From an uncultured Clostridia bacterium (lineage in GTDB: Bacteria > Bacillota > Clostridia > Oscillospirales > QAKW01), in contig CALWYZ010000003.1 of NCBI GenBank assembly GCA_944385895.1, forward strand, positions 1 through 64,000: a stretch of 64,000 nucleotides of DNA, read 5' to 3'. The notes under the pieces were generated by a model. That model saw only the letters and a list, made by a program, of their open reading frames with translations, made no database searches and was not told where the DNA came from. Shown piece by piece: positions 1-64,000 of this stretch; position 1 is the stretch's first letter; every line of letters starts with the position of its first letter. Made by a program: the position numbers and the translations under genes.

Positions 1-29
1 TGTGGGTTCGAGTCCCACCACCGGCACCA
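1..29 (+). tRNA. 3' end of tRNA-Leu (body lies left of window)
   Basis: The first 29 bases read as a T arm (stem GTGGG, loop TTCGAGT, stem CCCAC), the 3' acceptor strand CACCGGC, discriminator A and CCA. The identity is inferred from the right-hand copy, which continues back through a variable arm to a CTCAAAA anticodon loop, i.e. anticodon CAA for leucine. The gene is the ICE insertion target; whether its 5' half is intact cannot be seen. Confidence 0.85.
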
Positions 30-32
30 GAA
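1..32. repeat. attL: left direct repeat of the ICE
   Basis: Bases 1-32 are identical to 38366-38397 and then diverge (A33 against T38398). The shared block covers the 3' end of tRNA-Leu plus three bases, as expected for tyrosine-integrase insertion into a tRNA 3' end. The repeat may extend further left, beyond the window. The integrase gene lies 142 bp inside this repeat. Confidence 0.9.
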
Positions 33-39
33 ATCAATG

Positions 40-86
40 GCTCGCAAGCCCAGTAATATCAAGGGTTTGCGGGCTTTTCCTTTTTT
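40..86 (+). terminator. ICE-borne terminator directly after tRNA-Leu
   Basis: A 12-pair stem (GCTCGCAAGCCC at 40-51 with GGGTTTGCGGGC at 63-74, two G-U pairs) is followed by TTTTCCTTTTTT. It stands in the tRNA direction just inside the ICE end and would terminate the tRNA transcript whose native terminator is now at 38403. Confidence 0.75.
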
Positions 87-92
87 ACTCTG

Positions 93-127
93 TCCCTCGC
101 AAATTGCGGGGGACTTTCTTTTTTTGA
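93..127 (+). terminator. second tandem terminator-like hairpin
   Basis: TCCCTCGCAA (93-102) pairs with TTGCGGGGGA (104-113) with one wobble and a single-base loop as drawn, followed by CTTTCTTTTTTT. It backs up the hairpin at 40-74. A third inverted repeat (AAATGTCCC 127-135, GGGACATTT 162-170) fills the space to the integrase stop codon; that one has no T run. Confidence 0.55.
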
Positions 128-174
128 AATGTCCCTCCTATTTTCGGGCTGTTTTTGGGGGGGGACATTTTTGC

Positions 175-1395
175 TCATTCCGTAGGGAAAACGGAAATAA
201 TCGCATTTGCCGAAGCAATCTTTGAAGAAAAATCAAGGTGGGTGTAGATATTCGAGGTTGTTGAAATATCACTGTGTCCCAACCATTCCTGAATCTCTTT
301 CAGGCTTACCCCATTTGCGTAAAGCAAGCTCGCACAACTATGGCGTAGGTCGTGAAATCGGATTTTCCGCAAGCCATTCTTTTTGAGAACCAACGGAAAG
401 TGCTGTGTGATGTAGCCCGGTTTGATAAGCTCTCCAATCTCATTGACATAGATATATTCCCTGAAATCGTTGCAGTAGCCTTTTCCGCACATTTTCCGAT
501 TCATCTCCTGTTGTGCTTTCAGGCGGTAAAGCAATTCCTCGAACGGCGGGATAAGCGGCAGCGAACGGTAGCTGGATTTCGTCTTGGTTCTGTCTTTCTG
601 AATGATCTGGCTTTTGCCGTCGAGGGTCACTTGGGTAACAGTATGACGAATCGTGATGGTTTTCTGCTTAAAGTCAATCGCATTCCATTTCAGCCCCACG
701 ACTTCGCTGCGACGCAGGCCATAGAAAGCGCCGAGAATAACGGCAAGCTCTATCGGGTCGCCTTTGACAACTTCAAATAGTTGTTCAAGTTCCTCTTGAT
801 TATAAATACTGCCGACGAATTTTTCTTTCTTCGGCCGTTCAATCCGATCGGACGGATTGCTGTTAATCAAGCCGATTTTTACGGCGTATTTCAGTGCCTT
901 GTGAATATTGGCGTGGCGGTGAATGACCGTGTTTGCCGATACCTTTCTTTCTTTCATTTCGTAGGTGTAATAGTCCTGTATATGCTTCGGCGTCAAATCA
1001 CATAAAGCAAGCCCCGGAAAGAACTCGTCAAAGTATACGACAATTTTGCTTTTGATACAGAACGAATAAGAAGCGTAGGTCGGTTTATCCAAATTGGGCT
1101 TCATCATCTCCAGCCAGTCGAGCATAAAGGTTGTAAACGGTATTTTTGCTTCGTCTTGTGGATTCGGATTTTGCGGTGTATCGTTCTCCTTTGCTTCTTT
1201 TTCTTCTTGCAGCTTTTTCAGTTCAAGTTCTTTGCTTTGGCGGGCTTCCATAAGCATTGCCTCTGCACGCTTTTTATTGCCCTTAACTGGCAGCCCGGTC
1301 GTTTTTGACGGGGTTTGCCTTTTGCCGTTTTCGTCCGTATAGCTCAATACAATGTGAAAGTAGCCTCTTTTTTCACGCAGATGTCCTGCAACCAT
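175..1395 (-). CDS. int: tyrosine integrase of the ICE (Tn916 Int-like)
   Basis: This 406-residue tyrosine recombinase should excise and integrate the element at the 3' end of tRNA-Leu. Residues 1-50 resemble the Tn916-type arm-binding domain, residues 85-175 the SAM-like core-binding domain, and 195-400 the catalytic domain. The catalytic set is complete: R228 in YGLRRSE, a lysine near K272, H348 and R351 in FHDLRHS, H374 in WLGHS and nucleophile Y384 in NIYTH. The ATG follows AAAGGAGGT. The gene sits next to attL and reads toward it, with the excisionase-like gene upstream, the standard Tn916/Tn1549 arrangement. Confidence 0.96.
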   Translation of the reverse strand: MVAGHLREKRGYFHIVLSYTDENGKRQTPSKTTGLPVKGNKKRAEAMLMEARQSKELELKKLQEEKEAKENDTPQNPNPQDEAKIPFTTFMLDWLEMMKPNLDKPTYASYSFCIKSKIVVYFDEFFPGLALCDLTPKHIQDYYTYEMKERKVSANTVIHRHANIHKALKYAVKIGLINSNPSDRIERPKKEKFVGSIYNQEELEQLFEVVKGDPIELAVILGAFYGLRRSEVVGLKWNAIDFKQKTITIRHTVTQVTLDGKSQIIQKDRTKTKSSYRSLPLIPPFEELLYRLKAQQEMNRKMCGKGYCNDFREYIYVNEIGELIKPGYITQHFPLVLKKNGLRKIRFHDLRHSCASLLYANGVSLKEIQEWLGHSDISTTSNIYTHLDFSSKIASANAIISVFPTE

Positions 1396-1494
1396 AAAAT
1401 GACCTCCTTTGTTTGGTGCAGCATAGATTCATCTGCCATTGACAGAATCATTATAGCAGATAGAACCCTATCGGCCAAATGTGCAAACGAGGTT

Positions 1495-1713
1495 CTACGC
1501 AGGAGATTTATCTATAATTTCCAAATATTCAAAAATGCAGATTTTCGGTATGCGATAGCGGCGGCCAACCACAAAACTTTTGATTGTCCCATTTTTCAAA
1601 AGGCGGTATGCAGTCTTTTGACTGATACCGCCCAACATTTCACACATCTGTTCCACATTCACAATATCGGGATAATCGCAAAACACAAGTTGGTATGCTT
1701 CCTGTGATTTCAT
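1495..1713 (-). CDS. xis: excisionase-like winged-helix DNA-binding protein
   Basis: A 72-residue protein of the Tn916 Xis/MerR-like type. The helix-turn-helix is visible around residues 14-45 (YPDIVNVEQMCEMLGG, then a wing ending in RRYRIPK). It lies 99 bp upstream of the integrase start, the usual place for an excisionase that biases recombination toward excision. The ATG follows AGGAGG closely. It is clearly related to the protein at 37794-38036 at the opposite ICE end: both carry YPD-V, EMLGGI and a terminal IPK motif. Confidence 0.85.
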   Translation of the reverse strand: MKSQEAYQLVFCDYPDIVNVEQMCEMLGGISQKTAYRLLKNGTIKSFVVGRRYRIPKICIFEYLEIIDKSPA

Positions 1714-1721
1714 TGCCCCTC

Positions 1722-2246
1722 CTATCTGGCCTTTGGAATGACCTCATAATCAAAGCCCTTTCTGCTGTTGCAATAAGTGCAGGTATCTTTTTCGGTTTGT
1801 GCCGGGTCGACCCGCCGCAAAGCAAAAGCACCTGAACCATAAAAATTGTTGGCACAGGTGCTGCAAAGGCAAAGGATTAACTTTTTCGGTACGCTGTCGA
1901 TCAGACCGATACTGACAGCCAGAGCGTGGTTGATACCCTGTATATGCTTTTCGGGCAGATGGCCGATAAACTCATTCAACCGACGTTTATCAACGGTGCG
2001 TAGCTGCTCCAAAAGAACGATAGAGGGGAGTTCCAGACCGGCTTCTATACCGATATAATAGTGAGTAGGTAATTTCGGCTTGGCGTCCTTTTTGCTTGTG
2101 ATAGAAGCGATTATTACCGTAGGGCTGTGTTTGTTGCCTACATCGTTTTGAATAATAACAACGGGGCGATAGCCCTCCTGCTCCGAGCCGATACCGTGGC
2201 CTAAATCAGCATAATACATATCGCCCCTTAAATATGTGCGGTTCAT
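1722..2246 (-). CDS. MazF/PemK-like toxin-family protein with C-terminal zinc ribbon
   Basis: Residues 1-120 look like the MazF/PemK fold: an early RGDMYYADLG strand, RPVVIIQND, and a conserved LPSIVLLEQLRTVDK segment. MazF proteins are mRNA endoribonucleases. Unlike classical 110-residue MazF, this 174-residue protein carries a C-terminal extension with CLCSTC and, about 30 residues on, CTYC, a probable zinc ribbon. No antitoxin gene is adjacent: the neighbours are the excisionase-like gene 8 bp downstream and an apparently non-coding region upstream. RNase activity, a regulatory role, or a degenerate toxin are all possible. ATG with GGGAGG ten bases upstream. Confidence 0.8.
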   Translation of the reverse strand: MNRTYLRGDMYYADLGHGIGSEQEGYRPVVIIQNDVGNKHSPTVIIASITSKKDAKPKLPTHYYIGIEAGLELPSIVLLEQLRTVDKRRLNEFIGHLPEKHIQGINHALAVSIGLIDSVPKKLILCLCSTCANNFYGSGAFALRRVDPAQTEKDTCTYCNSRKGFDYEVIPKAR

Positions 2247-2868
2247 AATATTAAGACCTCCCTTGAATTTTTAGGCGGTATGCCGCCTATGTAGAGGTCA
2301 AACGGAGAACAGAATTAAGGTCGGGGAAATGCAAACATATCCACGTTTCAAAGACCCGTCCAACCGTTTGACCTTGTATTTTCAGACAATCCTATTTGTC
2401 CTCGACACCCCGGATTGTTCTTTGTTTCGGGAAGTCATCAAGCGGCTGGCGGCTTACCAGCTCCACGGGAATCTCACCCCCGGTAGGTTCTCTACCGGCT
2501 GCCCTCATTGGTTGCGACGGTTTTATCACGCTCGACCTGTGACTAAACAGGAGTATCGTTAGCCCTATTGCCTGTCGTCGCCGTATCGGGAGCCGCCCGA
2601 TATTGATAGCCGGCTGGTTCTCGCTCCTTGTCGGAAAACAAAAAGCCAAAGACCAAATCATAAAGTGTAATCTCGTTGCTTTTGATTTCCGCAGATCGTG
2701 GCGCAGCCGCTAATGTGGCTTATGCTCATCACAATAGCAATAGGAATGTGCTTGATGAATGGGTATTTAGTTGTCAAAGGACAAGCCCATTCACCGCACA
2801 AAGCAGAAAACAGGCAGAGACTTTTACCTCTCCACCTGTTTCCTCACTCAAAGTCTAAAACACAGGGT
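2247..2868. other. 622-bp stretch with no convincing gene
   Basis: The segment between the MazF-like and sigma-like genes has no ORF with a believable start and ribosome site. On the minus strand a frame from about 2710 to 2550 reads EITLYDLVFGFLFSDKE and looks protein-like, but it has no ATG, GTG or TTG start where one is needed; it may be a gene remnant. A small hairpin (TAGGCGG at 2272-2278, CCGCCTA at 2283-2289) precedes the MazF-like ribosome site. Confidence 0.5.
2806..2844 (-). terminator. hairpin downstream of sigma-like gene
   Basis: AAACAGG (2808-2814) pairs with CCTGTTT (2835-2841) and AGAG (2816-2819) with CTCT (2828-2831). Reading leftward, the stem is followed by TTCTGCTTT. It starts about 30 bases after the stop codon of the sigma-like gene, so a weak terminator is likely. 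Confidence 0.5.
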
Positions 2869-3339
2869 CTATTTCAAAAAATTTTTTAGATTTTTCAAGG
2901 CGGCATAGATGGATTCCTGTACCGTCTGATATTTGCACCCCTCCATATCTGCAATTTGGGCGTATGTAAGCCCTCCGAAGTAGTACAATATAAGCCTGCG
3001 CCTTTGTGCTTCGGGCAGTTTCCGAATGGCGTTATACAGGGCTTCATATTGAAGATTTCTCAAAACGGCGTCCTCCACGGATTCGGGGAGTGCGGCCGCA
3101 CGGTTATAAAGAGAGATTTCAGTGAGCTCCGAATGTTCGTAATGCCGATCTACCTCGTTGAGAAAAGAAAGGTCGTCCAGTTCAAAGCGGTCCAGAAGCT
3201 CGAATAGCTCTCTATCTATCGTGATTTCCTGTAATACCCCTTGTCCGTCCCGAAAGGAAAGAATATGCTTGTCCTTGATTTTGGTAAGGGTGTAGGGGTT
3301 ATATTTGTCTTTTCTTCGTTTTGGACGTTTCTCGTCCAT
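2869..3339 (-). CDS. sigma-70 region 4-like regulator of the ICE
   Basis: A 156-residue protein whose last 60 residues match sigma region 4: LPEAQRRRLILYYFGGLT, then a helix-turn-helix AQIADMEGCKYQTVQESIY. The N-terminal half is charged and lacks region 2, so it cannot act as a full sigma factor unless it works with another protein. Small proteins of this type are standard in Tn916/Tn1549 ICEs, next to the recombination module, and are thought to control transfer genes. The ATG is preceded by GGAGG, itself directly downstream of a 13-bp-arm hairpin (3357-3386), which suggests control of this gene. Confidence 0.85.
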   Translation of the reverse strand: MDEKRPKRRKDKYNPYTLTKIKDKHILSFRDGQGVLQEITIDRELFELLDRFELDDLSFLNEVDRHYEHSELTEISLYNRAAALPESVEDAVLRNLQYEALYNAIRKLPEAQRRRLILYYFGGLTYAQIADMEGCKYQTVQESIYAALKNLKNFLK

Positions 3340-3356
3340 AGTCGTTTACCTCCGAT

Positions 3357-3386
3357 CAATCTGAATTTTGAGAAAAATTCAGATTG
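3357..3386 (-). promoter_or_regulatory. hairpin abutting the ribosome site of the sigma-like gene
   Basis: CAATCTGAATTTT (3357-3369) and AAAATTCAGATTG (3374-3386) are perfect 13-base complements with a 4-base loop. The stem ends only 3 bases before the GGAGG that serves the sigma-like gene. It could be an operator palindrome or an RNA hairpin affecting initiation; it has no T run to make it a terminator. Confidence 0.6.
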
Positions 3387-3447
3387 TCGGGGGGCTACGA
3401 CAGCCAACGCCAAAAGCAGGCTTGTCCTGCGTTCTGACAAAAAACGA

Positions 3448-3486
3448 CGCAAAAAAATCCGCAAAGACCGTCAAGCCATTGCGGAT
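3448..3486 (-). terminator. intrinsic terminator, minus strand
   Basis: ATCCGCAA (3457-3464) pairs with TTGCGGAT (3479-3486); reading leftward the stem is followed by seven Ts. It lies upstream of the sigma-like gene and would end transcription coming from the broken receiver gene. Confidence 0.7.
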
Positions 3487-3790
3487 ATGGGAAAAACAAA
3501 CTCTATTATGTAGAGATTTGAGTTCTACTTTTGGAGCATAAGAATGCCACGAACATCCAAGGATTTTTTTAACAAATTATCTCCACGACTACGTGGCGCT
3601 ATGTAAGTAATTGCTGCTTCGGATAAGCAGCAGGGCGGTCACAGCGGACCAGCACATAAAAATCCCTCCAAACTCAAAACGGGTTGGAGGGATTAGGTAA
3701 GCGTGACGATACACCCCGCCAAAACCTCGTTTTTTTTATTGGCGGGGTTACACTTTGGGTTATATGCTCTGCGCTAACCGATTACTGTAA
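3487..3790. other. non-coding stretch with two more hairpins
   Basis: No gene is visible. Two stable inverted repeats lie here: CCCTCCAA (3664-3671) with TTGGAGGG (3684-3691), followed leftward by ATTTTTAT, a probable terminator for the receiver gene; and CCCCGCCAA (3714-3722) with TTGGCGGGG (3739-3747). Confidence 0.6.
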
Positions 3791-4141
3791 TCAAGCGTTT
3801 ATCATTTCAATAATCCTCGCAATTAAATCACTTGTAGACTTTGATATAAGTGGGATATTATATAAGTCAGCTTGATTTTGCACAGAAAATCTCACGTCGT
3901 TTGTGAGTAAGATAAAACCAATTTGAGGATATTTGAGATGAACTTGTTTATAAAGTTCCAAACCAGTGCCATCTCCCATATTCATATCAGAACATATTAC
4001 GTCCACATTTTGAGTTTCGAGAAATTGTTTTGCCGATATTACGCCATCGGCTTCCAAGACAGAGATACCTTGTTTTTTTATCAAATCTGCCACTTATTTC
4101 CGAAATAGACCGTCGTCGTCTACGAGTAAAATGGATTTCAT
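3791..4141 (-). pseudogene. single-domain response-regulator receiver with internal stop codon
   Basis: Starting from an ATG at 4141 with AGGAGG eight bases upstream, the frame reads MKSILLVDDDGLFRK, then TAA (4094-4096), then continues in the same frame as VADLIKKQG to the end of a full 116-residue receiver domain. The acidic pocket (D8-D10), phospho-acceptor D52 (CSDMNMGDG), switch threonine (LLTND) and conserved lysine (ISKS) are all present, and there is no output domain. Restart at the GTG after the stop (4091-4093) would lose the first strand and acidic pocket. It has its own promoter with the same operator as the neighbouring signalling operons. A single nonsense mutation, readthrough, or a base-call error would explain it. 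Confidence 0.8.
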
Positions 4142-4185
4142 CGGAACACCTCCTGCATATGAGCCTTTTAGCGATTTATGCTGAA

Positions 4186-4214
4186 ATCGTACAATATAAA
4201 TGTCACAGAAATGT
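4186..4214 (-). promoter_or_regulatory. promoter/operator of the receiver gene
   Basis: Read on the minus strand: ACATTT (4209-4214), five bases, ACATTT (4198-4203), then a -10-like TACGAT (4186-4191). The first box is 17 bp from the -10, i.e. in the -35 position. The same layout occurs at 7812-7840 and 9690-9718. Direct repeats at 11-bp spacing over the -35 are typical of OmpR-family activators. Confidence 0.7.
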
Positions 4215-4250
4215 CCGTGCAATCCCAAGTTTCGACAGAAAAACAGGCTG

Positions 4251-4274
4251 AAATGTTACAAAACGCGGACATTT
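4251..4274. promoter_or_regulatory. inverted AAATGT/ACATTT site
   Basis: AAATGT (4251-4256) and ACATTT (4269-4274) face each other with a TGTTACA extension on one side and CGGACATTT on the other. It lies about 40 bp upstream of the operator at 4198-4214. A matching site is at 7877-7900. It is probably an extra binding site for the same regulator. Confidence 0.5.
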
Positions 4275-4290
4275 GAAAAAATATTGCCAT

Positions 4291-4328
4291 AGAAAAAGAA
4301 CCGGGACGGTTGCAAACCGTCCCGGTTC
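4291..4328 (-). terminator. terminator of the ABC exporter operon
   Basis: GAACCGGGACGGTT (4298-4311) pairs with AACCGTCCCGGTTC (4315-4328), a 14-bp GC-rich stem followed leftward by TTTTTC. It starts 13 bases after the permease stop codon. Confidence 0.9.
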
Positions 4329-4341
4329 CAAAAATCAAAGG

Positions 4342-6723
4342 TTATTCTGTCACTCTGATTTGTTCTACAAGAGAATGCTTTTTCAGGCTGCCGGTAGTAT
4401 AAGAAATCAATATCATCTGAACGATCAGAAGAATCGCCAAATATAGCAATATTACCGGCCACGGGAAAGAATAGAAGAAGTACGGATTTGCTGATCTGGC
4501 CGCCTGCACACATATAAAACCAAGCCCTGTACCTAAAACTAATGTTACAAGCGTAGCAAAGAGTGAGTATAGCAATCCCTCGTAACGCAGCATTTTGATT
4601 AACTGCTTTTTGCTTAAACCTATCGCCTGAAGCATACCGATTTCTTGCTTTCTTGATAAAAAGTTGGTAATCGTCGTATTAACAAGGTTGATTAGAGAAA
4701 AACATACGACCACAATAGCTACTATCAACATTGCGCCAAAGACGGTGTGCTGATTCGTATTATAGTAGGCAACGCTTTCCTCCAAGGTGTCTAAAACAAA
4801 ATCGCTATTCCCGTCTATGAGTTGATATAATGCAGCTTCAATCGTATCAGATTTATCCGTTTCAGTCGTTACCGATACAGTTCCAGTACAATCCATTCCG
4901 CAGACTTCATTCATAAGCTCCGTCGGCATAGCAAAACACATATCAAACGCCGGGTGACTGAAATCGCTGACAATTCCCATAATCGTATAATTTTGGGTCA
5001 TTGTCTGTCCCGACTTCGTTAGAAAATCAACTTCTACAACATCGTCGAGCTGTGCAGATAGCGATAAATTTTTCGCTGTATCATTTATGAGAATTATGCC
5101 ATTTTGCGATACTAATTCATCGTAATCAACGGTTCCAGCAATTAAGTTGTCCTCCAATGCGGAAACATCTTCTTTTGCAAATCCTTGAATCCAGTCGTTA
5201 TTGTAACCATTCACATGATATTCCGCGTCCGTGTAGTACCAGCGTTTGGTTTCTGTAACGCCATCAATAGATTCTACTGCATTTATAAAATCATCGTTCA
5301 TCAAATCCTTTTGCTGTAATCCAGCTAAAGAAACATCGGCGGTGTCCCACGATTGATTTGCATTGAGTTCAATGTTAAATTCCCCGACGGGAAAATCCCT
5401 GCTTTGGGCTTCTGCGAGACCGTTATATGAAAATAACATCGTTGAGATCAGCACCACCAAAACCCCGCCAAGTGAAAGCGAAAGTATTGTCAGCGTAGAT
5501 TTTGCTTTCTGTCTGGACAAATTCATTTTTGCAAGGGATAGAGGCGATATTTTGCGGTGCAGTACAGAGCTTTGTTTAAGCTGCCCTTGATAATCCGAAT
5601 ATCGCAATGCTTCCATAGGAGATACCGTAGCTGCTTTTTTTACAGGTGTACGAATGGAAAACATTACAATGATGAAAGCGAAAAGCCCAACCCCAATCGT
5701 TACACATAAAGCCGTCAGCCAATACCAACCGTCCGGAATCAAAAAATATCCAATAATGTTTCCGACAATTAAACCTATGGGAATACCAATAGCGGCGAGT
5801 AATTTTCCCTCTCGATAAACCATCTTTTTGATTTGCCGTTTGGTCGTTCCAATAGTGCGAAGCTGCCCGTAATTACGGATATTGCTTGCTACTGAAATAT
5901 AAAAAATCGAATAAATAACAATACCGGAGCCAACGAAAGTTATAAAGCCGATCAAGAAATAAAAGGTCAGATCAGTTCCGCCGCCGCTTTCCCTAATATT
6001 AAAAAAGTTGGAACGCACAATAACGCTGTCGTCGGGAATTTGTAATTGCCTTGCCAGAGTGTTTGCGTAATCGGTGGCTTCTTCTTCGCTGATTCGTTGG
6101 GCGCTTTTCAATCCTATATAGAAATCAAACGCAGCATTATTTCCGTACTGCTGTTTAACTAACTCTTTTGATATAATGGCTGTATAGAGTCCAATATCGC
6201 CTGATTCAATTTTTAAGATTCCTGTTAATTTGAAATCGTGAGTAGTCCCGTCAGAAAAGGGAATTTTGATTGTCTGCCCCAATTCATTTGAATAGCCCAA
6301 GCTATCCAAAAAGGATTCCTGCACTAAAATTTCATCTTCCGCAGTTGGCAAACTTCCTGAATAAGACATATTTTGTGATTTCAGCATATCAGCATTTGCG
6401 TAGGTGAAATTAACAGTTGTATTATTCACCTGTTCAACAAATACAGTGGCAAATTCTCCAACCCAATCAATTTCTTCTTGATTATATAATGCTTGCCCTT
6501 GTTGTTCAGAAATAGCGTGAAAAACAATTTGTGCGGTATTTTTATTAAGGTTTTTTGTTTCTTGTGGTACACCGAAACCATAAAGCATAATAGCGGATAA
6601 TAGAGCAGTCGCAAGCGCAATCGTCAAAATAGTAAATATATTTCTTTTTCGATTCGCTGCTACATTTCTATTTGATAGGCGTTTCACAACGGCGCTGGTA
6701 TCATTCTCAAAAGGCCATGTCAT
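4342..6723 (-). CDS. ABC transporter permease with two FtsX domains
   Basis: This 793-residue membrane protein pairs with the ATPase encoded 14 bp upstream. It shows a first transmembrane helix at about 27-50, a large extracellular region to about 265, three helices to about 365, then a second unit of the same pattern (helix near 410-435, extracellular region to about 665, three C-terminal helices). This is the duplicated FtsX/MacB permease layout, often used to export or sense lipids and antimicrobial peptides. The two-component genes just upstream, which share an operator, suggest a peptide- or antibiotic-responsive detoxification system, though it is not a standard BceB (about 650 residues, ten helices). 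The substrate is unknown. Confidence 0.9.
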   Translation of the reverse strand: MTWPFENDTSAVVKRLSNRNVAANRKRNIFTILTIALATALLSAIMLYGFGVPQETKNLNKNTAQIVFHAISEQQGQALYNQEEIDWVGEFATVFVEQVNNTTVNFTYANADMLKSQNMSYSGSLPTAEDEILVQESFLDSLGYSNELGQTIKIPFSDGTTHDFKLTGILKIESGDIGLYTAIISKELVKQQYGNNAAFDFYIGLKSAQRISEEEATDYANTLARQLQIPDDSVIVRSNFFNIRESGGGTDLTFYFLIGFITFVGSGIVIYSIFYISVASNIRNYGQLRTIGTTKRQIKKMVYREGKLLAAIGIPIGLIVGNIIGYFLIPDGWYWLTALCVTIGVGLFAFIIVMFSIRTPVKKAATVSPMEALRYSDYQGQLKQSSVLHRKISPLSLAKMNLSRQKAKSTLTILSLSLGGVLVVLISTMLFSYNGLAEAQSRDFPVGEFNIELNANQSWDTADVSLAGLQQKDLMNDDFINAVESIDGVTETKRWYYTDAEYHVNGYNNDWIQGFAKEDVSALEDNLIAGTVDYDELVSQNGIILINDTAKNLSLSAQLDDVVEVDFLTKSGQTMTQNYTIMGIVSDFSHPAFDMCFAMPTELMNEVCGMDCTGTVSVTTETDKSDTIEAALYQLIDGNSDFVLDTLEESVAYYNTNQHTVFGAMLIVAIVVVCFSLINLVNTTITNFLSRKQEIGMLQAIGLSKKQLIKMLRYEGLLYSLFATLVTLVLGTGLGFICVQAARSANPYFFYSFPWPVILLYLAILLIVQMILISYTTGSLKKHSLVEQIRVTE

Positions 6724-6737
6724 AGAATTTCACCTCC

Positions 6738-7403
6738 TTAACCTGCAATTTTTCCGTCCTCAATGCGGACAATCCGATCAGCAAGGCGGGCAATATCGTT
6801 GTTGTGGGTTATCATTACAACGGTCTGATGAAATTCGGCGCTGGTACGTTTGATAAGACCGAGTACGTCGGCGCTGGTCTTGCTGTCAAGGTTGCCGGTA
6901 GGTTCATCGGCAAGAATGATCGCCGGTTTGGTAATCAAGGCGCGCGCAATCGCTACTCGCTGCTGCTGACCGCCAGAAAGATTATTCGGCATATTTTTCA
7001 GTTTGTCATCCAGTCCGAGCATTTTCACAACATTATCCATAAAACGCTGATCTACCGTATCGCCGTCCAGTTCCACCGGCAACACGATATTTTCATACAC
7101 ATTCAAAATGGGAACGAGATTATAGTTCTGAAAGATAAAGCCGATGTTACGACGGCGAAAGATGGTAAGCTGTTCGTCATTCTTTTTTGCCAATTCCTCG
7201 CCTCTGACAATTACGGTTCCGCTTGTAGGCGTGTCAAGCCCGCCCATCATGTGCAGCAGGGTAGATTTGCCACTGCCGGACGTACCTACAACCGCTACAA
7301 ACTCGCCCTCGTCTACGGAAAAATTTACTCCATCCAGAGCGTGGGTAATGTTCGGCTCCGTGCCATAATATTTTTTCAGATCAATCGTCTGTAAAATGCT
7401 CAT
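6738..7403 (-). CDS. ABC transporter ATPase (MacB/BceA-like)
   Basis: A 221-residue nucleotide-binding subunit for the FtsX permease. Walker A is GTSGSGKST (residues 40-48), the Q-loop is in FIFQNYNLVP, the signature is LSGGQQQRVAIARA, Walker B is AIILADEPTGNLDS and the H-loop is VMITHN. These are the hallmarks of the LolD/MacB/BceA group. The ATG at 7403 is chosen over the TTG at 7412 because the TTG abuts the AAGGA ribosome site while the ATG is nine bases away. It is transcribed with the permease and probably with the zinc-ribbon gene. Confidence 0.94.
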   Translation of the reverse strand: MSILQTIDLKKYYGTEPNITHALDGVNFSVDEGEFVAVVGTSGSGKSTLLHMMGGLDTPTSGTVIVRGEELAKKNDEQLTIFRRRNIGFIFQNYNLVPILNVYENIVLPVELDGDTVDQRFMDNVVKMLGLDDKLKNMPNNLSGGQQQRVAIARALITKPAIILADEPTGNLDSKTSADVLGLIKRTSAEFHQTVVMITHNNDIARLADRIVRIEDGKIAG

Positions 7404-7585
7404 AAAATTCAATCCTTTCTTTGCTTGTTGTAAATGCGGAACGCTGTTGCGCCGGTGGTCGCCAACTGTTATTCGTTCATCTTCGTTGATTTATGAATAG
7501 TAATCATATACCAGTAAACCGATTAACATAATCAGTGTAATGGAGCTGTCATACTAAGTGATTAGTGCGACAGCCCCATTCTGCC

Positions 7586-7780
7586 TTATTCAAGAACTTG
7601 AGGGTTTTTTACATAAGAGCGAACTACCGTACCACAATTTTTACAAATTACATGAACCAAATTTTCGCCTTTAAGTGTCAAAGTTTTATTTGGCTGAACT
7701 TTTGCATAAGTGGATTGAATCCCCTCAACAACATCTTTGCCCCCGCACCACGGGCAAACATACTGTTTTTGTTCAATCAT
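7586..7780 (-). CDS. small zinc-ribbon protein
   Basis: A 64-residue protein with two CxxC pairs, CPWC near residue 9 and CKNC near residue 47, forming a probable zinc ribbon. Similar small proteins are often loosely annotated as TFIIIB-like; the function is not known. The start at 7780 has AAGGAAG eight bases upstream. It is the first gene after the operator-promoter at 7812-7840 and precedes the ABC ATPase by about 180 bp, so it may belong to the same regulon. The gap to the ATPase holds only an imperfect repeat (AGCTGTC/GACAGCC around 7543-7577). Confidence 0.75.
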   Translation of the reverse strand: MIEQKQYVCPWCGGKDVVEGIQSTYAKVQPNKTLTLKGENLVHVICKNCGTVVRSYVKNPQVLE

Positions 7781-7811
7781 ATAACACACTTCCTTTCTGG
7801 TTGATAAGGAT

Positions 7812-7840
7812 ATTGTAAAGCCCAAATGTCCGCGAAATGT
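7812..7840 (-). promoter_or_regulatory. promoter/operator of the zinc-ribbon/ABC operon
   Basis: Minus strand: ACATTT (7835-7840), five bases, ACATTT (7824-7829), and -10 TACAAT (7812-7817), 17 bp from the first box. It is preceded by TGTA, as in the operator at 9690-9718. Architecture and sequence match that site almost base for base. Confidence 0.75.
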
Positions 7841-7876
7841 TACAGCGGCTCAAAAATTTTAATGAAAATCGGGGTA

Positions 7877-7900
7877 AAATGTTACAACGTTCGGACATTT
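7877..7900. promoter_or_regulatory. second inverted AAATGT/ACATTT site
   Basis: AAATGT (7877-7882) followed by TACA, and CGG followed by ACATTT (7895-7900), in the same inverted arrangement as 4251-4274. It lies about 35-45 bp upstream of the direct-repeat operator that drives the zinc-ribbon gene. Confidence 0.5.
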
Positions 7901-7946
7901 CCCTAAAATTGTGGCGGACAGCATTTTGAAGCTGTCCGCTATCAGC

Positions 7947-8972
7947 TTAACGTAAAGGAAGCATAATAGAAAAGGCAGAGCCTTTCCCTGATTCTGATAC
8001 CACTTTGATGTAACCGCCTTGCTGTGTGATAATCTCACGAGCCAAATACAAACCAATACCAACGCCCGGTTGTTCATGTACTTCTTCCTCCCGATAGAAG
8101 CGGCGGAAGATAGCGGCTTGATTGCTTTCGGAAATTCCTTTGCCGGTATCGGTTACTTTTATTTCGAGATACATTTCCCATTGTTCTACGATCACGTCGA
8201 TTTTACCGCCTGCGGGTGTGTACTTTACGGCATTATCCAATAAATTAAAAAGGGCTTCGGCCGTCCATTTGCTGTCGTGAGCGACCGTCAGATCTTCAGG
8301 GCAATCTACCGAAACGCCAATCTGTTTATTCTCGGCGGCATAAACAATTCCACTCATAGCTTGTGCCACGGTATCATATATTCGTCCTGTTTTCTTCTCC
8401 AAGCATATTACGCCGGTTTCCAGTCGTGAAGTCTTAACAAGAGCCTGAAAGAGAAAATCCAGTTTGTCCGTTTGTACCCGGATTCCACGGATAAAGTCGG
8501 TGCGTTCTGCTTCAGAAACCGACCTCGTGAGCAAAGTGTCCGTTACCATTTTTAGATTGCTAACCGGCGTTTTTACCTGATGGGAAATGTCTGATACAAG
8601 GGTTTGTAATTCCTGCCGTTCTTCATTAACTTTGCGTCGGTTCTCCTGCATGATCTGATAAAGACGGGTTAGGCGGTGGCTGATACGAGCAAAGAGGGTT
8701 TCGCTGTCGTCCACCCGTTTGGGTTCTTTGTCACCGTCAATCATATTATCCAGCGTTTGGCATAAGTCAGAAGTAAATAGGGAGAGCAGTTTTGCAAAAG
8801 TCTGTGTAAGTATAAAAAACCATATGAGAGCACAAAGAATGAGTGCTCCTCCGGCTGCTAATACTGCAATTTCAAGCGTTATTACAAATAGGGCAAGGGT
8901 AATGATTACCATAGAAAGCAACGTCCCTATGCAAATCCATCGGAACAGGCGCTTAACAGAGAGGTTTTTCAT
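7947..8972 (-). CDS. sensorless histidine kinase
   Basis: A 341-residue membrane kinase with two adjacent transmembrane helices (about 12-32 and 35-57) and almost no extracellular loop, the layout of intramembrane-sensing kinases such as BceS that take their signal from a partner ABC permease. The phospho-acceptor is H131 in SDISHQVKTPVSN; the N box (NLLDNAVKYTP), G1 (VTDTGKGI) and G2 (GVGIGLYLA) boxes follow. The start at 8972 forms an ATGA overlap with the regulator stop codon, so the pair is translationally coupled. It likely phosphorylates the adjacent OmpR-type regulator. Confidence 0.93.
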   Translation of the reverse strand: MKNLSVKRLFRWICIGTLLSMVIITLALFVITLEIAVLAAGGALILCALIWFFILTQTFAKLLSLFTSDLCQTLDNMIDGDKEPKRVDDSETLFARISHRLTRLYQIMQENRRKVNEERQELQTLVSDISHQVKTPVSNLKMVTDTLLTRSVSEAERTDFIRGIRVQTDKLDFLFQALVKTSRLETGVICLEKKTGRIYDTVAQAMSGIVYAAENKQIGVSVDCPEDLTVAHDSKWTAEALFNLLDNAVKYTPAGGKIDVIVEQWEMYLEIKVTDTGKGISESNQAAIFRRFYREEEVHEQPGVGIGLYLAREIITQQGGYIKVVSESGKGSAFSIMLPLR

Positions 8973-9661
8973 TTTGCTTCGCCTCCCGTCCACTGATAAC
9001 CCATACCGTAAATAGTCTTAATGTAGGGCGTACCGCCGTCCGATTCAATTTTACTGCGAATACGGCTGATCGTCGTTGTCAGCGTATGTTCATCGACAAA
9101 TTTCTCATCTACGTCCCATAGTTTTTCTAAAAGCTGTCCGCGGGTCAAAACCTGTTTGGGATTTTTACGAAACAGATTCAGCATTTTATATTCCATTGGA
9201 GAGAGGGTCAGAGGTTTTCCGTTCAAAGAAGCTGTTTGCTCCGAAAAATCAAGAAATAACCTGCCGTCATCGTAAATATCCCTTGCAGGTTTATGATGTT
9301 CCAGCATAGAAAACATCGCTTTGATTTTTCTTTGCAAAGCTCCTATAACAAAGGGCTTGGTAATGTAATCTACCGCACCTACTTCATAGCCCCGTATCTG
9401 GTCGCTTTCCTGATCGTTCGCAGTCAGAAAAATCACGATAGTATCAGGGTGTTCCGGCTTAATCAGCTTGCATAAGTCATACCCGTTCCCGTCTGGCAGG
9501 TTAATATCAAGCAGAACTAAATCAAATTCTCGTGAACGCAGGGATTCCGCAGCCGTTCTTGCGTTCAGCACAGAGGTTATTTCATAACCGTCTGCTGTCA
9601 AATTATAGGAAAGCATTTTATTCAAAAAGCTGTCGTCCTCAACAACTAAAATGTGTTTCAT
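8969..9661 (-). CDS. OmpR-family response regulator
   Basis: A 230-residue regulator: receiver domain 1-120 with phospho-acceptor D52 (LLDINLPDG) and K in YITKPF, and a C-terminal winged-helix DNA-binding domain (LTLSPMEYKMLNLF, then RGQLLEKLW, YIKTIYGMGYQW). The ATG at 9661 precedes the conserved MKHILVVEDD; a longer open frame upstream has no support. It probably binds the ACATTT direct repeats in front of its own gene, the zinc-ribbon/ABC operon and the broken receiver gene. Confidence 0.94.
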   Translation of the reverse strand: MKHILVVEDDSFLNKMLSYNLTADGYEITSVLNARTAAESLRSREFDLVLLDINLPDGNGYDLCKLIKPEHPDTIVIFLTANDQESDQIRGYEVGAVDYITKPFVIGALQRKIKAMFSMLEHHKPARDIYDDGRLFLDFSEQTASLNGKPLTLSPMEYKMLNLFRKNPKQVLTRGQLLEKLWDVDEKFVDEHTLTTTISRIRSKIESDGGTPYIKTIYGMGYQWTGGEAK

Positions 9662-9689
9662 ATCCTCATTTCCTTTACTTTTTATAGGT

Positions 9690-9718
9690 AGTATATCAGG
9701 CAAATGTCCGTGAAATGT
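9690..9718 (-). promoter_or_regulatory. promoter/operator of the regulator-kinase operon
   Basis: Minus strand: ACATTT (9713-9718), five bases, ACATTT (9702-9707), and -10 TATACT (9690-9695), 17 bp from the first box. The site overlaps the stop codon of the upstream winged-helix gene. It suggests autoregulation by the response regulator. Confidence 0.75.
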
Positions 9719-9906
9719 TACAGTGAACCTTTTTTGTTTTCTTTTCTTCTTGCGTCCACAGGTTTTTGAGCCGCTTTCGGAATCAGCCATATGCGGCTCA
9801 AATTTATAGCGCCATCAATACGATTTTCTTTACATAGTTTCTGTACCCGGCGTTCAGATAATTCCCATAATTTTGCGGCTTCCTGCACTGTCATATAATC
9901 AAACAT
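9718..9906 (-). CDS. small winged-helix DNA-binding protein
   Basis: A 62-residue protein of the excisionase/MerR-like helix-turn-helix type (MTVQEAAKLWELSERRVQKL, wing ending WLIPK). The start at 9906 has GGGAGG six bases upstream; earlier in-frame starts lack a ribosome site. It has a strong promoter of its own (9937-9965), is divergent from the XRE regulator at 10101, and its stop codon is part of the operator of the two-component operon. It could regulate local promoters or influence excision. Confidence 0.75.
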   Translation of the reverse strand: MFDYMTVQEAAKLWELSERRVQKLCKENRIDGAINLSRIWLIPKAAQKPVDARRKENKKGSL

Positions 9907-9936
9907 AGTTGACCTCCCATATTCACTAATACTCAT

Positions 9937-9965
9937 ATTATAGTCGGTCAAACGAACAATATCAA
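9937..9965 (-). promoter_or_regulatory. promoter of the winged-helix gene
   Basis: Minus strand -35 TTGATA (9960-9965) and -10 TATAAT (9937-9942) separated by 17 bp, about 30 bases upstream of the start codon. On the plus strand a TATAAT at 10058-10063 is a likely -10 for the divergent XRE gene, but its -35 is weak. Confidence 0.7.
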
Positions 9966-10100
9966 CTGTGCAAATTGAACCGCCATTTCTATACATAAGA
10001 CATTAAATCTCTCAATACAAGAAATTACACATCGTTTTATAGGAACTATCGTCTCTGTATAATAGATGTATCAATTCTAACAAGCATAGGCGGTGAGTGA

Positions 10101-10445
10101 ATGAGTGAAACATTTGACTTTATGGCATTGGGACAAGCTATTAAAAAAGCCCGTGAAGCAAAGGAAATGACGAGGGAGCAGTTAGCGGAAATTCTTGATG
10201 TTGCCCCAAGACATATACAGTCTATTGAGAACGAGGGGCAATATCCGAGCTTTCCGTTGTTTATCCGTCTTGTTACGATGTTTGATATATCGGTGGACCA
10301 GTACATATTTTCAGATAAGCAGACGGAGAAAACAACTTTACGCCGACAGATTGATTCAATCCTCGATACATTCGGAGATAAAGAACTCACGATTATTGAG
10401 GGAACGGCCAAAGCGATATGTAAAGCAAAAGAACCAGAGGAATAA
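10101..10445 (+). CDS. XRE-family transcriptional regulator
   Basis: A 114-residue protein with an N-terminal Cro/CI-type helix-turn-helix (IKKAREAKEMTREQLAEILDV, then APRHIQSIE) and a C-terminal helical tail. One of the few rightward ICE genes, divergent from the winged-helix gene, which suggests a local switch. The start codon follows GGCGGTGAGTGA, a modest ribosome site. Target unknown. Confidence 0.85.
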   Translation: MSETFDFMALGQAIKKAREAKEMTREQLAEILDVAPRHIQSIENEGQYPSFPLFIRLVTMFDISVDQYIFSDKQTEKTTLRRQIDSILDTFGDKELTIIEGTAKAICKAKEPEE

Positions 10446-10461
10446 ACCTCTGGTATTCTTT
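10434..10461 (+). terminator. terminator of the XRE gene
   Basis: CCAGAGG (10434-10440) and CCTCTGG (10447-10453) with a 6-base loop, followed by TATTCTTTT. The left arm overlaps the last codons of the XRE gene. It also separates the convergent CHAP-protein gene. Confidence 0.8.
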
Positions 10462-10470
10462 TGCACTTTG

Positions 10471-12198
10471 TTAATAAGCCGGACAGCCGTAACCATAAAT
10501 CACGCTGCTGCCGATGGGGTAGCTGTTCTGCCGGCACTCGTCGCCTGAATTGCCTTCGACGGTGTAGACCGTACCGTTTTCGACACGCTCGACAATTCCA
10601 ACATGGTCGGTTAGACCGTCGCCTTCCCAGTCAAAGAAAATGATCTGGCCTGCGGACGGGGTAAAGCTGCCGTCCTGCCAAAGCCCACGTTCCTTGAACC
10701 AATTAGAGCCTTGAATACAGCCCGCAAACTTCGGAATAATACCGGCGTCGATATAACCGCACTCGTTTGCCGCCCACGAGACAAAACAAGCACACCATTC
10801 TACACGGCTTGAAAAACCGTACCACGACCAATAAGGTTCGCCGCCGACATTGCCGATCTGCGACAAAGCGACAGAAACAATTTCGCCGTCCTCGGTATAA
10901 ATACCGTATAGAACCGAGCTCCACATACTGCGGTTTTCTTCAGCAAGTAATTCGGCAAGCTGTTCTCGCTGATCTTCATTAAACCCGTACTGATTCGCCA
11001 TATCTTCGGCGGTCTTATGTTTCACCGTGATATACAAATAGGTGCGAGTTACAGTAGTAACTGTTTCAACAATATTGCCGTGACCGTCATCGGTTTCGGT
11101 GACAACTTCCTCGGTCTTGGTTTCGGTTCGTGAAGATATTTCATTCATCTGCCAGAAAATATCTTTGAGAATGGCTTTCTTTGAATCGTCTATTGTGACG
11201 ACCTCCTGTGCGTTATCGGGGTCGGTAGTGGTTTTGACCGCATAGACAGAAAGCACTTCCGGCCAGACGGCACGGGAGCCGGACATTTCCAAAACGTCAT
11301 AGGAGATATTCGCCTTTGTGGTGTCAATCTGTGTTTGATAATCGGCATTGATCTCCTGAACGACGTTCTGCATCGTATACCCTGAACCACTGTCCTCGCT
11401 CGAAAAGAAAATACCGAAGCAGGAGCCGATCAGCAAAGCAATTAAACAAATGATGATAATTACTAAAACGGCAATCCAGCCACCGGCAGCGATGGCGGCA
11501 ATCAGCGCCTTTGTCCCGGCGATAATCGCCTTGACCGCAAGGGCTATGGCTTTGGCAACCGCTTTTGCGGTAACTACGGCGGCTTTGGCGGCGGCACGGG
11601 CAGCGTGAGCCGCCGCCCTCGCTGCTCTCGCTGTGGCTTGCGCTGTCTTTTGGGCTACCTTGGCCGCCTGCTGTGTGGTCTTGATGGCAGTTTTCGCGGT
11701 TTGTTCGGCGGTCTTAATGGTTTTCTGCGCTGTTTTCACCGAACCCTTTGCTGATTTAATCGTAACCTTTCCTGTGGATTTCGCCGTCTGCTTGATATTC
11801 TTTCCGCTGCGCTCAAGCGTCTTGATGGATTTTTTAGCGGTATCGGCAGAGTGGCGCAGCCCGTTTGCGGTTTTCTTCTGCGCCTGCTTTTTCGGAATGT
11901 CCGCTTTTTTCTGCCGGAAGTGTTCTTTCGCTTTGGAGATGTTCTCTTTGGTCGTGCGAACCCCACGGCGGCCTTGCTTGTCAAATTGATGGACGGCTTC
12001 ACGGGCGGCGCTCTCGGCGCCTCTCGTGATACGGTCTGCGGCGTATTCATTCGGTGAATTATCCGCAGAATAGAGACCTTGTTCCGCTTTGTCTTTGGTA
12101 CGGATATAGGCGTCTTTCATTCGTTCGGCGGCAATCGCCGATTTGTCGATTGCCTTGACCGTACCTTTTACAACATCTCTCGTCTTTATATCAGGCAT
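10471..12198 (-). CDS. conjugation cell-wall hydrolase with CHAP domain (VirB1-like)
   Basis: A 575-residue membrane-anchored hydrolase. Residues 1-125 are charged; about 125-225 is a long low-complexity stretch of Lys/Ala/Thr-rich helix (repeated KTA, AARAA units); a transmembrane helix follows near 235-260; the extracellular part ends in a CHAP amidase/endopeptidase domain with catalytic Cys in EWCACFVSW and His in DHVGIVE. In Gram-positive type IV secretion such proteins open the peptidoglycan. It overlaps the sortase gene; the ATG at 12198 is preferred to the GTG at 12204 because the latter is too close to GGAGG. Confidence 0.88.
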
Positions 12199-12985
12199 TA
12201 TCACCCACCTCCCCGTCAGGGGCGGCGACCTGTTTTGCTACGACGACCATTCTGCCGTTTGTCCTGCTGTATTCGCAGGTGGAAAGCGTAATCAGTTTGT
12301 CGCCGTATTCGGCGCCCACGCCCGTATCATAGATAGAAAGTTCCTTACATTTGGAGATATAGGCGTCAAAGTCCTCCGCAGAATCGGCAAGGGTAAAATG
12401 ATAATACTTGAATCCCTGTTCTGAATAGGCGGTGGTTTTGAACGCTGCGATCACTTCATATTCTCCGAAACCGGAAAGAGTATCGAAACGGATAATTTTG
12501 TGTTCCCGGTAAAAATCTTCATCGGCATATTTGCAGAGATCGGAGAACATCGAGCCGTTGCTCATATGATGGCCGTAAATCACGCAGTTGTCGGAAATTC
12601 CGAGGTCGCAGTTTTCCTGCACATAGGGAACGCCGTAGGCGCTGTACTGCTTGTCAAACCCCCGTTTCAGATAGTAATTCGGTTCGTCGATGGTCTGCAT
12701 AACGGGATAGTCGATATTTGTTCCCTCAATGGAAATCCAGCCCACAAAATCGGTGTTCTGTTCGTATACCGCCGCATATTTCTCATAGGCGGTTTGTATT
12801 GTGGTTTCGGTTTCGGATTCCTGCGGGGCAGCCTCCGGCGTTTCTTCCTCGACCAATGCAGAAATGGTTTCAAAGGTTTCGGCGCTCTTTTTGTCATCAA
12901 GATACTGCCGGCAGAGCATAAAGCCGGAGAAAAGGAAAAGGGCGGCGCAAAACGCCGCCCCCGCAAGTATCAGTTTTATTTTCAT
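12191..12985 (-). CDS. srtB: class B sortase
   Basis: A 264-residue membrane-anchored transpeptidase: one N-terminal transmembrane helix (about 4-26), then the sortase domain with catalytic His139 in YGHHM, Cys237 in TLSTC and Arg245 in TNGRMV, all in class B spacing. The ATG at 12985 has AGGAGG seven bases upstream. It lies inside the conjugation operon between a coiled-coil protein and the CHAP hydrolase. The likely substrate is the element's own surface adhesin (30420-34646), whose C terminus carries a TPKTGD sorting signal. Confidence 0.93.
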   Translation of the reverse strand: MKIKLILAGAAFCAALFLFSGFMLCRQYLDDKKSAETFETISALVEEETPEAAPQESETETTIQTAYEKYAAVYEQNTDFVGWISIEGTNIDYPVMQTIDEPNYYLKRGFDKQYSAYGVPYVQENCDLGISDNCVIYGHHMSNGSMFSDLCKYADEDFYREHKIIRFDTLSGFGEYEVIAAFKTTAYSEQGFKYYHFTLADSAEDFDAYISKCKELSIYDTGVGAEYGDKLITLSTCEYSRTNGRMVVVAKQVAAPDGEVGDNA

Positions 12986-13001
12986 AGATCGTCCTCCTGT
13001 T

Positions 13002-13772
13002 TTATCTCGCCTGCTCTTTGATAACCGGCGCTTTGGATTTTTCAAGGCGCTGCGTTTTAAGCTGGTGCAGATCAGATTTTACCGACTGTTTTTGCTTTGC
13101 CTGTTTTTCGTTTTGCTGGATTTTATCAATCAGCCTATCCGCACTTCGCTCCATTTTGGAAAACTTGTCTCCGCAGGCTTCCAGAAAGCCCCGCAGTTTG
13201 GCAAGCAGGCCTTTGTCCGCTTCCAGATTACCGGCCTGTTTCGCCGATCTGCCTAAAAGGGCGCGGCCTGCGTTTTTCATATGCCCGCCGACTTCGTGCA
13301 GTTCCCCGCGAATTACGTCAATCTGACCGGCGCTTTGGCGCATAGACTGCGACATATGAGAAAATCCGCTTTTGATTTTGGAAAGGACGGTGGAAACCCG
13401 CATAGCTTCCACCGCCCGTATCAGCGCCGATTTTCCTTTTTCCTTACAGGTTTTCACCGCATTTCCGGCGGCGTCGATCAGCCGTACCTTTATAACGGAG
13501 ACCATTGTTTTAGCCTGATGGATTTTATCTTCTGCCTTTGCAATGATCTTGCCGCATTGATTACGGATTCCCCGGTCGTGCAGGCGTTTTACTTCTGCGT
13601 GCATTTCCTGAATTTCATTCATCATCACGGACAGATTGTATTCCATACTCTCGACATATCCCACAAGAGATTGTACGTCCTCTTTCTGCTTGTGCAGCCC
13701 GTTTTTCTCCAACACTTCGTATAAATCGAGGATTTGCGGGTGGACGTTCAAACTAATTGTTTGAGATTCCAT
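13002..13772 (-). CDS. coiled-coil ICE protein (DUF6674-like)
   Basis: A 256-residue hydrophilic, largely helical protein with no transmembrane segment or known motif. It starts ESQTISLNVHPQILDLYEVL and contains coiled-coil stretches (about 35-70 and 195-240). It resembles a conserved family found between virB4 and srtB in Tn1549-like elements, which I believe is DUF6674. It overlaps the virB4 stop by 20 bases, so it is in the same operon. The role is unknown; an accessory part of the transfer machine is plausible. Confidence 0.65.
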   Translation of the reverse strand: MESQTISLNVHPQILDLYEVLEKNGLHKQKEDVQSLVGYVESMEYNLSVMMNEIQEMHAEVKRLHDRGIRNQCGKIIAKAEDKIHQAKTMVSVIKVRLIDAAGNAVKTCKEKGKSALIRAVEAMRVSTVLSKIKSGFSHMSQSMRQSAGQIDVIRGELHEVGGHMKNAGRALLGRSAKQAGNLEADKGLLAKLRGFLEACGDKFSKMERSADRLIDKIQQNEKQAKQKQSVKSDLHQLKTQRLEKSKAPVIKEQAR

Positions 13773-16107
13773 TTACGGCACCTCCCATAACGCCCTCACC
13801 GGGCTTGGTGGTAATGAGCCTGTAAAGCTCGGTGTTTTTGGGAAACTTATTCACGAACGGGACAAGAGAAGCGCCGTATTTCATCAAGCCGCAGCCTGCG
13901 TCCGCATTGGTGATATAGCTCATCTGCTCGGTGGAGATATTCAAAAGCTCGGCAAGTTTGGCGCGGTCAGAAGCCGCCTGATTCAACATCACCACAAATT
14001 CCGAGTTGGATAACATCGTGCTTGCCTGCACCGAATCCAGCAAATATTCGACATTCTGCGTAATAGCGCAGGGGTGGGTGTTCCTTTTACGGAACTGCCG
14101 CCACGCCGAATTGAAAAAGTTGGCGCTGTATTCATTTTCATAAACAACGTGGAACTCGTCGATAAACAGATGGGTACGCTTTCCCTTTTTCCAGTTTGTC
14201 GTAACACGGTTGAGCATAGCGTCGGTGATCGTCAGAAGTCCGGCAGGCTTTAACTGTGCGCCGAGGTCGTGAATATCATAGGAGATAATGCGGCTCGAAG
14301 TATCTACGTTGGTTTCGTGGGCAAATACGTCAAGAGAGCCGGAAGTGAACAGCTCCAAAGCAAGGGCGAGGTCGTGCGCCTCCTGTTCGGGCTGTTCCAG
14401 CAGCTTTTCACGCAGAGTGCAGAGCGTAGGAACTTTGCCGGTCTGCGCCTGCTCCCTGTAAACAGCGTCGGTACAACGGTCGATAATGGATTTATGATGA
14501 GCGCCTACGCCGTTTGGGTCGATCTGTTCCACCAGCGACATAATAAACTGCGCTTTATCGACAATCGGGTTGTTGTCGCCGTAGCCCTCGACCATATCCA
14601 TAGCGTTGATACGGTCACGGCCGCCCGCCGCAATATGAATCACCGAAGTGTCCTTTCCGATGGCCTGCACAAGCGGCGTGTATTCTCCCTCCGGGTCGCA
14701 GATGATAATATCGTCCTCGGTGGCAAGCGCCAGAAAGATAATGAGCAGTTTGGCAAAAAACGACTTGCCGGAGCCGGGGATTCCGAGCAGGAACATCGAC
14801 TGATTCAAAAGGTTTGACATATTGCAGAGAATCAGATTGTGGGAGATGGCATTTTCTCCAAAGAAGATACCTCCCGGCTCCCGAATCTCCTGAACCTTAA
14901 ACGGCATAAACACCGCAAGGCTTTCGGTCGTTAAGGTGCGCAGGGTATTGATTTTCCGCAGGCCAATCGGGAGAGCCGTATTCAGTCCGTCAAGCTGCTG
15001 GTACTTCATCACGGCAAGCTGGCACATATGTTTTCGGGCAGTTGCCAAAATCGCCTCGGTGTCGCTGTCAAGCTGTTCTTTGGTGTCGGCGACGTGAAGC
15101 AGCGTAATCACGGCAAACATCATTCGCTGATCTCTTGTCGTCAGATCATTCAGAAATTCCCGGAGCTCGCTTCGCTGCTGCTCCATATCATACGGAACGA
15201 TGGAAGAAAAATTTTGATTGGCGTTCTGCCGTCTTTGCCAGTTGGTAATATTCGTTTCAATCCCTAACAGGATTCGTTCGACCTCACGCACCGCCTCGTC
15301 GGTCGGCACAGGAATAACGTCAATCGACAGCATCATATTTCGGTCAATGTCGGTAAGTTCCGTAACCATATCGTCCTTTACATACGAAGCGTAATCTTTC
15401 AAGAAGATAACCCTTGCGTATTTCTCGCCGAGCTTTAGATAATCGCTGTGCTTTTCCACGCTGTCAGGGCAGATATAGTCCTTAAAATCGTGTCCTCGTT
15501 TCATCATTTCTTTGGCGTCAAAATGAAAAACGGCTTCCTCGCCGGGGCGATAGAAGTCGTGAAGCACTCGCAGCTTATCGGTAGCGCCCAGTTCGGTACA
15601 TTTGGAGCCAAGGGCGGCAAAGTGGGAAGTCAAATCCGAACCCACACGGGCAAAGTAGGACCGGGCCTGCTCTATATCCTTTTTTATTATGGAGATCGTG
15701 ATATATTTTTCCTGCATAATACCGTTGCCGGCCGTTGCTTTTGCAAGCAGCACATCGTTGTATTCACGGCGGTATCGGTCCAAGCCGTCCTCCCGCATAG
15801 GCAATAGAATTTCCTGTTCAAAATCTTTGCGGTTCAGCCTGCGGTTGTTGATCGTAATTTTTGTTGTCGCTCCGCTGTCAAAGCTGTTGAGAAGCTCGGA
15901 ATAGGTCAGGAACATTGATTTTTTATCTTCGGGGCTTGCGACGAGATAGTTTATATCCGAAAATTTATACGTCTTTGCGAAACGGTTGCCGACCTGAAAA
16001 ATCCCGTCCTCCCAGATACGCCGGATGGGGATAACGTCCTGCACCTTGCGGGGGACACGGTATCGTTCCTTGTCCTGCGTAAACGCTTGCTTTAATGTTT
16101 TCATCAT
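13753..16107 (-). CDS. virB4: VirB4-family conjugation ATPase
   Basis: A 784-residue AAA+ ATPase that energises the type IV secretion channel. Walker A is GIPGSGKSFF near residue 445 and Walker B is HLFIDEFH near 647, with the usual FRKRNTHPCAITQN segment between later motifs. The N-terminal 400 residues form the VirB4 docking domain. ATG-ATG start with GGAGGG ten bases upstream. It follows the PrgI-like gene by 6 bp, the same order as in Gram-positive ICEs of the Tn1549/pCF10 type. Confidence 0.95.
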   Translation of the reverse strand: MMKTLKQAFTQDKERYRVPRKVQDVIPIRRIWEDGIFQVGNRFAKTYKFSDINYLVASPEDKKSMFLTYSELLNSFDSGATTKITINNRRLNRKDFEQEILLPMREDGLDRYRREYNDVLLAKATAGNGIMQEKYITISIIKKDIEQARSYFARVGSDLTSHFAALGSKCTELGATDKLRVLHDFYRPGEEAVFHFDAKEMMKRGHDFKDYICPDSVEKHSDYLKLGEKYARVIFLKDYASYVKDDMVTELTDIDRNMMLSIDVIPVPTDEAVREVERILLGIETNITNWQRRQNANQNFSSIVPYDMEQQRSELREFLNDLTTRDQRMMFAVITLLHVADTKEQLDSDTEAILATARKHMCQLAVMKYQQLDGLNTALPIGLRKINTLRTLTTESLAVFMPFKVQEIREPGGIFFGENAISHNLILCNMSNLLNQSMFLLGIPGSGKSFFAKLLIIFLALATEDDIIICDPEGEYTPLVQAIGKDTSVIHIAAGGRDRINAMDMVEGYGDNNPIVDKAQFIMSLVEQIDPNGVGAHHKSIIDRCTDAVYREQAQTGKVPTLCTLREKLLEQPEQEAHDLALALELFTSGSLDVFAHETNVDTSSRIISYDIHDLGAQLKPAGLLTITDAMLNRVTTNWKKGKRTHLFIDEFHVVYENEYSANFFNSAWRQFRKRNTHPCAITQNVEYLLDSVQASTMLSNSEFVVMLNQAASDRAKLAELLNISTEQMSYITNADAGCGLMKYGASLVPFVNKFPKNTELYRLITTKPGEGVMGGAVNGISNN

Positions 16108-16113
16108 ATTGGC

Positions 16114-16473
16114 TTAACCCTCCCTTTCGTGTTTTTCGATAATCGGTTTGAGCATTTCATAATAGTAATTGACCGGCTCAAAACGGATTTCCCGTGGTTC
16201 CAGCATTTCAGAACGCAGCCACGCCCATAAAAACTGTTCGGCTTTCATTCCGTGATAGGTCACAAATCCCATAGCGGCGAACGGCGCCGCACCGAGAATA
16301 CAAACCCAACTCACGGTTTCCGTCCCAACATAGGGCTTTAAGAGAAAATACAACCCCACGGCGACAGCAACCGCTAAAATAGCGAAAATAAATTGCCGCA
16401 GAGACAATCCGAAAAAAACGGATTCCGTATAATTGCGTATTTCACGATTGATCTTTACTTCCAAAGTCTGCAC
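16114..16473 (-). CDS. prgI: PrgI-family membrane protein (VirB3-like)
   Basis: A roughly 116-119-residue protein with two transmembrane helices (about 25-45 and 52-72) and the family's FGLSLRQFIFA and conserved C-terminal tail. PrgI proteins are the VirB3 counterpart and sit next to VirB4 in the inner-membrane channel. The GTG at 16473 overlaps the GGGAGG ribosome site; the TTG at 16464, giving MEVKINREIRNYTE, has proper spacing and is the more likely start. Confidence 0.88.
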   Translation of the reverse strand: MQTLEVKINREIRNYTESVFFGLSLRQFIFAILAVAVAVGLYFLLKPYVGTETVSWVCILGAAPFAAMGFVTYHGMKAEQFLWAWLRSEMLEPREIRFEPVNYYYEMLKPIIEKHEREG

Positions 16474-16479
16474 CTCCCG

Positions 16480-17322
16480 TTAGCGTTCCTGCTCGTCCTT
16501 GTGTTTCGGTTTTGGCTGAATTTCACGGGGTGTCCGGCCGTCAAGGGGCTTGATAAAATCAATCTGTCCGGCCGCATAAATCGCATGGTCGTTTAATTGC
16601 CTCTGCCATGCCTTATTAGAGGGCGACCAGCGAAAACCCCAGCTTTTCAGCTTGTTCCGCTGTTCCTCGCTTGGCTTTTCATCGAAAAGAAGCTGCAACC
16701 GATTTTCTTCCTCGTTGGCAACGGCTTCGCCGCCCTCGAACTGCCAGCCGACAAATCCTACCTCCGCACGGCTTTCCAAAGCGGCAATACGCTTTTTCAG
16801 GCGGTTGATTTCAGCGTTGTTGTTGAATAGCTCATAAGGGGCATAAGGGGCGGTTATCCACGAGTAGCTGTTTTTCACAGCCTCGTCAATCTCTGCCGCT
16901 TTTTCATCGGAAATGCCCTCAAAGCCTTTCATCGTACCGTTTTTGCGATAGTAGGCGTTGACTTTTTTCATATGACTTTGGAAGTTTTGCAGTTTTTCCA
17001 GCTTTTCTTTCAGCTTCGTAACCGCTTCGGGGTCGTCGCTGGAAATGGCGGTGTTTTTCTCGGCGGCTTCCGCCTTGCTGCGGTAGTAGTCCGCTTTTTT
17101 ACCGGCTTCCACGGATTTTTCCATTTTGCCCCACGCACGGTCACGATAATTTTTGTCGGATTTATAGGAATAGTGATCGACTAAAAGCGGCTGCCCCATA
17201 GGGATAGCGTCGATCATCTTGCTTGATTCCTGCGAAAGACGGCTGCTTTCCTGTTCAAACTTTTCCGCTTTTTCGTTGTAATAGTCGATTCGTCTTTGCT
17301 TTTTTTCTTCATATGAGTTCAT
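16480..17322 (-). CDS. DUF3560 domain protein of the ICE
   Basis: A 280-residue soluble protein. The central part (HYSYKSDKNYRDRAWGKMEK, residues about 50-115) matches DUF3560, and the C-terminal 60 residues (LKSWGFRWSPSNKAWQRQL) match a segment common in phage and ICE accessory proteins. Its N terminus is coiled-coil. The start at 17322 follows AAGGAG with nine bases. It is flanked by virB6 and prgI in the transfer operon; function unknown. Confidence 0.75.
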   Translation of the reverse strand: MNSYEEKKQRRIDYYNEKAEKFEQESSRLSQESSKMIDAIPMGQPLLVDHYSYKSDKNYRDRAWGKMEKSVEAGKKADYYRSKAEAAEKNTAISSDDPEAVTKLKEKLEKLQNFQSHMKKVNAYYRKNGTMKGFEGISDEKAAEIDEAVKNSYSWITAPYAPYELFNNNAEINRLKKRIAALESRAEVGFVGWQFEGGEAVANEEENRLQLLFDEKPSEEQRNKLKSWGFRWSPSNKAWQRQLNDHAIYAAGQIDFIKPLDGRTPREIQPKPKHKDEQER

Positions 17323-17378
17323 AGCATATCGCTCCTTTAACATAAAAAATAGCTTCTTGCGAATCTGTGCAAGAAGCC

Positions 17379-18215
17379 TTATAGTCCCATCATTTCACGC
17401 ACAACACGGTCGGCCATTTTCACAGCCCCGACTAACACGATCATATTAAAAATCAGTTCTCCAATATAGCTCCATACCTGCGTAACGGCCGCAGCGTTGG
17501 GGTCAACCACGGGCGGCGCCGAAGCAAAGAGAGAGAAAATGATACAGCCGAGGACGATGATTGCACCCTCCAAACATACCGCCGCATAGGATTTGATAAA
17601 GGATTTTCCCACATTCTGCGTCGGTTCTCCCGCAAAAGCCGAGAGAGGGACAGGGGCGATAGCGGTATAGAGGTACAATTTGAAAAACCTCCCATACACA
17701 GTCATTATCATAATGAACGACAGTACCGTAATGAACAGGCCGCCGATCAGCGTCACCGCCCATAAAGGGATAGATTCAAAAAATCCGCAGCTTTCAATGG
17801 CGGTTACGATTTCGGCCGGTAAAACGGTCTGTGCAGCCGAGCCGAAGCCTGCGGCGGTCATTATGGTGCTGATAAGTCCTTGTACGATATTGAATAAGGC
17901 CATCATCAATTCCAAACCATATGTGACGGCGGCTTTTGCCAACACAAAACGAATGAAAAGTTTTAGAGCGTGCTCCGGCTTTTTCAGTTCTGCGAACGAA
18001 CCGCAAGTTTTCATTACGCCAATGACAAAAAACAGCACAAGCAGGGCAAGACCAATCGCCTGCACCGCACCGTGAATATTGACAATGACGCTCCAAATCG
18101 TCCCGCCTTTGAATTGCTCCGGCGATTGCATGATAAGCTGCCATATCTCGGCTAACTTTTGGTTCCACGTTTCCAACGCATTTTCGAGATTCTGTACAAC
18201 CCAGTTATCACTCAA
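17379..18215 (-). CDS. VirB6/TrbL-like polytopic membrane protein
   Basis: A 278-residue protein with about six transmembrane helices (near 48-70, 85-110, 112-135, 155-180, 180-205 and 225-270). Size, topology and position between the Maff2 and PrgI genes match VirB6/TrbL channel components of Tn1549-like elements. The start is a TTG at 18215, eight bases after AGGAGG; no ATG competes. Confidence 0.87.
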   Translation of the reverse strand: MSDNWVVQNLENALETWNQKLAEIWQLIMQSPEQFKGGTIWSVIVNIHGAVQAIGLALLVLFFVIGVMKTCGSFAELKKPEHALKLFIRFVLAKAAVTYGLELMMALFNIVQGLISTIMTAAGFGSAAQTVLPAEIVTAIESCGFFESIPLWAVTLIGGLFITVLSFIMIMTVYGRFFKLYLYTAIAPVPLSAFAGEPTQNVGKSFIKSYAAVCLEGAIIVLGCIIFSLFASAPPVVDPNAAAVTQVWSYIGELIFNMIVLVGAVKMADRVVREMMGL

Positions 18216-18286
18216 AACAGATTCCTCCTTTCAGGCAGATTAGGGCAGGCCGTTTATTCGGCCTGCCCCTCCTTGCCGTTTTTTGA

Positions 18287-18502
18287 TTATCGGGCGTCCC
18301 GATCTGGCGGGGTATGAATGATTCCGTAAACGTCGTCCACAAAGTAGCGCCCGACAAAGGGATTGAATATGGCGTGGCATTTCACGCCGCCCACCTCGGC
18401 CAGATAGTCGTTATCGCCCAAGCGTTTGAGAATCGTCGCTTCACCGAGGACGTGTTTTTCTCCCTGTTTTAGAGAGTGGATATAGCACTCACATTTTTCC
18501 AT
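18287..18502 (-). CDS. small conserved ICE protein
   Basis: A 71-residue soluble protein with several beta-prone segments and a C-terminal HTPPDRDAR. The ATG at 18502 has GGAGG ten bases upstream; a longer frame starting at 18652 only overlaps the Maff2 gene and has no ribosome site. It lies between the Maff2 and VirB6 genes in the transfer operon. Not recognised beyond that. Confidence 0.7.
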   Translation of the reverse strand: MEKCECYIHSLKQGEKHVLGEATILKRLGDNDYLAEVGGVKCHAIFNPFVGRYFVDDVYGIIHTPPDRDAR

Positions 18503-18519
18503 TTGGAATTGTCCTCCTT

Positions 18520-18870
18520 TCAGCCGGTAATCAGGGTAAGAATCTCTTTGGCAAATGTGATGACAATGCCGCCCGCCAGCGTCAGAAATCCCTGTGAACG
18601 CTGGCTTGGGTCGTGAGATTGAAAGGACAGGCCAACCTGCACAACGCCCCAACCGAGCAGAATCAATCCGACCGCACGGATAAGCCCGAAGATAAAATCA
18701 CTCAAATTATTTACAACGGTCAAAGGGTCACTGGCGGCAAAAGCAGTCACGGAGCAGCCAATCGTAAAGGCAAAGGTCAGCACTGCCAAGCAGTAGAAGC
18801 GGAATCCCTTTTTCACCTTGACGGGCATAGGCAGTTTCTTCGTGGGCTTGTTTTTGGTAGAGTTCTTCAT
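18520..18870 (-). CDS. Maff2-family membrane protein (possible VirB2-like pilin)
   Basis: A 116-residue protein with a basic N terminus, a hydrophobic signal/TM segment ending in VTAFAA near residue 46, and two further helices (about 58-78 and 95-115). Maff2 proteins are found in this place in many Firmicute ICEs. The signal-like segment followed by two helices is what a VirB2/TrbC pilin looks like; this role is an inference. Confidence 0.75.
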   Translation of the reverse strand: MKNSTKNKPTKKLPMPVKVKKGFRFYCLAVLTFAFTIGCSVTAFAASDPLTVVNNLSDFIFGLIRAVGLILLGWGVVQVGLSFQSHDPSQRSQGFLTLAGGIVITFAKEILTLITG

Positions 18871-18884
18871 TTTGCATATCCTCC

Positions 18885-20672
18885 TTAATTGAAAAATAGA
18901 GCTTCTATATCTTCGTCGGAAAGAAGCTCGTAATCGGTTTCTGTTTCTTCTATATCGGGAATGTCCGCAGGAACCGTCCCGACAAGGGAGAGAGTTGCCA
19001 CGGCGTTTTCTGTTCCGCCGTGCTGATAGGGTTTTGCTTTTCCGTCTGTGGTAAGCGCCACGTTCGGGTGTTTCAGAATATCAAATTTTTCGTCCATAAT
19101 GGGCGGTTCGCCACGGATAAATAAAAGGGCGTAGCGGTTATCCAGCATACGAACCTCGTCAGGCGTCATCAATTCACGGCCTGTAATCTGATAGTTCGTA
19201 CTGTAATTCCCGTTACGCCCCGACGATTTACCGTAGGTGTTGGTGTCGATGGTCGCCTTGCCGAGATAGGATTCGGAGATCAGCTTGTGGGTAGAGGTTT
19301 CGTTGCCACCGAGGTAAAGAAACTCATCGCAGTTGCCGAGTATCGATTCCCATTCCTTTTCAAATAACGCTTTCAAGGCCGCTATATTTTGCAGGATAAT
19401 GGAAACGAACACCTGTCTTGATCTCATCACGGCCAAAATTTTTGAAAAATCTTCCGGCAGCGAAACATTGCTGAACTCGTCCATTAAAAAGTGAACAGGG
19501 ACGGGCAAAGCGCCGCCGTATTTGTGGTCGGCAAGATAAAATAACTGCTGAAAAAGCTGCGTGTATAAAATACTGACGAGGAAATTGAAACTCGTATCGT
19601 TATCGGGTATGAGTGCAAAGAGCGCCACTTTCTTTTCACCGAGGGACGGCAAATCCAGTTCGTCCGTAGCGGTCAGAGCCGCCAGAGAGGACAAGTTGAA
19701 CTTTTCCAGCCTTGCCGCCAATGTGATCTGAATGGATTTGAGTGTTTTTGCAGAGCCGGAATGATAGTCCTTGTAATACTTCACGGCGATATGGTCGGGA
19801 TTCCTCATTTCAAGCCGTTCAAACAGTTCATCAAGGGGTGAGGTGTATTCGTCCATATCTTCCCGCACATCAGCCGCCCGCAGCATTTCCATTACCATAG
19901 GAAAATTCTGTTCTTCCGGCGGTGCTTCATATTTCAAGTAGAAAATGAGTGCTAATAGAAGCATAGAAGCGGCGGTGTCCCAAAACGGGTCGTTTGATTG
20001 CGAACCTTTGGGCGTCGTGGATTTGAACAGGTTTGTAACCAAACGCTGCACATCATTGTCGTCCCGAAGATAGATAAAAGGGTTGTAGCAATGGCTGCGT
20101 TCCATATTCAGAAGATCAAGGACACGCACCTCATATCCCTTTTGTGTGAGCAGATAGCCGGTGTCTCGTAAAAGTTCGCCTTTGGGGTCCAGAACAACAT
20201 AGCTGGTGTTGGCCTGACAGAGATTCGGTTTTGCATAGAACCTCGTTTTGCCGGCTCCGCTGCCCCCGACCACAACCGTATTCAATGAACGGCGGTGCTT
20301 TCGGCCGTCTAACCCCATACGGACATTTTGCGTAAAGATTTTATTGTCCTCGAATTTTGTCGCCCGGTATTTCTTGTTCACGGTTTTGGCGCTGCCCCAT
20401 TTCGCCGAGCCGTGTTCTTCGCCCCTGCGGTAGTTGCGGCGGCTTGAAAGGAATATCCCGATAGCAAGCCCGTAAACGCACAACAAAAAAAGGACAGTCT
20501 TTAAGCTGTCCTTGCAAAGTTCAATATGAAACGGGTCGCTCATCGCCGCAGGAAACCGGGCAACAATTTCGGGCAAGCCCCCGTGTGCGGCGGGGGCAAT
20601 GAGCAGCCCAAGCCACACAACGGGGAGAATCCCAAACAGGCAGAGGACGAGAGGGTTATTCCCGCGCTTCAT
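18885..20672 (-). CDS. virD4: VirD4/TraG-type coupling protein
   Basis: A 595-residue type IV coupling ATPase linking the relaxosome to the secretion channel. Two N-terminal transmembrane helices (about 9-28 and 57-76) anchor it; Walker A is VVGGSGAGKTRF near residue 137 and Walker B is HFLMDEFSNV near 397. The start overlaps the preceding 64-residue gene by 17 bases. The PcfB-like protein encoded upstream is the known partner of this coupling-protein type in pCF10. Confidence 0.95.
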   Translation of the reverse strand: MKRGNNPLVLCLFGILPVVWLGLLIAPAAHGGLPEIVARFPAAMSDPFHIELCKDSLKTVLFLLCVYGLAIGIFLSSRRNYRRGEEHGSAKWGSAKTVNKKYRATKFEDNKIFTQNVRMGLDGRKHRRSLNTVVVGGSGAGKTRFYAKPNLCQANTSYVVLDPKGELLRDTGYLLTQKGYEVRVLDLLNMERSHCYNPFIYLRDDNDVQRLVTNLFKSTTPKGSQSNDPFWDTAASMLLLALIFYLKYEAPPEEQNFPMVMEMLRAADVREDMDEYTSPLDELFERLEMRNPDHIAVKYYKDYHSGSAKTLKSIQITLAARLEKFNLSSLAALTATDELDLPSLGEKKVALFALIPDNDTSFNFLVSILYTQLFQQLFYLADHKYGGALPVPVHFLMDEFSNVSLPEDFSKILAVMRSRQVFVSIILQNIAALKALFEKEWESILGNCDEFLYLGGNETSTHKLISESYLGKATIDTNTYGKSSGRNGNYSTNYQITGRELMTPDEVRMLDNRYALLFIRGEPPIMDEKFDILKHPNVALTTDGKAKPYQHGGTENAVATLSLVGTVPADIPDIEETETDYELLSDEDIEALFFN

Positions 20673-20850
20673 CGTCCCTGCACCTTACTTTTTTTGTCGG
20701 GGCTTCAATCGCTTTTAAGAGAACTTCGTCCACAATATCGGTAGGGCGTTCTTCTTCCAACAGATCGTTTCGCATTTCATTGAGGGCGTTAATAACAACG
20801 CCGTGCTCGTATCGGTCAAGGGTTAAAACCCGTTTTTTCTGTTTTTCCAT
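20656..20850 (-). CDS. small ICE protein upstream of virD4
   Basis: A 64-residue charged protein (EKQKKRVLTLDRYEHGVVINALNEMRNDL begins it, in two parts) with a helical middle and acidic-basic tail. The ATG at 20850 follows AGGAGC. It sits in the operon between ardC and virD4 and overlaps the latter. No family recognised; similar small proteins are common at this position in related ICEs. Confidence 0.65.
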   Translation of the reverse strand: MEKQKKRVLTLDRYEHGVVINALNEMRNDLLEEERPTDIVDEVLLKAIEAPTKKVRCRDDEARE

Positions 20851-20852
20851 AC

Positions 20853-21740
20853 TCAACGCTCCTGTTCATTCTGCCGGGGCGCTTTGGTTTTTTCCAGCGA
20901 CCGAGCCATTCTTGCGGAAATATCATAGGCGGTATCTCGGATTTCGGAAAGTTCAGCGCGAATTTCCTGCGGGTCGTCGGTTTTCAAAAGATCAGCCGGA
21001 TTTTCAAATCTGTAACCGCCTACGTCCATACCGAACTCCTTGCCGAGAATATATGAAACGCAATATGCCTTAAAGCCGGCGTTTTCCGGGATATATTCAT
21101 CGCCTGTCAAAGCAAGCTCCGCTTGTGCCAGAGCCTTTGACAATTCGCAGAATAAATCATTAGCGTTCATTCCACGGCAGACAAAAATAGCCTGCTGGTC
21201 GTGGTCGTACAAAGCGGCCATACCTCCGGGAAGTTCATCGACGGATTGAATCGGTACGGGGCGTTTGTAGATCAAGGCGTTCAGCAAAGCTCTTTGGTCG
21301 TAGGAAACGGGCGGCTGTGCCCGCATACGGGAAGTGGTCTGCGAAATGTCGTACACCCTTTTAATGTTGTACGAAACGCCAATACTACCGTCATCACGGG
21401 TGTATTCGCCGTTCGATTCAATAATCTTGATCGGGCGGCTAAACTCCTGCCGCTTGATATACACACCCTGATCTCTCCAAAACTCCTTGTCGCCGAGCCT
21501 GCGGGCGTCCGGCTTTGTTGCCAGAATCAAAAGGGCGTTGGTTGCGGAATAATGACGGAAATTCGCCTGTACATCGAGATAGTCACGAAATTTGCCGCCG
21601 TCTGTGCAGATTTCATCGGCGGTGGCGTCCGCAAGGGCGTAAACCTCGTCGCGCTCGGCCTTTTTCTTGGCCGCCCACGCCTCTTTGTCAAAATCTTCAT
21701 TTTGCGGGGCGGGGTCGAAAAGATCATCAAAATTACTCAT
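20853..21740 (-). CDS. ArdC-like antirestriction/ssDNA-binding protein
   Basis: A 295-residue protein whose residues 28-110 match the ArdC N-terminal ssDNA-binding domain (DYLDVQANFRHYSATNALLI, DKEFWRDQG). ArdC proteins protect incoming single-stranded DNA during conjugation. The C-terminal half should be a zincin-like metalloprotease domain, but where HExxH is expected the sequence reads CELSKALAQAE, so it is probably catalytically dead. Located between PcfB and VirD4 genes. Confidence 0.78.
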   Translation of the reverse strand: MSNFDDLFDPAPQNEDFDKEAWAAKKKAERDEVYALADATADEICTDGGKFRDYLDVQANFRHYSATNALLILATKPDARRLGDKEFWRDQGVYIKRQEFSRPIKIIESNGEYTRDDGSIGVSYNIKRVYDISQTTSRMRAQPPVSYDQRALLNALIYKRPVPIQSVDELPGGMAALYDHDQQAIFVCRGMNANDLFCELSKALAQAELALTGDEYIPENAGFKAYCVSYILGKEFGMDVGGYRFENPADLLKTDDPQEIRAELSEIRDTAYDISARMARSLEKTKAPRQNEQER

Positions 21741-21743
21741 AAA

Positions 21744-22565
21744 TTATCTCTCCTTTGATTTCTTACTCTTTTTTCGGGACGGCTGCTTGTGGGTAGTCGT
21801 CTGCTGCTTTTGGGGCTTTTTTGATACGGTGGGTTCGGGAGCAGCCGGAGAATCCGCCTCTTTCTGCCGGTTTTCCCGAATTTCCCGCAATTCCTCACGG
21901 ACAGAGGGGCGTTCTTCGGGAGATTTAGCAGTACCCTCGGCGGTTCTTCTTTGCTTCTTTGAGGTAGGCTCGGACGGACGGGATTTCTCCGTCTTTGCCG
22001 CTTCGGGGTTTGGGGGTGCGTTTTCCTCCTTTCTCACGGGAGCGCCCATTAAATCATCAAGTAATCGGTCGTCCTCGGCTTTATCCGGCTGTGCCTGTTC
22101 AGGAGCAGAGGGGGCGGTTGTCTTGGCCTTTTCGGATTTGGTCTGCTCAATGTCCCGTTTGACAGAATTGATAGAAACAGTATCGACCGTAGCCAGCTTG
22201 AACCGTTCTACAATGCGGTTGATTTTAGAAGCGTCCTCGGCGCGAACCATAACGTCAACCATACCGTCTGCTGATTCGCCCTTACCCCGCAGGGCACAGT
22301 AAACAACGCCGTACCGCTTGGCTTCGGTTGCAAACTGTTTCAAATGCTCCTCGCTGACGGTAAAGACCTTTAATTCCTTGCCGCTTTTCAGCATAGCCGT
22401 TAGGCGTTGCCTGCCTTTGGTTTTGTTTTTATCCCTGTTTTTCAGGACAGCGTAAATCATAGCGGCGATATTCTTTGCCGCAGAGCCGGTCAGCTTTAAG
22501 GCAACTTCCGTACCCTCTAAACTCAACCTAACGATTTGTTCTGCTGCGTCGCCTGATGTGTTCAT
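21744..22565 (-). CDS. pcfB: PcfB-family coupling-protein partner (DUF3801)
   Basis: A 273-residue protein: residues 1-135 form the PcfB/DUF3801 domain (GTEVALKLTGSAAKNIAAM, then RYGVVYCALRGKG), the rest is a disordered Lys/Glu/Pro-rich tail. In pCF10 PcfB links the coupling protein to the relaxosome. The start at 22565 is ten bases after GGAG. It overlaps the end of the relaxase gene by 38 bases. Confidence 0.83.
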   Translation of the reverse strand: MNTSGDAAEQIVRLSLEGTEVALKLTGSAAKNIAAMIYAVLKNRDKNKTKGRQRLTAMLKSGKELKVFTVSEEHLKQFATEAKRYGVVYCALRGKGESADGMVDVMVRAEDASKINRIVERFKLATVDTVSINSVKRDIEQTKSEKAKTTAPSAPEQAQPDKAEDDRLLDDLMGAPVRKEENAPPNPEAAKTEKSRPSEPTSKKQRRTAEGTAKSPEERPSVREELREIRENRQKEADSPAAPEPTVSKKPQKQQTTTHKQPSRKKSKKSKER

Positions 22566-23967
22566 TCTCACGATTCTCCTTTCTTTGATTCTCGTCCTCA
22601 CGAACGGTTTTGATTTTTTCTTTGATAATACCAGACCGAACGGCGATACCGTCGCACAGGGCAAGTTCTTTCCGCAGACCTACAAGCTCTTTGGAAATAG
22701 CGGCAATGCCTGATTTGATTTCTGCGGCCTTGCCCTCGTCGGCTTTTACTGCTGCCGTCCGGGATAGCCGATACAGTTCTTTCCGGCTGGTAACAAGGGA
22801 TTCCATTTTTTGCTCGATTTCGCTGCGGTATGAAAAAAGCTGCTCGGCGGTGTCAATGCGGTTTTGCACAAGTAGTTTTGTTTCTTCGGATATGGCGTCC
22901 AGTTTACGCAAATCCTCCCGCAGCAGGAAGTGAAGCCGTTTCGGGCTCGCCCGTGTCCTGTCTTTCGGGAAGATACCGAGTAAATAGCAGTAGTAAAGAT
23001 AAAGCGCCCGAAAGCCTGTGATCTTACGGGCAGTTTGCAAACTGCCGTTTACCCGGTATTGCCGTATCTTGTGGGACGGTTCAGGCCCCGGCCGTTCGGG
23101 GCGGCTTTGTGCGAGAATCCTCCTGCGGATTGCTTCGATGGAATAATCGTCACCGAAATTCCGTATCAGCCGCACAAATCGTTCTTTTCCCGGCGGCCGA
23201 ACGGAAATATCCTTGCCGGTTTTTATCTCATAGCCCTTTTTCCGCAGATTTTCAAAAAACTGCCGTTCGGTCATAGATTGCCGGATAGCTTCGTCAATAT
23301 CAGCTCGTATCAGCCCCCGCCAAGTGGGGCGCTGCTCTTGTTCAGCACGCCATTCGCCGTAGTGCTTTGATTTTCCACGCTGCGGGTGCTCAATTACCGA
23401 CAAGCCATATTCCCGGCAGAGTTTGTCGGAAACTGTTTGCATATCGTGATAGTCCTTTTTCGTGCGGTGGTATTTGATACCGTCAACGAAAGAAACGGTG
23501 TTCAGCACGAAATGATTGTGCAGGTGATTTTCTTTGTCAAGGTGTGTGGCGACAATGACTTGATAACGGTCGCCCCACAAGCGGGCAGCCAGCTTTTTGC
23601 CGATCTCGTGCGCTATTTCGGGGGTGGCCTCGCCGGGGGCAAAAGATTGATAGCCGTGATAGGCCACCGTCCCGCTTTCTTTCCCGAACCGCTTTTTTAC
23701 AGCAAGCATTTCATCACGGGCGGTCGATGGAGAGCAGTTGATTCCGCTTACAAAGCGGTGAACTACCGTACAATCCTCGTTGTGGGTCTGCTGTGTCTTT
23801 TCGGAATTGACGGCATAGCGGATAACATCAGACAGGTTTTGACCGTCCTGTTCGGTCATATCTTCCTGCGTATAAAATTGAGGGTTTGCGGTTTTATCGG
23901 GATTCTCCACATAGATCACCACTTTGCCGAGCCAGCCTTTCACCCGCCAGATTGAAGTGGTTGCCAT
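22528..23967 (-). CDS. MobP-type relaxase
   Basis: A 479-residue relaxase/mobilisation nuclease (VirD2/MobA-like) that nicks oriT and leads the strand into the recipient. The metal-binding histidines are H142 and the HLHNH block at 148-152; the N-terminal 160 residues hold the nuclease fold, and the C-terminal third is coiled-coil. Its ATG overlaps the mobC stop codon (TAATG), so the two are translationally coupled. The likely oriT is about 2 kb upstream at 25928-26024. Confidence 0.93.
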   Translation of the reverse strand: MATTSIWRVKGWLGKVVIYVENPDKTANPQFYTQEDMTEQDGQNLSDVIRYAVNSEKTQQTHNEDCTVVHRFVSGINCSPSTARDEMLAVKKRFGKESGTVAYHGYQSFAPGEATPEIAHEIGKKLAARLWGDRYQVIVATHLDKENHLHNHFVLNTVSFVDGIKYHRTKKDYHDMQTVSDKLCREYGLSVIEHPQRGKSKHYGEWRAEQEQRPTWRGLIRADIDEAIRQSMTERQFFENLRKKGYEIKTGKDISVRPPGKERFVRLIRNFGDDYSIEAIRRRILAQSRPERPGPEPSHKIRQYRVNGSLQTARKITGFRALYLYYCYLLGIFPKDRTRASPKRLHFLLREDLRKLDAISEETKLLVQNRIDTAEQLFSYRSEIEQKMESLVTSRKELYRLSRTAAVKADEGKAAEIKSGIAAISKELVGLRKELALCDGIAVRSGIIKEKIKTVREDENQRKENRENEHIRRRSRTNR

Positions 23968-24296
23968 TATTTCATCGAACGGGGCAGGATAACCGCCTCG
24001 GTGATCTTTTTAACGGCAACATCGAGTTTTCGGCAAGCCTCATCATACCTTTGCACATCAAGGACATTCAAGGTATGGGCTTTGACGGCAATCTGATTGA
24101 GGTTGTTGCCGATACCGTGGAGCTCCCTCATCATTGAAAAATAGTCGGGCGGTGGGGCGTCCTGCGGAATAAGTCCATTTACCAAGTGCCGCAAATACGC
24201 CTCACGGGACAGACCGCTTTTCTTGACCCTCTTTTGAAGCGTCTCGGCCTCCTTTTTATCCAGCCAGAATTGAATGTGAACATTTCGTTTTCTCAT
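23967..24296 (-). CDS. mobC: MobC-like relaxosome protein
   Basis: A 109-residue basic protein with a ribbon-helix-helix-like N terminus (RKRNVHIQFWLDKKEAETL, SREAYLRHLV) and the MobC signature ELHGIGNNLNQIAVKA near residues 60-75. MobC proteins help the relaxase open oriT. It overlaps the methyltransferase by ATGA and the relaxase by TAATG. Confidence 0.9.
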   Translation of the reverse strand: MRKRNVHIQFWLDKKEAETLQKRVKKSGLSREAYLRHLVNGLIPQDAPPPDYFSMMRELHGIGNNLNQIAVKAHTLNVLDVQRYDEACRKLDVAVKKITEAVILPRSMK

Positions 24297-25771
24297 AGAT
24301 TCATCGCCTCCTTGTTCAGCTCGTTTTGAATTTCAGCAATCCGTTTCCCGACCGCATATACAACGGGAATCGTCACGCCGTTTCCCGCCTGTTTGTATAG
24401 CTGCGCGTCAGAGTTGACGGCGGCCGCCTTATCAAACATATCGTCGGAAAATCCCTGTAACCGCCAGCACTCACGGGGCGTCAGCTTTCGGATTCGTCCG
24501 CAGCCGACAAAAGGCGTACCCTGATTACAGGAAGTGTCGAGGGTTTGGGCGATTTCTTTCCCGACACGCCCGCGGCGGGTCTTACTTTCAGGAAAAGCAA
24601 GATTGACGGAATCGCCGCACTTGGCGAGTTGATGACCCTCTTTTGTGGCGCTCTTGACCGGCATAGCTTTCTCGCAGGAATCGCAGGCACAGAGATATAC
24701 GCCGTGTCTGTCCTGCGTGTTCAGGCAAAAGGCGGGCTCTCCGCACTCTTTGAAACGGCGGCCGCTCTGCCTTTTCTTTTCCCGGTCGGGAGTAAGGACA
24801 GCACGGCAGCCATAAAAAACGCCGGAGCTTTCGCCCCGGTTGCTGATACCCATTTTGCTATATCCGGCGGTCAGGCACTTGGTATAGTCCTGCGGCTGAA
24901 TTTTTGCTTCACCTCGTTTCAGCGGAACCAGCGCCGTTTCCTCGGTGCGGTCCGGGCATTGGCTGCCCAAACAAAGCACGCCGGAATTGTCGCAGCTTCG
25001 GTTGGTAACGCCGCCGTCGTATCTTGCTTTCAGGCAGCGGGCGTTCTCGGTAATCTTCGGATTGCCTTTGCACAGGTCGATAAAATACATTCCCGTTCTG
25101 CCCGCAAAGCCGCCGCCCTCGCTCATCAGCGTACAGCTTATACCCGCAGGGTCGTAAACACGCTTGCCCTGTGTGCCGCCGATTAGTTGGATAAGAGCCT
25201 TTCCATCGCTCGCTGTGACAGGAAATACTTTTCGTCCACCTCCGGCTCTAAAATGTCGATAAGCGACAAGGTAGATTCTTTCCCGGTTTTGCGGAACGCC
25301 GTGGAATCGTGAATTAAGAAGTCCGTATTCGAGATGATAGCCGATTTCGGCCAGCGCACAGAGAACGGTCGTAAAGTCCCACCCTCGATTAACGGAGAGC
25401 AAATTTTTAACATTTTCAAGGACAATCCATTCGGGTTGATCTTCGGCAGGCGTGCCTTTGAGCAGTCTAACAATTTCAAAAAAGAGAGAGCTTCGTTCTC
25501 CGGCAAGCCCTCTTTGTCGGCCAGAAACAGAAATGTCCTGACACGGGAATCCTCCCGCCCATAGGTTGACCCTCGGCAAGTCGGCGGGGGCGATTTTGGT
25601 AACATCTTCTGCATACCATTCGTCCTCCTTTATATCGTGTATGGCGCGGTAGCTGCGGTCTGCGAATTTATCAATTTCACAATGGCCTTTGCAGACCATA
25701 CCGCAAAGCTCAAAGCCCTTGCGGAAACCGCCGACACCGCTAAAAAAATCTAAAAAGGTTATTGGGTTCAT
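24293..25771 (-). CDS. DNA (cytosine-5) methyltransferase
   Basis: A 492-residue C5-methyltransferase with all main motifs: I FFSGVGGF, IV GFPCQDISVSG with catalytic Cys, VI LENVKN, VIII QNRERIYLV, IX RKLTPRECWRLQGF and X QAGNGVTIPV. No restriction endonuclease is adjacent, so it is an orphan, probably shielding the ICE from host restriction. The region between VIII and IX is unusually long (about 240 residues) and cysteine-rich, with five degenerate units built on CL/TL followed by GV or a related turn. It is coupled to mobC downstream and the 37-residue membrane peptide upstream by ATGA overlaps. Confidence 0.94.
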   Translation of the reverse strand: MNPITFLDFFSGVGGFRKGFELCGMVCKGHCEIDKFADRSYRAIHDIKEDEWYAEDVTKIAPADLPRVNLWAGGFPCQDISVSGRQRGLAGERSSLFFEIVRLLKGTPAEDQPEWIVLENVKNLLSVNRGWDFTTVLCALAEIGYHLEYGLLNSRFHGVPQNRERIYLVAYRHFRAGGGRKVFPVTASDGKALIQLIGGTQGKRVYDPAGISCTLMSEGGGFAGRTGMYFIDLCKGNPKITENARCLKARYDGGVTNRSCDNSGVLCLGSQCPDRTEETALVPLKRGEAKIQPQDYTKCLTAGYSKMGISNRGESSGVFYGCRAVLTPDREKKRQSGRRFKECGEPAFCLNTQDRHGVYLCACDSCEKAMPVKSATKEGHQLAKCGDSVNLAFPESKTRRGRVGKEIAQTLDTSCNQGTPFVGCGRIRKLTPRECWRLQGFSDDMFDKAAAVNSDAQLYKQAGNGVTIPVVYAVGKRIAEIQNELNKEAMNL

Positions 25772-25881
25772 TCGTCATCAACCTTTCCCCGCAGGCGGCC
25801 TATTTGCAACAGGCTCATAACCGTAATGCCGACAAGTCCGCCGATCAGAAATCCGATGATGAAAAAGAGAAATGCAAACAT
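25768..25881 (-). CDS. 37-residue membrane peptide (DUF3789-like)
   Basis: A very small protein: MFAFLFFIIGFLIGGLVGIT begins it, forming one transmembrane helix, followed by a short basic-acidic tail RLRGKVDDE. It matches the DUF3789 type seen in Firmicute ICEs. AAGGAAGATTACGCT precedes the ATG, and its TGA overlaps the methyltransferase ATG (ATGA), so it is the first gene of the mob operon. Function unknown. Confidence 0.75.
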   Translation of the reverse strand: MFAFLFFIIGFLIGGLVGITVMSLLQIGRLRGKVDDE

Positions 25882-25927
25882 AGCGTAATCTTCCTTTCCT
25901 TATATACCTTATATAATAGAAATATCG

Positions 25928-26024
25928 CCCGCCTTCTTAACCCGCCTTCTTAAAAGGGAGCGATGAAAGAGCAGGGGTTTTAGGGGCTCGCCCCTAACAA
26001 GTGCCTTTGTGGTATCACAAAGGC
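25928..26024. other. candidate origin of transfer (oriT)
   Basis: A 97-bp non-coding block combines a perfect tandem repeat of CCCGCCTTCTTAA (25928-25940, 25941-25953), an inverted repeat TTAGGGGC/GCCCCTAA (25980-25987, 25990-25997) and another GCCTTTGTG/CACAAAGGC (26003-26011, 26016-26024). It lies directly upstream of the operon with mobC and the relaxase. Tandem plus inverted repeats at this place are what relaxosome binding sites look like; no nic site was identified by homology. Confidence 0.5.
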
Positions 26025-26104
26025 GATGCTTGCTGGTATATCGCATAGGGTTCGTCCCTGCGGCCGAACATTTTGCCACCAGCCGAAAATAGATCAGCGT
26101 TCAT
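26015..26104 (-). CDS. possible 29-residue peptide overlapping the oriT hairpin
   Basis: An ATG inside the last codons of the PcfM-like frame opens a short frame (NADLFSAGGKMFGRRDEPYA and on) ending in the hairpin at 26003-26024. The ribosome site is weak. It may be a real tiny gene or chance. Confidence 0.25.
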   Translation of the reverse strand: MNADLFSAGGKMFGRRDEPYAIYQQASPL

Positions 26105-26633
26105 AGTCACGGCTTCGCTCTTTTGTTCTTGCGTCGAAATCCACGCCAACAAAAGCCTCGGCGTCGAGGATATATTCGCTGTCGTTCCATTTCTGCTCGA
26201 CAAGTTCCTCTGCCTGTTCTCGTGAAGCCGCCTCCACCTCAACCGTTTTTTGCAGGGTTTCGGTAATCGTAACCTCATAAGTTTTCATTGCTTTGCTCCT
26301 TTCTCCGTGGGATTCAAAAATCGCTGCGGCGTTATCGGATTGCAGAGACAACTTGATACCGCACTCATCTTCCAATGCAATCAATAAAGAACACAATTCC
26401 TCGGCGCTTTGTATACGGGGGACGGCAAGTGCCGAGGGAGAAACGCCAAGCACCTGTGCCAGCAGGCAGATCATACTTCGTTTTGGCTTTCTCGTGCCGG
26501 ATTCGTACTGTGCAATTCGTATGTCGGCGCTTTCCGCAGAAAATCCTACGGCCATACCTAACGTTTTCTGCGTCATACCCCGCAGAATACGAAAATGCCG
26601 GATTCTTTTTCCTGTATTTAATAGTTCCGTCAT
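26094..26633 (-). CDS. HTH regulator fused in frame to a DpnD/PcfM-like domain
   Basis: One open frame of 179 residues joins two modules. Residues 1-75 are an XRE-type helix-turn-helix (IRHFRILRGMTQKTLGMAVG, IAQYESGTRKPKR). Residues 116-179 (MKTYEVTITETLQKTVEVEA to the end) match the small DpnD/PcfM-like family. An internal AAAGGAG lies in front of the ATG at 26288, so a separate 64-residue product is also likely. Main start at 26633 with GGGAGAG. The two are usually separate genes; here no stop codon divides them. Confidence 0.75.
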   Translation of the reverse strand: MTELLNTGKRIRHFRILRGMTQKTLGMAVGFSAESADIRIAQYESGTRKPKRSMICLLAQVLGVSPSALAVPRIQSAEELCSLLIALEDECGIKLSLQSDNAAAIFESHGERSKAMKTYEVTITETLQKTVEVEAASREQAEELVEQKWNDSEYILDAEAFVGVDFDARTKERSRDYER

Positions 26634-26635
26634 TT

Positions 26636-27604
26636 CTATCTCTCCCGTGTTTTCTCCTTTCGCTTTGTGATAGGCAATCCGAGCCGCATACATAGAAAAT
26701 CGTTGTAATCCTTGCCCTGCGGGGGCGGCTTGCTCTCCACCTCAACCGCATACTTTTTCGGCAGCAGGGTTTTGATGGTTTCGGCGGCTTGTTTGCCCGT
26801 CAGGTCGTTATCCAACCGCAAAATCACCTTGCAGATATGCGGGTGTTCTTCCAGATACCGTACAAGGGCGGCGGGCAGGGTGCTTTCTGAAATGTTCTTT
26901 TTCGGACGGTAAACACCGGCAAGAGAGAGCAGGTGATCGCTTCGCCAGTCTTTGCCGTACTGTTTCAAAAGCGTTCCATAGGAAAGCAGATCAACCGCCG
27001 ATTCAAACAAATGCAGCCGGCCGCTTTCTCCTGCTGCGGGAATCCCAAAAGAATAATGCTTGTCGCTTCCGGTGGCGTCTCCGATGAAATCCGAGCCTAT
27101 CCCACGCAGGTTTGCATAGCGGGCTTTGCCGTCCTTATCCATACCGATAAACACAACGTTGTGATGAGGATAGCTTTCATACAGCCGTCCCGTGCTGATA
27201 CAAAAATCTATCAGATCATAGTCGATACCTCGGTGGTGCAGATATTCGACGGCGTGGGTGGCACACCGGCTGACCTGCGGCAATAGCAAAACTTTCGGCT
27301 TTTCTTCCTTTGGGGCAGGTTCATAGATGGGCGGCGAAACCGCCGTGCTTCCCATAATTGTCTCGACCGCCTCCGTAAACGGCATTTCTTTTACCTTGAT
27401 AAGATAATCAAGGGCAGAGTAGCCGCCGATCCCACGGGAAAACCAGCACCATTTTCCGTTGGAGATTTTCAAGCTGTCGTGTTCACGGGTGCAGTAGGTG
27501 TTGCCGCCGAAATGAACAAGCTCCTGCGGCTCATAGTTTTTAAGGTAGGTCAGCAAGTCCATTGCACGGGCTTTTTCCACGACTTCCGGCGGGATATATG
27601 GCAT
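26636..27604 (-). CDS. DUF3991/Toprim primase-like protein
   Basis: A 322-residue protein with an N-terminal CHC2-like zinc-finger remnant and DUF3991 region (residues 20-190, WCWFSRGIGGYSALDYLI) and a C-terminal Toprim domain (LFESAVDLLSY with the conserved Glu near 200; RLDNDLTGKQAA with the DxD-like motif near 280). Such proteins in ICEs are likely primases for the transferred strand. Two bases separate its stop from the HTH-PcfM start. Confidence 0.82.
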   Translation of the reverse strand: MPYIPPEVVEKARAMDLLTYLKNYEPQELVHFGGNTYCTREHDSLKISNGKWCWFSRGIGGYSALDYLIKVKEMPFTEAVETIMGSTAVSPPIYEPAPKEEKPKVLLLPQVSRCATHAVEYLHHRGIDYDLIDFCISTGRLYESYPHHNVVFIGMDKDGKARYANLRGIGSDFIGDATGSDKHYSFGIPAAGESGRLHLFESAVDLLSYGTLLKQYGKDWRSDHLLSLAGVYRPKKNISESTLPAALVRYLEEHPHICKVILRLDNDLTGKQAAETIKTLLPKKYAVEVESKPPPQGKDYNDFLCMRLGLPITKRKEKTRER

Positions 27605-27624
27605 ACATTTTCACCTCCATTCTG

Positions 27625-27669
27625 AAATAAAAAAAGCCGAGGGGCTTTCAAAATGAAAACCTCTCGGCT
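27625..27669 (-). terminator. intrinsic terminator
   Basis: AGCCGAGGGGCTTTCA (27635-27650) pairs imperfectly with TGAAAACCTCTCGGCT (27654-27669); reading leftward, seven Ts follow. It ends transcription of the 109-residue gene before the Toprim gene. Confidence 0.88.
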
Positions 27670-27725
27670 ATGTAAAGAAATTCAGATATAGAAAAACGGC
27701 ACGGAAAATCCCGTGCCGCCGCCGA

Positions 27726-28055
27726 TCAAAATGCTCCGACCTTTTTCAGATAGGAAATGCAGTCAGTATGTCCCCTGAAATAGATGTGCTCCCGTTCCAT
27801 ACTTTCGAGCCGGAATTGAAGCCTGAAATAATTTGCCAAAACTTCGTGTTCTTCGGACGATAGGGTGAACCCGCCCGCACCCTCTATAACCTTTTGGATA
27901 AAGGGATTTTTTGCTTTCAAGTCGGATATGCTTTGGTACAGAGAGTAGTATTCCTCATTGCTTTTTCGCAAATCAACCGTTATATCGTTTTCGATTTCTT
28001 CAAAGGAATCCGCTATACGTCCGGCTAAATCAAAATATGAACTGTTTTCGCTCAT
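27726..28055 (-). CDS. hypothetical ICE protein, single-gene unit
   Basis: A 109-residue acidic helical protein, without transmembrane segments or known motifs. It has a clear promoter (28083-28111) and terminator (27625-27669) of its own, so it is transcribed alone. It is divergent from the XRE regulator at 28271, which may control it. Not recognised. Confidence 0.75.
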   Translation of the reverse strand: MSENSSYFDLAGRIADSFEEIENDITVDLRKSNEEYYSLYQSISDLKAKNPFIQKVIEGAGGFTLSSEEHEVLANYFRLQFRLESMEREHIYFRGHTDCISYLKKVGAF

Positions 28056-28082
28056 AAAATCACTTCCTCGCTTTTTTATTAT

Positions 28083-28111
28083 ACTATACCCAACAGGCGA
28101 AACAATATCAA
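28083..28111 (-). promoter_or_regulatory. promoter of the 109-residue gene
   Basis: Minus strand -35 TTGATA (28106-28111), 17 bp, -10 TATAGT (28083-28088), about 28 bases upstream of the start codon. A second -10-like TATAAT overlaps just downstream. Confidence 0.65.
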
Positions 28112-28270
28112 AGGTACGAAACCGCTTGCTTCCCCATACACCGCCAGAATTACGTTTTATTTTTAGAAAAATGAACCATACCCGTATAATACGGATATAA
28201 ATTATTATAATGCACCCTGCCCGTGGTTACAATATATTTGGCTAATTTCTTAAAGCAAAGGGGGTGCAGT

Positions 28271-28633
28271 ATGGAACTTGATTACAAGGCAATAGGCAAG
28301 CGTATCAAGATCGCCCGCATTAAAGCCGATTTAACCCAAGAAAAACTTTCTGAAATGGTAGGCGTTTCGCCCACGCATTTAAGCAATATTGAAACAGGGA
28401 CAACAAGGGTCAGCCTGAACACTATTATCAACATTGCCAATGCTTTGCATATAACAAGTGACGACCTGCTTTGCGATAATGTGGTAAAGGCAAAGGTTCA
28501 GTTTGAAAAGGATATTGCGCTCATATTAGAGGACTGCGATGAGTATGAGATTCGCATAATCCGTGATATGGCGGCGGCAACAAAAGAAACGCTGCGCCGT
28601 GACGCTCATCTCCGCAAGCTCGCCGATCAATAA
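28271..28633 (+). CDS. XRE-family regulator
   Basis: A 120-residue Cro/CI-type repressor: HTH IGKRIKIARIKADLTQEKLSE then THLSNIETG (residues 6-45), with a C-terminal oligomerisation region. The ATG at 28271 follows AAGGGGG by six bases. Two TATAAT-like elements (28185-28190, 28206-28211) precede it. It reads rightward, divergent from the 109-residue gene and convergent with ardA, and may be a master repressor of the element. Confidence 0.88.
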   Translation: MELDYKAIGKRIKIARIKADLTQEKLSEMVGVSPTHLSNIETGTTRVSLNTIINIANALHITSDDLLCDNVVKAKVQFEKDIALILEDCDEYEIRIIRDMAAATKETLRRDAHLRKLADQ

Positions 28634-28654
28634 AATCATACTCTATTAAAATGT

Positions 28655-28684
28655 AAGGGGCAAGTCTGAAAAGACCTGCCCCTT
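28655..28684. terminator. bidirectional terminator between XRE gene and ardA
   Basis: AAGGGGCA and AGTCT (28655-28667) pair with AGAC and TGCCCCTT (28672-28684), with small bulges and a four-base loop. Serves the convergent XRE and ardA genes. Confidence 0.65.
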
Positions 28685-28686
28685 TA

Positions 28687-29376
28687 TCAACGGGCAACAT
28701 CTTTGTTTACTTCGGCTTTAGAGGGTGTGGGGCGGGTACAAACATTCGGGCTTTGAATACGGTATTCTTCGGGTATGTTCTCGATATTTCCGTCGTAGAC
28801 TTCAACAAAACTGCTGCTATCCATACGGATATACCCTGTGTCGGTAAATGCTCCGGTTTCACTCATATAAATATCTTCGCCAAATCCATAGTAGTCAATA
28901 TAATCGGCAAGAGGCCCCATACGGCTTGTATCATAACAGCCGCTTTTTTCGGCCCAATAATAGCCGAGATCATATTCGTCTGATATTCCCGGCAAAAAAT
29001 CGAAACAATCCAGATTTTCGGTTAGATTGATTAAGTCTTTTACACTGTCAGCACATTCGCCCAAATCAAAAACCGCTTGCCAAAACTCCGTATTCTCATT
29101 TAGTGTTATCAGCTTTCCGGCAAGATAATTCAGCTCGCTCAAACTTTCATATTCTCCGCAAAGGTCATAAAGATTTGGAATATGAAACTCATAATCGCTG
29201 ATAAACCATTCCTCATAGCGGCGGCCAATGCCGATTCTCTTAAATACCTCCTGCATTTCGTCATTAGTAATGGGAAATTTGACCCATTCGCCGACGAGTT
29301 CACCCTCGTTGTATTTCCCTAAATTCGTAATGAACGCCTCAAAAGCACAATCCCTTGAATCAGATAAGTTATTCAT
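28687..29376 (-). CDS. ardA: antirestriction protein ArdA
   Basis: A 229-residue very acidic protein that matches ArdA, a DNA mimic that blocks type I restriction enzymes. Conserved pieces include GEWVKFPI near residue 30, EEWFISDYE near 55, LNYLAGKL near 80, GYYWAEKSG near 138 and the YIDYYGFGEDI segment near 160. It helps the element survive entry. It is followed upstream by two small ICE genes in the same direction. Confidence 0.92.
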   Translation of the reverse strand: MNNLSDSRDCAFEAFITNLGKYNEGELVGEWVKFPITNDEMQEVFKRIGIGRRYEEWFISDYEFHIPNLYDLCGEYESLSELNYLAGKLITLNENTEFWQAVFDLGECADSVKDLINLTENLDCFDFLPGISDEYDLGYYWAEKSGCYDTSRMGPLADYIDYYGFGEDIYMSETGAFTDTGYIRMDSSSFVEVYDGNIENIPEEYRIQSPNVCTRPTPSKAEVNKDVAR

Positions 29377-29388
29377 CGTCCCGCCTCC

Positions 29389-29931
29389 TTATCGTTCCTG
29401 TACGGCTTCTTGTCGCTGGCGTGGAATGGGAAAGCCGTGTACTCTGGCAATCTCGTCGCCAAGCCTGCGGGTGATTCTCGTAATATCTTTGCGGGTCGCT
29501 GTGCCGTAGTATAGCTTTTCTTTCAGGTTGTCGATCTGCGTTTCGGTAACACCGCCTTTATAAACACGGTAGAGATAGTGGTTTGTCCCGTCGTGATGGA
29601 TAGCGTCGCAGCGAAAATCGCCGTTTCTATCTACAAACCAAGTTACATAGTCCGTGTCCGAATACAGGCAGTCACGGATATTGCCACTTTGGATTTCCTT
29701 ATATCCCATACGTCGGCCGTTCCAAAGCCCCAAGTCCCCGACAACGAGAATGGGGCGGGATAGCTGAATATCCAGATTGCTTCGCTCATCGTCCAGATAG
29801 TCGCCATTGATCTCATACATCAAAACAATACGCTCGTTTTCGGATAGTTCCGGGTACTGTTCCTCTAAATAGTCTTTCCAGTCGTCATAGTCAAGGTCGT
29901 TGCTCCAAATAACGTGTCTGCCGTCATTCAT
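29389..29931 (-). CDS. hypothetical ICE protein
   Basis: A 180-residue soluble protein, acidic N-terminal half and basic C-terminal tail, with an aromatic-rich middle (YSDTDYVTWFVDRNGDFRCD). It is found between ardA and a winged-helix replication-like protein and overlaps the latter by eight bases. The acidic N terminus recalls antirestriction proteins, but no family is recognised. Confidence 0.7.
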   Translation of the reverse strand: MNDGRHVIWSNDLDYDDWKDYLEEQYPELSENERIVLMYEINGDYLDDERSNLDIQLSRPILVVGDLGLWNGRRMGYKEIQSGNIRDCLYSDTDYVTWFVDRNGDFRCDAIHHDGTNHYLYRVYKGGVTETQIDNLKEKLYYGTATRKDITRITRRLGDEIARVHGFPIPRQRQEAVQER

Positions 29932-30262
29932 TGTAATCGCCCTCGCTTTCCGTCATCAAATATTGTCCGAACTCGGTAAATGCGTACCAGTTCGTGCGGT
30001 CAAAGCGGCTCTCGTTGAAATGCCCCTTAATAAGAACACGCCCTTTTATCAGCCGTTTCAGCGCATAACGGATTTCGTCATAGGAAAGGTACGGAAAGAA
30101 CCCCGTCAACATCTGTACCGAGCAGCGAAACCAAACCTTGCCTTCGTGTAACTGCGGCTGCCGTATGCTCTTGCCCTCGATACATTCCCAAATGAACGCC
30201 GCAAGCACAGCAGCATTGATACCGTACTTTTGCGCTATGTCAGAATGGAAATAGTGAACCAT
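29924..30262 (-). CDS. winged-helix protein, possible replication initiator-like
   Basis: A 112-residue protein with a winged-helix pattern (SDIAQKYGINAAVLAAFIWE; VQMLTGFFPYLSYDEIRYAL; then LIKGRVLIKG wing). It resembles the N-terminal domain of replisome organiser or RepA-like proteins found in ICEs, but is too short to be a full initiator. ATG near the rightmost end with AAGGAGGATTCG upstream. Confidence 0.6.
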   Translation of the reverse strand: MVHYFHSDIAQKYGINAAVLAAFIWECIEGKSIRQPQLHEGKVWFRCSVQMLTGFFPYLSYDEIRYALKRLIKGRVLIKGHFNESRFDRTNWYAFTEFGQYLMTESEGDYNE

Positions 30263-30294
30263 AGTCGAATCCTCCTTATCTTTTTTTTCGGGTA

Positions 30295-30325
30295 TGTAAA
30301 GAGGGCGGCTGCATTAGCCGCCCTC
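30295..30325 (-). terminator. terminator after the adhesin operon
   Basis: GAGGGCGGCT (30301-30310) and AGCCGCCCTC (30316-30325) form a perfect 10-bp stem with a five-base loop; reading leftward the stem is followed by TTTACAT. Confidence 0.75.
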
Positions 30326-30330
30326 GATCG

Positions 30331-30420
30331 TTATTTTTTACGGCTTCTGATCTTCAGGAAAATCAAAGCGCCTATAATGAAAACGACCAAGCCGATAGCA
30401 ACGATTGTTTTCACGTCCAT
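30331..30420 (-). CDS. 29-residue single-pass membrane peptide coupled to the adhesin
   Basis: MDVKTIVAIGLVVFIIGALI begins this peptide, followed by FLKIRSRKK: one transmembrane helix and a basic tail. Its ATG overlaps the stop codon of the surface adhesin gene (TAATG), so it is translationally coupled to it. It is followed at once by a terminator. The function is unknown; a helper in adhesin export or anchoring is possible. Confidence 0.65.
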   Translation of the reverse strand: MDVKTIVAIGLVVFIIGALIFLKIRSRKK

Positions 30421-33400
30421 TATTCAGTGTCCTCCTTTTTAGATTTCTTCTTCAAACCGATCACACTGAGAACCGCAGCGCCGGCCGCAGAAACGCCGAG
30501 CAGGGAGAGCCAAAGGGCAGGATTCCTGTCGTCGCCTGTTTTCGGGGTGTCTCGGAGTTCGTTGTGCATTTCCACTGTGGTAACAGCACCCTCAAATACG
30601 CTGGCTGTCTTATCCGCAGGGAGTACATAGGCGGCAGAAGCCCCGTCCGAAACTTCGGATACGGTGTAATCGCCAATGCGGAGATTTTCGATGAAGATTT
30701 CCCCGTTTTCATCGGTAACAAAGACCTCGGAATAACCATTTGAGCCGGTCACTTGGAACGAGAATCCCTCCACCTTGCCGTCCGAGGAAGTCTTGACGAT
30801 TTTCAGAGAGCCGACCTGCGGGGTGTTGACAAATCCCTTGCCCGCTTCATTTTCGACGGTGACGGTCTTGCCGTGTTCAGTGATCTCAAAATAATAGGCG
30901 TTCTCGTCCAGATAGAAGCCCTCCGGCGCTTGCTGTTCTTTTACAAAATAGCCGCCGTAGGTGAGATCGTGCATTTCATAAACGCCTGTGCTGACTTCGG
31001 AGAGTTCGCCGATTTTTTCGTCGTTCCCGTCAAAAGCCTTATCGCCGTTACTGTCACTGTAGACGGTAAACTTTGCGCCCGTCAGTTTGTTATCGGGATA
31101 GTCCCTGTCGGTTTTCGTGAGCTGCACGTTTCCTCGAATCAGCGTGTTTTCGATTTCCACCTCAATGATGGTGCCGTCCTTATCAATGGTGACGGCAAAG
31201 GATTTTTCCGAAAGCACAAAGCCGGCCGGGGCTTCAATTTCATGCACGACCCAGTTCCCGAAAGGCACATTTGCAAACGAAAAGCTGCCGTCCTCGGCAG
31301 AGATGGCGGACATAATCGCATTTTCGGTAATGAACTCGGTGCAATCCGGTTTGAAAAGGCCGATGACAGCGCCGCCGAGGGCGTTTCCGTTCTCGTCTTT
31401 TTTCAGACCGTGAATTTCACCGTAGATCAGGTTGTTGCCGATTGCTTCGCCGTCATTGGCCTTGATCTCCACAAGGGCGGTGTCCTGTCCCATATAAGAG
31501 AACTCAAACGGGTACTTTTTGTCGGAGAGGATATAGTGCTCGTCGGTAGAAAGCTCCTTGAAATAAAAACTGCCAAACGGCAGGTCGGTCTTGCAAACGG
31601 CGTGGCCGCCTTCATCTACGGAGAGAATTTCAAGCAGCCCGTCCGCAGGAATCACCGAGCCGTCTGCTGCGGTTAAATCTTCGACGGCAAACAAACCAAA
31701 AGTAACGGCAGTAATCTCACCGTTTGCGCCGATACCGAACTGCTCATTTTGCTCTAAAATCTTGTCGAGGGTAGCGGCTGCTTTCTGTCGCTCATTATAG
31801 AAGCTGGCGGTTGTTTCGGTAATCTCGATTTCCTGTCCCGCATAGGTGAGTTCTGCGGTGTGAACTTCTCCATTCAGAACCATTCCATAGGGGGCAGTAA
31901 TTTCACGGATTTCATATTTTCCAAGATAAAGCGGTTCGCTCTCGGCAAGCCCTGTGTCGTCTGTGGTTACAGTGTCAACCACTTCGCCGGCAGTATAGCG
32001 CAGCGTACCGTCCGGCGTGACAATATCCTCGGCGGCTGTGATTTCATAAACTGCGCCCGCAAGCCCCTGTACGGAATAGACGGGTTGATATACGCCCTCG
32101 CTTTCCGTAACAGAAGAAAACACCTCGCCGGTCTTGCTGATCTTGATAATGCCTTTCTGTGCAACGTTTTCCTTGATAACCTCAATCACGGCAATACCGC
32201 CCTCGTCGGTAGAAGCGTCCTGAACCACATCAAAATACACCGGCTCGCTGTTCACAACGTACCCGTAGGGAGCATAGACCTCGACCAGCGAATACCCCGT
32301 GCCGTATTCCAGCTTTTCGGGAGTGATTAACCAGCCCTCGTCATTGGTATAAAAGGTGTCGATGGTAACAGGTTCCGGATAGGTGAAACTCTGCGTAATC
32401 AATGTTCCGTCCGGGCGGTAAAGCTGAAAGCCTGCTCCTGCATAGGGAATAATTTTGCCGGTTTCGGCGTCCACTTTAATGATCTTGATATACGATTCAA
32501 AATTAGCATTATTGGCAAGGTAGTGGTAAACCTCACCGTTCTTGGCGATATACACATCAAAATCGGGCAGAAGTTCACGACCGTCCCAACCTTTTACTTG
32601 ATGGACGGTATAAATACCATATGGCAAATCCTTTGTTTCAGCAAAGCCGTTTTCATCGCAGATGAGATAATCACGCTCGGTATCTTTGGCGGCGTCGTAG
32701 CTGCTCGCCGCTTTCAAAAATACCTCAAATTCGGCTCCGGCCTCCGGCGTTTCAAGGCCGGTGTCGCCGTCATCGGTGTGCTTAATCAGGGCAATTCTGC
32801 CTTTGATGATTTGTTCGCCTACATCGCTTGCGATGGCGTTGTATTCCACGGTGTAGTTTTTGGCTTCGGCGCCGATGTGGTAGACGGATTCATCAAGTAG
32901 ATAGCCCTCGCTTGGCTCAATTTCACGCAGCGACCAGTCATCGCCGCAGACATAATATTTCGTCACGAACTGTCCGTTCTCATTAGTGGTGTAGGTGTCG
33001 ATAAGCTGTTCGCCTTTATAAATCCCGTAGGTGGCTCCTGCAAGAGAAGCGTCGCCCTGCGGCGTGCCGGTTTCATTGTCGCTTTTGGTGACGGTGAGAT
33101 TCCATTTTTTCAAAACATTGTGAAAGCTCTTATTGGTAACGGTGTTCCACTCGACCGCCGCTGTCTGATTTTCAGGAACGACGTAGCGGATAGCGGTATC
33201 AACTTCTTCCAGAACATAGCCCGTACCGATCAGCACATCGTCAAAACGGGCAACGCCTGAACTGTCGGTCACGGCGTATTCATCGACTGCAAGACCCGAA
33301 AGAGAAGTGCCGGACAAGCGGAACGTAACGCCCTCATTCAAGCCGTCCTCCGAGGTTTTGGTAACGGTGAGGTCGCCCCGTTTCAGCACGTTATTGAAAT

Positions 33401-34646
33401 TCACCGTTGCGACCTGTCCGCTGACGACGGTAACACGGCGAACCTCCTGCGGCTCGTATTTGTCGTAGCTTTGTTCGGTGACGGTATAAACGCCGGGGGT
33501 GAGGTTGCCGATTTGGATTTCACCGTTGGGGCCGGTCTGCACAGTCTGATTCACGCCATTTCCCGTAACCGTAAAGGTGATCCCCTCAACCTTGCCGTCC
33601 TCGCTGGTTTTCACAATTTTAGCGCTGCCGTAGCTTACCTTGATATTTAGATAGCCTTTTACGGGGTCGTTCACCGTCTGCGCGTAAGTCACGGTGTCCT
33701 GAATCCCACCGTCAGGGCCGTAAACGCCGTCCGTCCAAGTGATGATTCCTCGTCTTTGAGCAGTTTTCTCGGCGGTGATGGTAACGGTATCACTCGGCGC
33801 TTTCTCGGCAGTAATCGTCAGCTTATTGCCATTAACGGAAAAATGGATTCCCGAATCGCTTGCTGAAAATGAATAGTCGGAAAGGACATTGTTCTGATCG
33901 GTCAGCGTGGCGGTGTATTTCTCGCCGTCCCATTCCAGTTCGATATTCTGCGCTTTCCCTGTGGATTTTGCAAAAAAGCTCGGCAGTTTGGAATGGTTCT
34001 GTACGCTCGCTGCCATTGAATCGTAGTAACGCATAATCTTGTCATAAAGGGGGTGGTCCGGGCTGATCTGGTCGAGGATAGCGTCTTTGCCGCCTGTACT
34101 GACTTTATTAAAATCTTCGTCACGTTCTCCCACGACGGTTTCCCAAATCAAAAGCTGCGTGGCGACTGCGTGGGCCAGTTTATCGCCGCCCTCGTTCTGC
34201 GAACGCCAAGAGGACGAAATTGTACCCGTATAGCCATACTGAAAAATTCTGCCGATAAACAGCTTTATATCATCGGGAGAAATGGTGCTGTTATAGGACG
34301 AGGGGTAATTATCCCAAAAATCTTCGCCCTTTTGCGTATAGCTGTCGCCGGTTTCCTGCGGAACGCCGACCTCAATGCAGTAACAGATATTGCCGTTGTA
34401 CGCACCCATTGCGCGGACAGTCGTAAAACGAGAACTGCCGGACGACCAGCCATTCATAAAGGTGTGGCTTTCGTGCCCCCATTCTGCGCCGTAATTTTCG
34501 TCGCCGTCACGAGGGAATGAAACAAGGTAAACCTCGTCGGTTTCTTCGGCGGCATAGGCGGTCGTGCCGAACCCAACGAGGGTAGTAACACACATCAGCG
34601 CCGAAAGAAACAGCGACAGAAAGCGTTTGGCTTTTTGCATTTTCAT
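30420..34646 (-). CDS. thioester/Cna-B surface adhesin with sortase signal
   Basis: A 1408-residue wall protein. Residues 1-32 are a signal peptide (ending AYA). A thioester domain follows, with C90 in YCIE and Q164 in ATQLLIWE, the pair that forms an internal thioester able to bind host or cell surfaces covalently. Residues from about 340 to 1360 are a chain of some ten SpaA/Cna-B-type beta domains, many with the repeated Y-x-V-x-E ends typical of isopeptide-stabilised folds. The C terminus has TPKTGD, a hydrophobic helix and KKKSKK tail. The element's own class B sortase is the likely anchor enzyme. ATG follows AAGGAGG. Confidence 0.92.
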   Translation of the reverse strand: MKMQKAKRFLSLFLSALMCVTTLVGFGTTAYAAEETDEVYLVSFPRDGDENYGAEWGHESHTFMNGWSSGSSRFTTVRAMGAYNGNICYCIEVGVPQETGDSYTQKGEDFWDNYPSSYNSTISPDDIKLFIGRIFQYGYTGTISSSWRSQNEGGDKLAHAVATQLLIWETVVGERDEDFNKVSTGGKDAILDQISPDHPLYDKIMRYYDSMAASVQNHSKLPSFFAKSTGKAQNIELEWDGEKYTATLTDQNNVLSDYSFSASDSGIHFSVNGNKLTITAEKAPSDTVTITAEKTAQRRGIITWTDGVYGPDGGIQDTVTYAQTVNDPVKGYLNIKVSYGSAKIVKTSEDGKVEGITFTVTGNGVNQTVQTGPNGEIQIGNLTPGVYTVTEQSYDKYEPQEVRRVTVVSGQVATVNFNNVLKRGDLTVTKTSEDGLNEGVTFRLSGTSLSGLAVDEYAVTDSSGVARFDDVLIGTGYVLEEVDTAIRYVVPENQTAAVEWNTVTNKSFHNVLKKWNLTVTKSDNETGTPQGDASLAGATYGIYKGEQLIDTYTTNENGQFVTKYYVCGDDWSLREIEPSEGYLLDESVYHIGAEAKNYTVEYNAIASDVGEQIIKGRIALIKHTDDGDTGLETPEAGAEFEVFLKAASSYDAAKDTERDYLICDENGFAETKDLPYGIYTVHQVKGWDGRELLPDFDVYIAKNGEVYHYLANNANFESYIKIIKVDAETGKIIPYAGAGFQLYRPDGTLITQSFTYPEPVTIDTFYTNDEGWLITPEKLEYGTGYSLVEVYAPYGYVVNSEPVYFDVVQDASTDEGGIAVIEVIKENVAQKGIIKISKTGEVFSSVTESEGVYQPVYSVQGLAGAVYEITAAEDIVTPDGTLRYTAGEVVDTVTTDDTGLAESEPLYLGKYEIREITAPYGMVLNGEVHTAELTYAGQEIEITETTASFYNERQKAAATLDKILEQNEQFGIGANGEITAVTFGLFAVEDLTAADGSVIPADGLLEILSVDEGGHAVCKTDLPFGSFYFKELSTDEHYILSDKKYPFEFSYMGQDTALVEIKANDGEAIGNNLIYGEIHGLKKDENGNALGGAVIGLFKPDCTEFITENAIMSAISAEDGSFSFANVPFGNWVVHEIEAPAGFVLSEKSFAVTIDKDGTIIEVEIENTLIRGNVQLTKTDRDYPDNKLTGAKFTVYSDSNGDKAFDGNDEKIGELSEVSTGVYEMHDLTYGGYFVKEQQAPEGFYLDENAYYFEITEHGKTVTVENEAGKGFVNTPQVGSLKIVKTSSDGKVEGFSFQVTGSNGYSEVFVTDENGEIFIENLRIGDYTVSEVSDGASAAYVLPADKTASVFEGAVTTVEMHNELRDTPKTGDDRNPALWLSLLGVSAAGAAVLSVIGLKKKSKKEDTE

Positions 34647-34663
34647 CTGAAATCCTCCTTAAA

Positions 34664-34695
34664 ATGAAAAAACGCACCGTTTTTTCGGTGCGTTC
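34664..34695 (-). terminator. terminator of the lipoprotein gene
   Basis: AACGCACCG (34672-34680) and CGGTGCGTT (34687-34695) around six Ts; reading leftward TTTTCATTTT follows. It separates the lipoprotein gene from the adhesin. Confidence 0.88.
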
Positions 34696-34715
34696 TCAAA
34701 GTGAAATATTAAATT

Positions 34716-35408
34716 TTAGGCATAGCCGATATACAAATCATAGCTCCCGTCGGAGCGTTCCTCCACCCATATCCAGACATCGGTTATGTCACCGTCACGG
34801 CTGTAACGGTTCAGTCGGCTTTGAATATCCCGTTCCAGATACAGGCTGTGCGAACCTGCGGTGATCGGGTTGTCCCAACAGGCAGTAGCGTCCGGCGAAA
34901 GATTCAGCCCCACACTCTCGGCATACCCCATAGCATAATCAACCCACATCTGAATATCAAATTCCGGGACGGCGGGTTCTTCGGCAGGCTGTGGCGTGCT
35001 TTCTTCTTCCGGGTGCATTTCTTCTGTCTGCTCTGCTTGCGGCGGTGGCGTTGTCTGCGTCTCAACAGATTTTGCGGGTTCGGTTTGCGGTGAACTGCTT
35101 TCTTCTGCGGGCGGCGATTGACTTTCTGTTGTCTTGCTCTCCGCCGCAGCTGATTCGGTTTCAACCGCAGGTGATTCCGTTCCTGCCGCAGCCGTGGATT
35201 CTTCGGAACTTTCTTTACTGTCCGAATAAGAAACAGTCTGGTTTTCCTCCGGCTCCCGGCTTTCCATAGCCCCGCTTAATTCCTCATTGCTCATTGCCGA
35301 TGATTCACTCACGGTACGTGCTTCGGCGGTCTGTCTCTCTGTATTTGCACAACCAGATATTGAAACAAGAAACGCCGCCAAAAGAGCGATTCCGATTGCT
35401 TTTTTCAT
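34716..35408 (-). CDS. lipoprotein with long Ser/Glu/Pro-rich linker
   Basis: A 230-residue secreted lipoprotein. The start at 35408 (GGAGG nine bases upstream) gives a signal peptide ending in the lipobox SISGC at about residue 22. Residues 25-145 are a disordered Ser/Glu/Thr/Pro-rich spacer; the last 80 residues (FDIQMWVDYAMGYAESVGL, then VWIWVEERSDGSYDLYIGYA) form a small folded domain. Related lipoproteins are common between parB and the adhesin in Tn1549-like ICEs; role unknown, possibly cell contact. Confidence 0.8.
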   Translation of the reverse strand: MKKAIGIALLAAFLVSISGCANTERQTAEARTVSESSAMSNEELSGAMESREPEENQTVSYSDSKESSEESTAAAGTESPAVETESAAAESKTTESQSPPAEESSSPQTEPAKSVETQTTPPPQAEQTEEMHPEEESTPQPAEEPAVPEFDIQMWVDYAMGYAESVGLNLSPDATACWDNPITAGSHSLYLERDIQSRLNRYSRDGDITDVWIWVEERSDGSYDLYIGYA

Positions 35409-35433
35409 TCTTCTCGACCTCCTTTGCAGCTTC

Positions 35434-35462
35434 ATTGTACGGATAATACTGAATTTCTGCAA
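35434..35462 (-). promoter_or_regulatory. promoter of the lipoprotein gene
   Basis: Minus strand -35 TTGCAG (35457-35462), 17 bp, -10 TACAAT (35434-35439), some 25 bases before the start codon. Confidence 0.5.
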
Positions 35463-35609
35463 AGGTATGAGAGAACGTAAGCATTTGAAAATACTCTTTT
35501 TTCGGGTAGTACAGGTAGTTTTGAGGGGGTGAGGTGTGGAGAGGGGGAACAGCCGAACGCCGGATTCCTACCTTATAAAAAGGTATGGTTATCCCTTGTT
35601 AGGAGAGTT

Positions 35610-36551
35610 CTACCGTTCCATATCTCTTTGGCGCTCTCGTTTTCGATAGAGCTCCAATGCTTTGATAATGGTATCTTCAATCTTCTGTGCGGGCGTCCCC
35701 GGCGCAAAATACTTGCTGATACGTTCCTTTGGTATTTTGAGTTGCTCCCGTTGGTTGGGCTTTTCCTCCTGCATAATGGAGAGAATCACCTCGTCGGTCA
35801 GCTTGCCGTCCTTACTAAACTCTTTCATTTTGATTGCCTGTGCCAAAGACGGGGTGCAGTCCTCGCACTCCATTGTGCTGTATAGGGATTCTTGCTGTTC
35901 TTTGGAGAGATAGGAAAGCTCAACGGCGGGACGGAAAGCAATCTTCCCGTCGTCTACCATTTGCAAGACGGGCGGGATAAGCTCGGTCAGGCGGATATAT
36001 CTTTGGATTTGAGTGTTACTGTCGGGAGATTTTGCTGCTAAAAGTTCCCTTGAAGTTTTACCCTCGAAATTCTGTCCCACTGGGACAGAATTTTCTTTAC
36101 TCGGTCTGCCTGCTTGCCTTTTCATAGCCTCCAGCTTCATCTTATAGGCAAATGCTTTTTCGGACGGTAAAATCTTTTCCCTTTGCAGGTTGCTGTCCAC
36201 CATTACGATAGTCGCTTCGTCATCGGTGAGACTGCGGACTATACAGGGAATTTCCGAAACGCCTGCCAGTGAAGCCGCAAACTTTCGCCTGTGTCCTGCG
36301 ACCATTTCATAGCCGCCGTCCTCTTTCGGTCGGACGAGAGCAGGAACTAAAACACCGTATTTCTTGATACTCTCGACCATTTCAGCCATATCATCGTCCT
36401 GCTTGACCTTAAAAGGGTGATTTGGGAAGTCAGAGATTTCGGCGGGATTCAGCTTGATAACTTTTTCAAGCTGTGCCTCCGCACGGCTTTCATCGGTAGA
36501 GAACAGGTCATCTAACGGTGTCATTCCTAAATCTCTCGGTTTTACGTTCAA
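35610..36551 (-). CDS. parB: ParB-like partition protein
   Basis: A 313-residue ParB/Spo0J-type protein. The N-terminal nuclease/CTPase-like domain contains the box II motif GHRRKFAASLAG near residue 85, followed by a central helix-turn-helix region (SRELLAAKSPDSNTQIQRYI) and a C-terminal helical part. The start is a TTG at 36551 with GGAGG nine bases upstream; it overlaps the parA end by 44 bases. ParAB probably stabilise the excised circular form. Confidence 0.88.
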   Translation of the reverse strand: MNVKPRDLGMTPLDDLFSTDESRAEAQLEKVIKLNPAEISDFPNHPFKVKQDDDMAEMVESIKKYGVLVPALVRPKEDGGYEMVAGHRRKFAASLAGVSEIPCIVRSLTDDEATIVMVDSNLQREKILPSEKAFAYKMKLEAMKRQAGRPSKENSVPVGQNFEGKTSRELLAAKSPDSNTQIQRYIRLTELIPPVLQMVDDGKIAFRPAVELSYLSKEQQESLYSTMECEDCTPSLAQAIKMKEFSKDGKLTDEVILSIMQEEKPNQREQLKIPKERISKYFAPGTPAQKIEDTIIKALELYRKRERQRDMER

Positions 36552-37332
36552 TCTCCAACACCTCCTTTGTCAGCGCACGGTATGCGGTGGCGACTTTTCC
36601 GTTTTTGTCGTGTGCGTAGATACTCTTGCCCCGGCCGCTTGTTTCGGCGGCTCTTACGGAGAAAGGTATCTCCGTACCGAACACTTTGATTTTCTCGCCG
36701 TAATGGGAGCGCAGCGACGTAATGATTTCCTTTGCCTCATTGGTTCGGCTATCAACCATAGTGAACAGAATCCCGTCGATTTTCAGCTTGGGGTTGATCT
36801 GCCGCTTTACTTTGGAAATGGACTGCATAAGCAAATCAAGACCCTTTGCCGATAGGAACGATGGCTGCGATGGAATAATAACGCTGTCGGCTGCGGCCAA
36901 CGAATTGATAGGCATCATTCCGAGAGAGGGCATACAGTCAATGAGGATATAGTCGTAATGGGGCTTTACCGCATTGATATATGTCCGCAGCACGCTTTCA
37001 CGGCTCATAGCGTTTATGAGCCGGATTTCCATACCCGACAACTCAATGTTTGCAGGCAGCAGGTCAACGCCCTCGCCGTGGTGCAGAATGCCGCGACCGT
37101 CAGGAATCGGGGTGTCGTCAATCACGTCCTGCATAATATCCGCAAGCGTAACGGGCAGTTCGTCCGGCTTGGCGTAACCGAGAGAAAGCGTCAAAGAAGC
37201 CTGTGCGTCCGCGTCGATCAGCAGTACCCTTTTGTTTTCCTGTGCCAGCCCGATACCGAGATTTGCGGTCGTCGTGGTCTTGCCCACGCCTCCCTTTTGG
37301 TTCGTCACCGCGATAACTTTGCAATTCGCCAT
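36508..37332 (-). CDS. parA: ParA-family partition ATPase
   Basis: A 274-residue ParA/Soj ATPase. The deviant Walker A is KGGVGKTTTT near residue 13, Walker A' LLIDADAQAS near 40, and Walker B YILIDCMPSLG near 130. It has no N-terminal DNA-binding extension, as in the Soj type. AAAGGAGGAAAACCCAA precedes the ATG, and a 66-bp leader repeat (37344-37409) lies directly upstream. It is co-transcribed with parB. Confidence 0.93.
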   Translation of the reverse strand: MANCKVIAVTNQKGGVGKTTTTANLGIGLAQENKRVLLIDADAQASLTLSLGYAKPDELPVTLADIMQDVIDDTPIPDGRGILHHGEGVDLLPANIELSGMEIRLINAMSRESVLRTYINAVKPHYDYILIDCMPSLGMMPINSLAAADSVIIPSQPSFLSAKGLDLLMQSISKVKRQINPKLKIDGILFTMVDSRTNEAKEIITSLRSHYGEKIKVFGTEIPFSVRAAETSGRGKSIYAHDKNGKVATAYRALTKEVLEIERKTERFRNDTVR

Positions 37333-37343
37333 TTGGGTTTTCC

Positions 37344-37409
37344 TCCTTTACATAGATTTAGCCGCCTGCGGCGATGGCAGACGGCTATGTACGCATATGA
37401 AAAAAGCCG
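37344..37409 (-). repeat. 66-bp direct repeat, copy 1 (parA leader)
   Basis: Identical to 37701-37766 except for three bases. Read leftward it contains a hairpin TAGCCGTCTGC/GCAGGCGGCTA with a seven-base loop, ending at the ribosome-site region of parA. It begins within the T run of the terminator of the 53-residue gene. Confidence 0.85.
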
Positions 37410-37434
37410 CTTGTTCCATTACGGAATAAACGGC
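37400..37434 (-). terminator. terminator of the 53-residue gene
   Basis: Imperfect stem between GCCGCTTGTTCC (37406-37417) and GGAATAAACGGC (37423-37434), followed leftward by TTTTTTC. Confidence 0.6.
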
Positions 37435-37458
37435 CTTTTCGGATAGTCATATGTAGTT

Positions 37459-37620
37459 TTATCTTCTGACCGGAGCATTGGCAACCTTTACGATCAGCTC
37501 ATCTACACAGTCGGTATATCTGCCTTGACGAAGTAAAGCATTTTTCAGGCGCACCAAACTTTCAATGACAATGCGGGTTTGCTCATAGTCAAGATAGAGG
37601 TAATATTTTTTGTTCCTCAC
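37459..37620 (-). CDS. 53-residue ICE protein
   Basis: A small protein that starts with GTG at 37620, seven bases after AGGAGG: RNKKYYLYLDYEQTRIVIES begins it, then LVRLKNALLRQGRYTDCVDELIVKV in two helices. Short proteins of this kind with a KYYLYLxxxE start are frequent near parA in Firmicute ICEs; the function is unknown. It lies between the two 66-bp repeats and has a terminator behind it. Confidence 0.7.
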   Translation of the reverse strand: MRNKKYYLYLDYEQTRIVIESLVRLKNALLRQGRYTDCVDELIVKVANAPVRR

Positions 37621-37700
37621 AGTATCGCCTCCTTATGCTCTTATTATAGAAAGGCAGAAATCGCTCTGCAAATGTAAAAAGAGATTTTTTCAAAACTACT

Positions 37701-37766
37701 TCCTTTATATAGATTTAGCCGCCTGCGGCGATGGCAGACGGTTATGTACGGATATGAAAAAAGCCG
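37701..37766 (-). repeat. 66-bp direct repeat, copy 2 (leader of the 53-residue gene)
   Basis: Second copy of 37344-37409, offset 357 bp, with the same internal hairpin. It follows the terminator of the excisionase-like gene and precedes the 53-residue gene by about 80 bp. Confidence 0.85.
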
Positions 37767-37788
37767 TTTGCATTTTCGGCAAACGGCT
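37757..37788 (-). terminator. terminator of the right-end excisionase-like gene
   Basis: AGCCGTTTGC (37762-37771) and GCAAACGGCT (37779-37788), perfect 10-bp stem, followed leftward by TTTTTTC. Confidence 0.88.
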
Positions 37789-37793
37789 AAAAT

Positions 37794-38036
37794 TCAAACC
37801 TGCACTTTCAATTCATTTTTGTATTCAGCATAGTGGGCGCTCAATACATAATCAATCACATATGGTTTAGGAATAAGGTATGTATGCCTTATGTAATAGT
37901 GTTTAACATGGTTGCCCCTCATTAGTTTTCGGGCTGTTCCATCGCCGATACCGCCGAGCATTTCTCGAAATTCCTGCAAGGTAACAACATCGGGATAGCT
38001 GGCAAACAGATTTTCATAGTATTCACGTTTTTTCAT
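37794..38036 (-). CDS. second excisionase-like winged-helix protein at the right ICE end
   Basis: An 80-residue DNA-binding protein. SYPDVVTLQEFREMLGGIG carries the helix-turn-helix, and LIPKPYVIDYV closes the wing, closely matching the pattern of the excisionase-like protein at 1495-1713. The start at 38036 has GGAGG seven bases upstream. It lies 330 bp from attR with its own terminator. It may be a second directionality factor, or a regulator of the par/transfer genes downstream of it. Confidence 0.8.
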   Translation of the reverse strand: MKKREYYENLFASYPDVVTLQEFREMLGGIGDGTARKLMRGNHVKHYYIRHTYLIPKPYVIDYVLSAHYAEYKNELKVQV

Positions 38037-38059
38037 AGCGATACCTCCAAATGATTTTG

Positions 38060-38088
38060 TTGTCAATGGCAGAGAAGTATGCTATAAT
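38060..38088 (+). promoter_or_regulatory. outward-facing promoter near attR
   Basis: Plus strand -35 TTGTCA (38060-38065), 17 bp, -10 TATAAT (38083-38088). No coding gene follows before a terminator at 38248-38278. Confidence 0.6.
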
Positions 38089-38094
38089 TTTGAC

Positions 38095-38278
38095 AGTTTA
38101 ATTGATTGGTACGGGTAGTGGATTCAATATCTAATACGCCTGCCGATTAGCCAAATGTCCCTCGGAGTGACCTCCGATGTTCAAATTTGCTCTCAAAACG
38201 AGCAGTTCCAGAAAAGCTCGACAGAACAAGGTTTTTCACATTAAGTTGCCCGAAATCCTTGATTTTTGGGCTTTTTTT
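38095..38278 (+). ncRNA. candidate small RNA between the right-end gene and attR
   Basis: A stretch of about 185 bases with a promoter, no plausible ORF and a terminator. It contains hairpins TCGGAG/CTCCGA (38162-38167, 38172-38177) and TGCTC/GAGCA (38188-38192, 38200-38204). The 3' end is GCCC (38248-38251) to GGGC (38268-38271) with AAATC/GATTT pairing inside, followed by TTTTTTT. A structured RNA of unknown role is suggested; transcription has not been shown. Confidence 0.45.
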
Positions 38279-38365
38279 GAGGGAGATAGGTTCCGATAAA
38301 GTCCGCCAAATGGATTCGGTTTCAGAGTAAATGGTAAAACTCAAAATCCGTTGATGGCGACATCG

Positions 38366-38397
38366 TGTGGGTTCGAGTCCCACCACCGGCACCAGAA
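38366..38397. repeat. attR: right direct repeat of the ICE
   Basis: Identical to 1-32. To its left, inside the ICE, the tRNA-like sequence continues through a variable arm (GATG GCGA CATC near 38353-38364) to an anticodon loop CTCAAAA near 38340, but the 5' anticodon stem does not pair, so the tRNA half is carried by the element or left from recombination. Confidence 0.9.
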
Positions 38398-38402
38398 TAG
38401 AT

Positions 38403-38440
38403 AAACCTGTTTCAAAGATAAAATGAAACAGGTTTTTATT
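38403..38440 (+). terminator. native tRNA-Leu terminator, displaced by the ICE
   Basis: AAACCTGTTTCA (38403-38414) and TGAAACAGGTTT (38424-38435), perfect 12-bp stem, then TTATTTTT. It lies five bases after attR, where the terminator of an uninterrupted tRNA-Leu gene would be. From here to 38547 no further feature was seen. Confidence 0.8.
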
Positions 38441-38547
38441 TTTAAGTTTTACTGCCATACTGATAAGATAGCATATTTCTTATTCCTTTTTACAGGCAAG
38501 GATATGGATCCGATTTTTGCTCCGGGCTTTTTTGTTTCTTTGTAGAG

Positions 38548-38693
38548 CTTTAATCAGAAAATCGTCGGATACATCTTATACAAGGATCCTACATATCTAA
38601 CAAATTATAACAACGCAAGAACTTTTATAAGAAAGCTTGATCGTGATGAATTTACTCAGGATAATCGTTAAGTTTTATCTTGACAGCTTATAA
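38548..38693 (+). pseudogene. frameshifted ireB fragment, inverted copy
   Basis: The plus strand reads IVGYILYKDPTYLTNYNNAR and RKLDRDEF, nearly the C-terminal half of the intact IreB encoded on the minus strand at 40563-40811. One extra T in GAATTTACTC shifts the frame, and the original stop TGA has become TTA followed by TAA. The copy begins about residue 38 of IreB and continues into a copy of the ireB terminator (38706-38743). Confidence 0.85.
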
Positions 38694-38705
38694 TTATATT
38701 TTTAA

Positions 38706-38743
38706 ATAACCCCATGACTTTAAAAGAAAGTCATGGGGTTATT
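38706..38743 (+). terminator. terminator copy behind the ireB fragment
   Basis: AACCCCATGACTTT (38708-38721) and AAAGTCATGGGGTT (38727-38740), followed by ATTTAATTT. Closely related to the terminator of the intact ireB gene (40512-40546). Confidence 0.8.
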
Positions 38744-38995
38744 TAATTTCTATATACAAAAAGACGTCATAACAAATCAACTTTGAAGCGATACGTCAAA
38801 AGTTATCATAAAAATATGGATGATTTTCAAGTTTTGAATTTGAACTAACACACACTTTTGCACTCATAATTTACATCCATTACAAATTTAATATATGATT
38901 AGTATTAACTATTTTAAATAATGTTTAATGCTTGATTTTATTTAAAGCAAAAGATAAAGTCATCTAAGCCGGTTAGAGATAAATATTAGCTTGAT

Positions 38996-39550
38996 TTATT
39001 CTACAAAATTTGGTAATAAAGCTAAATCTGCAAAGCTGTGCCATTTCAAGTGATCTATTTGTATCTTTTTATGGCTTAACTTATAAAGCTCTTTATCATG
39101 CTTGACTTGATACATATCAGCATCGATTTTAAAAATATTTTCTTTTACTTCCTTAATCTTATAACAAGGATTTACGTTGTCGGTTTTAATATATGAAAAA
39201 ACACTTTTTTCAATATCTATTATTAAAATAGGACTTTTTGTAATATTTTTCTGTTCATAGTATATATTTGGCTGCAAAAAAATTATATTTCCTTTTGGAC
39301 TGACAGAAATATTATCACAAAAAGTAAAGCCATCTGTTATGTTTAAAAATAATGTGGGATTTCTTTTATTCTTAATTATTGCTAAGAATCCTTCATAATT
39401 ACACATTGTTACCTCTACAATTGAATATATACAACAAATTGCATCACTTTGAGGAATCTCTATAAAATTGTCATAGACATATGGAATGCTATCATGAACT
39501 TCCCAATTAGGGAGTTTTGTAAAGTCAAAATTCCAATCAGTTTTTTCCAT
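38996..39550 (-). CDS. hypothetical protein, AT-rich, beta-rich
   Basis: A 184-residue soluble protein with many alternating hydrophobic, beta-prone segments and a Trp-rich start (DWNFDFTKLPNWEVHD). It lacks a signal peptide, transmembrane helix or known motif. Codon use is AT-rich like the chromosome, not the ICE. It lies in the segment enclosed by the two ireB copies. The family is not recognised; an immunity-like or WD/propeller-like fold is only a guess. Confidence 0.6.
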   Translation of the reverse strand: MEKTDWNFDFTKLPNWEVHDSIPYVYDNFIEIPQSDAICCIYSIVEVTMCNYEGFLAIIKNKRNPTLFLNITDGFTFCDNISVSPKGNIIFLQPNIYYEQKNITKSPILIIDIEKSVFSYIKTDNVNPCYKIKEVKENIFKIDADMYQVKHDKELYKLSHKKIQIDHLKWHSFADLALLPNFVE

Positions 39551-39695
39551 AAGCTCACATCCTATATAAAAATAAATTAAAACATTATTTAAGAAATAGC
39601 ACTCATCGACCTTATTATTTTATATTAATACAACATGTACAACATAAGAGTGCAGCTTTTGAGTATTGTGCTAATCAGTCATATTAACGTGTCTG

Positions 39696-40295
39696 TCATA
39701 AAAGGTATATTTGTCTAATTATCATTGTAATTAAAGGAACCATAACAGTATCGTTTATTCCTGCGTCGATAAAAGAACAGGCAAAAAAGGCTAAATAAGA
39801 TCTGCCTGTCAAACTGGAATTTATTTGTTTGAGAATATGATTTCTGTAAATACAATCGGCAAACAGTGCTAAAAAAATACGAGTCCCCAATATTATTAAA
39901 ATTGTCCACAAAATAACATTACGTGAAATATTAGATAATATTTTATCCGTACTTGTAGGTTCCTCTTCATATGTAACTGTATAAGTGTTGGTGTAATCCA
40001 GATCTATATCGTTTGAAATGTCATTATAAAAGTAACTATTTACAAGCTGGTCTTTATATGCGCTTAATGCAATTATTATTATACAGGCTGATAATAAGTT
40101 GCTTATAAGCAAATAAATTGCCGCATTTTTATACATTTTACGAAAGCTCAACCAATTTGCACCGAAGAAAAATGCCGCCCAGTTCCAATTTATAAAATAT
40201 TTTTTGTTTTCATTTTTTGCATAAATATCTACATAACGTGAAGAATTCTTGTCAATAAATAAATGCAAGTCTGATTTGTTTATACCGTTGAGCAT
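39696..40295 (-). CDS. DUF2628 membrane protein, probably 5'-truncated
   Basis: Residues 30-60 (FINWNWAAFFFGANWLSFRK) are the DUF2628 signature, followed by transmembrane helices near 58-80, 125-150 and 170-195. The family usually begins with a zinc ribbon or longer soluble part. Here the open frame continues upstream of the ATG at 40295 for 28 codons (to 40379) without any start codon and hits a stop, and the ATG has no ribosome site. The gene has probably lost its 5' end, maybe by the rearrangement that inverted ireB. Confidence 0.7.
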   Translation of the reverse strand: MLNGINKSDLHLFIDKNSSRYVDIYAKNENKKYFINWNWAAFFFGANWLSFRKMYKNAAIYLLISNLLSACIIIIALSAYKDQLVNSYFYNDISNDIDLDYTNTYTVTYEEEPTSTDKILSNISRNVILWTILIILGTRIFLALFADCIYRNHILKQINSSLTGRSYLAFFACSFIDAGINDTVMVPLITMIIRQIYLL

Positions 40296-40511
40296 ATCGT
40301 TACTTGAATCTGCTTCTTCATGTGTCCCGTTACCAAACCCTTTGTAATATTTTTCTTCTGATATGTAATCGGGTGATGTCTATACAATAATCATTTATTA
40401 TCTGATTTGTGCTTTTTTATCTAATTTTAAATTTTTCTCATTATTCCTAATATTTAAATTTAAATGTAAATAATAGAGTCACTTTTGATAAAAGCTAAAT
40501 ATAAACAAAAA

Positions 40512-40546
40512 CAATCCCATGACTTTAAAACGCAGTCATGGGGTTA
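40512..40546 (-). terminator. ireB terminator
   Basis: CCCATGACT (40517-40525) pairs with AGTCATGGG (40534-40542); reading leftward the stem is followed by ATTGTTTTTG. Confidence 0.75.
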
Positions 40547-40562
40547 TTTAAAAATTTTATTA

Positions 40563-40811
40563 TCAGCTGTCAAGATAAAACTTAACGATTATCCTGAGTA
40601 ATTCATCGCGATCAAGCTTTCTTATAAGAGCTCTTGCGTTGTTATGATTTGTTATATACGTGGGATCCTCGGATAAGATATATCCGACGATTTGATTTAG
40701 CGGGTTGTATCCCTTTTCTTTCAAAGCGTCATAGACAGCTGTTAAAATCTCTTTTGTCTGAAGTTCGTTTTCTCTTCTGACACTGTACTGAATAGTATTA
40801 TTCTTGTCCAT
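40563..40811 (-). CDS. ireB: IreB-family regulatory phosphoprotein
   Basis: An 82-residue protein matching IreB (DUF965), a small regulator phosphorylated by the PASTA kinase IreK in enterococci and linked to cell-wall stress resistance. Conserved pieces are GYNPLNQIVGYILSEDPTYI and NNARALIRKLDRDELLR. It usually lies by alaS and ruvX; here it is downstream of pheT, which suggests a local rearrangement. An inverted, broken copy lies at 38548-38693. Confidence 0.92.
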   Translation of the reverse strand: MDKNNTIQYSVRRENELQTKEILTAVYDALKEKGYNPLNQIVGYILSEDPTYITNHNNARALIRKLDRDELLRIIVKFYLDS

Positions 40812-40896
40812 TAAAACTTACCCGCCCTTTCTGTTTGATATTAATATTTTAATTCAAAAATAGGATAATATCAATAGTTTGATTGTAAATATTTTG

Positions 40897-43284
40897 CTAA
40901 CTTCTGATAGACGCGCCTATTTCGGCAAGAGCATTTATGATTTTATTGATCTTACTGTCAACTTCCTGATCGCTGAGAGTTCTGTCTTGTGCACGAAATA
41001 CCATTGCATATGCAAGGCTTATACAGTCGTCTGAAATTTGTGAACCGCTGTAAACATCAAACAGTTTCACACTTTCCAGAATATTTCCTGCGCGATTAAC
41101 AATGATATCTTCAATTTGAGCGGAGTTAATATCTTTTTTGCATACTACTGCGATGTCACGTGTGATAGCCGGGAATTTAGGCAGAGGCTTATATGTTTTT
41201 TCGGTTACAGAATTAGCAAAAATAACATTGAAATCCAATACTGCAATATATGTTTTTTCGCCGAAACCGAATTCTTTGCAAACCAGTGGATGTATTTCAC
41301 CTACAATACCTATAACGCTGTCGTCTTTTACAATATCCGCCGTGCGTCCCGGGTGGAAAGTAGGATTTTGTGTTTGAGGAATATATTTGCATCCGTAAAC
41401 TCCTGCTATTTCCAATGTCTGCTGAACGATACCTTTTAAAGTGAAAAAGTCGTATTCTTTTCCGTAGCAGCCGATACAGAACTCGGTTTTTTCATCAGGG
41501 AGTACATCTATACCGTCATTTTTTATATACACCGTAGCAGGCTCAAACATACAAACAGATTCATTTCGGTTGTTGTAGTTGAGCGCCAAAGTAGACATCA
41601 TTGATGCAACGGACGTAGTACGCATTATGCTTGTATCTTCACCGAGAGGATTTGAGATAACAACACTGTCTCTGCGTATATCATCAGCAGGATAATGAAG
41701 TTTATCGTAAATTTTAGGACTTATAAAAGAGTAGGTACATATTTCAGAGGCACCCTGTGCGATAAGCGTTTCAGTTATTGTTTTCATAAGAGTCTGCTCA
41801 CGTGTCAGCATACCCTGAGTGGTTTCCATATTTACAAGTGTTGATGGTATTTTATCATATCCGTAAAGACGAACAATCTCTTCTGCAAGATCCGCCTTTT
41901 CCTCGACGTCATCACGAAAACTGGGTACTGTCACATTCAGATCGGCATCCACTTCAAACTCAAGACTTTTAAGCGAATCTACCATAAATTGCGTCGAGAT
42001 ATCAGTGCCTAAGAATTCATTGACCCATTTTGGTTCAAGTTTGATTGTACGACGCGTGCGGTTGTCCATATTTACATCAATCACGCCGTCTGCAATCTCT
42101 CCGGCGTTTAAAAGCTCAACAAGTTCACATGCTCTGTCAAGAGCAGCCATAGTAAGACATGGATCAAGACCTTTTTCAAACTTAGACGACGCGTCTGTTC
42201 TCATTCCAAGCTTTTTAGATGTGTGTCTGACATTTGCACCGTTGAAATTTGCCGATTCAAATACGATAGTCTTTGTATCGTCTGTTATTTCACTGTTTGC
42301 ACCGCCCATTACTCCTGCGATGCCTACGCTTTTATGTGCGTCTGCTATAACAAGCATGCTGCTGTCAAGTTTGCGCTTTTGATTATCAAGAGTCATAAAT
42401 ATCTCATTATCGTCCGCGTTGCGTACAACAATAGATTTCCCGTCAAGGCAAGCATAGTCAAAAGCATGCATTGGCTGCCCGTATTCAAGCATTACATAGT
42501 TTGTTATATCGACTATATTATTGATAGGCCGTACTCCGCAGGCATGAAGACGGTCTCTGAGCCAAAGCGGGGAAGGGGCGATTTTTATGTTTTTTGCAAC
42601 ACGAGCCGTATATCTAGGACAAAGCTTAGGATTTTTTATTTCAACGCTGAGATAATTACTGATATTATCGTTTTTGTCAGTGGTGAACTTAGGAGTGTGG
42701 CGTTTAAAAGTGAGACCGTATGTGGCAGATACTTCTCTTGCAAGACCTATTACAGAAAGGCAGTCGGGACGGTTAGGTGTTATTTCAAATTCAAATACGT
42801 CATCGTCAAGCTGAAGAGCCGTTGTGATATCCTGACCTATTTCTACAGGGAAGTTTATAATAAAAATACCGTCTTCAATAGCGTCAGGAAAGTTGTGAGT
42901 CGTCAGACCAAGTTCACCAAGAGAACATAACATGCCTTCTGATACCACACCTCTGAGTTTTCCTTTTTTAATAACAGTTCCATTTGGAAGCACGGCGCCG
43001 TCCAGACATACCGGAACTACAGCACCTTCAAAGACGTTTGTGGCGCCGGTTACAATCTGCTTTTCGTTATCACATCCCACATCAACCATACAGATAACAA
43101 GTTTCTGTGCATCAGGATGTTTTTCTATTTTTTTGATTTTGCCTACAACGACATTTGATATATGATTTTTATAGTTGTCAAAAGTTTCAACTTTTGAACC
43201 GGACATTGTCATTTTATCTGCAAAATCCTTGGGATCAGTTTTTATATCTACAAAGTCATTAAGCCAGTTGACAGATAAATTCAT
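40897..43284 (-). CDS. pheT: phenylalanyl-tRNA synthetase beta subunit
   Basis: A 795-residue protein of normal length for bacterial PheT. The order is: N-terminal B1, an EMAP/tRNA-binding domain (residues 40-150, VVGKIKKIEKHPDAQKL), B3/B4 editing region, B5, the catalytic-like core and the C-terminal FDX-ACB anticodon-binding domain (PKFPAITRDIAVVCKK). It forms the alpha2beta2 enzyme with PheS and charges tRNA-Phe in the cytosol. It follows pheS by 14 bp under the same T-box. Confidence 0.97.
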   Translation of the reverse strand: MNLSVNWLNDFVDIKTDPKDFADKMTMSGSKVETFDNYKNHISNVVVGKIKKIEKHPDAQKLVICMVDVGCDNEKQIVTGATNVFEGAVVPVCLDGAVLPNGTVIKKGKLRGVVSEGMLCSLGELGLTTHNFPDAIEDGIFIINFPVEIGQDITTALQLDDDVFEFEITPNRPDCLSVIGLAREVSATYGLTFKRHTPKFTTDKNDNISNYLSVEIKNPKLCPRYTARVAKNIKIAPSPLWLRDRLHACGVRPINNIVDITNYVMLEYGQPMHAFDYACLDGKSIVVRNADDNEIFMTLDNQKRKLDSSMLVIADAHKSVGIAGVMGGANSEITDDTKTIVFESANFNGANVRHTSKKLGMRTDASSKFEKGLDPCLTMAALDRACELVELLNAGEIADGVIDVNMDNRTRRTIKLEPKWVNEFLGTDISTQFMVDSLKSLEFEVDADLNVTVPSFRDDVEEKADLAEEIVRLYGYDKIPSTLVNMETTQGMLTREQTLMKTITETLIAQGASEICTYSFISPKIYDKLHYPADDIRRDSVVISNPLGEDTSIMRTTSVASMMSTLALNYNNRNESVCMFEPATVYIKNDGIDVLPDEKTEFCIGCYGKEYDFFTLKGIVQQTLEIAGVYGCKYIPQTQNPTFHPGRTADIVKDDSVIGIVGEIHPLVCKEFGFGEKTYIAVLDFNVIFANSVTEKTYKPLPKFPAITRDIAVVCKKDINSAQIEDIIVNRAGNILESVKLFDVYSGSQISDDCISLAYAMVFRAQDRTLSDQEVDSKINKIINALAEIGASIRS

Positions 43285-43298
43285 AAGTATATTCCTCC

Positions 43299-44318
43299 TT
43301 AAAACTGATTGAGAAAGCGTTGATCGTTTTCAAACAGCAAACGCATATCATTGATATTATAACGTCTCATAACAATGCGCTCCAGACCCATACCGAAGGC
43401 AAAACCACTGTAAATATCAGGATCTATACCGCAATTTCGAAGCACCTTCGGGTGCACCATACCTGCGCCTAATATTTCAATCCATCCTTCGCCTTTGCAC
43501 AGTCTGCAGCCGCGTCCGCCGCAAGAAAAACAGCATATGTCCATCTCTGCTGACGGTTCTGTAAAAGAAAAGTGATGAGGACGAAAACGTGTAACTGTAT
43601 CATTTCCGTAAAGTCTTTTTGCAAACAGATCAAGAGTGCCTTTAAGATCGCTCATTCTTATGTTTTTATCTATTACAAGACCTTCTATCTGATGAAAAAG
43701 CGGGGAATGGGTAGCATCAACTTCATCAGATCTGTAAACTCGTCCGGGAGCTATGATTTTTATTGGAAGTTCAGTGCTTTCCATAACATGGACCTGGACA
43801 GGTGAGGTTTGTGTTCTTAACAGAACATTTTCTGTTATATAAAAAGTGTCCTGTGTATCTCTTGCAGGATGATCCTTGGGCATATTAAGAAGCTCAAAAT
43901 TATATTTGTCATATTCCACCTCTGGGCCAGATGCTATTTGGAATCCCATACCTATAAAAATTTCTTTTATTTCATCCAGAACAAGGCTAAGCGGATGTTT
44001 CTTTCCGAGCTTTTTTATTTTGCCGGGCATTGTTACGTCTATTTTTTCTGCTTTCAACTTGGAACGTATTTCAGCCTCGCTCAAATCTTTCTTCTTTAGT
44101 TCTAACGCAGTTTCGATATCGGATCTGACTTGGTTTGCAAAAGCGCCTACAACAGGGCGCTCCTGAGCGGAAAGCGCGCCCATACCGCGCAAAACAGCGG
44201 TAAGCTCACCTTTCTTTCCTAAAAACTTTACGCGTATATCCTCGATCTCTTTTAAATCAGAAGATTTATCAATGAGATCTTTTGCTAAAGCACGTATTTG
44301 TTCAAGTTTTTCTTTCAT
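43299..44318 (-). CDS. pheS: phenylalanyl-tRNA synthetase alpha subunit
   Basis: A 339-residue class II synthetase subunit. The N-terminal coiled coil (residues 1-85) binds tRNA; the catalytic domain includes motif 2 ([20 protein letters not shown]) and motif 3 ([13 protein letters not shown]). A CxxC-rich insert ([18 protein letters not shown]) near residue 275 is common in Clostridia. The ATG at 44318 has GGAGAG upstream; the longer frame starting in the T-box is not real. Confidence 0.97.
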
Positions 44319-44336
44319 TTGCACTCTCTCCTTCAA

Positions 44337-44545
44337 TAAAAAAACCGTCCCGATCAAGGGACGGAAAATAAAGACCGTGTTACCACCCAAGTTCCCGTAA
44401 ACGGGCACTCATTATCCGCTTAACGCGCGGTACGGCAAAAGCTGCTCCGGTGCGAATATGGCATCAGCTTCCGTTTTGTCGCGTCTTTCAGCCGATGAAC
44501 GCGGCTCTCTTTTGCAGCAAAGCTGAGCTTTAAACACTTTCATTG
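44337..44545 (-). promoter_or_regulatory. T-box riboswitch for pheST
   Basis: Reading leftward: stem I region with a TTC (Phe) specifier candidate (complement of 44497-44499), the T-box core GGGTGGTAACACGG (complement of 44375-44388), and a terminator CCGTCCC/GGGACGG (44345-44351, 44358-44364) followed by seven Ts. Uncharged tRNA-Phe should pair with specifier and T-box and prevent termination. Confidence 0.9.
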
Positions 44546-44555
44546 CATTTATCAC

Positions 44556-44584
44556 ATGATAGCATATTATTTTTATAATTGCAA
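44556..44584 (-). promoter_or_regulatory. promoter of the pheST T-box transcript
   Basis: Minus strand -35 TTGCAA (44579-44584), 17 bp, -10 TATCAT (44556-44561). Confidence 0.65.
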
Positions 44585-44651
44585 GAGTTTTTCTTGAAAA
44601 TAATTATACGTTGTGATATCATATCATTATATTGTTTTGGGAGTGTTTGCT

Positions 44652-45176
44652 GTGGAAAAATACGTAGAAATGTCACTTGAAAGAAAACAGACATTTGCAA
44701 ATAGAGTGGTAAGCCTTATCGTCTCAGTACTTCCCGTGCTTGTATGCAGTTATATTTTTGTGCTGGTAGTGTCTTTGAGATATACGTCGTTTTTAGCACT
44801 TGCGATTATTATTTGTGCGCTTTCACTGTTCGCTTCATATCGCATATTCACCAGTTTTAATATAGATTGGGAATATATCCTTGTTGATGACGAGATCAGG
44901 TTTTCAAAAATTATTAATAAAACCAGAAGAAAAGAAATTATTACTGTAAGCCTTCAGAAAACCGAAGCAGTTGCGCGCGTTGAAGATAAAGAACATAATC
45001 AATATCTAAATAATTCCAATTATAAAAAGTATATTTTTAAAAGTAACACTGACAGTCAGTGCTGGTTTATTGCCGCAGCCACCTCGAAAGGCGAGAGAGT
45101 ATGTGTAGTTTTTGAGCCGGATGAGCGTATGTTGGAAACTATAAGGCTTACTGTTTTGAGTAAGTTTTTCAAATGA
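44652..45176 (+). CDS. DUF6106-like membrane protein
   Basis: A 174-residue protein with two adjacent transmembrane helices (about residues 17-40 and 44-65) and a cytosolic beta-rich domain. It resembles a conserved Clostridia family which I believe is DUF6106. The start is GTG at 44652, eight bases after GGGAG. It is divergent from pheST and is followed at 20 bp by nnr and then alr. Confidence 0.7.
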   Translation: MEKYVEMSLERKQTFANRVVSLIVSVLPVLVCSYIFVLVVSLRYTSFLALAIIICALSLFASYRIFTSFNIDWEYILVDDEIRFSKIINKTRRKEIITVSLQKTEAVARVEDKEHNQYLNNSNYKKYIFKSNTDSQCWFIAAATSKGERVCVVFEPDERMLETIRLTVLSKFFK

Positions 45177-45195
45177 CCGGAGGAATAAAGTTATA

Positions 45196-46677
45196 ATGGT
45201 ATTGACTTCAGTTCAAATAAAATCTGCCGACAGCCTTTTTATGAGAAATAACAATCTTACAGAGTATGAGCTTGTTAAAAAAGCGGCGCAAAGTATATAT
45301 GCTTCATTTGTCGAGAGCATAGAAAACATTGATTCAAAAAAAATATTAGTTCTTTGCGGAAACGGACTAAACGGAGCTGATGGATGCGCCCTTGGTCTGA
45401 TTTTAAAACAAAACGGTGCAAATGTTTTTCTGTTACCGGTTGGTGAACCAGGAAAAAATGACACAAGACAAAGATATTTTGATGAGTGTGTAAGCGCGGG
45501 CGCTGGCGTTGTTTACGATATTTTGAATGATTATGATATTGTGGTAGACGCGGTATTCGGAATCGGCTTTTACGGAGGACTTGATTCATCAGTAGCAGAG
45601 GTGTTGTCAAAAGCGTGCAGCAGTACAGCATTTAAAGTCGCAATCGACGTTCCAAGCGGCGTATCAGCTGACAGCGCATATGTTTGCAAAGGAGCTTTTA
45701 AAGCTGATCTGACTATTGCCGTATGTGCAAAAAAACCATGCCATTTACTTTATCCTTCAAAGGAATACTGTGCAGATGTAACTGTTGCAGATATGAATTT
45801 TGGACCTGAAATATTCAATGAAATAAATCCCTATCTTTTTGAACTTAAAAACAGCGATTATAAATCTCTTATACACAAACGTGATGATTCACTGCATAAA
45901 GGCGCATTTGGCAGAGCGGGACTGGTTGTTGGATGTACAGCATATCGTGGTGCGGCTGTACTTGCCGTTAAAGCTGCTCTGAGCTGCGGCGCGGGAATAG
46001 TAAGCGCGTTTATTCCCGATACCATTTATGGATCATTTGCTTGTGAATGTATCAGTGCCGTTATTAATTCTATGAAAAGTAAAAACGGTGGAATTGATGA
46101 TAAATCATTACTTCAGAAAATCGAAGGTTGTACAGCCGTTCTTTGCGGCAGCGGACTTGGACTTACTGACGGTGCGGTCAATGCTGTCAAAGCGGTGGCA
46201 TCAACAGATTTGAACGTAATATTTGACGGGGACGCTATTACAGTTATTTCCAATGACTTATCACTTCTGAAACGTTCGGGAAATACTGTTATAACACCTC
46301 ACATGGGAGAATTTGCACGATTATGCGGTAAGAGTATTGAAGAAATAAAAAAGCAGCGTATTACACTTGCAATGCAGTTTGCAATACAAAACAGATGTGT
46401 TTTAGTTTTAAAGGACAGCGTAAGTGTTGTTGCACTGCCTGATGGCCGTGCATTTATATTGTCAAATCCCACATCGGCGCTTTCAAAAGGCGGAAGCGGG
46501 GATGTGCTTGCTGGAATGATTTGCTCTTTTATAGCTCAGGGATATAGTTCTGCAGCAGCGGCGATAATAGCAGTTTGCCTGCATAACGCATGCGGGCATT
46601 TGGCGTGCCGAAAGATGAGCAGCTTTTGCGCTTTGCCTGAGGACTTTATAAGAATGCTTCCTTTACTTTTAAAATAG
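45196..46677 (+). CDS. nnr: bifunctional NAD(P)H-hydrate epimerase/dehydratase
   Basis: A 493-residue repair enzyme. Residues 1-205 are the YjeF_N epimerase (VLCGNGLNGADGCALG, DAVFGIGFYGG) and residues 220-493 the ADP-dependent dehydratase (ribokinase-like, GAALAVKAALSCGAG, TPHMGEFARLCG, and the GSGDVLAGMICSF nucleotide motif). It repairs hydrated NAD(P)H in the cytosol. It is followed after 8 bp by alr, a typical Firmicute pairing. Confidence 0.95.
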   Translation: MVLTSVQIKSADSLFMRNNNLTEYELVKKAAQSIYASFVESIENIDSKKILVLCGNGLNGADGCALGLILKQNGANVFLLPVGEPGKNDTRQRYFDECVSAGAGVVYDILNDYDIVVDAVFGIGFYGGLDSSVAEVLSKACSSTAFKVAIDVPSGVSADSAYVCKGAFKADLTIAVCAKKPCHLLYPSKEYCADVTVADMNFGPEIFNEINPYLFELKNSDYKSLIHKRDDSLHKGAFGRAGLVVGCTAYRGAAVLAVKAALSCGAGIVSAFIPDTIYGSFACECISAVINSMKSKNGGIDDKSLLQKIEGCTAVLCGSGLGLTDGAVNAVKAVASTDLNVIFDGDAITVISNDLSLLKRSGNTVITPHMGEFARLCGKSIEEIKKQRITLAMQFAIQNRCVLVLKDSVSVVALPDGRAFILSNPTSALSKGGSGDVLAGMICSFIAQGYSSAAAAIIAVCLHNACGHLACRKMSSFCALPEDFIRMLPLLLK

Positions 46678-46685
46678 GTGAAATT

Positions 46686-47852
46686 ATGAATATAATAAAA
46701 AGATGCTGGGCTGAGGTGTCTGTTGACAATCTTCTGTCTAATCTTAATAGCATCAGAAAACTGATTCCGGATAATACCAGAATAATGTGTGTTGTAAAAG
46801 CAAATGCATATGGACATGGTGATAAGATAGTTGTCAGAGAAACGGAAAAAGCGGGAGTTGATTGTTTTGCAGTCGCGTCCGCTGATGAAGCCGCGCATTT
46901 GCGTGAACTTGGCTCAAAAGCCGAAATTGTTTTGCTTGGCGCCTGCCTGGATGATTGCTTTCCGTATGCCGCGATGTATGATATTTCCCTTGCTATCTGT
47001 GATTTGGACTTTGCGATCAAATTGTCTGATTATGCGCTTCACGCCGGTAAAAATATAAAAGTTCATGTCAAACTTAATACCGGTATGTCACGTGTAGGTA
47101 TTGACTGCCTAGATATTAAACAGGCCCAGGCTGCCGCGGATATTATTGAAAAAATATCTAAAATGCCGGGATTGGACATGCGAGGTGTTTTTACCCATTT
47201 TTCCGTAAGCGATGAGGATGACGGTGAAGAATATACACGTTTTCAGCTTGAAAATTTCAATAATGTTCGCAGTATACTTCAATCCCGTAATGTTAATGTT
47301 CCGGTATGGCACTGTGCCAACAGCGGCGCAATTTTAAATGCACCCGAAACTCATATGGATATGGTGCGCGCAGGGATACTGCTGTACGGTCTTTACAGCG
47401 GACGCGGCGCTAAAGAGTGTTTTAAACCGGTACTGTCCATTAAAACTGCAATAACACAGATACGCGAAATAGAAAAAAACACATCTGTCAGTTATGGCAG
47501 AACATATGTTTCTGACGACAGGCGCAAAACAGCTGTTATCAGTATAGGATACGGAGATGGATATCCACGATCTGTGTCGGGCAAGGGGAGAGTGCTTGTC
47601 AACGGCAGATATGCTGCAATACTGGGAAGAGTCTGTATGGATCAGACTGTTATTGATGTTACGGGTATTGACTGTGACGTTGGAGACATAGTGACCGTTG
47701 TGGGCATAGACGGTAAAAACAAAGTCACAGTTGATGAAATTGCAAAAATAGACGGAACAATAAATTATGAAATAGTTTGTAATATTTCTCAGCGTGTGCC
47801 GCGTGTCTATTACAGAGACGGCAAGCAAATCGATATAGTAAAATACTTATAA
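46686..47852 (+). CDS. alr: alanine racemase
   Basis: A 388-residue fold-type III PLP enzyme making D-alanine for peptidoglycan. The PLP lysine is K38 in VVKANAYGHG; the catalytic tyrosine lies in the SYGRTYV region near residue 267; the C-terminal beta domain has GRVCMDQTVIDV. It is likely co-transcribed with nnr and ends before a strong terminator. Confidence 0.97.
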   Translation: MNIIKRCWAEVSVDNLLSNLNSIRKLIPDNTRIMCVVKANAYGHGDKIVVRETEKAGVDCFAVASADEAAHLRELGSKAEIVLLGACLDDCFPYAAMYDISLAICDLDFAIKLSDYALHAGKNIKVHVKLNTGMSRVGIDCLDIKQAQAAADIIEKISKMPGLDMRGVFTHFSVSDEDDGEEYTRFQLENFNNVRSILQSRNVNVPVWHCANSGAILNAPETHMDMVRAGILLYGLYSGRGAKECFKPVLSIKTAITQIREIEKNTSVSYGRTYVSDDRRKTAVISIGYGDGYPRSVSGKGRVLVNGRYAAILGRVCMDQTVIDVTGIDCDVGDIVTVVGIDGKNKVTVDEIAKIDGTINYEIVCNISQRVPRVYYRDGKQIDIVKYL

Positions 47853-47885
47853 AAAAACGGCTGAATAACAGCCGTTTTTTATTTT
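47852..47885. terminator. bidirectional terminator between alr and the MFS gene
   Basis: AACGGCTG (47856-47863) pairs with CAGCCGTT (47869-47876) around a five-base loop; Ts follow rightward and the complement gives Ts leftward. Confidence 0.85.
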
Positions 47886-49111
47886 TAATCAAGCATGTGA
47901 GCTTTATCTGTTTTCATAGCCAATAAGGAAAAACCGGTGCCCAGTACCGTTACTGCAGTCCAGGTTGCAGATACCGCATTCCAGCCGGAGCTCTTTAAAA
48001 TAACAGGGAATAAAAGGCTTGCTCCGGATGCTGATATATATGAGGTGAAATCAAAAAAGCCTGTTATTCCCGACAAAAGCCCGGTATCCGTAAAATGAAG
48101 AACATATATGCTGAATATCATATTACATGCTCCTGTCATTGCTGCGCTGGCAAGAAAGAGAGACGATATTGAAAGCGGTGCAAAATTAGTCTTGCATAAA
48201 TATACAACAATAAACATAATTGAAGAAAATGCAAAAAGCAGCATGCACATCAATTTTTCTCTGTATTTTGCAATTCGCGCAAAATACATTGTAACAAAAG
48301 TCCCTAAAATATTTGTGAGCGGAAGTATTGTTGAAATGGCCGCGGCTGCCTGACTGCTTACCGAAAAGTTTTGGGAAATAAATGTCGGAATCCAGAATGA
48401 GACAGCATTTCTTATAATTCCGTACAGCAAAGTTACCATTATCATTGAAAAGAAGCCTACATTAATGAATAATTTTTTTAAGTCATATTCGCTTTTTTGA
48501 TGTCTTTGTACTATATTTGATTTTAGCATTCCGTTTTTTTCCATGCGTATACTCAACACATAATATATTACGGCTATGATAATTAAAAGGCCGCCGGAAA
48601 TTGTAAACGGAATTACATAATTACTGACAGATGAGCCCAATAACGCCAAAAGATAAGTGATCAGCGTTCCTATAACAGATGCGGCAGTCATAAGGGTTAT
48701 GAGGATACGTCCGGTTTTGCGCTCGGTATTTTCACCTATAACCTTTGACATTGGTCCCCAAAGCATTGAACAAAAGAATCCGCATGCACCCCAACCGATA
48801 ATTCCCAGAATATGTGAACTGCAAAAAGGAAAAATTATAATCATAATACCAGGAACAGCAAGGCCTAACGGTACCATAAACTTGGCATCGATTATGTTGC
48901 CCAGAAACCCGTTTATAAGCTGCCCGATGCCATAGCACAGCAGCAGAGCACTTCCCATTGTACCGAGAGCACTTTCACTGAAAATTTCAAGCTCGGTAAG
49001 CTGCGGCATTACAGCGCTGAGAATATTTCTTCCAGTATAGCATCCGGCATACGCAAGGCAGCAAATTGCACCTATCCATACCGCGTTTTTTGATTTAATA
49101 GCTGTATTCAT
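47885..49111 (-). CDS. MFS transporter (organophosphate:phosphate antiporter-like)
   Basis: A 408-residue transporter with twelve predicted helices. The N-terminal LAYAGCYTGRNILSAVMPQL and the signature-like GLAVPGIMIIIFP region resemble the GlpT/UhpT/PgtP group of sugar-phosphate transporters. The DeoR-type regulator encoded 3 bp upstream supports a sugar-phosphate or glycerol-phosphate substrate. The exact substrate cannot be told from the sequence. Confidence 0.8.
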   Translation of the reverse strand: MNTAIKSKNAVWIGAICCLAYAGCYTGRNILSAVMPQLTELEIFSESALGTMGSALLLCYGIGQLINGFLGNIIDAKFMVPLGLAVPGIMIIIFPFCSSHILGIIGWGACGFFCSMLWGPMSKVIGENTERKTGRILITLMTAASVIGTLITYLLALLGSSVSNYVIPFTISGGLLIIIAVIYYVLSIRMEKNGMLKSNIVQRHQKSEYDLKKLFINVGFFSMIMVTLLYGIIRNAVSFWIPTFISQNFSVSSQAAAAISTILPLTNILGTFVTMYFARIAKYREKLMCMLLFAFSSIMFIVVYLCKTNFAPLSISSLFLASAAMTGACNMIFSIYVLHFTDTGLLSGITGFFDFTSYISASGASLLFPVILKSSGWNAVSATWTAVTVLGTGFSLLAMKTDKAHMLD

Positions 49112-49114
49112 AAT

Positions 49115-49912
49115 CTAATCCACACTTTTCGTATTTACTATTTCAAGATGACAGTTGCTTTTTTTACAAATTTCTTTAAACATTTCACTTATCGGATATT
49201 TATCATCGGTGATGATAACATCAATTTCGCTGATAGGGCAAATGTGATAAAAACTATGTTTTCCGAATTTATCACTGTCGGCAAGAAAATAGCATTTTTG
49301 AGCGACTTTGCAAAGCCCCTCAGTAAACACACCATGTCTTATATCCCACGAAGTTATTCCTTGTGCATTTATGGCGGTGGCACCTATAAATGCCTTATCA
49401 ACGACAAAACGCGAAAGCATTTCATTTGTTAGCGGACTGTACGCACAGTCCGTATCAGAATCTATATCTCCACCGAGCATGATTATCTGCCCGTCAAAAT
49501 CTCCGTTTTTGCGTTTGTTTGATAATATCTGTGCGATATTAAGAGAATTTGTAATTATTATCACACCATGCACTCCGTTTATTTGTGCAGCAAGGCTTTC
49601 CGTGTCGGTACCTGTATCCATTGCTATTATATCGTTATCTCTTATCAGCTGTGCGGCATATTTGCCGATAGCAAGCTTTTGCTCATGGTTTTTTAGCTTT
49701 CGTATATCATAGTGGTCTTCTCTTATCGGCCGCTTTATGCAAACCGCTCCGCCGTGTACTTTTTTAATTTTTTCTCTTTTTACAATTTCGTTTAGATCAC
49801 GCCGTATTGTTTCACCTGAGACTTTAAACAAATCCGCAAGCTCAGATATGTATGCCTTGCCTTCAGTATAAATTATTCTTATTATTTCCTCTCTTCTTTG
49901 ATCTGTCAGCAT
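49115..49912 (-). CDS. DeoR/GlpR-family regulator
   Basis: A 265-residue repressor: N-terminal DeoR helix-turn-helix (RREEIIRIIYTEGKAYISEL, then GETIRRDLNE) and a C-terminal sugar-phosphate sensor domain (AMDTGTDTESLAAQI, AFIGATAI). The ATG at 49912 follows GAGG; an upstream extension runs into the promoter. It is in an operon with the MFS transporter. Its promoter lies within a 19-bp-arm inverted repeat, which suggests autoregulation. Confidence 0.92.
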   Translation of the reverse strand: MLTDQRREEIIRIIYTEGKAYISELADLFKVSGETIRRDLNEIVKREKIKKVHGGAVCIKRPIREDHYDIRKLKNHEQKLAIGKYAAQLIRDNDIIAMDTGTDTESLAAQINGVHGVIIITNSLNIAQILSNKRKNGDFDGQIIMLGGDIDSDTDCAYSPLTNEMLSRFVVDKAFIGATAINAQGITSWDIRHGVFTEGLCKVAQKCYFLADSDKFGKHSFYHICPISEIDVIITDDKYPISEMFKEICKKSNCHLEIVNTKSVD

Positions 49913-49933
49913 AATTTCACCTCGCATAAAAAA

Positions 49934-50001
49934 ATAATAGCATAAAAATCCACACAAATCAACAGTTATCAAAATAAAAATAGTTGATTTGTGTGGATTT
50001 T
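49934..50001 (-). promoter_or_regulatory. deoR promoter inside a perfect 19-bp inverted repeat
   Basis: The arms 49945-49963 and 49983-50001 are perfect complements around a 19-base centre. Minus strand -35 TTGATT (49957-49962) lies in the downstream arm; 17 bp on is -10 TATTAT (49934-49939). It may be an operator, and as RNA it could form the terminator of the upstream EamA gene, which ends at 50017. Confidence 0.7.
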
Positions 50002-50016
50002 CAGATTTAAACAGAA

Positions 50017-50931
50017 TCAAGATAAGTTATGGGTATTATTTTTAAAATTTAATTGTGAAATTATTATACCGCAGAAAATAATTGCGCATCCGATATAGTT
50101 TTTAAGTGTAAGAGGTTTGTAATTCCACCCTGTGAGAATGACGCCGAGAACCAAGGCCTCTCCCAGTGCGCTGAAAATTGATTCAGTAGATAGAATTATG
50201 GATGCTGCGGTAGGATCAGCATCTTTCTGACCCAATATCTGACATGTATACGCAACGCCTACAGACATTAGTCCCGCATACAGTATCGGAAATTTTGCGG
50301 CCATAATGTTTGAAATGGAAATATCTTCAAAAATCAGTGCACATACCGCACTCAGAAATCCGCATACCAAAAATTGTGTCATTGCAAAACGCAGCGAGTA
50401 TATTTTCAAACTGTAATGGTCGATCACAATTATGTGAAGTGCCCACATGACAGCACCTGCAATAAGGGCAAAATCACCCGGACCCACAGCGTCAAATCCG
50501 TCGCTGAAGCTTACAAAATAAAGACCTATTACTGCCAGGATAGCACCAAGCCATGTGTTTATCGATGTTTTGTGCTTTAAAAAAATACCTATTATCGGGA
50601 CGATAACAGTATATAGTCCTGTCAAAAATCCCGCTTTGCCTGCGCTGCCTGTCAGCATTACACCGAATTGCTGGAGGGTCGATGCGGAAAAGAGAATTAT
50701 ACCTGCGGCTATTCCTGATATCATGGTGGTTTTTAAAGTGTTTTTGTCATGGCTGTTTTTTTCAAATAACAAAATAACAGGAATAAGCGATAGTGCTCCG
50801 AGTATAAATCGAATACCGTTAAAGGTAAATGTATCGACTTGATTTGCGCCTATAAGCTGGGCGACAAAAGCAAATCCCCATATCATAGCTGTAAGCAACA
50901 GCAGCATTAAAGATTTATATTGTTTTTTCAT
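50017..50931 (-). CDS. EamA/DMT-family transporter
   Basis: A 304-residue drug/metabolite transporter-superfamily protein with ten predicted helices in two EamA repeats (AMIWGFAFVAQLIGANQVDT starting the first, LIAGAVMWALHIIVIDHYSL the second). Substrate unknown; relatives export amino acids or other metabolites. Upstream of the DeoR gene in the same direction. Confidence 0.88.
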   Translation of the reverse strand: MKKQYKSLMLLLLTAMIWGFAFVAQLIGANQVDTFTFNGIRFILGALSLIPVILLFEKNSHDKNTLKTTMISGIAAGIILFSASTLQQFGVMLTGSAGKAGFLTGLYTVIVPIIGIFLKHKTSINTWLGAILAVIGLYFVSFSDGFDAVGPGDFALIAGAVMWALHIIVIDHYSLKIYSLRFAMTQFLVCGFLSAVCALIFEDISISNIMAAKFPILYAGLMSVGVAYTCQILGQKDADPTAASIILSTESIFSALGEALVLGVILTGWNYKPLTLKNYIGCAIIFCGIIISQLNFKNNTHNLS

Positions 50932-51007
50932 GTTATCCTCTTTTTGACATTTTCCGTGGTATTATAGCAAAAAAATATCAATAATTCAATATGCGAGTAA
51001 AAAACAG

Positions 51008-51035
51008 TTGAATTATTATCAGAGTATTATATAAT
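51008..51035 (+). promoter_or_regulatory. promoter of mtnN
   Basis: -35 TTGAAT (51008-51013), 16 bp, -10 TATAAT (51030-51035), 30 bases before the start codon. Confidence 0.6.
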
Positions 51036-51065
51036 TATTAAAACAGAATTTGGCAGAGGTGTACT

Positions 51066-51755
51066 ATGATTGCAATAATATGTGCGATGAAAATTGAGGC
51101 ACAGGCTATAATTGACGAAATGGAAGACATAAAAACAGAACGAATTTCGGGCATTGAATTCAACAGCGGGGTGTTTTGCAAACAGCAGGTTGTTGTCGCC
51201 GTTTGCGGTGTAGGAAAAGTTTTTGCGGCTCTGTGCACGCAGACTATGATAATGCGTTTTGCTCCTCATATTATATTTAATATTGGTGTAGCAGGCTCAC
51301 TTTCTAACAAACTTAACTGCGCGGATATAGTAATTGCCACAAGTGTTGTTCAGCACGATATGGATACGACGGCTGTCGGCGATACTTTGGGACTTGTATC
51401 AGGTATAAACAAAATAAATTTTGAATGTGATGCGGGTACTGTACGCCAATTAAAGCAAATAGCTCAAAGGTCATTGCAAGTGGCATGTGTTGAAGGTGTT
51501 ATTGCAAGCGGTGACCGTTTCATAGCCAGTAAAAAGGACAAAGAGTTTATAAACATTTGGTTCGGAGCGGTCGCATGTGATATGGAATCGGGAGCTGTTG
51601 GGCAGGTATGCTATGTTAACAAGACACCGTTTTGTATTATCCGTTCTATTTCAGACTTGGCAGATAATACATCAACTTATGATTATAACGAATTTTTGAC
51701 TGTCGCTTGCGAAAATTCTGTTACAATTATTAAAAATTTTCTAAAGAGATCATGA
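51066..51755 (+). CDS. mtnN: 5'-methylthioadenosine/S-adenosylhomocysteine nucleosidase
   Basis: A 229-residue nucleosidase (Pfs) that cleaves methylthioadenosine and S-adenosylhomocysteine in the methyl and methionine salvage cycle. The general-base glutamate is in MKIEAQAI at residue 12; VCGVGKV, SGDRFIAS, CDMESGAVGQ and the catalytic aspartate in RSISDLAD follow in normal order. Monocistronic with its own promoter. Confidence 0.94.
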   Translation: MIAIICAMKIEAQAIIDEMEDIKTERISGIEFNSGVFCKQQVVVAVCGVGKVFAALCTQTMIMRFAPHIIFNIGVAGSLSNKLNCADIVIATSVVQHDMDTTAVGDTLGLVSGINKINFECDAGTVRQLKQIAQRSLQVACVEGVIASGDRFIASKKDKEFINIWFGAVACDMESGAVGQVCYVNKTPFCIIRSISDLADNTSTYDYNEFLTVACENSVTIIKNFLKRS

Positions 51756-51794
51756 GTTAAAATAATCAAAATTATGTGAAATGAACAATAAATA

Positions 51795-51823
51795 TTGACC
51801 GTCCGAGCAAATTGTGCTAAAAT
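51795..51823 (+). promoter_or_regulatory. promoter of the PrsA-like gene
   Basis: -35 TTGACC (51795-51800), 17 bp, -10 TAAAAT (51818-51823). The leader to the start codon is about 105 bases. Confidence 0.65.
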
Positions 51824-51934
51824 ATTGCTGATACATGTTTATATGGCATATTTTACAAATTGTTAATATCTGATTTATAACTTGTATCAGATTTTATATT
51901 ATTATAATTCTAAAACTTACGGAGGTATTTCCCG

Positions 51935-53524
51935 ATGGGAAAAGGACAGCGTGCGCGTGCTGAACGTGCTGGAAAAAGAGAAGAAATGAAAATAAAGGCG
52001 GCTAAATTAAAGCGCCGCAAAAAAATCAATAAAATCATCGGCATATGTGTAGCCGCTTTTATTGTTGTTGCTATAGTATTTGCAGTCGCGTACAATGCGA
52101 TTGCGGCTACAGGATATTTTCTCAGAAACACTGTTGTTATGTCGTCTGAAAACTATCAAGTAGATAACGCTATGATGACATACTATCTGAAAAATGAATA
52201 TTATACATTTGCAAACCAGTATTCAAATTATCTTTCAATGTACGGCCTTGATACATCTAAAAGTCTTAAAAAACAGGAATATGGCGATTCCACGTGGTTT
52301 GACTATTTTATGAATCAGGCCAAAAACCAGGTCAATGATATTTTGCTTTGCGCTGAAAAGGCAAGAGCCGACGGTATGGAGCTTGGTGAAGAGGAAAAAG
52401 CTGATGTTGATGAAGCTATTGAATCGATGAAATCATACGCAGATGAAAACAATATTACTTTTGAAAGTTATCTTAGCAGTGTATTTGACAGGGGTATTAA
52501 TGAAAACGATGTACGTCGAGCACTTGAATTGTCTGCAATAGCCTCTAAATATTATAACCAATACAGTGATTTTCTTGAATATACAGATGAGGATCTGCAA
52601 AATTATTTTAATGAACATAAGCAGGATTACGTAAAAGCGGATTATATGAAGTATACCTTTACAGCAAGCATAGCTTCTGATGCAACCGATGAGGAAAAAC
52701 AGCAGGCCAAAGACGAAGCCAGAGCCAAGGCGCTGAGTTTATCTGAAAGTAAGTCAGTAGAGGAATTTACAAATTCCCTTACCGCTTATCTTACACAGCA
52801 GGAAGAACAGTCACGTGCAGAGCAAGATTCTGCCGATTCTGAAGAGGAATCTGATACACCCACAGTGGAGGAGGCAGTTGCCGAAGCTATTGAAAATACT
52901 AAAAATGTAATGTATTATCCGGAAGAGGACAGTGAGAGCGAATCCGCAAAATGGATGTTTGCCGACGGAAGAAAAGAAGGCGACACATATCTTGAGGAGC
53001 CTGATGAAGATGCAACAACATTCAATTATGCAGTTTATATAATAACCAAGCCTGCATATTTTGATGATTATGAAACAGTCAATGCTCGTCACATCTTGTT
53101 TACTACCGAGACTTATGAAACAATAGAGAAGGCAACGGAAAAAGCCGAGGAAGTACTTGCTGAATTTAATTCCGGTGATAAGACTGAAGACAGCTTTATT
53201 ACTCTTGCTAAAGAAAACAGCGAGGACTCTACTGTTGAAGAAAACGGCGGACTTTATGAAAACATAAGCAAAGATACTTCTGCATATCCTGAAAGTTTTA
53301 TAAACTGGTGCTATGATGAGTCCAGAAAGCCCGGAGATGTTGGCATTGTGTCAACAGACAGCAGTGTTCATATTATTTATTACTGCGGTACCGGTGAGAT
53401 AGCTTGGAAGAGTTCGGCGCGTATTGGCAAGAACAACGAGGATTGTGAAAGCCATATTGACAGTCTTGCACAAACATATACCGTAACGTCTAAAGACAGC
53501 CAGATAAAGAAAATCAAAGCATAA
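51935..53524 (+). CDS. PrsA-like membrane-anchored peptidyl-prolyl isomerase
   Basis: A 529-residue extracytoplasmic foldase. A basic N terminus is followed by one transmembrane helix (about 33-58) with no lipobox, a SurA-N-like helical region (60-230), an acidic low-complexity insert (about 285-320), and a parvulin domain (385-500) with the NARHILF and EENGGLYENI motifs. Expected to fold secreted proteins outside the membrane. ATG after ACGGAGG. A terminator (53544-53573) follows. Confidence 0.88.
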   Translation: MGKGQRARAERAGKREEMKIKAAKLKRRKKINKIIGICVAAFIVVAIVFAVAYNAIAATGYFLRNTVVMSSENYQVDNAMMTYYLKNEYYTFANQYSNYLSMYGLDTSKSLKKQEYGDSTWFDYFMNQAKNQVNDILLCAEKARADGMELGEEEKADVDEAIESMKSYADENNITFESYLSSVFDRGINENDVRRALELSAIASKYYNQYSDFLEYTDEDLQNYFNEHKQDYVKADYMKYTFTASIASDATDEEKQQAKDEARAKALSLSESKSVEEFTNSLTAYLTQQEEQSRAEQDSADSEEESDTPTVEEAVAEAIENTKNVMYYPEEDSESESAKWMFADGRKEGDTYLEEPDEDATTFNYAVYIITKPAYFDDYETVNARHILFTTETYETIEKATEKAEEVLAEFNSGDKTEDSFITLAKENSEDSTVEENGGLYENISKDTSAYPESFINWCYDESRKPGDVGIVSTDSSVHIIYYCGTGEIAWKSSARIGKNNEDCESHIDSLAQTYTVTSKDSQIKKIKA

Positions 53525-53543
53525 GTTTATTAAACAATTAATA

Positions 53544-53577
53544 AGGCAGACATATTAAATATATGCCTGCCTTTAGT
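53544..53577. terminator. bidirectional terminator between foldase and ECF operon
   Basis: AGGCAG plus CATAT (53544-53555) pair with ATATG plus CTGCCT (53560-53573), followed by TTAGTTT. Confidence 0.75.
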
Positions 53578-54271
53578 TTATATTGAATTTTCTTATTGCT
53601 CTTTCAAATATTTTTTGTGACGGTAAGAACAATACCAAAATAAAAATGACATTTGAAACTGCATATACAGCCGTAAATTTTGCTGATGATATCAAAGCTG
53701 CTGCATATCTTGACCAGCTGAATGTATTGTCCAGCCATATAGCGGTCCAGATATCCATAATGAATGAGAATAATACTCCCGAAAAAGCAGAAAAAATTAT
53801 CAAAAACCATCTGTGCTTTTTGAGCTGTGGTGCAAACACACCTGCCAAAAATCCAATTGTACCCCATGCCAACATTTGAAAAGGAGTCCATGGTCCCTGA
53901 GAAAAATAAAAGTTTGAAATCAGAGCGGTAAGACTCCCGGTCATAAATCCCGCTTGACTGCCAAAGTATATTGCCGTAATAATAGTTATTGCAGTTACCG
54001 GCTTAAAGCCGGAAAGGGGTATAAATATAAATCTTCCTGTTATGCTTAGAGCGGTCAGGACCGCAATTAATACAACCTTGATTTCACTGTGCTGCTTATA
54101 TTCAAACGAAATAAAAAAGGCGGCACATACAATAACGGTGATTCCAAGGCTTATAAATGAATATTGTTTGTTTTTAAATACGCTGTTTCCTATATAAATA
54201 AGCAGCGGAACGCAAATTATCAATAAGGCGTAGGATATATACTTTTTTATTTGCACTTGGCTTTTTTGCAT
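53573..54271 (-). CDS. ECF transporter substrate-binding (S) component
   Basis: A 232-residue membrane protein with about six to seven helices. The LSGFKPVTAITIITAIYFGS and GPWTPFQMLAWGTIGFLAG segments are typical of energy-coupling-factor S components, possibly of the cobalamin/CbrT-like or another vitamin group. It overlaps the double ATPase gene by 25 bases. It captures the vitamin and couples to the ATPases and EcfT below. The vitamin is not identifiable here. Confidence 0.82.
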   Translation of the reverse strand: MQKSQVQIKKYISYALLIICVPLLIYIGNSVFKNKQYSFISLGITVIVCAAFFISFEYKQHSEIKVVLIAVLTALSITGRFIFIPLSGFKPVTAITIITAIYFGSQAGFMTGSLTALISNFYFSQGPWTPFQMLAWGTIGFLAGVFAPQLKKHRWFLIIFSAFSGVLFSFIMDIWTAIWLDNTFSWSRYAAALISSAKFTAVYAVSNVIFILVLFLPSQKIFERAIRKFNIN

Positions 54272-55908
54272 CGTTTCACCACATCTTCAAATAGTATAGT
54301 ATTGTTAAAAATCCTGCGTGAGATTCTTGCACTGGCAGTAGTGTAAAAATGATTGCCTGAGAAAAATTGTGAGGGTTTGCCGACACAAGCAAAAATTCCG
54401 TTGAACAGTAGTGCGCATTTATCTGAATATGCGGCTGCAAATTCAATGTCATGTGTTGTTATCAAAACTGTTTTCCCTTTTTCTTTAAAAAGCTTTAATA
54501 TAATTCCTAATTTCTTTTTATAAGCTGCGTCCATGCCTTTTGTCGGTTCGTCAAGCAGAAACACGGCAGGATCGGTGAGCATGAGCTTTGCCAAAGCGCA
54601 TTTTTGTCGCTCGCCGCCGCTCAAATCATATGGGTGTATATTAATTAGATCTTTTATTTCAAATAATTGAATTGTTTCATCTATAAGTTTGTCTTGCTGC
54701 TGTCTTTCAATATCTAAAGAGCCTGCCAGCTCATAAAGATCATCTGCAACGGTATCTTTTATAAACAAAAGTTTCGGATCCTGAGGCAGATATGAGATAA
54801 CTCCTTTATACAGTGAATTGTTTTTATATTCTAAAATATTTTTACCGTTTATTTTGATTTTTCCTTTATATGGACGCTTTAGTCCTGAAACCAAATTTAA
54901 AATTGTTGTTTTCCCGCTGCCGTTTCCGCCAAGAATACTGAAGATCTCGCCTTGTCTTACCGTTAAATTGGCTCCTTTCAATATATCTTTGTCGTTTTTT
55001 GAATATCTGAACCAAATGTTGCTGGCTTGTATGACTGCAGGCAATATACTTTTATCAGCTGTGTTTTCCTCTTCACTCTGATCCGGATAATAATGCTTTT
55101 CTAAAAAAGTGATCCCATCCTTTACGGAAATAGGACATTCACATTCTATATCAAGCATGCTCCAGATTTTTGCTGCAGTCGGAAAATTGTCGTATATGTC
55201 ATGTCCTTTCATCATGGTACAGGCGCATCTGGGAGTGTCACAAAAAATCAGCTTGCCACGGTCAACTATGAGCAGTTTGTCTGATATTGGAAATAAATCT
55301 TCTGTGCGATGCTCAGCGATAAGTATGGTTGTTCCCAGCTCCATATTAAGTTTTATAAGAGTTGACATAAAATCAGATGATGAAATAGGGTCAAGCTGGC
55401 TTGTCGGCTCGTCCAGAATCAGTAGCTCCGGCTCAGTGATCATAACCGATGCAAGATTTAAAATTTGCTTTTGACCGCCTGACAGCTCATCAGTGCTTTT
55501 GTCAAACCATTCCTGTATGCCAAAATAGCTGGCAAATTCCGCAGCCCTTCTGTGAATTTCGTCACGGCTCAAGCCCATACTTTCCAGCCCGAAAACAAGT
55601 TCGCTCCACACCTTGTCTGTAACAATCTGCAGTTCTGGATCTTGACCTACATATCCTATTTTTAATGAAAGCAAATCTGAGCTTTTATTAAGAATATCAA
55701 CTGTATCAAATATAATTTCACCTTGAGTTTGCCCGGCAGGACTGAGTTGTCTTTTCAAAAGACGCAGCAAAGTCGATTTACCGCTGCCCGTTGCTCCTAT
55801 CAAAAGATTTATACTGCCGGCTGAAATTGAAAAGTTTATATCATCAAGAGCTTTTGTTCGGTTGCCTGTATATGTAAACCCTAAATTTTTGACCTGTAGT
55901 ATTTCCAT
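54247..55908 (-). CDS. fused double ATPase of an ECF transporter
   Basis: A 553-residue protein with two ABC ATPase domains in one chain. The first has GATGSGKST, LSGGQKQI and LLILDEPTSQ; the second GGNGSGKTT, LSGGERQK and VFLLDEPTKG. It thus combines the EcfA and EcfA' roles. It overlaps the EcfT-like gene by 28 bases and the S component by 25, forming one operon. Confidence 0.93.
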   Translation of the reverse strand: MEILQVKNLGFTYTGNRTKALDDINFSISAGSINLLIGATGSGKSTLLRLLKRQLSPAGQTQGEIIFDTVDILNKSSDLLSLKIGYVGQDPELQIVTDKVWSELVFGLESMGLSRDEIHRRAAEFASYFGIQEWFDKSTDELSGGQKQILNLASVMITEPELLILDEPTSQLDPISSSDFMSTLIKLNMELGTTILIAEHRTEDLFPISDKLLIVDRGKLIFCDTPRCACTMMKGHDIYDNFPTAAKIWSMLDIECECPISVKDGITFLEKHYYPDQSEEENTADKSILPAVIQASNIWFRYSKNDKDILKGANLTVRQGEIFSILGGNGSGKTTILNLVSGLKRPYKGKIKINGKNILEYKNNSLYKGVISYLPQDPKLLFIKDTVADDLYELAGSLDIERQQQDKLIDETIQLFEIKDLINIHPYDLSGGERQKCALAKLMLTDPAVFLLDEPTKGMDAAYKKKLGIILKLFKEKGKTVLITTHDIEFAAAYSDKCALLFNGIFACVGKPSQFFSGNHFYTTASARISRRIFNNTILFEDVVKRCKKAKCK

Positions 55909-56762
55909 AATAGATATTCCTTAAGTTCAATAAAAAACGGTATGAATGCCATGACAGTAAAGATAATCACTGATGTTAACGATTTCAAATTAAAATTTTG
56001 CAGTTTTATTTTGGGATAGTATTCAAAGTCAGTATATCCTTCAATATTCATAAAAGAAAAAGTCAGAAATAGCACAACTGACAAAATAAGTAAAATAAGA
56101 TCGTATTTTTGGATTTTGTAATATGAACAGCTTGTCCTTTTTATGCCTTTGCAGCTCCTTGCCAGTATACTGTTTACAGTGTTTGCAGCGTTTTCAAACG
56201 ACCATTCTATCAAAGCCAAAAAGCATATGAGAAAAAACTTGATTTTTTCATGACCGTTTTTGTATGAATACATCCCTAATGCACGTTGCGCTGATAAAAT
56301 TTCCTGCCATCTGCGCTTTAACATTGGTATGTACCTGAGCGTTATTGTAATGGTCAAGGCCGTTTTAGGCAGCTTTCCTTTAAATAAAGATACATATTTT
56401 TCTGTTGTCATAACTGAAGAATATGCTTGACACCATGCCATAACAGCAATTATGCTTATTCCTAGTCCTGCGCCGAACATCAGTGATTCAAAGGTGATTT
56501 TGAATATTCCGATTTTAATTAAAACTGTTTGACCGTAATGAGAAAACAACGGATTTGTCAGTGTTGTAATCACTAAAATTATAATATAGTATTTGATACT
56601 TTCTTTGAGTGTATCAGACTTTCCCAAGGCAATTAAATATAAAATACCGCCCAGCATTGAAATCATCTGCAATATGGGATTAAATGTAAACATGACCGAC
56701 AGCAGAATAAATGTAAACTGCGCCGTTAATACCGCCGGATGTATTCTTGTGTATGCCTGCAT
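55881..56762 (-). CDS. ECF transporter transmembrane (T) component
   Basis: A 293-residue EcfT-like protein with about six helices and the coupling-helix motif SARALGMY-like in AQRALGMYSY near residue 157, then ARSCKGIKR. It transmits ATP hydrolysis from the double ATPase to the S component. First gene of the operon, transcribed from the promoter at 56792. Confidence 0.88.
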   Translation of the reverse strand: MQAYTRIHPAVLTAQFTFILLSVMFTFNPILQMISMLGGILYLIALGKSDTLKESIKYYIIILVITTLTNPLFSHYGQTVLIKIGIFKITFESLMFGAGLGISIIAVMAWCQAYSSVMTTEKYVSLFKGKLPKTALTITITLRYIPMLKRRWQEILSAQRALGMYSYKNGHEKIKFFLICFLALIEWSFENAANTVNSILARSCKGIKRTSCSYYKIQKYDLILLILSVVLFLTFSFMNIEGYTDFEYYPKIKLQNFNLKSLTSVIIFTVMAFIPFFIELKEYLLWKYYRSKI

Positions 56763-56791
56763 GTTTCACCTACGTTTAAATTATTCATTTA

Positions 56792-56820
56792 ATTATAATA
56801 TTGCATCAAACAATTGTCAA
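56792..56820 (-). promoter_or_regulatory. consensus promoter of the ECF operon
   Basis: Minus strand -35 TTGACA (56815-56820), 17 bp, -10 TATAAT (56792-56797): a perfect sigma-A promoter, about 30 bases before the start codon, leaving no room for a vitamin riboswitch in the leader. Confidence 0.85.
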
Positions 56821-56949
56821 ACTATATTGGTTAACTGGTTATTTAAGTGTACTGCTTAAAAAATAAAACTTTAATGAGAACATATGTACAGCAGAGCGCA
56901 TTTATGATAAATAATACTCCTGAATAATCAAAACAGTTTGACAAATTAA

Positions 56950-56981
56950 AAAATAAAATCGCGCACTGTATACAGCGCACG
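56950..56981 (-). terminator. tRNA-Thr terminator
   Basis: The palindrome CTGTATACAG with GCGC flanks (about 56960-56980), followed leftward by GATTTTATTTTTT. A small GCGG/CCGC hairpin lies between it and the tRNA end. Confidence 0.65.
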
Positions 56982-57004
56982 ATTATAACGCGGCAATCAA
57001 CCGC

Positions 57005-57080
57005 TGGAGCTACTGGCCGGACTTGAACCGGCGACCTGCTGATTACGAATCAGCTGCTCTACCGACTGAGCCACAGTAGC
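57005..57080 (-). tRNA. tRNA-Thr (anticodon CGU)
   Basis: A full 76-base cloverleaf including CCA. Acceptor stem GCTACTG/CAGTAGC, D arm, anticodon stem GCTGA/TCAGC with loop TTCGTAA (anticodon CGT), T arm with TTCAAGT loop, discriminator T. Confidence 0.95.
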
Positions 57081-57216
57081 AAAAGATATCTATTATTTTA
57101 ACATATAAATTAAAAAAATCAAGCCTAATATTTAAAAAGCTTGCATTTTAGTAATATTAATATTAAAATATTATTCAACATAAATATTTGATATTTTATT
57201 GTTAGGGTGAAAAGAT

Positions 57217-58095
57217 ATGAAAACCGACTTTAAGAGTACAGATCTCTTGAGTAAAATAAAATCCGAAATGAAAAACATGAGTAAAGGTCATAAAAGCATC
57301 GCATCATTTATTCTTGAAAATTATGATAAAGCAACTTTTATGACTGCTGCAACTCTCGGTGAGAAGGTGGGAGTCAGCGAGTCAACAGTTGTGCGTTTTG
57401 CCACATATCTTGGATTCAGCGGATACCCCACTCTGCAAAAAGCTCTGCAGGATATTGTGAAAAATAAACTAACCACGCTTCAGCGTGTGGATATCACAAA
57501 TAATCTTATAAAGGACAATGATATCCTTCAAAGCGTGATGAATCTGGATATAACTAAAATCCGGGCGACTCTTGACAGCATTGACCGTACTGAATTTAAC
57601 CGTGCGGTAGATGCAATATCAAATGCACAAAACATTTATGTGCTTGGCACTCGCAGTTCTTTTGCGCTCAGTCAGTTTATGACTTTTTATTTAAACTATA
57701 TGTTCAAGAATGTCAGAAACGTAAACAGTAATTCGTCCAGTGGCATATTTGATCAGATATTCAAAATTTCCAAAAACGATGTTTTTATTGCAATAGGCTT
57801 TCCTAGATATTCAATGACAACTATTAAGGCAACTCGGTTTGCAAAAGATAAAAATGCTACCACAATAGCCATTACCGATATGGCAAATTCACCACTCAGC
57901 GAAAATGCTGACATTACATTAATAGCACGAAGTGACGTTATATCATTTGTTGATACTTTGGTAGCTCCCTTAAGTTTGATAAATTCATTGATTATCGCAT
58001 TGGCCGTAAAAAATAAAGATGATATTCCCAAGACATTAAACGAGCTGGAAAACATATGGCGTGAATATGAGGTCTATCAATCAAAAAATGAGTAA
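57217..58095 (+). CDS. MurR/RpiR-family transcriptional regulator
   Basis: A 292-residue regulator with an N-terminal HTH_6 domain (GHKSIASFILENYDKATFMT, GVSESTVVRFATYLG) and a C-terminal SIS sugar-phosphate-binding domain (VLGTRSSFALSQF, VFIAIGFPRYS, ITDMANSPLSE). It likely senses a phosphosugar. Its end overlaps the next gene by eight bases, so both are co-transcribed. Confidence 0.92.
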   Translation: MKTDFKSTDLLSKIKSEMKNMSKGHKSIASFILENYDKATFMTAATLGEKVGVSESTVVRFATYLGFSGYPTLQKALQDIVKNKLTTLQRVDITNNLIKDNDILQSVMNLDITKIRATLDSIDRTEFNRAVDAISNAQNIYVLGTRSSFALSQFMTFYLNYMFKNVRNVNSNSSSGIFDQIFKISKNDVFIAIGFPRYSMTTIKATRFAKDKNATTIAITDMANSPLSENADITLIARSDVISFVDTLVAPLSLINSLIIALAVKNKDDIPKTLNELENIWREYEVYQSKNE

Positions 58096-59311
58096 AAGTG
58101 TAATTGTTATCGGTGCGGGTCCTGCCGGCATGATGGCAGCAGGAACTGCCGCTGTTTATGGCGCAAAAGTAACATTGATTGAAAAAAATAAAATTTTGGG
58201 GCGAAAACTTCTTATAACAGGCAAGGGCCGCTGTAATGTGACTAATTTTTGTGATTTGGATAATGTTATTAAAAATATAACAAGCTCTAATCCGAAGTTT
58301 ATGTACAGTGCTTTAAACGAATTCAGCTGCTATGATACCTACGATTTTTTTGAACAGAGTGGGGTCCCTCTTAAAATAGAAAGAGGTAACAGGGTATTTC
58401 CCCAAAGTGATCTTGCCTCAGATATACGCGATGCGCTTAAAAGATTTATTTTAAATAATAAAGTAAAAATCATAAATGAAAAAGTTGTTTCGGTAAAATC
58501 AAATCCGCTGTCTGTTCAAACGGAAAATGCTGTATACCATGCAGATGCGGTTATAATAGCAACAGGTGGATTGTCTTATCCCGCTACCGGCAGTACGGGT
58601 GACGGGTTAAAATTTGCGTCAGCTTTATCACATAAAATAATTGAACCTCAGCCGGCGCTTGTTCCTTTGCTTGGCTCTGCTGAAATTTGCCCAATTCTTA
58701 CCGGTTTGTCTCTTAAAAATGTTAATGTGACATTTACAGATGAAAATAATAAATGCGTTTTTGAGCAATTCGGAGAAATGCTTTTTACCCATACAGGAGT
58801 ATCAGGCCCTGTTATATTGACAGCGTCTTCAACGCTGGATTTTAAAAATCATAAATATATCCTCAGTATTGACTTGAAGCCGGCACTTTCAAGAGAAGAA
58901 CTTGAGGCTCGTATTTTAAAAGATTTCAGTAAATATATTAACAGAGACTTTATAAATGCTCTTGATGACTTGCTTCCAAGATCAATTATACCTGTTATTG
59001 TCGCTAAATCAAAGATACCCGAAAGACAAAAAGTCAATAATATTACAAGACAGCAAAGAAAGTGTCTGGTTGAGACGATCAAGTCATTTAAAGTTGATAT
59101 TTTGGGTAAAGCCGGTTTTGATGAAGCAATAATAACTCTTGGAGGCGTAGACACTTTAGATATTGATCCTAAAACAATGCAGTCCAAGCGTGTAAAGGGT
59201 GTATACTTTGCAGGCGAGGTCATAGATGTTTCGGCTAATACCGGAGGATATAATTTACAAATAGCATTTTCCAGCGGATTTTTAGCAGGAAAAAGCTGTA
59301 TCGGAGGATAG
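58088..59311 (+). CDS. YhiN/HI0933-like flavoprotein
   Basis: A 407-residue NAD(P)/FAD-dependent oxidoreductase. The FAD-binding motif VIVIGAGPAGMMAAG is at the start; KNKILGRKLLITGKGRCNVTN, ATGGLSYPATGSTGDG and GGYNLQIAFSSG follow. The family's role is unsettled. The ATG at 58088, inside the regulator's last codons, gives the conserved MSKSVIVIGAG start; the longer frame from 58061 is less likely. Confidence 0.9.
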   Translation: MSKSVIVIGAGPAGMMAAGTAAVYGAKVTLIEKNKILGRKLLITGKGRCNVTNFCDLDNVIKNITSSNPKFMYSALNEFSCYDTYDFFEQSGVPLKIERGNRVFPQSDLASDIRDALKRFILNNKVKIINEKVVSVKSNPLSVQTENAVYHADAVIIATGGLSYPATGSTGDGLKFASALSHKIIEPQPALVPLLGSAEICPILTGLSLKNVNVTFTDENNKCVFEQFGEMLFTHTGVSGPVILTASSTLDFKNHKYILSIDLKPALSREELEARILKDFSKYINRDFINALDDLLPRSIIPVIVAKSKIPERQKVNNITRQQRKCLVETIKSFKVDILGKAGFDEAIITLGGVDTLDIDPKTMQSKRVKGVYFAGEVIDVSANTGGYNLQIAFSSGFLAGKSCIGG

Positions 59312-59313
59312 AT

Positions 59314-59982
59314 ATGGGTTATAATATTGCAATTGACGGCCCAAGCGGTGCCGGAAAAAGCACTTTGTCAAGAGCGATTGCCAAAGAAATAGGATTTATA
59401 TATGTTGATACCGGAGCGCTGTACCGTGCGGTTGGTTTTTTTGCGTATCAGTCTAAAATCAACGCTGACAATAAAGATGCAATAGCAGGTATGCTTTCAA
59501 ACATAGAAATAGACCTTAAATTTTTACATGACGAACAGCGTGTGTTTTTGAACGGTAAAGATGTATCAGACAATATACGCATGCACATTGTAAGCGATTT
59601 TGCGTCTAAAGTGGGAGCTGTCACTCAGGTGCGAGATTTTTTGCTGGATATGCAGAGAAGATTGGCCGAAAAATATGATGTTGTAATGGACGGCAGGGAT
59701 ATAGGCACCGTGGTACTGCCCCACGCTCAGCTAAAAATATATCTGACAGCAAGTGCACATGATAGGGCGCAAAGAAGGTACAAAGAGCTTTTGGAAAAAG
59801 GTCAGTCTGTTTCTTTTGACAAAATCCTTGCAGATGTTATTGAGCGTGACAAACGTGATATGAGCAGGGAAATAGCCCCCTTGAAAATAGCAGACGATGC
59901 TGTGGTTGTGGACACCACAGGAAAGACTTTTGAACAGTCATTAGATTTGCTTACCAGATTGATAAAGGAGCATTTAAAATGA
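59314..59982 (+). CDS. cmk: cytidylate kinase
   Basis: A 222-residue NMP kinase that makes CDP and dCDP. P-loop GPSGAGKSTLSRA at residues 8-20; DTGALYRA, DGRDIGTVVLPHA and the REIAPLKIADDAVVVDTT lid region follow. It overlaps plsC by four bases. The order cmk, plsC, ispH-rpsA is a classic Clostridia operon. Confidence 0.96.
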   Translation: MGYNIAIDGPSGAGKSTLSRAIAKEIGFIYVDTGALYRAVGFFAYQSKINADNKDAIAGMLSNIEIDLKFLHDEQRVFLNGKDVSDNIRMHIVSDFASKVGAVTQVRDFLLDMQRRLAEKYDVVMDGRDIGTVVLPHAQLKIYLTASAHDRAQRRYKELLEKGQSVSFDKILADVIERDKRDMSREIAPLKIADDAVVVDTTGKTFEQSLDLLTRLIKEHLK

Positions 59983-60572
59983 ATTTTTACAGCTTTGCCA
60001 AAGGCGTTATAAGACCTATAGCTTTTATATTTTTTCCCGTTAAGGTACACGGTGACAAGGACGCTTTGCCCAATGACAGAGGAATTGTCTTGTGCGCAAA
60101 TCATATATCTTTTCTTGATGTTATCTTTTTAGGACTTACATTTAAGCGTCAGATTCATTTTGTGGGAAAAGAAAAATACGCTGAAAATTTAATACTAAAA
60201 CCTTTGTTCAAGCATCTTGGATCATTTGGTATAAACACAGAAAAACCGGATATTGACGCAATAAAAAAGTGTATAAACGTAGCTTCCAATGGGCAGGTGC
60301 TCGGAATATTTCCGGAGGGCACAAGAATTCTAAACGGCAAAATATCTAATCCTATGCCGGGAGTTATAATGATTGCGCAGAAATCCAAGGCGCCTATATT
60401 TTATGCAAGAATATGTCCTAAATACGGAAAATTCAGATTGTTTTGTAAAACAGATGTCTACATAGGCAAATGCGTATCGACCGCGGAGCTTGGTGTTGTC
60501 AACGGCAGAGGCAGTGAATATAAGGAAGCATCAAAAAAACTGATGCAGATGGTTTATTCGTTAGGTGAGTAA
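59979..60572 (+). CDS. plsC: 1-acyl-sn-glycerol-3-phosphate acyltransferase
   Basis: A 197-residue PlsC that makes phosphatidic acid at the membrane. The catalytic HxxxxD is HISFLD near residue 36, and the glycerol-phosphate motif FPEGTR near 108. Overlaps cmk by ATGA and ispH-rpsA by TAATG. Confidence 0.94.
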   Translation: MNFYSFAKGVIRPIAFIFFPVKVHGDKDALPNDRGIVLCANHISFLDVIFLGLTFKRQIHFVGKEKYAENLILKPLFKHLGSFGINTEKPDIDAIKKCINVASNGQVLGIFPEGTRILNGKISNPMPGVIMIAQKSKAPIFYARICPKYGKFRLFCKTDVYIGKCVSTAELGVVNGRGSEYKEASKKLMQMVYSLGE

Positions 60573-62605
60573 TGGCAGTAGAAGTAATAAAAAATGCCGG
60601 ATTTTGTTTTGGCGTTTCAAGAGCGATAGAACTTTTGAAAAGTGAAATTGAAGATCCGAGTAATACCGATGTTTATACTCTTGGTGAAATAATACATAAT
60701 CCGGATATAATAGATGAGTTTTCTAAAGCAGGTGTAAAAATTGCACAAAATGCGAGCGATGTACCGCCTGGCGCCACAATAGTAATTCGTGCGCATGGTG
60801 TAACGGTTGACGAAATGAAAATTTTGAATGATTCGGGAGTAAAGGTGGTTGATGCCACCTGTCCGTTTGTCGCAAAAATTCATGACATAGTAAAAAAAGA
60901 GAGTGAAAACGGTAATATTATTTTTATCGGAGGTGATGCTGCTCATCCTGAAGTAGAAGGCATTAAAAGCCGTGCAAGGATTAGCAGAGTGTTTAGTAAT
61001 TGTGCTCAACTCAAAGATTTACTGTCAAAAGAGCCGGATTTATTGTTGAAAACTGCTACATTTGTTTGGCAAACTACTTTTAATTTAAATGAATATGCTA
61101 AATGCAACAAATTTGTTAAAAAAACATTTAAAAGCACGAAAATTTATGATACAATATGTAATGCGACAGAATTGCGCCAGAAAGAGACTATGGAGCTTGC
61201 CAAAAAATCAGATGTTATGATTATAATAGGCGGCCGTAAAAGCTCCAATGCAAACAAGCTATACGATGTTGCAAAACGTTTTTGCAAAAATACTTATTTT
61301 GTGCAAAACGTAAAAGAAATACCAATTAAATTTATATATAATTTTAAAAATATTGGTATTACGGCCGGTGCGTCAACGCCTGACCGTATAATTGAGGAGG
61401 TAAAACAATTTATGTCTGAACTGACAAACAACACAACGGTTAATGAGGATATGACCTTCGAGGAGATGCTTGAGAATTCCTTAAAAAAAGTAATTGCTAC
61501 GGGAGACAGAGTCAAAGGAATCGTAGTAGGCGTTAATCCCGCTGAAGTGAAGGTCGACCTTGGAACCAAGCAGTCAGGATTCATAACTAAAGAAAATTTT
61601 TCTGCTGATTCGTCAATTGATTTGACAACAGCTGTTAATATAGGCGATGAAATTGATTGTGTAGCTTTGCGTGTAAATGATGTTGAGGGCACAATTGCAT
61701 TATCCAAAAAACGCGTTGACTCGATGAAGGGTTACGAGGAAATTGAAAAGGCTTACGAAGAAAAAAGCGTACTTGAAGCCGAAGTCAAAGAGGTGACGTC
61801 CGGAGGTCTTGTTATCATTGTTAACAATGTACGCGTATTTATACCCAAGTCTCTTACAGGTAAGCCGGCATCTTTTGACCTTAATTCTTTAAAGGGTGAA
61901 AAGGTTCAATTCAATATTATCGAATTTTCACAAAACCGCGGACGTAAAAAGATAATCGGCTCAATGAAGGCGATAGAGAATGAAAAACGCAAGGCAGCAA
62001 GAAAAGAATTTTGGGAAAATGCTGCTGTAGGTGACAGATTTGAGGGCACAGTAAAATCTCTTACAACATTTGGTGCGTTTGTTGATCTTGGCTGTGTAGA
62101 CGGGCTTTTGCACATAACTGAGCTGACATGGAAAAAAATAGGTCATCCTTCTGAAGTTGTTAATGTCGGAGATAAGATATCTGTATATATAAAGGATATT
62201 GATAAAGAAAACAAAAAGATTTCTTTGGGATACAAAGATCCCAATGCAGATCCGTTTGTGCTGTTTACTAATAATTATAAAGTCGGAGATACAGTTAAAG
62301 TTAAAATTGTCAGCATAATGCCTTTTGGCGCTTTTGCTAATATAACTGATGGTGTTGACGGTCTTATACATATATCTCAGCTATCTGATAAGCGTGTTAA
62401 CAAACCATCTGATGTTGTTGCTGTTGGTGACGAAGTAGAAGCTAAAATTGTTGATATAAATACTGAAACAAGAAAAGTCGGTCTGTCTATGCGTGCTCTT
62501 ATAGAAGAGGCTAAGGCTGCTGAAGAAAGTGCTGATGTAGCAGCTGATGTCGCAGATACCGTAATTGTAAGCGATGATACAGAGAATGTAACGGTTGCTG
62601 AATAA
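60572..62605 (+). CDS. ispH-rpsA: IspH fused to ribosomal protein S1-like domains
   Basis: A 677-residue fusion common in Clostridia. Residues 1-285 are 4-hydroxy-3-methylbut-2-enyl diphosphate reductase, the last MEP-pathway step, with the three cluster cysteines in GFCFGV (C12), DATCPF and ICNATELRQ. Residues 310-650 hold four S1 RNA-binding domains (GDRVKGIVVG, LEAEVKEVTS, GDRFEGTVKSLTTFGAFVDLG, GDTVKVKIVSIMPFGAFANI). The C-terminal tail is acidic. Behind the stop, another frame (62605-62667) still reads as an acidic tail, hinting at a recent frameshift. Confidence 0.95.
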   Translation: MAVEVIKNAGFCFGVSRAIELLKSEIEDPSNTDVYTLGEIIHNPDIIDEFSKAGVKIAQNASDVPPGATIVIRAHGVTVDEMKILNDSGVKVVDATCPFVAKIHDIVKKESENGNIIFIGGDAAHPEVEGIKSRARISRVFSNCAQLKDLLSKEPDLLLKTATFVWQTTFNLNEYAKCNKFVKKTFKSTKIYDTICNATELRQKETMELAKKSDVMIIIGGRKSSNANKLYDVAKRFCKNTYFVQNVKEIPIKFIYNFKNIGITAGASTPDRIIEEVKQFMSELTNNTTVNEDMTFEEMLENSLKKVIATGDRVKGIVVGVNPAEVKVDLGTKQSGFITKENFSADSSIDLTTAVNIGDEIDCVALRVNDVEGTIALSKKRVDSMKGYEEIEKAYEEKSVLEAEVKEVTSGGLVIIVNNVRVFIPKSLTGKPASFDLNSLKGEKVQFNIIEFSQNRGRKKIIGSMKAIENEKRKAARKEFWENAAVGDRFEGTVKSLTTFGAFVDLGCVDGLLHITELTWKKIGHPSEVVNVGDKISVYIKDIDKENKKISLGYKDPNADPFVLFTNNYKVGDTVKVKIVSIMPFGAFANITDGVDGLIHISQLSDKRVNKPSDVVAVGDEVEAKIVDINTETRKVGLSMRALIEEAKAAEESADVAADVADTVIVSDDTENVTVAE

Positions 62606-62700
62606 ATGCAGACGACAACACCGTTTCCGGCAATGATGAGTCATTGCAGCAAACAGAGGCTAAATAAGTATAATCTGTTTTGAATTTAGCTAAATATAAT

Positions 62701-62740
62701 GCAGCCGCGGCTAAAAATGCCGCGGCTGCTTTGATTTTTT
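62701..62740. terminator. bidirectional terminator
   Basis: GCAGCCGCGGC (62701-62711) and GCCGCGGCTGC (62719-62729), 11-bp perfect stem, then TTTGATTTTTT. Serves ispH-rpsA and the convergent AraC gene. Confidence 0.9.
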
Positions 62741-62743
62741 GAA

Positions 62744-63646
62744 TCAGATAGAATGATTAGGAAAATTGCTTTCGGAAAAAAGCTTTTTTCTATATTTATT
62801 TGGAGAAATACCTCTTGACGACCTGAAAATACTGATAAAATAACAGATATCATTATATCCGCACTCAAACGAAATATCAGAGACGCTTTTATCGGTAGTA
62901 AGCAGTAGTTTTTCGGCTTCATTGCACCGAACAGCGTTTAGGTATTCTCTAAAGCTTTTTCCGATGATTTTGCAAAATTTTCTAGAAAAGTAACTGTAAC
63001 TGAGTCCAATCTCTTGTGCACATGTCATAGCTGTGATATCAAACATATAGTTTTTGTGTATGTAGTCTATAGCATTGTAAATAGACGTTGTAAGATCACT
63101 TACTGTATTGTAATTTTCCGCGCCGCTGTTATTCCATTCTTTAAGTACGCATAGCAAAAGCTGCATGCAATTTATTTTGATATTCAATTCAAAAGCATAT
63201 TCCATTGCTTCTTTGGATGATATTATATTGTTTAAAATGCTATTGATCTCACTGCCTTTAAGTTCATCAGCCCGCCAGATGGTGCGCTTGTTTTCTTTAT
63301 TCAGCTTGAAAGGCATAATATATTTATAAGGCGAATGATCAAATTGACTGTACAGCATGAATGGATCCAGCTTTAAAACGTAGTAACCGTTTTCTTTACA
63401 GCTTTGAGAATACAGACTGTGTATATCTCTTGAAAGAATAAGCAACAGATCACCTGGGTGAAGGGTATACTTTGTTTGATTTATGAAAGCAGTGTAAACA
63501 CCGTGCATTACAAAAATAAATTCAACTGATTCCTGAATGTGTGCTGCTGCTGTTATACTGTTTGGTGCTGCCGGCTGATAAAACACTTGATATTCAAAGC
63601 GTTTGCCGTCATATAGCTCGCCTTCAACGCGGTAATCAAGCTGCAT
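62744..63646 (-). CDS. AraC-family regulator with cupin domain
   Basis: A 300-residue regulator. Residues 10-110 look like the AraC cupin sensor domain (FVMHGVYTAFINQTKYTLHPG), and residues 200-295 the double helix-turn-helix (TAMTCAQEIGLSYSYFSRKF; SVSDISFECGYNDICYFISI). The start at 63646 has GGAG eight bases upstream. It probably controls a carbohydrate or stress gene; the target is not clear, since the neighbour to the right is a transporter. Confidence 0.9.
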   Translation of the reverse strand: MQLDYRVEGELYDGKRFEYQVFYQPAAPNSITAAAHIQESVEFIFVMHGVYTAFINQTKYTLHPGDLLLILSRDIHSLYSQSCKENGYYVLKLDPFMLYSQFDHSPYKYIMPFKLNKENKRTIWRADELKGSEINSILNNIISSKEAMEYAFELNIKINCMQLLLCVLKEWNNSGAENYNTVSDLTTSIYNAIDYIHKNYMFDITAMTCAQEIGLSYSYFSRKFCKIIGKSFREYLNAVRCNEAEKLLLTTDKSVSDISFECGYNDICYFISIFRSSRGISPNKYRKKLFSESNFPNHSI

Positions 63647-63726
63647 ATTATTATCTCCTAAAACCGATATATATTTTTTAAATTCTAACATATCAAAAAT
63701 TAAAAGTAAACTAAAAGCAATAAAAT

Positions 63727-63753
63727 AAAAGCAGGCCTTAAGGCCTGCTTTTA
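63727..63753. terminator. bidirectional terminator
   Basis: AGCAGGCCTTAAGGCCTGCT is fully palindromic with A and T runs outside. It ends the transporter gene that enters from the right. Confidence 0.9.
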
Positions 63754-63754
63754 T

Positions 63755-64000
63755 TTAAAAGAATTTGTCTTTTATTCCAAAGAAGAAAATAATCAATATA
63801 ATTACCGGAAGTATATATTTCATATAAATACGCAGCCAGCTTGCCATTTTAAGACCTGTTCCGGTATTCGCTTCCTTGAGGAAGTTATCCCATCCCCATC
63901 CGTGTTTTGAAACACAGAATAGAAGGTATATAAGTGATCCCAACGGAAGAAATATATTGCTGACCAAAAAGTCTTCAAGATCAAGAACGGCAGAGTTGTC
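63755..64000 (-). CDS. sodium-dependent transporter (NSS family), C-terminal part
   Basis: The frame is open to the window edge and its start lies to the right. The visible 81 residues contain FLVSNIFLPLGSLIYLLF, a polar loop (GWGWDNFLKEAN), and MKYILPVIILIIFFFGIKDK. This pattern of the last two helices is typical of the bacterial neurotransmitter:sodium symporter family, such as LeuT-like and Firmicute amino-acid transporters. Substrate unknown. Confidence 0.75.
   Translation of the reverse strand, partial: DNSAVLDLEDFLVSNIFLPLGSLIYLLFCVSKHGWGWDNFLKEANTGTGLKMASWLRIYMKYILPVIILIIFFFGIKDKFF

Follow-up and report, generated by a model that had tools for sequence, protein, structure and literature searches.

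The stretch of DNA analyzed here (the window, 64 kb) holds an ICE of ~38.4 kb, which carries among its features the following.

175-1395, minus strand: tyrosine integrase (int), at the left end of the ICE (PF00589, E 2.5e-26)
1522-1713 (matched stretch), minus strand: left-end excisionase-like protein, upstream of int (HTH_17 and TIGR01764)
28687-29376, minus strand: gene for an ArdA antirestriction protein, inside the ICE
37794-38036, minus strand: right-end DNA-binding protein of 80 aa with a predicted excisionase-like fold (AlphaFold2 pLDDT 90.7)
38337-38393, plus strand: attR, consisting of the crossover core AAACTCAAAATCC (38337-38349) and the 3' half of tRNA-Leu up to 38393

A 32-bp exact repeat of attR is found at the start of the window. 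Other ICE genes encode VirB4-type and VirD4-type transfer ATPases (CD1110 and CD1115 families) and a relaxase, and parA/parB are located close to the right end. The cargo includes a large adhesin (30420-34646, minus strand) with a thioester (TED) domain and ten SpaA-type domains. Directly upstream of the left-end excisionase-like gene lies a gene for a PemK/MazF-type toxin (1722-2246, minus strand), itself preceded by a match to the Rfam pemK RNA (RF02913, 58.4 bits, 2463-2562, minus strand). A second contig of the same genome, C2, ends in a complete tRNA-Leu(CAA)-like gene (L002 1470-1604) and overlaps the start of the window exactly over 77 bp (1-77); this contig is probably the left flank of the window. 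The tRNA 3' half differs between contig C2 and attR (CTCAAAATCTGTTATCC vs CTCAAAATCCGTTGATGG), a mismatch for which a simple single insertion does not account.

For the right-end protein we obtained a confident winged-helix model, whose best PDB matches were Xis of phage Pukovnik and the RdfS excisionase (Foldseek probability 0.97 for 4j2n and 0.91 for 8dgl, but E 0.27). HTH_17 was detected in 17/33 relatives (best E 1.2e-4), and a search of the window copy with HTH_17 gave no match, its sequence being too distant. The left-end excisionase-like protein is 38% identical to the right-end protein over the matched stretch (1522-1713). From the structural model, we infer that the right-end protein would act as an excisionase.

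Relatives were fetched with the right-end 80-aa protein (37794-38036, minus strand) as the query. This yielded 79 loci in species genomes, nearly all labelled Clostridia or Bacillota, together with two contigs from a viral collection and others from sampled genomes. Cultured hosts of ICEs of this family include Tissierella praeacuta DSM 18095 and Pelotomaculum strains. A motif resembling the crossover core was found at the expected distance in 69 of the 77 extracted right ends (the window's included), and 38 right ends were kept after removal of near-duplicates. The right-end DNA had no match in plasmid or phage collections; with the protein, there was none in plasmids and one weak match in the phage collection, while viral contigs gave none by single sequence and two by alignment. 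A 191-nt plus-strand segment, compared with 299 sampled genomes of the phylum, gave one weak 38-nt match that is not an ICE end. In one case (L010 and L025, G189:C16:239207-241763), two family elements apparently lie in tandem at a single tRNA-Leu, with the right end of one abutting the int end of the other.

Between the right-end gene and attR, signals are present on both strands.

38030-38087, minus strand: proposed hairpin of 15 pairs that would control translation, within the leader of the right-end excisionase-like gene
38060-38088, plus strand: outward sigma-70-like promoter (TTGTCA-17-TATAAT), in the opposite strand of the minus-strand hairpin
38061-38073: conserved loop, a proposed pairing seed, reading UCUGCCAUUGACA on the minus strand and TGTCAATGGCAGA on the plus strand, the latter including the -35 box
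38157-38178, no strand: tandem repeats TCCCTCGGA and GACCTCCGA, spaced 10-11 bp, proposed as integrase arm-type sites from the conservation profile
38248-38278, plus strand: terminator-like hairpin with seven Ts, in a sequence block conserved in the family

The first-pass annotation had proposed that a structured small RNA is transcribed outward from this end. Its individual elements were found where it had put them: the promoter (11/12 matches), no convincing ORF behind it (29, 40, and 47 codons only), a folded stretch (38095-38275, plus strand, -51.4 kcal/mol, z -2.9, with 2/200 shuffles equal), and a terminator-like stem (38248-38271) followed by seven Ts (38272-38278) ahead of attR. The promoter consists of TTGTCA (38060-38065), a 17-nt spacer, and TATAAT (38083-38088) with a TG ahead of the -10, and is the best and sole plus-strand site of that quality in the 64 kb, where 0.14 are expected per 4 kb. 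Among the relatives, an outward promoter with at least 10/12 matches is present in 19/38 right ends vs 1.1 +/- 1.3 in shuffles, an enrichment that the hairpin partly confounds; a recognizable minus-strand promoter was found in 0/38 right arms. Plus-strand terminator-like sites occur in 19/38 right arms vs 9.4 when shuffled (~2-fold) and in the left ends of 13/14 relatives. Since both the promoter and these sites are enriched in relatives, an outward transcript from the right end is plausible from the sequence comparison. The left-end plus-strand terminator after the tRNA (30-80) and the conserved block of the right end (38250-38280) have a common CTTGAT..GGC core.

What the first-pass annotation overlooked is that the 80-aa minus-strand gene starts from 38036, and that its Shine-Dalgarno sequence and the "promoter" fall within one inverted repeat. 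In the minus-strand leader, this repeat is predicted to fold (-14.8 kcal/mol, z -3.7 to -3.8) into a 5' arm, UUAUAGCAUACUUCU, a loop with the conserved CUGCCAUUGACAA, and a 3' arm, GGAGGUAUCGCUAUGA, which holds the Shine-Dalgarno sequence and the start codon, so that GGAGG and AUG are buried. The loop sequence CUGCCAUUGACAA is the complement of the promoter -35, is kept or replaced by a close variant in relatives, and belongs to a stretch that, behind the crossover core, ranks among the most conserved in the 38 right arms. With a plain alignment as input, RNAalifold gave no consensus pairs, and column counts separated the arms poorly from shuffles (57% of cells paired vs 54%, with a +1 slide scoring about equal), because bulges shift the register between relatives. 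We therefore adopted an alignment-free arm-swap test, in which both arms of each putative stem are exchanged between relatives. Across 36 non-redundant relatives, cognate arms paired at -15.1 kcal/mol vs -9.3 kcal/mol for swapped arms (0/20000 permutations), and the arm sequences vary widely while the pairing is kept. At least 9 arm-arm pairs are formed in 36/36 relatives (median 15), at least 4/6 Shine-Dalgarno bases are paired in 28/36, and a covariance model built from the window structure detects the hairpin in most relatives. These comparisons establish, at the level of sequence, a hairpin whose arms change with compensation.

The hairpin alone has no strand preference (p=0.31). In the region of the first plus-strand hairpin, the arm-swap test gave p=0.03 for the plus strand and p=0.0004 for the minus strand, and this region (38097-38147) is poorly conserved, being present in ~40% of the relatives and missing in ~60%. 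A second, weaker inverted repeat of the leader region is located at 38097-38150 (minus strand), better supported there than on the plus strand by these same arm-swap values. The first-pass annotation had named compensatory changes in related ends as the check on its plus-strand structure, and here it did not hold up: the terminator stem had no cognate advantage (p=0.37). The seven-T terminator was also considered as the 3' end of an RNA and rejected, as the stem is not conserved, although its primary sequence is. Mean folding z across relatives was -1.0 for the plus strand and -1.4 for the minus strand; together with the arm-swap results, this means that the family as a whole does not share the strong plus-strand fold seen in the window. 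Judged from these comparisons, the conserved RNA structure with compensation is on the minus strand, overlapping the promoter.

These results bear on whether the right end makes an outward structured small RNA of ~180 nt that acts in the excised circle. Its promoter and plus-strand terminator-like sites are enriched in relatives and the window fold has a z of -2.9, but the plus-strand hairpins lack compensating changes, the relatives lack a plus-strand folding advantage, and the first-hairpin region is absent in ~60% of them. No Rfam family reached its gathering score on 38060-38278 (in the window, only tRNA and pemK RNA did so, elsewhere), and lax thresholds on 37900-38450 gave just sub-threshold chance matches. 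Moreover, the -35 coincides with the invariant loop of the minus-strand hairpin, and in many members the bases that pair with the minus-strand start codon share positions with the -10; the promoter and hairpin signals are thus entangled. Of the earlier proposal, the enriched promoter stood (19/38 vs 1.1) and the RNA structure did not, and we regard such a small RNA as very improbable. The outward promoter itself is possibly real, as a separate feature on the other strand.

The conservation profile of the 38 right arms runs from TTGTCAATGGCAG through the variable stretch 38097-38147 to the tandem TCCCTCCAA, which is the family consensus of the tandem repeats, and on to CCTTGATTTTACGGGNTTTT, TTCCG repeats, and the core. 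Left ends of relatives also bear TCCCTCC repeats, similar to the tandem repeats of the right end. From their sequence, the conserved downstream blocks look like recombinase arm repeats or attachment-site DNA.

The loop of the minus-strand hairpin has a counterpart at the other end of the ICE, where its 13-mer recurs identically in the int leader (1432-1444).

1450-1455, minus strand: int promoter -10 box TATAAT, ending 6 nt before GTC
1443-1418, minus strand: GUCAAUGGCAGAUGAAUCUAUGCUGC, predicted as the 5' end of the int mRNA and complementary to the hairpin at the right end along its 5' arm and loop

The int -10 ends exactly 6 nt ahead of GTC in 21/26 leaders, so that the int mRNA, which we predict to start at GUCAAUGG, should carry the complementary stretch at its very 5' end. 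We compared 30 left/right pairs from the same genomes, which were paired by genome and not always shown to be one element. The int leader is complementary to the hairpin 5' arm and loop in 30/30 of these, with duplexes of -23.7 to -42.9 (the window's own: -31.4 kcal/mol). Among 19 non-redundant pairs, cognate duplexes scored -33.0 vs -23.9 for swapped ones (0/50000), and the variable second segment alone, which pairs poorly in some relatives (L083/L146 and L088/L151), still scored -9.65 for cognate vs -7.01 for swapped partners (0/50000). Left/right complementarity and its co-variation are thereby documented in the sequences. Left and right copies of the 12-nt seed differ by 13 transitions that preserve pairing as G-U and by 0 that abolish it; these 13 changes represent 7 distinct column changes and are not fully independent. 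RNA pairing would be expected to leave transitions solely toward G-U, which a shared DNA site would not. The int-leader duplex and the hairpin are mutually exclusive, and the duplex leaves the Shine-Dalgarno sequence free.

The motif shared by the two ends (GTCAATGGCAG as DNA) could instead be an operator or recombination site for the excisionase-like proteins or the integrase, with the hairpin being incidental. It is present at both ends and points outward at each, related HTH proteins are encoded at both ends, and the left and right copies change together between elements, a co-variation that one DNA-binding protein could explain. Such a protein site is difficult to reconcile with the compensated changes in the stem arms or with seed differences that solely keep G-U pairs (13 to 0). 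The spacing between the motif halves also differs by several bases between left and right in many elements, and the left copy sits at the predicted int +1, ~1.4 kb from the crossover core and hence too distant for an ordinary arm site. We therefore consider a DNA site unlikely and favor RNA pairing between the int leader and the right-end hairpin.

In the mechanism that we propose, the leader hairpin would cover the Shine-Dalgarno sequence and the start codon, and translation of the right-end gene would therefore be off by default. The first bases of the int transcript would be GUCAAUGGCAG, and a copy of the hairpin 5' arm in the opposite sense would come next. This int leader could pair with the loop and 5' arm (~-31 kcal/mol vs -15 kcal/mol for the hairpin) and displace the 3' arm, which would expose the ribosome-binding site. 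The pairing region ends ahead of the ribosome-binding site of int, so pairing should not block int itself. The int leader and the hairpin might pair in trans. In the excised circle they might also pair in cis, since minus-strand int transcription would there run over attP into the leader of the right-end gene. Of the right arms, 1/38 had a minus-strand terminator (5.4 when shuffled), as did 2/14 left ends; with so few of these terminators and with no minus-strand promoter in the right arms, read-through from int appears to be the likeliest source of the right-end mRNA. Transcription of the leader, read-through across attP, and activation of the gene are the steps that we infer. On balance, we think it probable, with some reserve, that int transcripts open the hairpin and so couple the two ends of the ICE by an RNA control pair, most likely after excision, when reading through attP.

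The outward promoter could enter this scheme from the opposite strand by giving rise to an antisense RNA against the int-to-right-gene read-through transcript across attP, which would damp it in the circle irrespective of RNA structure. This would fit a promoter that is confined to the plus strand (19/38 vs 0/38) and plus-strand terminators at both ends, which would halt the transcript before it had gone far into int. The promoter is not universal, however, and many hairpin-bearing members lack a good -10, and we hold antisense damping to be rather unlikely; it could also coexist with the hairpin switch. Returning to that switch, we tentatively suggest that the int mRNA 5' end may double as a riboregulator that, by pairing, turns on an excisionase-like gene at the element's far end whose translation is otherwise locked. 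Translation of this gene would then report an int transcript and, in cis, ends that have been joined by excision. This stronger claim strikes us as a real possibility that falls somewhat short of an even chance.

In the open-access papers that we searched, we found no report of an integrase mRNA leader that opens a hairpin on a gene at the opposite end of its element. Our data suggest that a widespread group of Clostridia ICEs may couple their two ends by RNA-RNA pairing. If so, an ICE would have a way, open to testing, of adjusting how much excisionase-like protein it makes to the transcription of its integrase and to its excised state.

Several known systems share parts of this arrangement. 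With the recombination directionality factors Pukovnik Xis and RdfS, the right-end protein shares a winged-helix fold, a length of ~80 aa, and a position beside the attachment site; unlike them, its gene is a second copy, besides the excisionase-like gene beside int. Shine-Dalgarno hairpins that are opened by RNA pairing are a known kind of control. One example is anti-antisense activation of rpoS by DsrA, in which pairing with the 5' arm of the leader hairpin frees the Shine-Dalgarno sequence. Here, too, a sequestered Shine-Dalgarno sequence would be freed when an RNA pairs with the 5' arm of the leader hairpin, but the proposed activator is the 5' end of the protein-coding int mRNA of the same element and not a dedicated sRNA. 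In phage lambda, sib, an RNase III site 3' of int, lowers int expression (retroregulation). Both cases would involve RNA control of recombination genes that depends on joining of the attachment sites, whereas the sequence described here lies at the 5' end of int and would increase expression of a gene on the far side of attP. In Tn916, the transfer genes are expressed only after circularization, from a promoter at the other end, and the canT antiterminator, a cis-acting RNA that is needed, acts on transcription termination in a system that includes terminator T1 (PMC11658703). As in Tn916, the element described here is a Gram-positive ICE in which genes at one end would be expressed once the element has excised, from transcripts that start at the other end and cross the junction. 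It differs in that the proposed control is translational, exerted by a hairpin that masks the ribosome-binding site and by an int mRNA whose 5' end is complementary to that hairpin, and in the element and its integration site, which here is tRNA-Leu.
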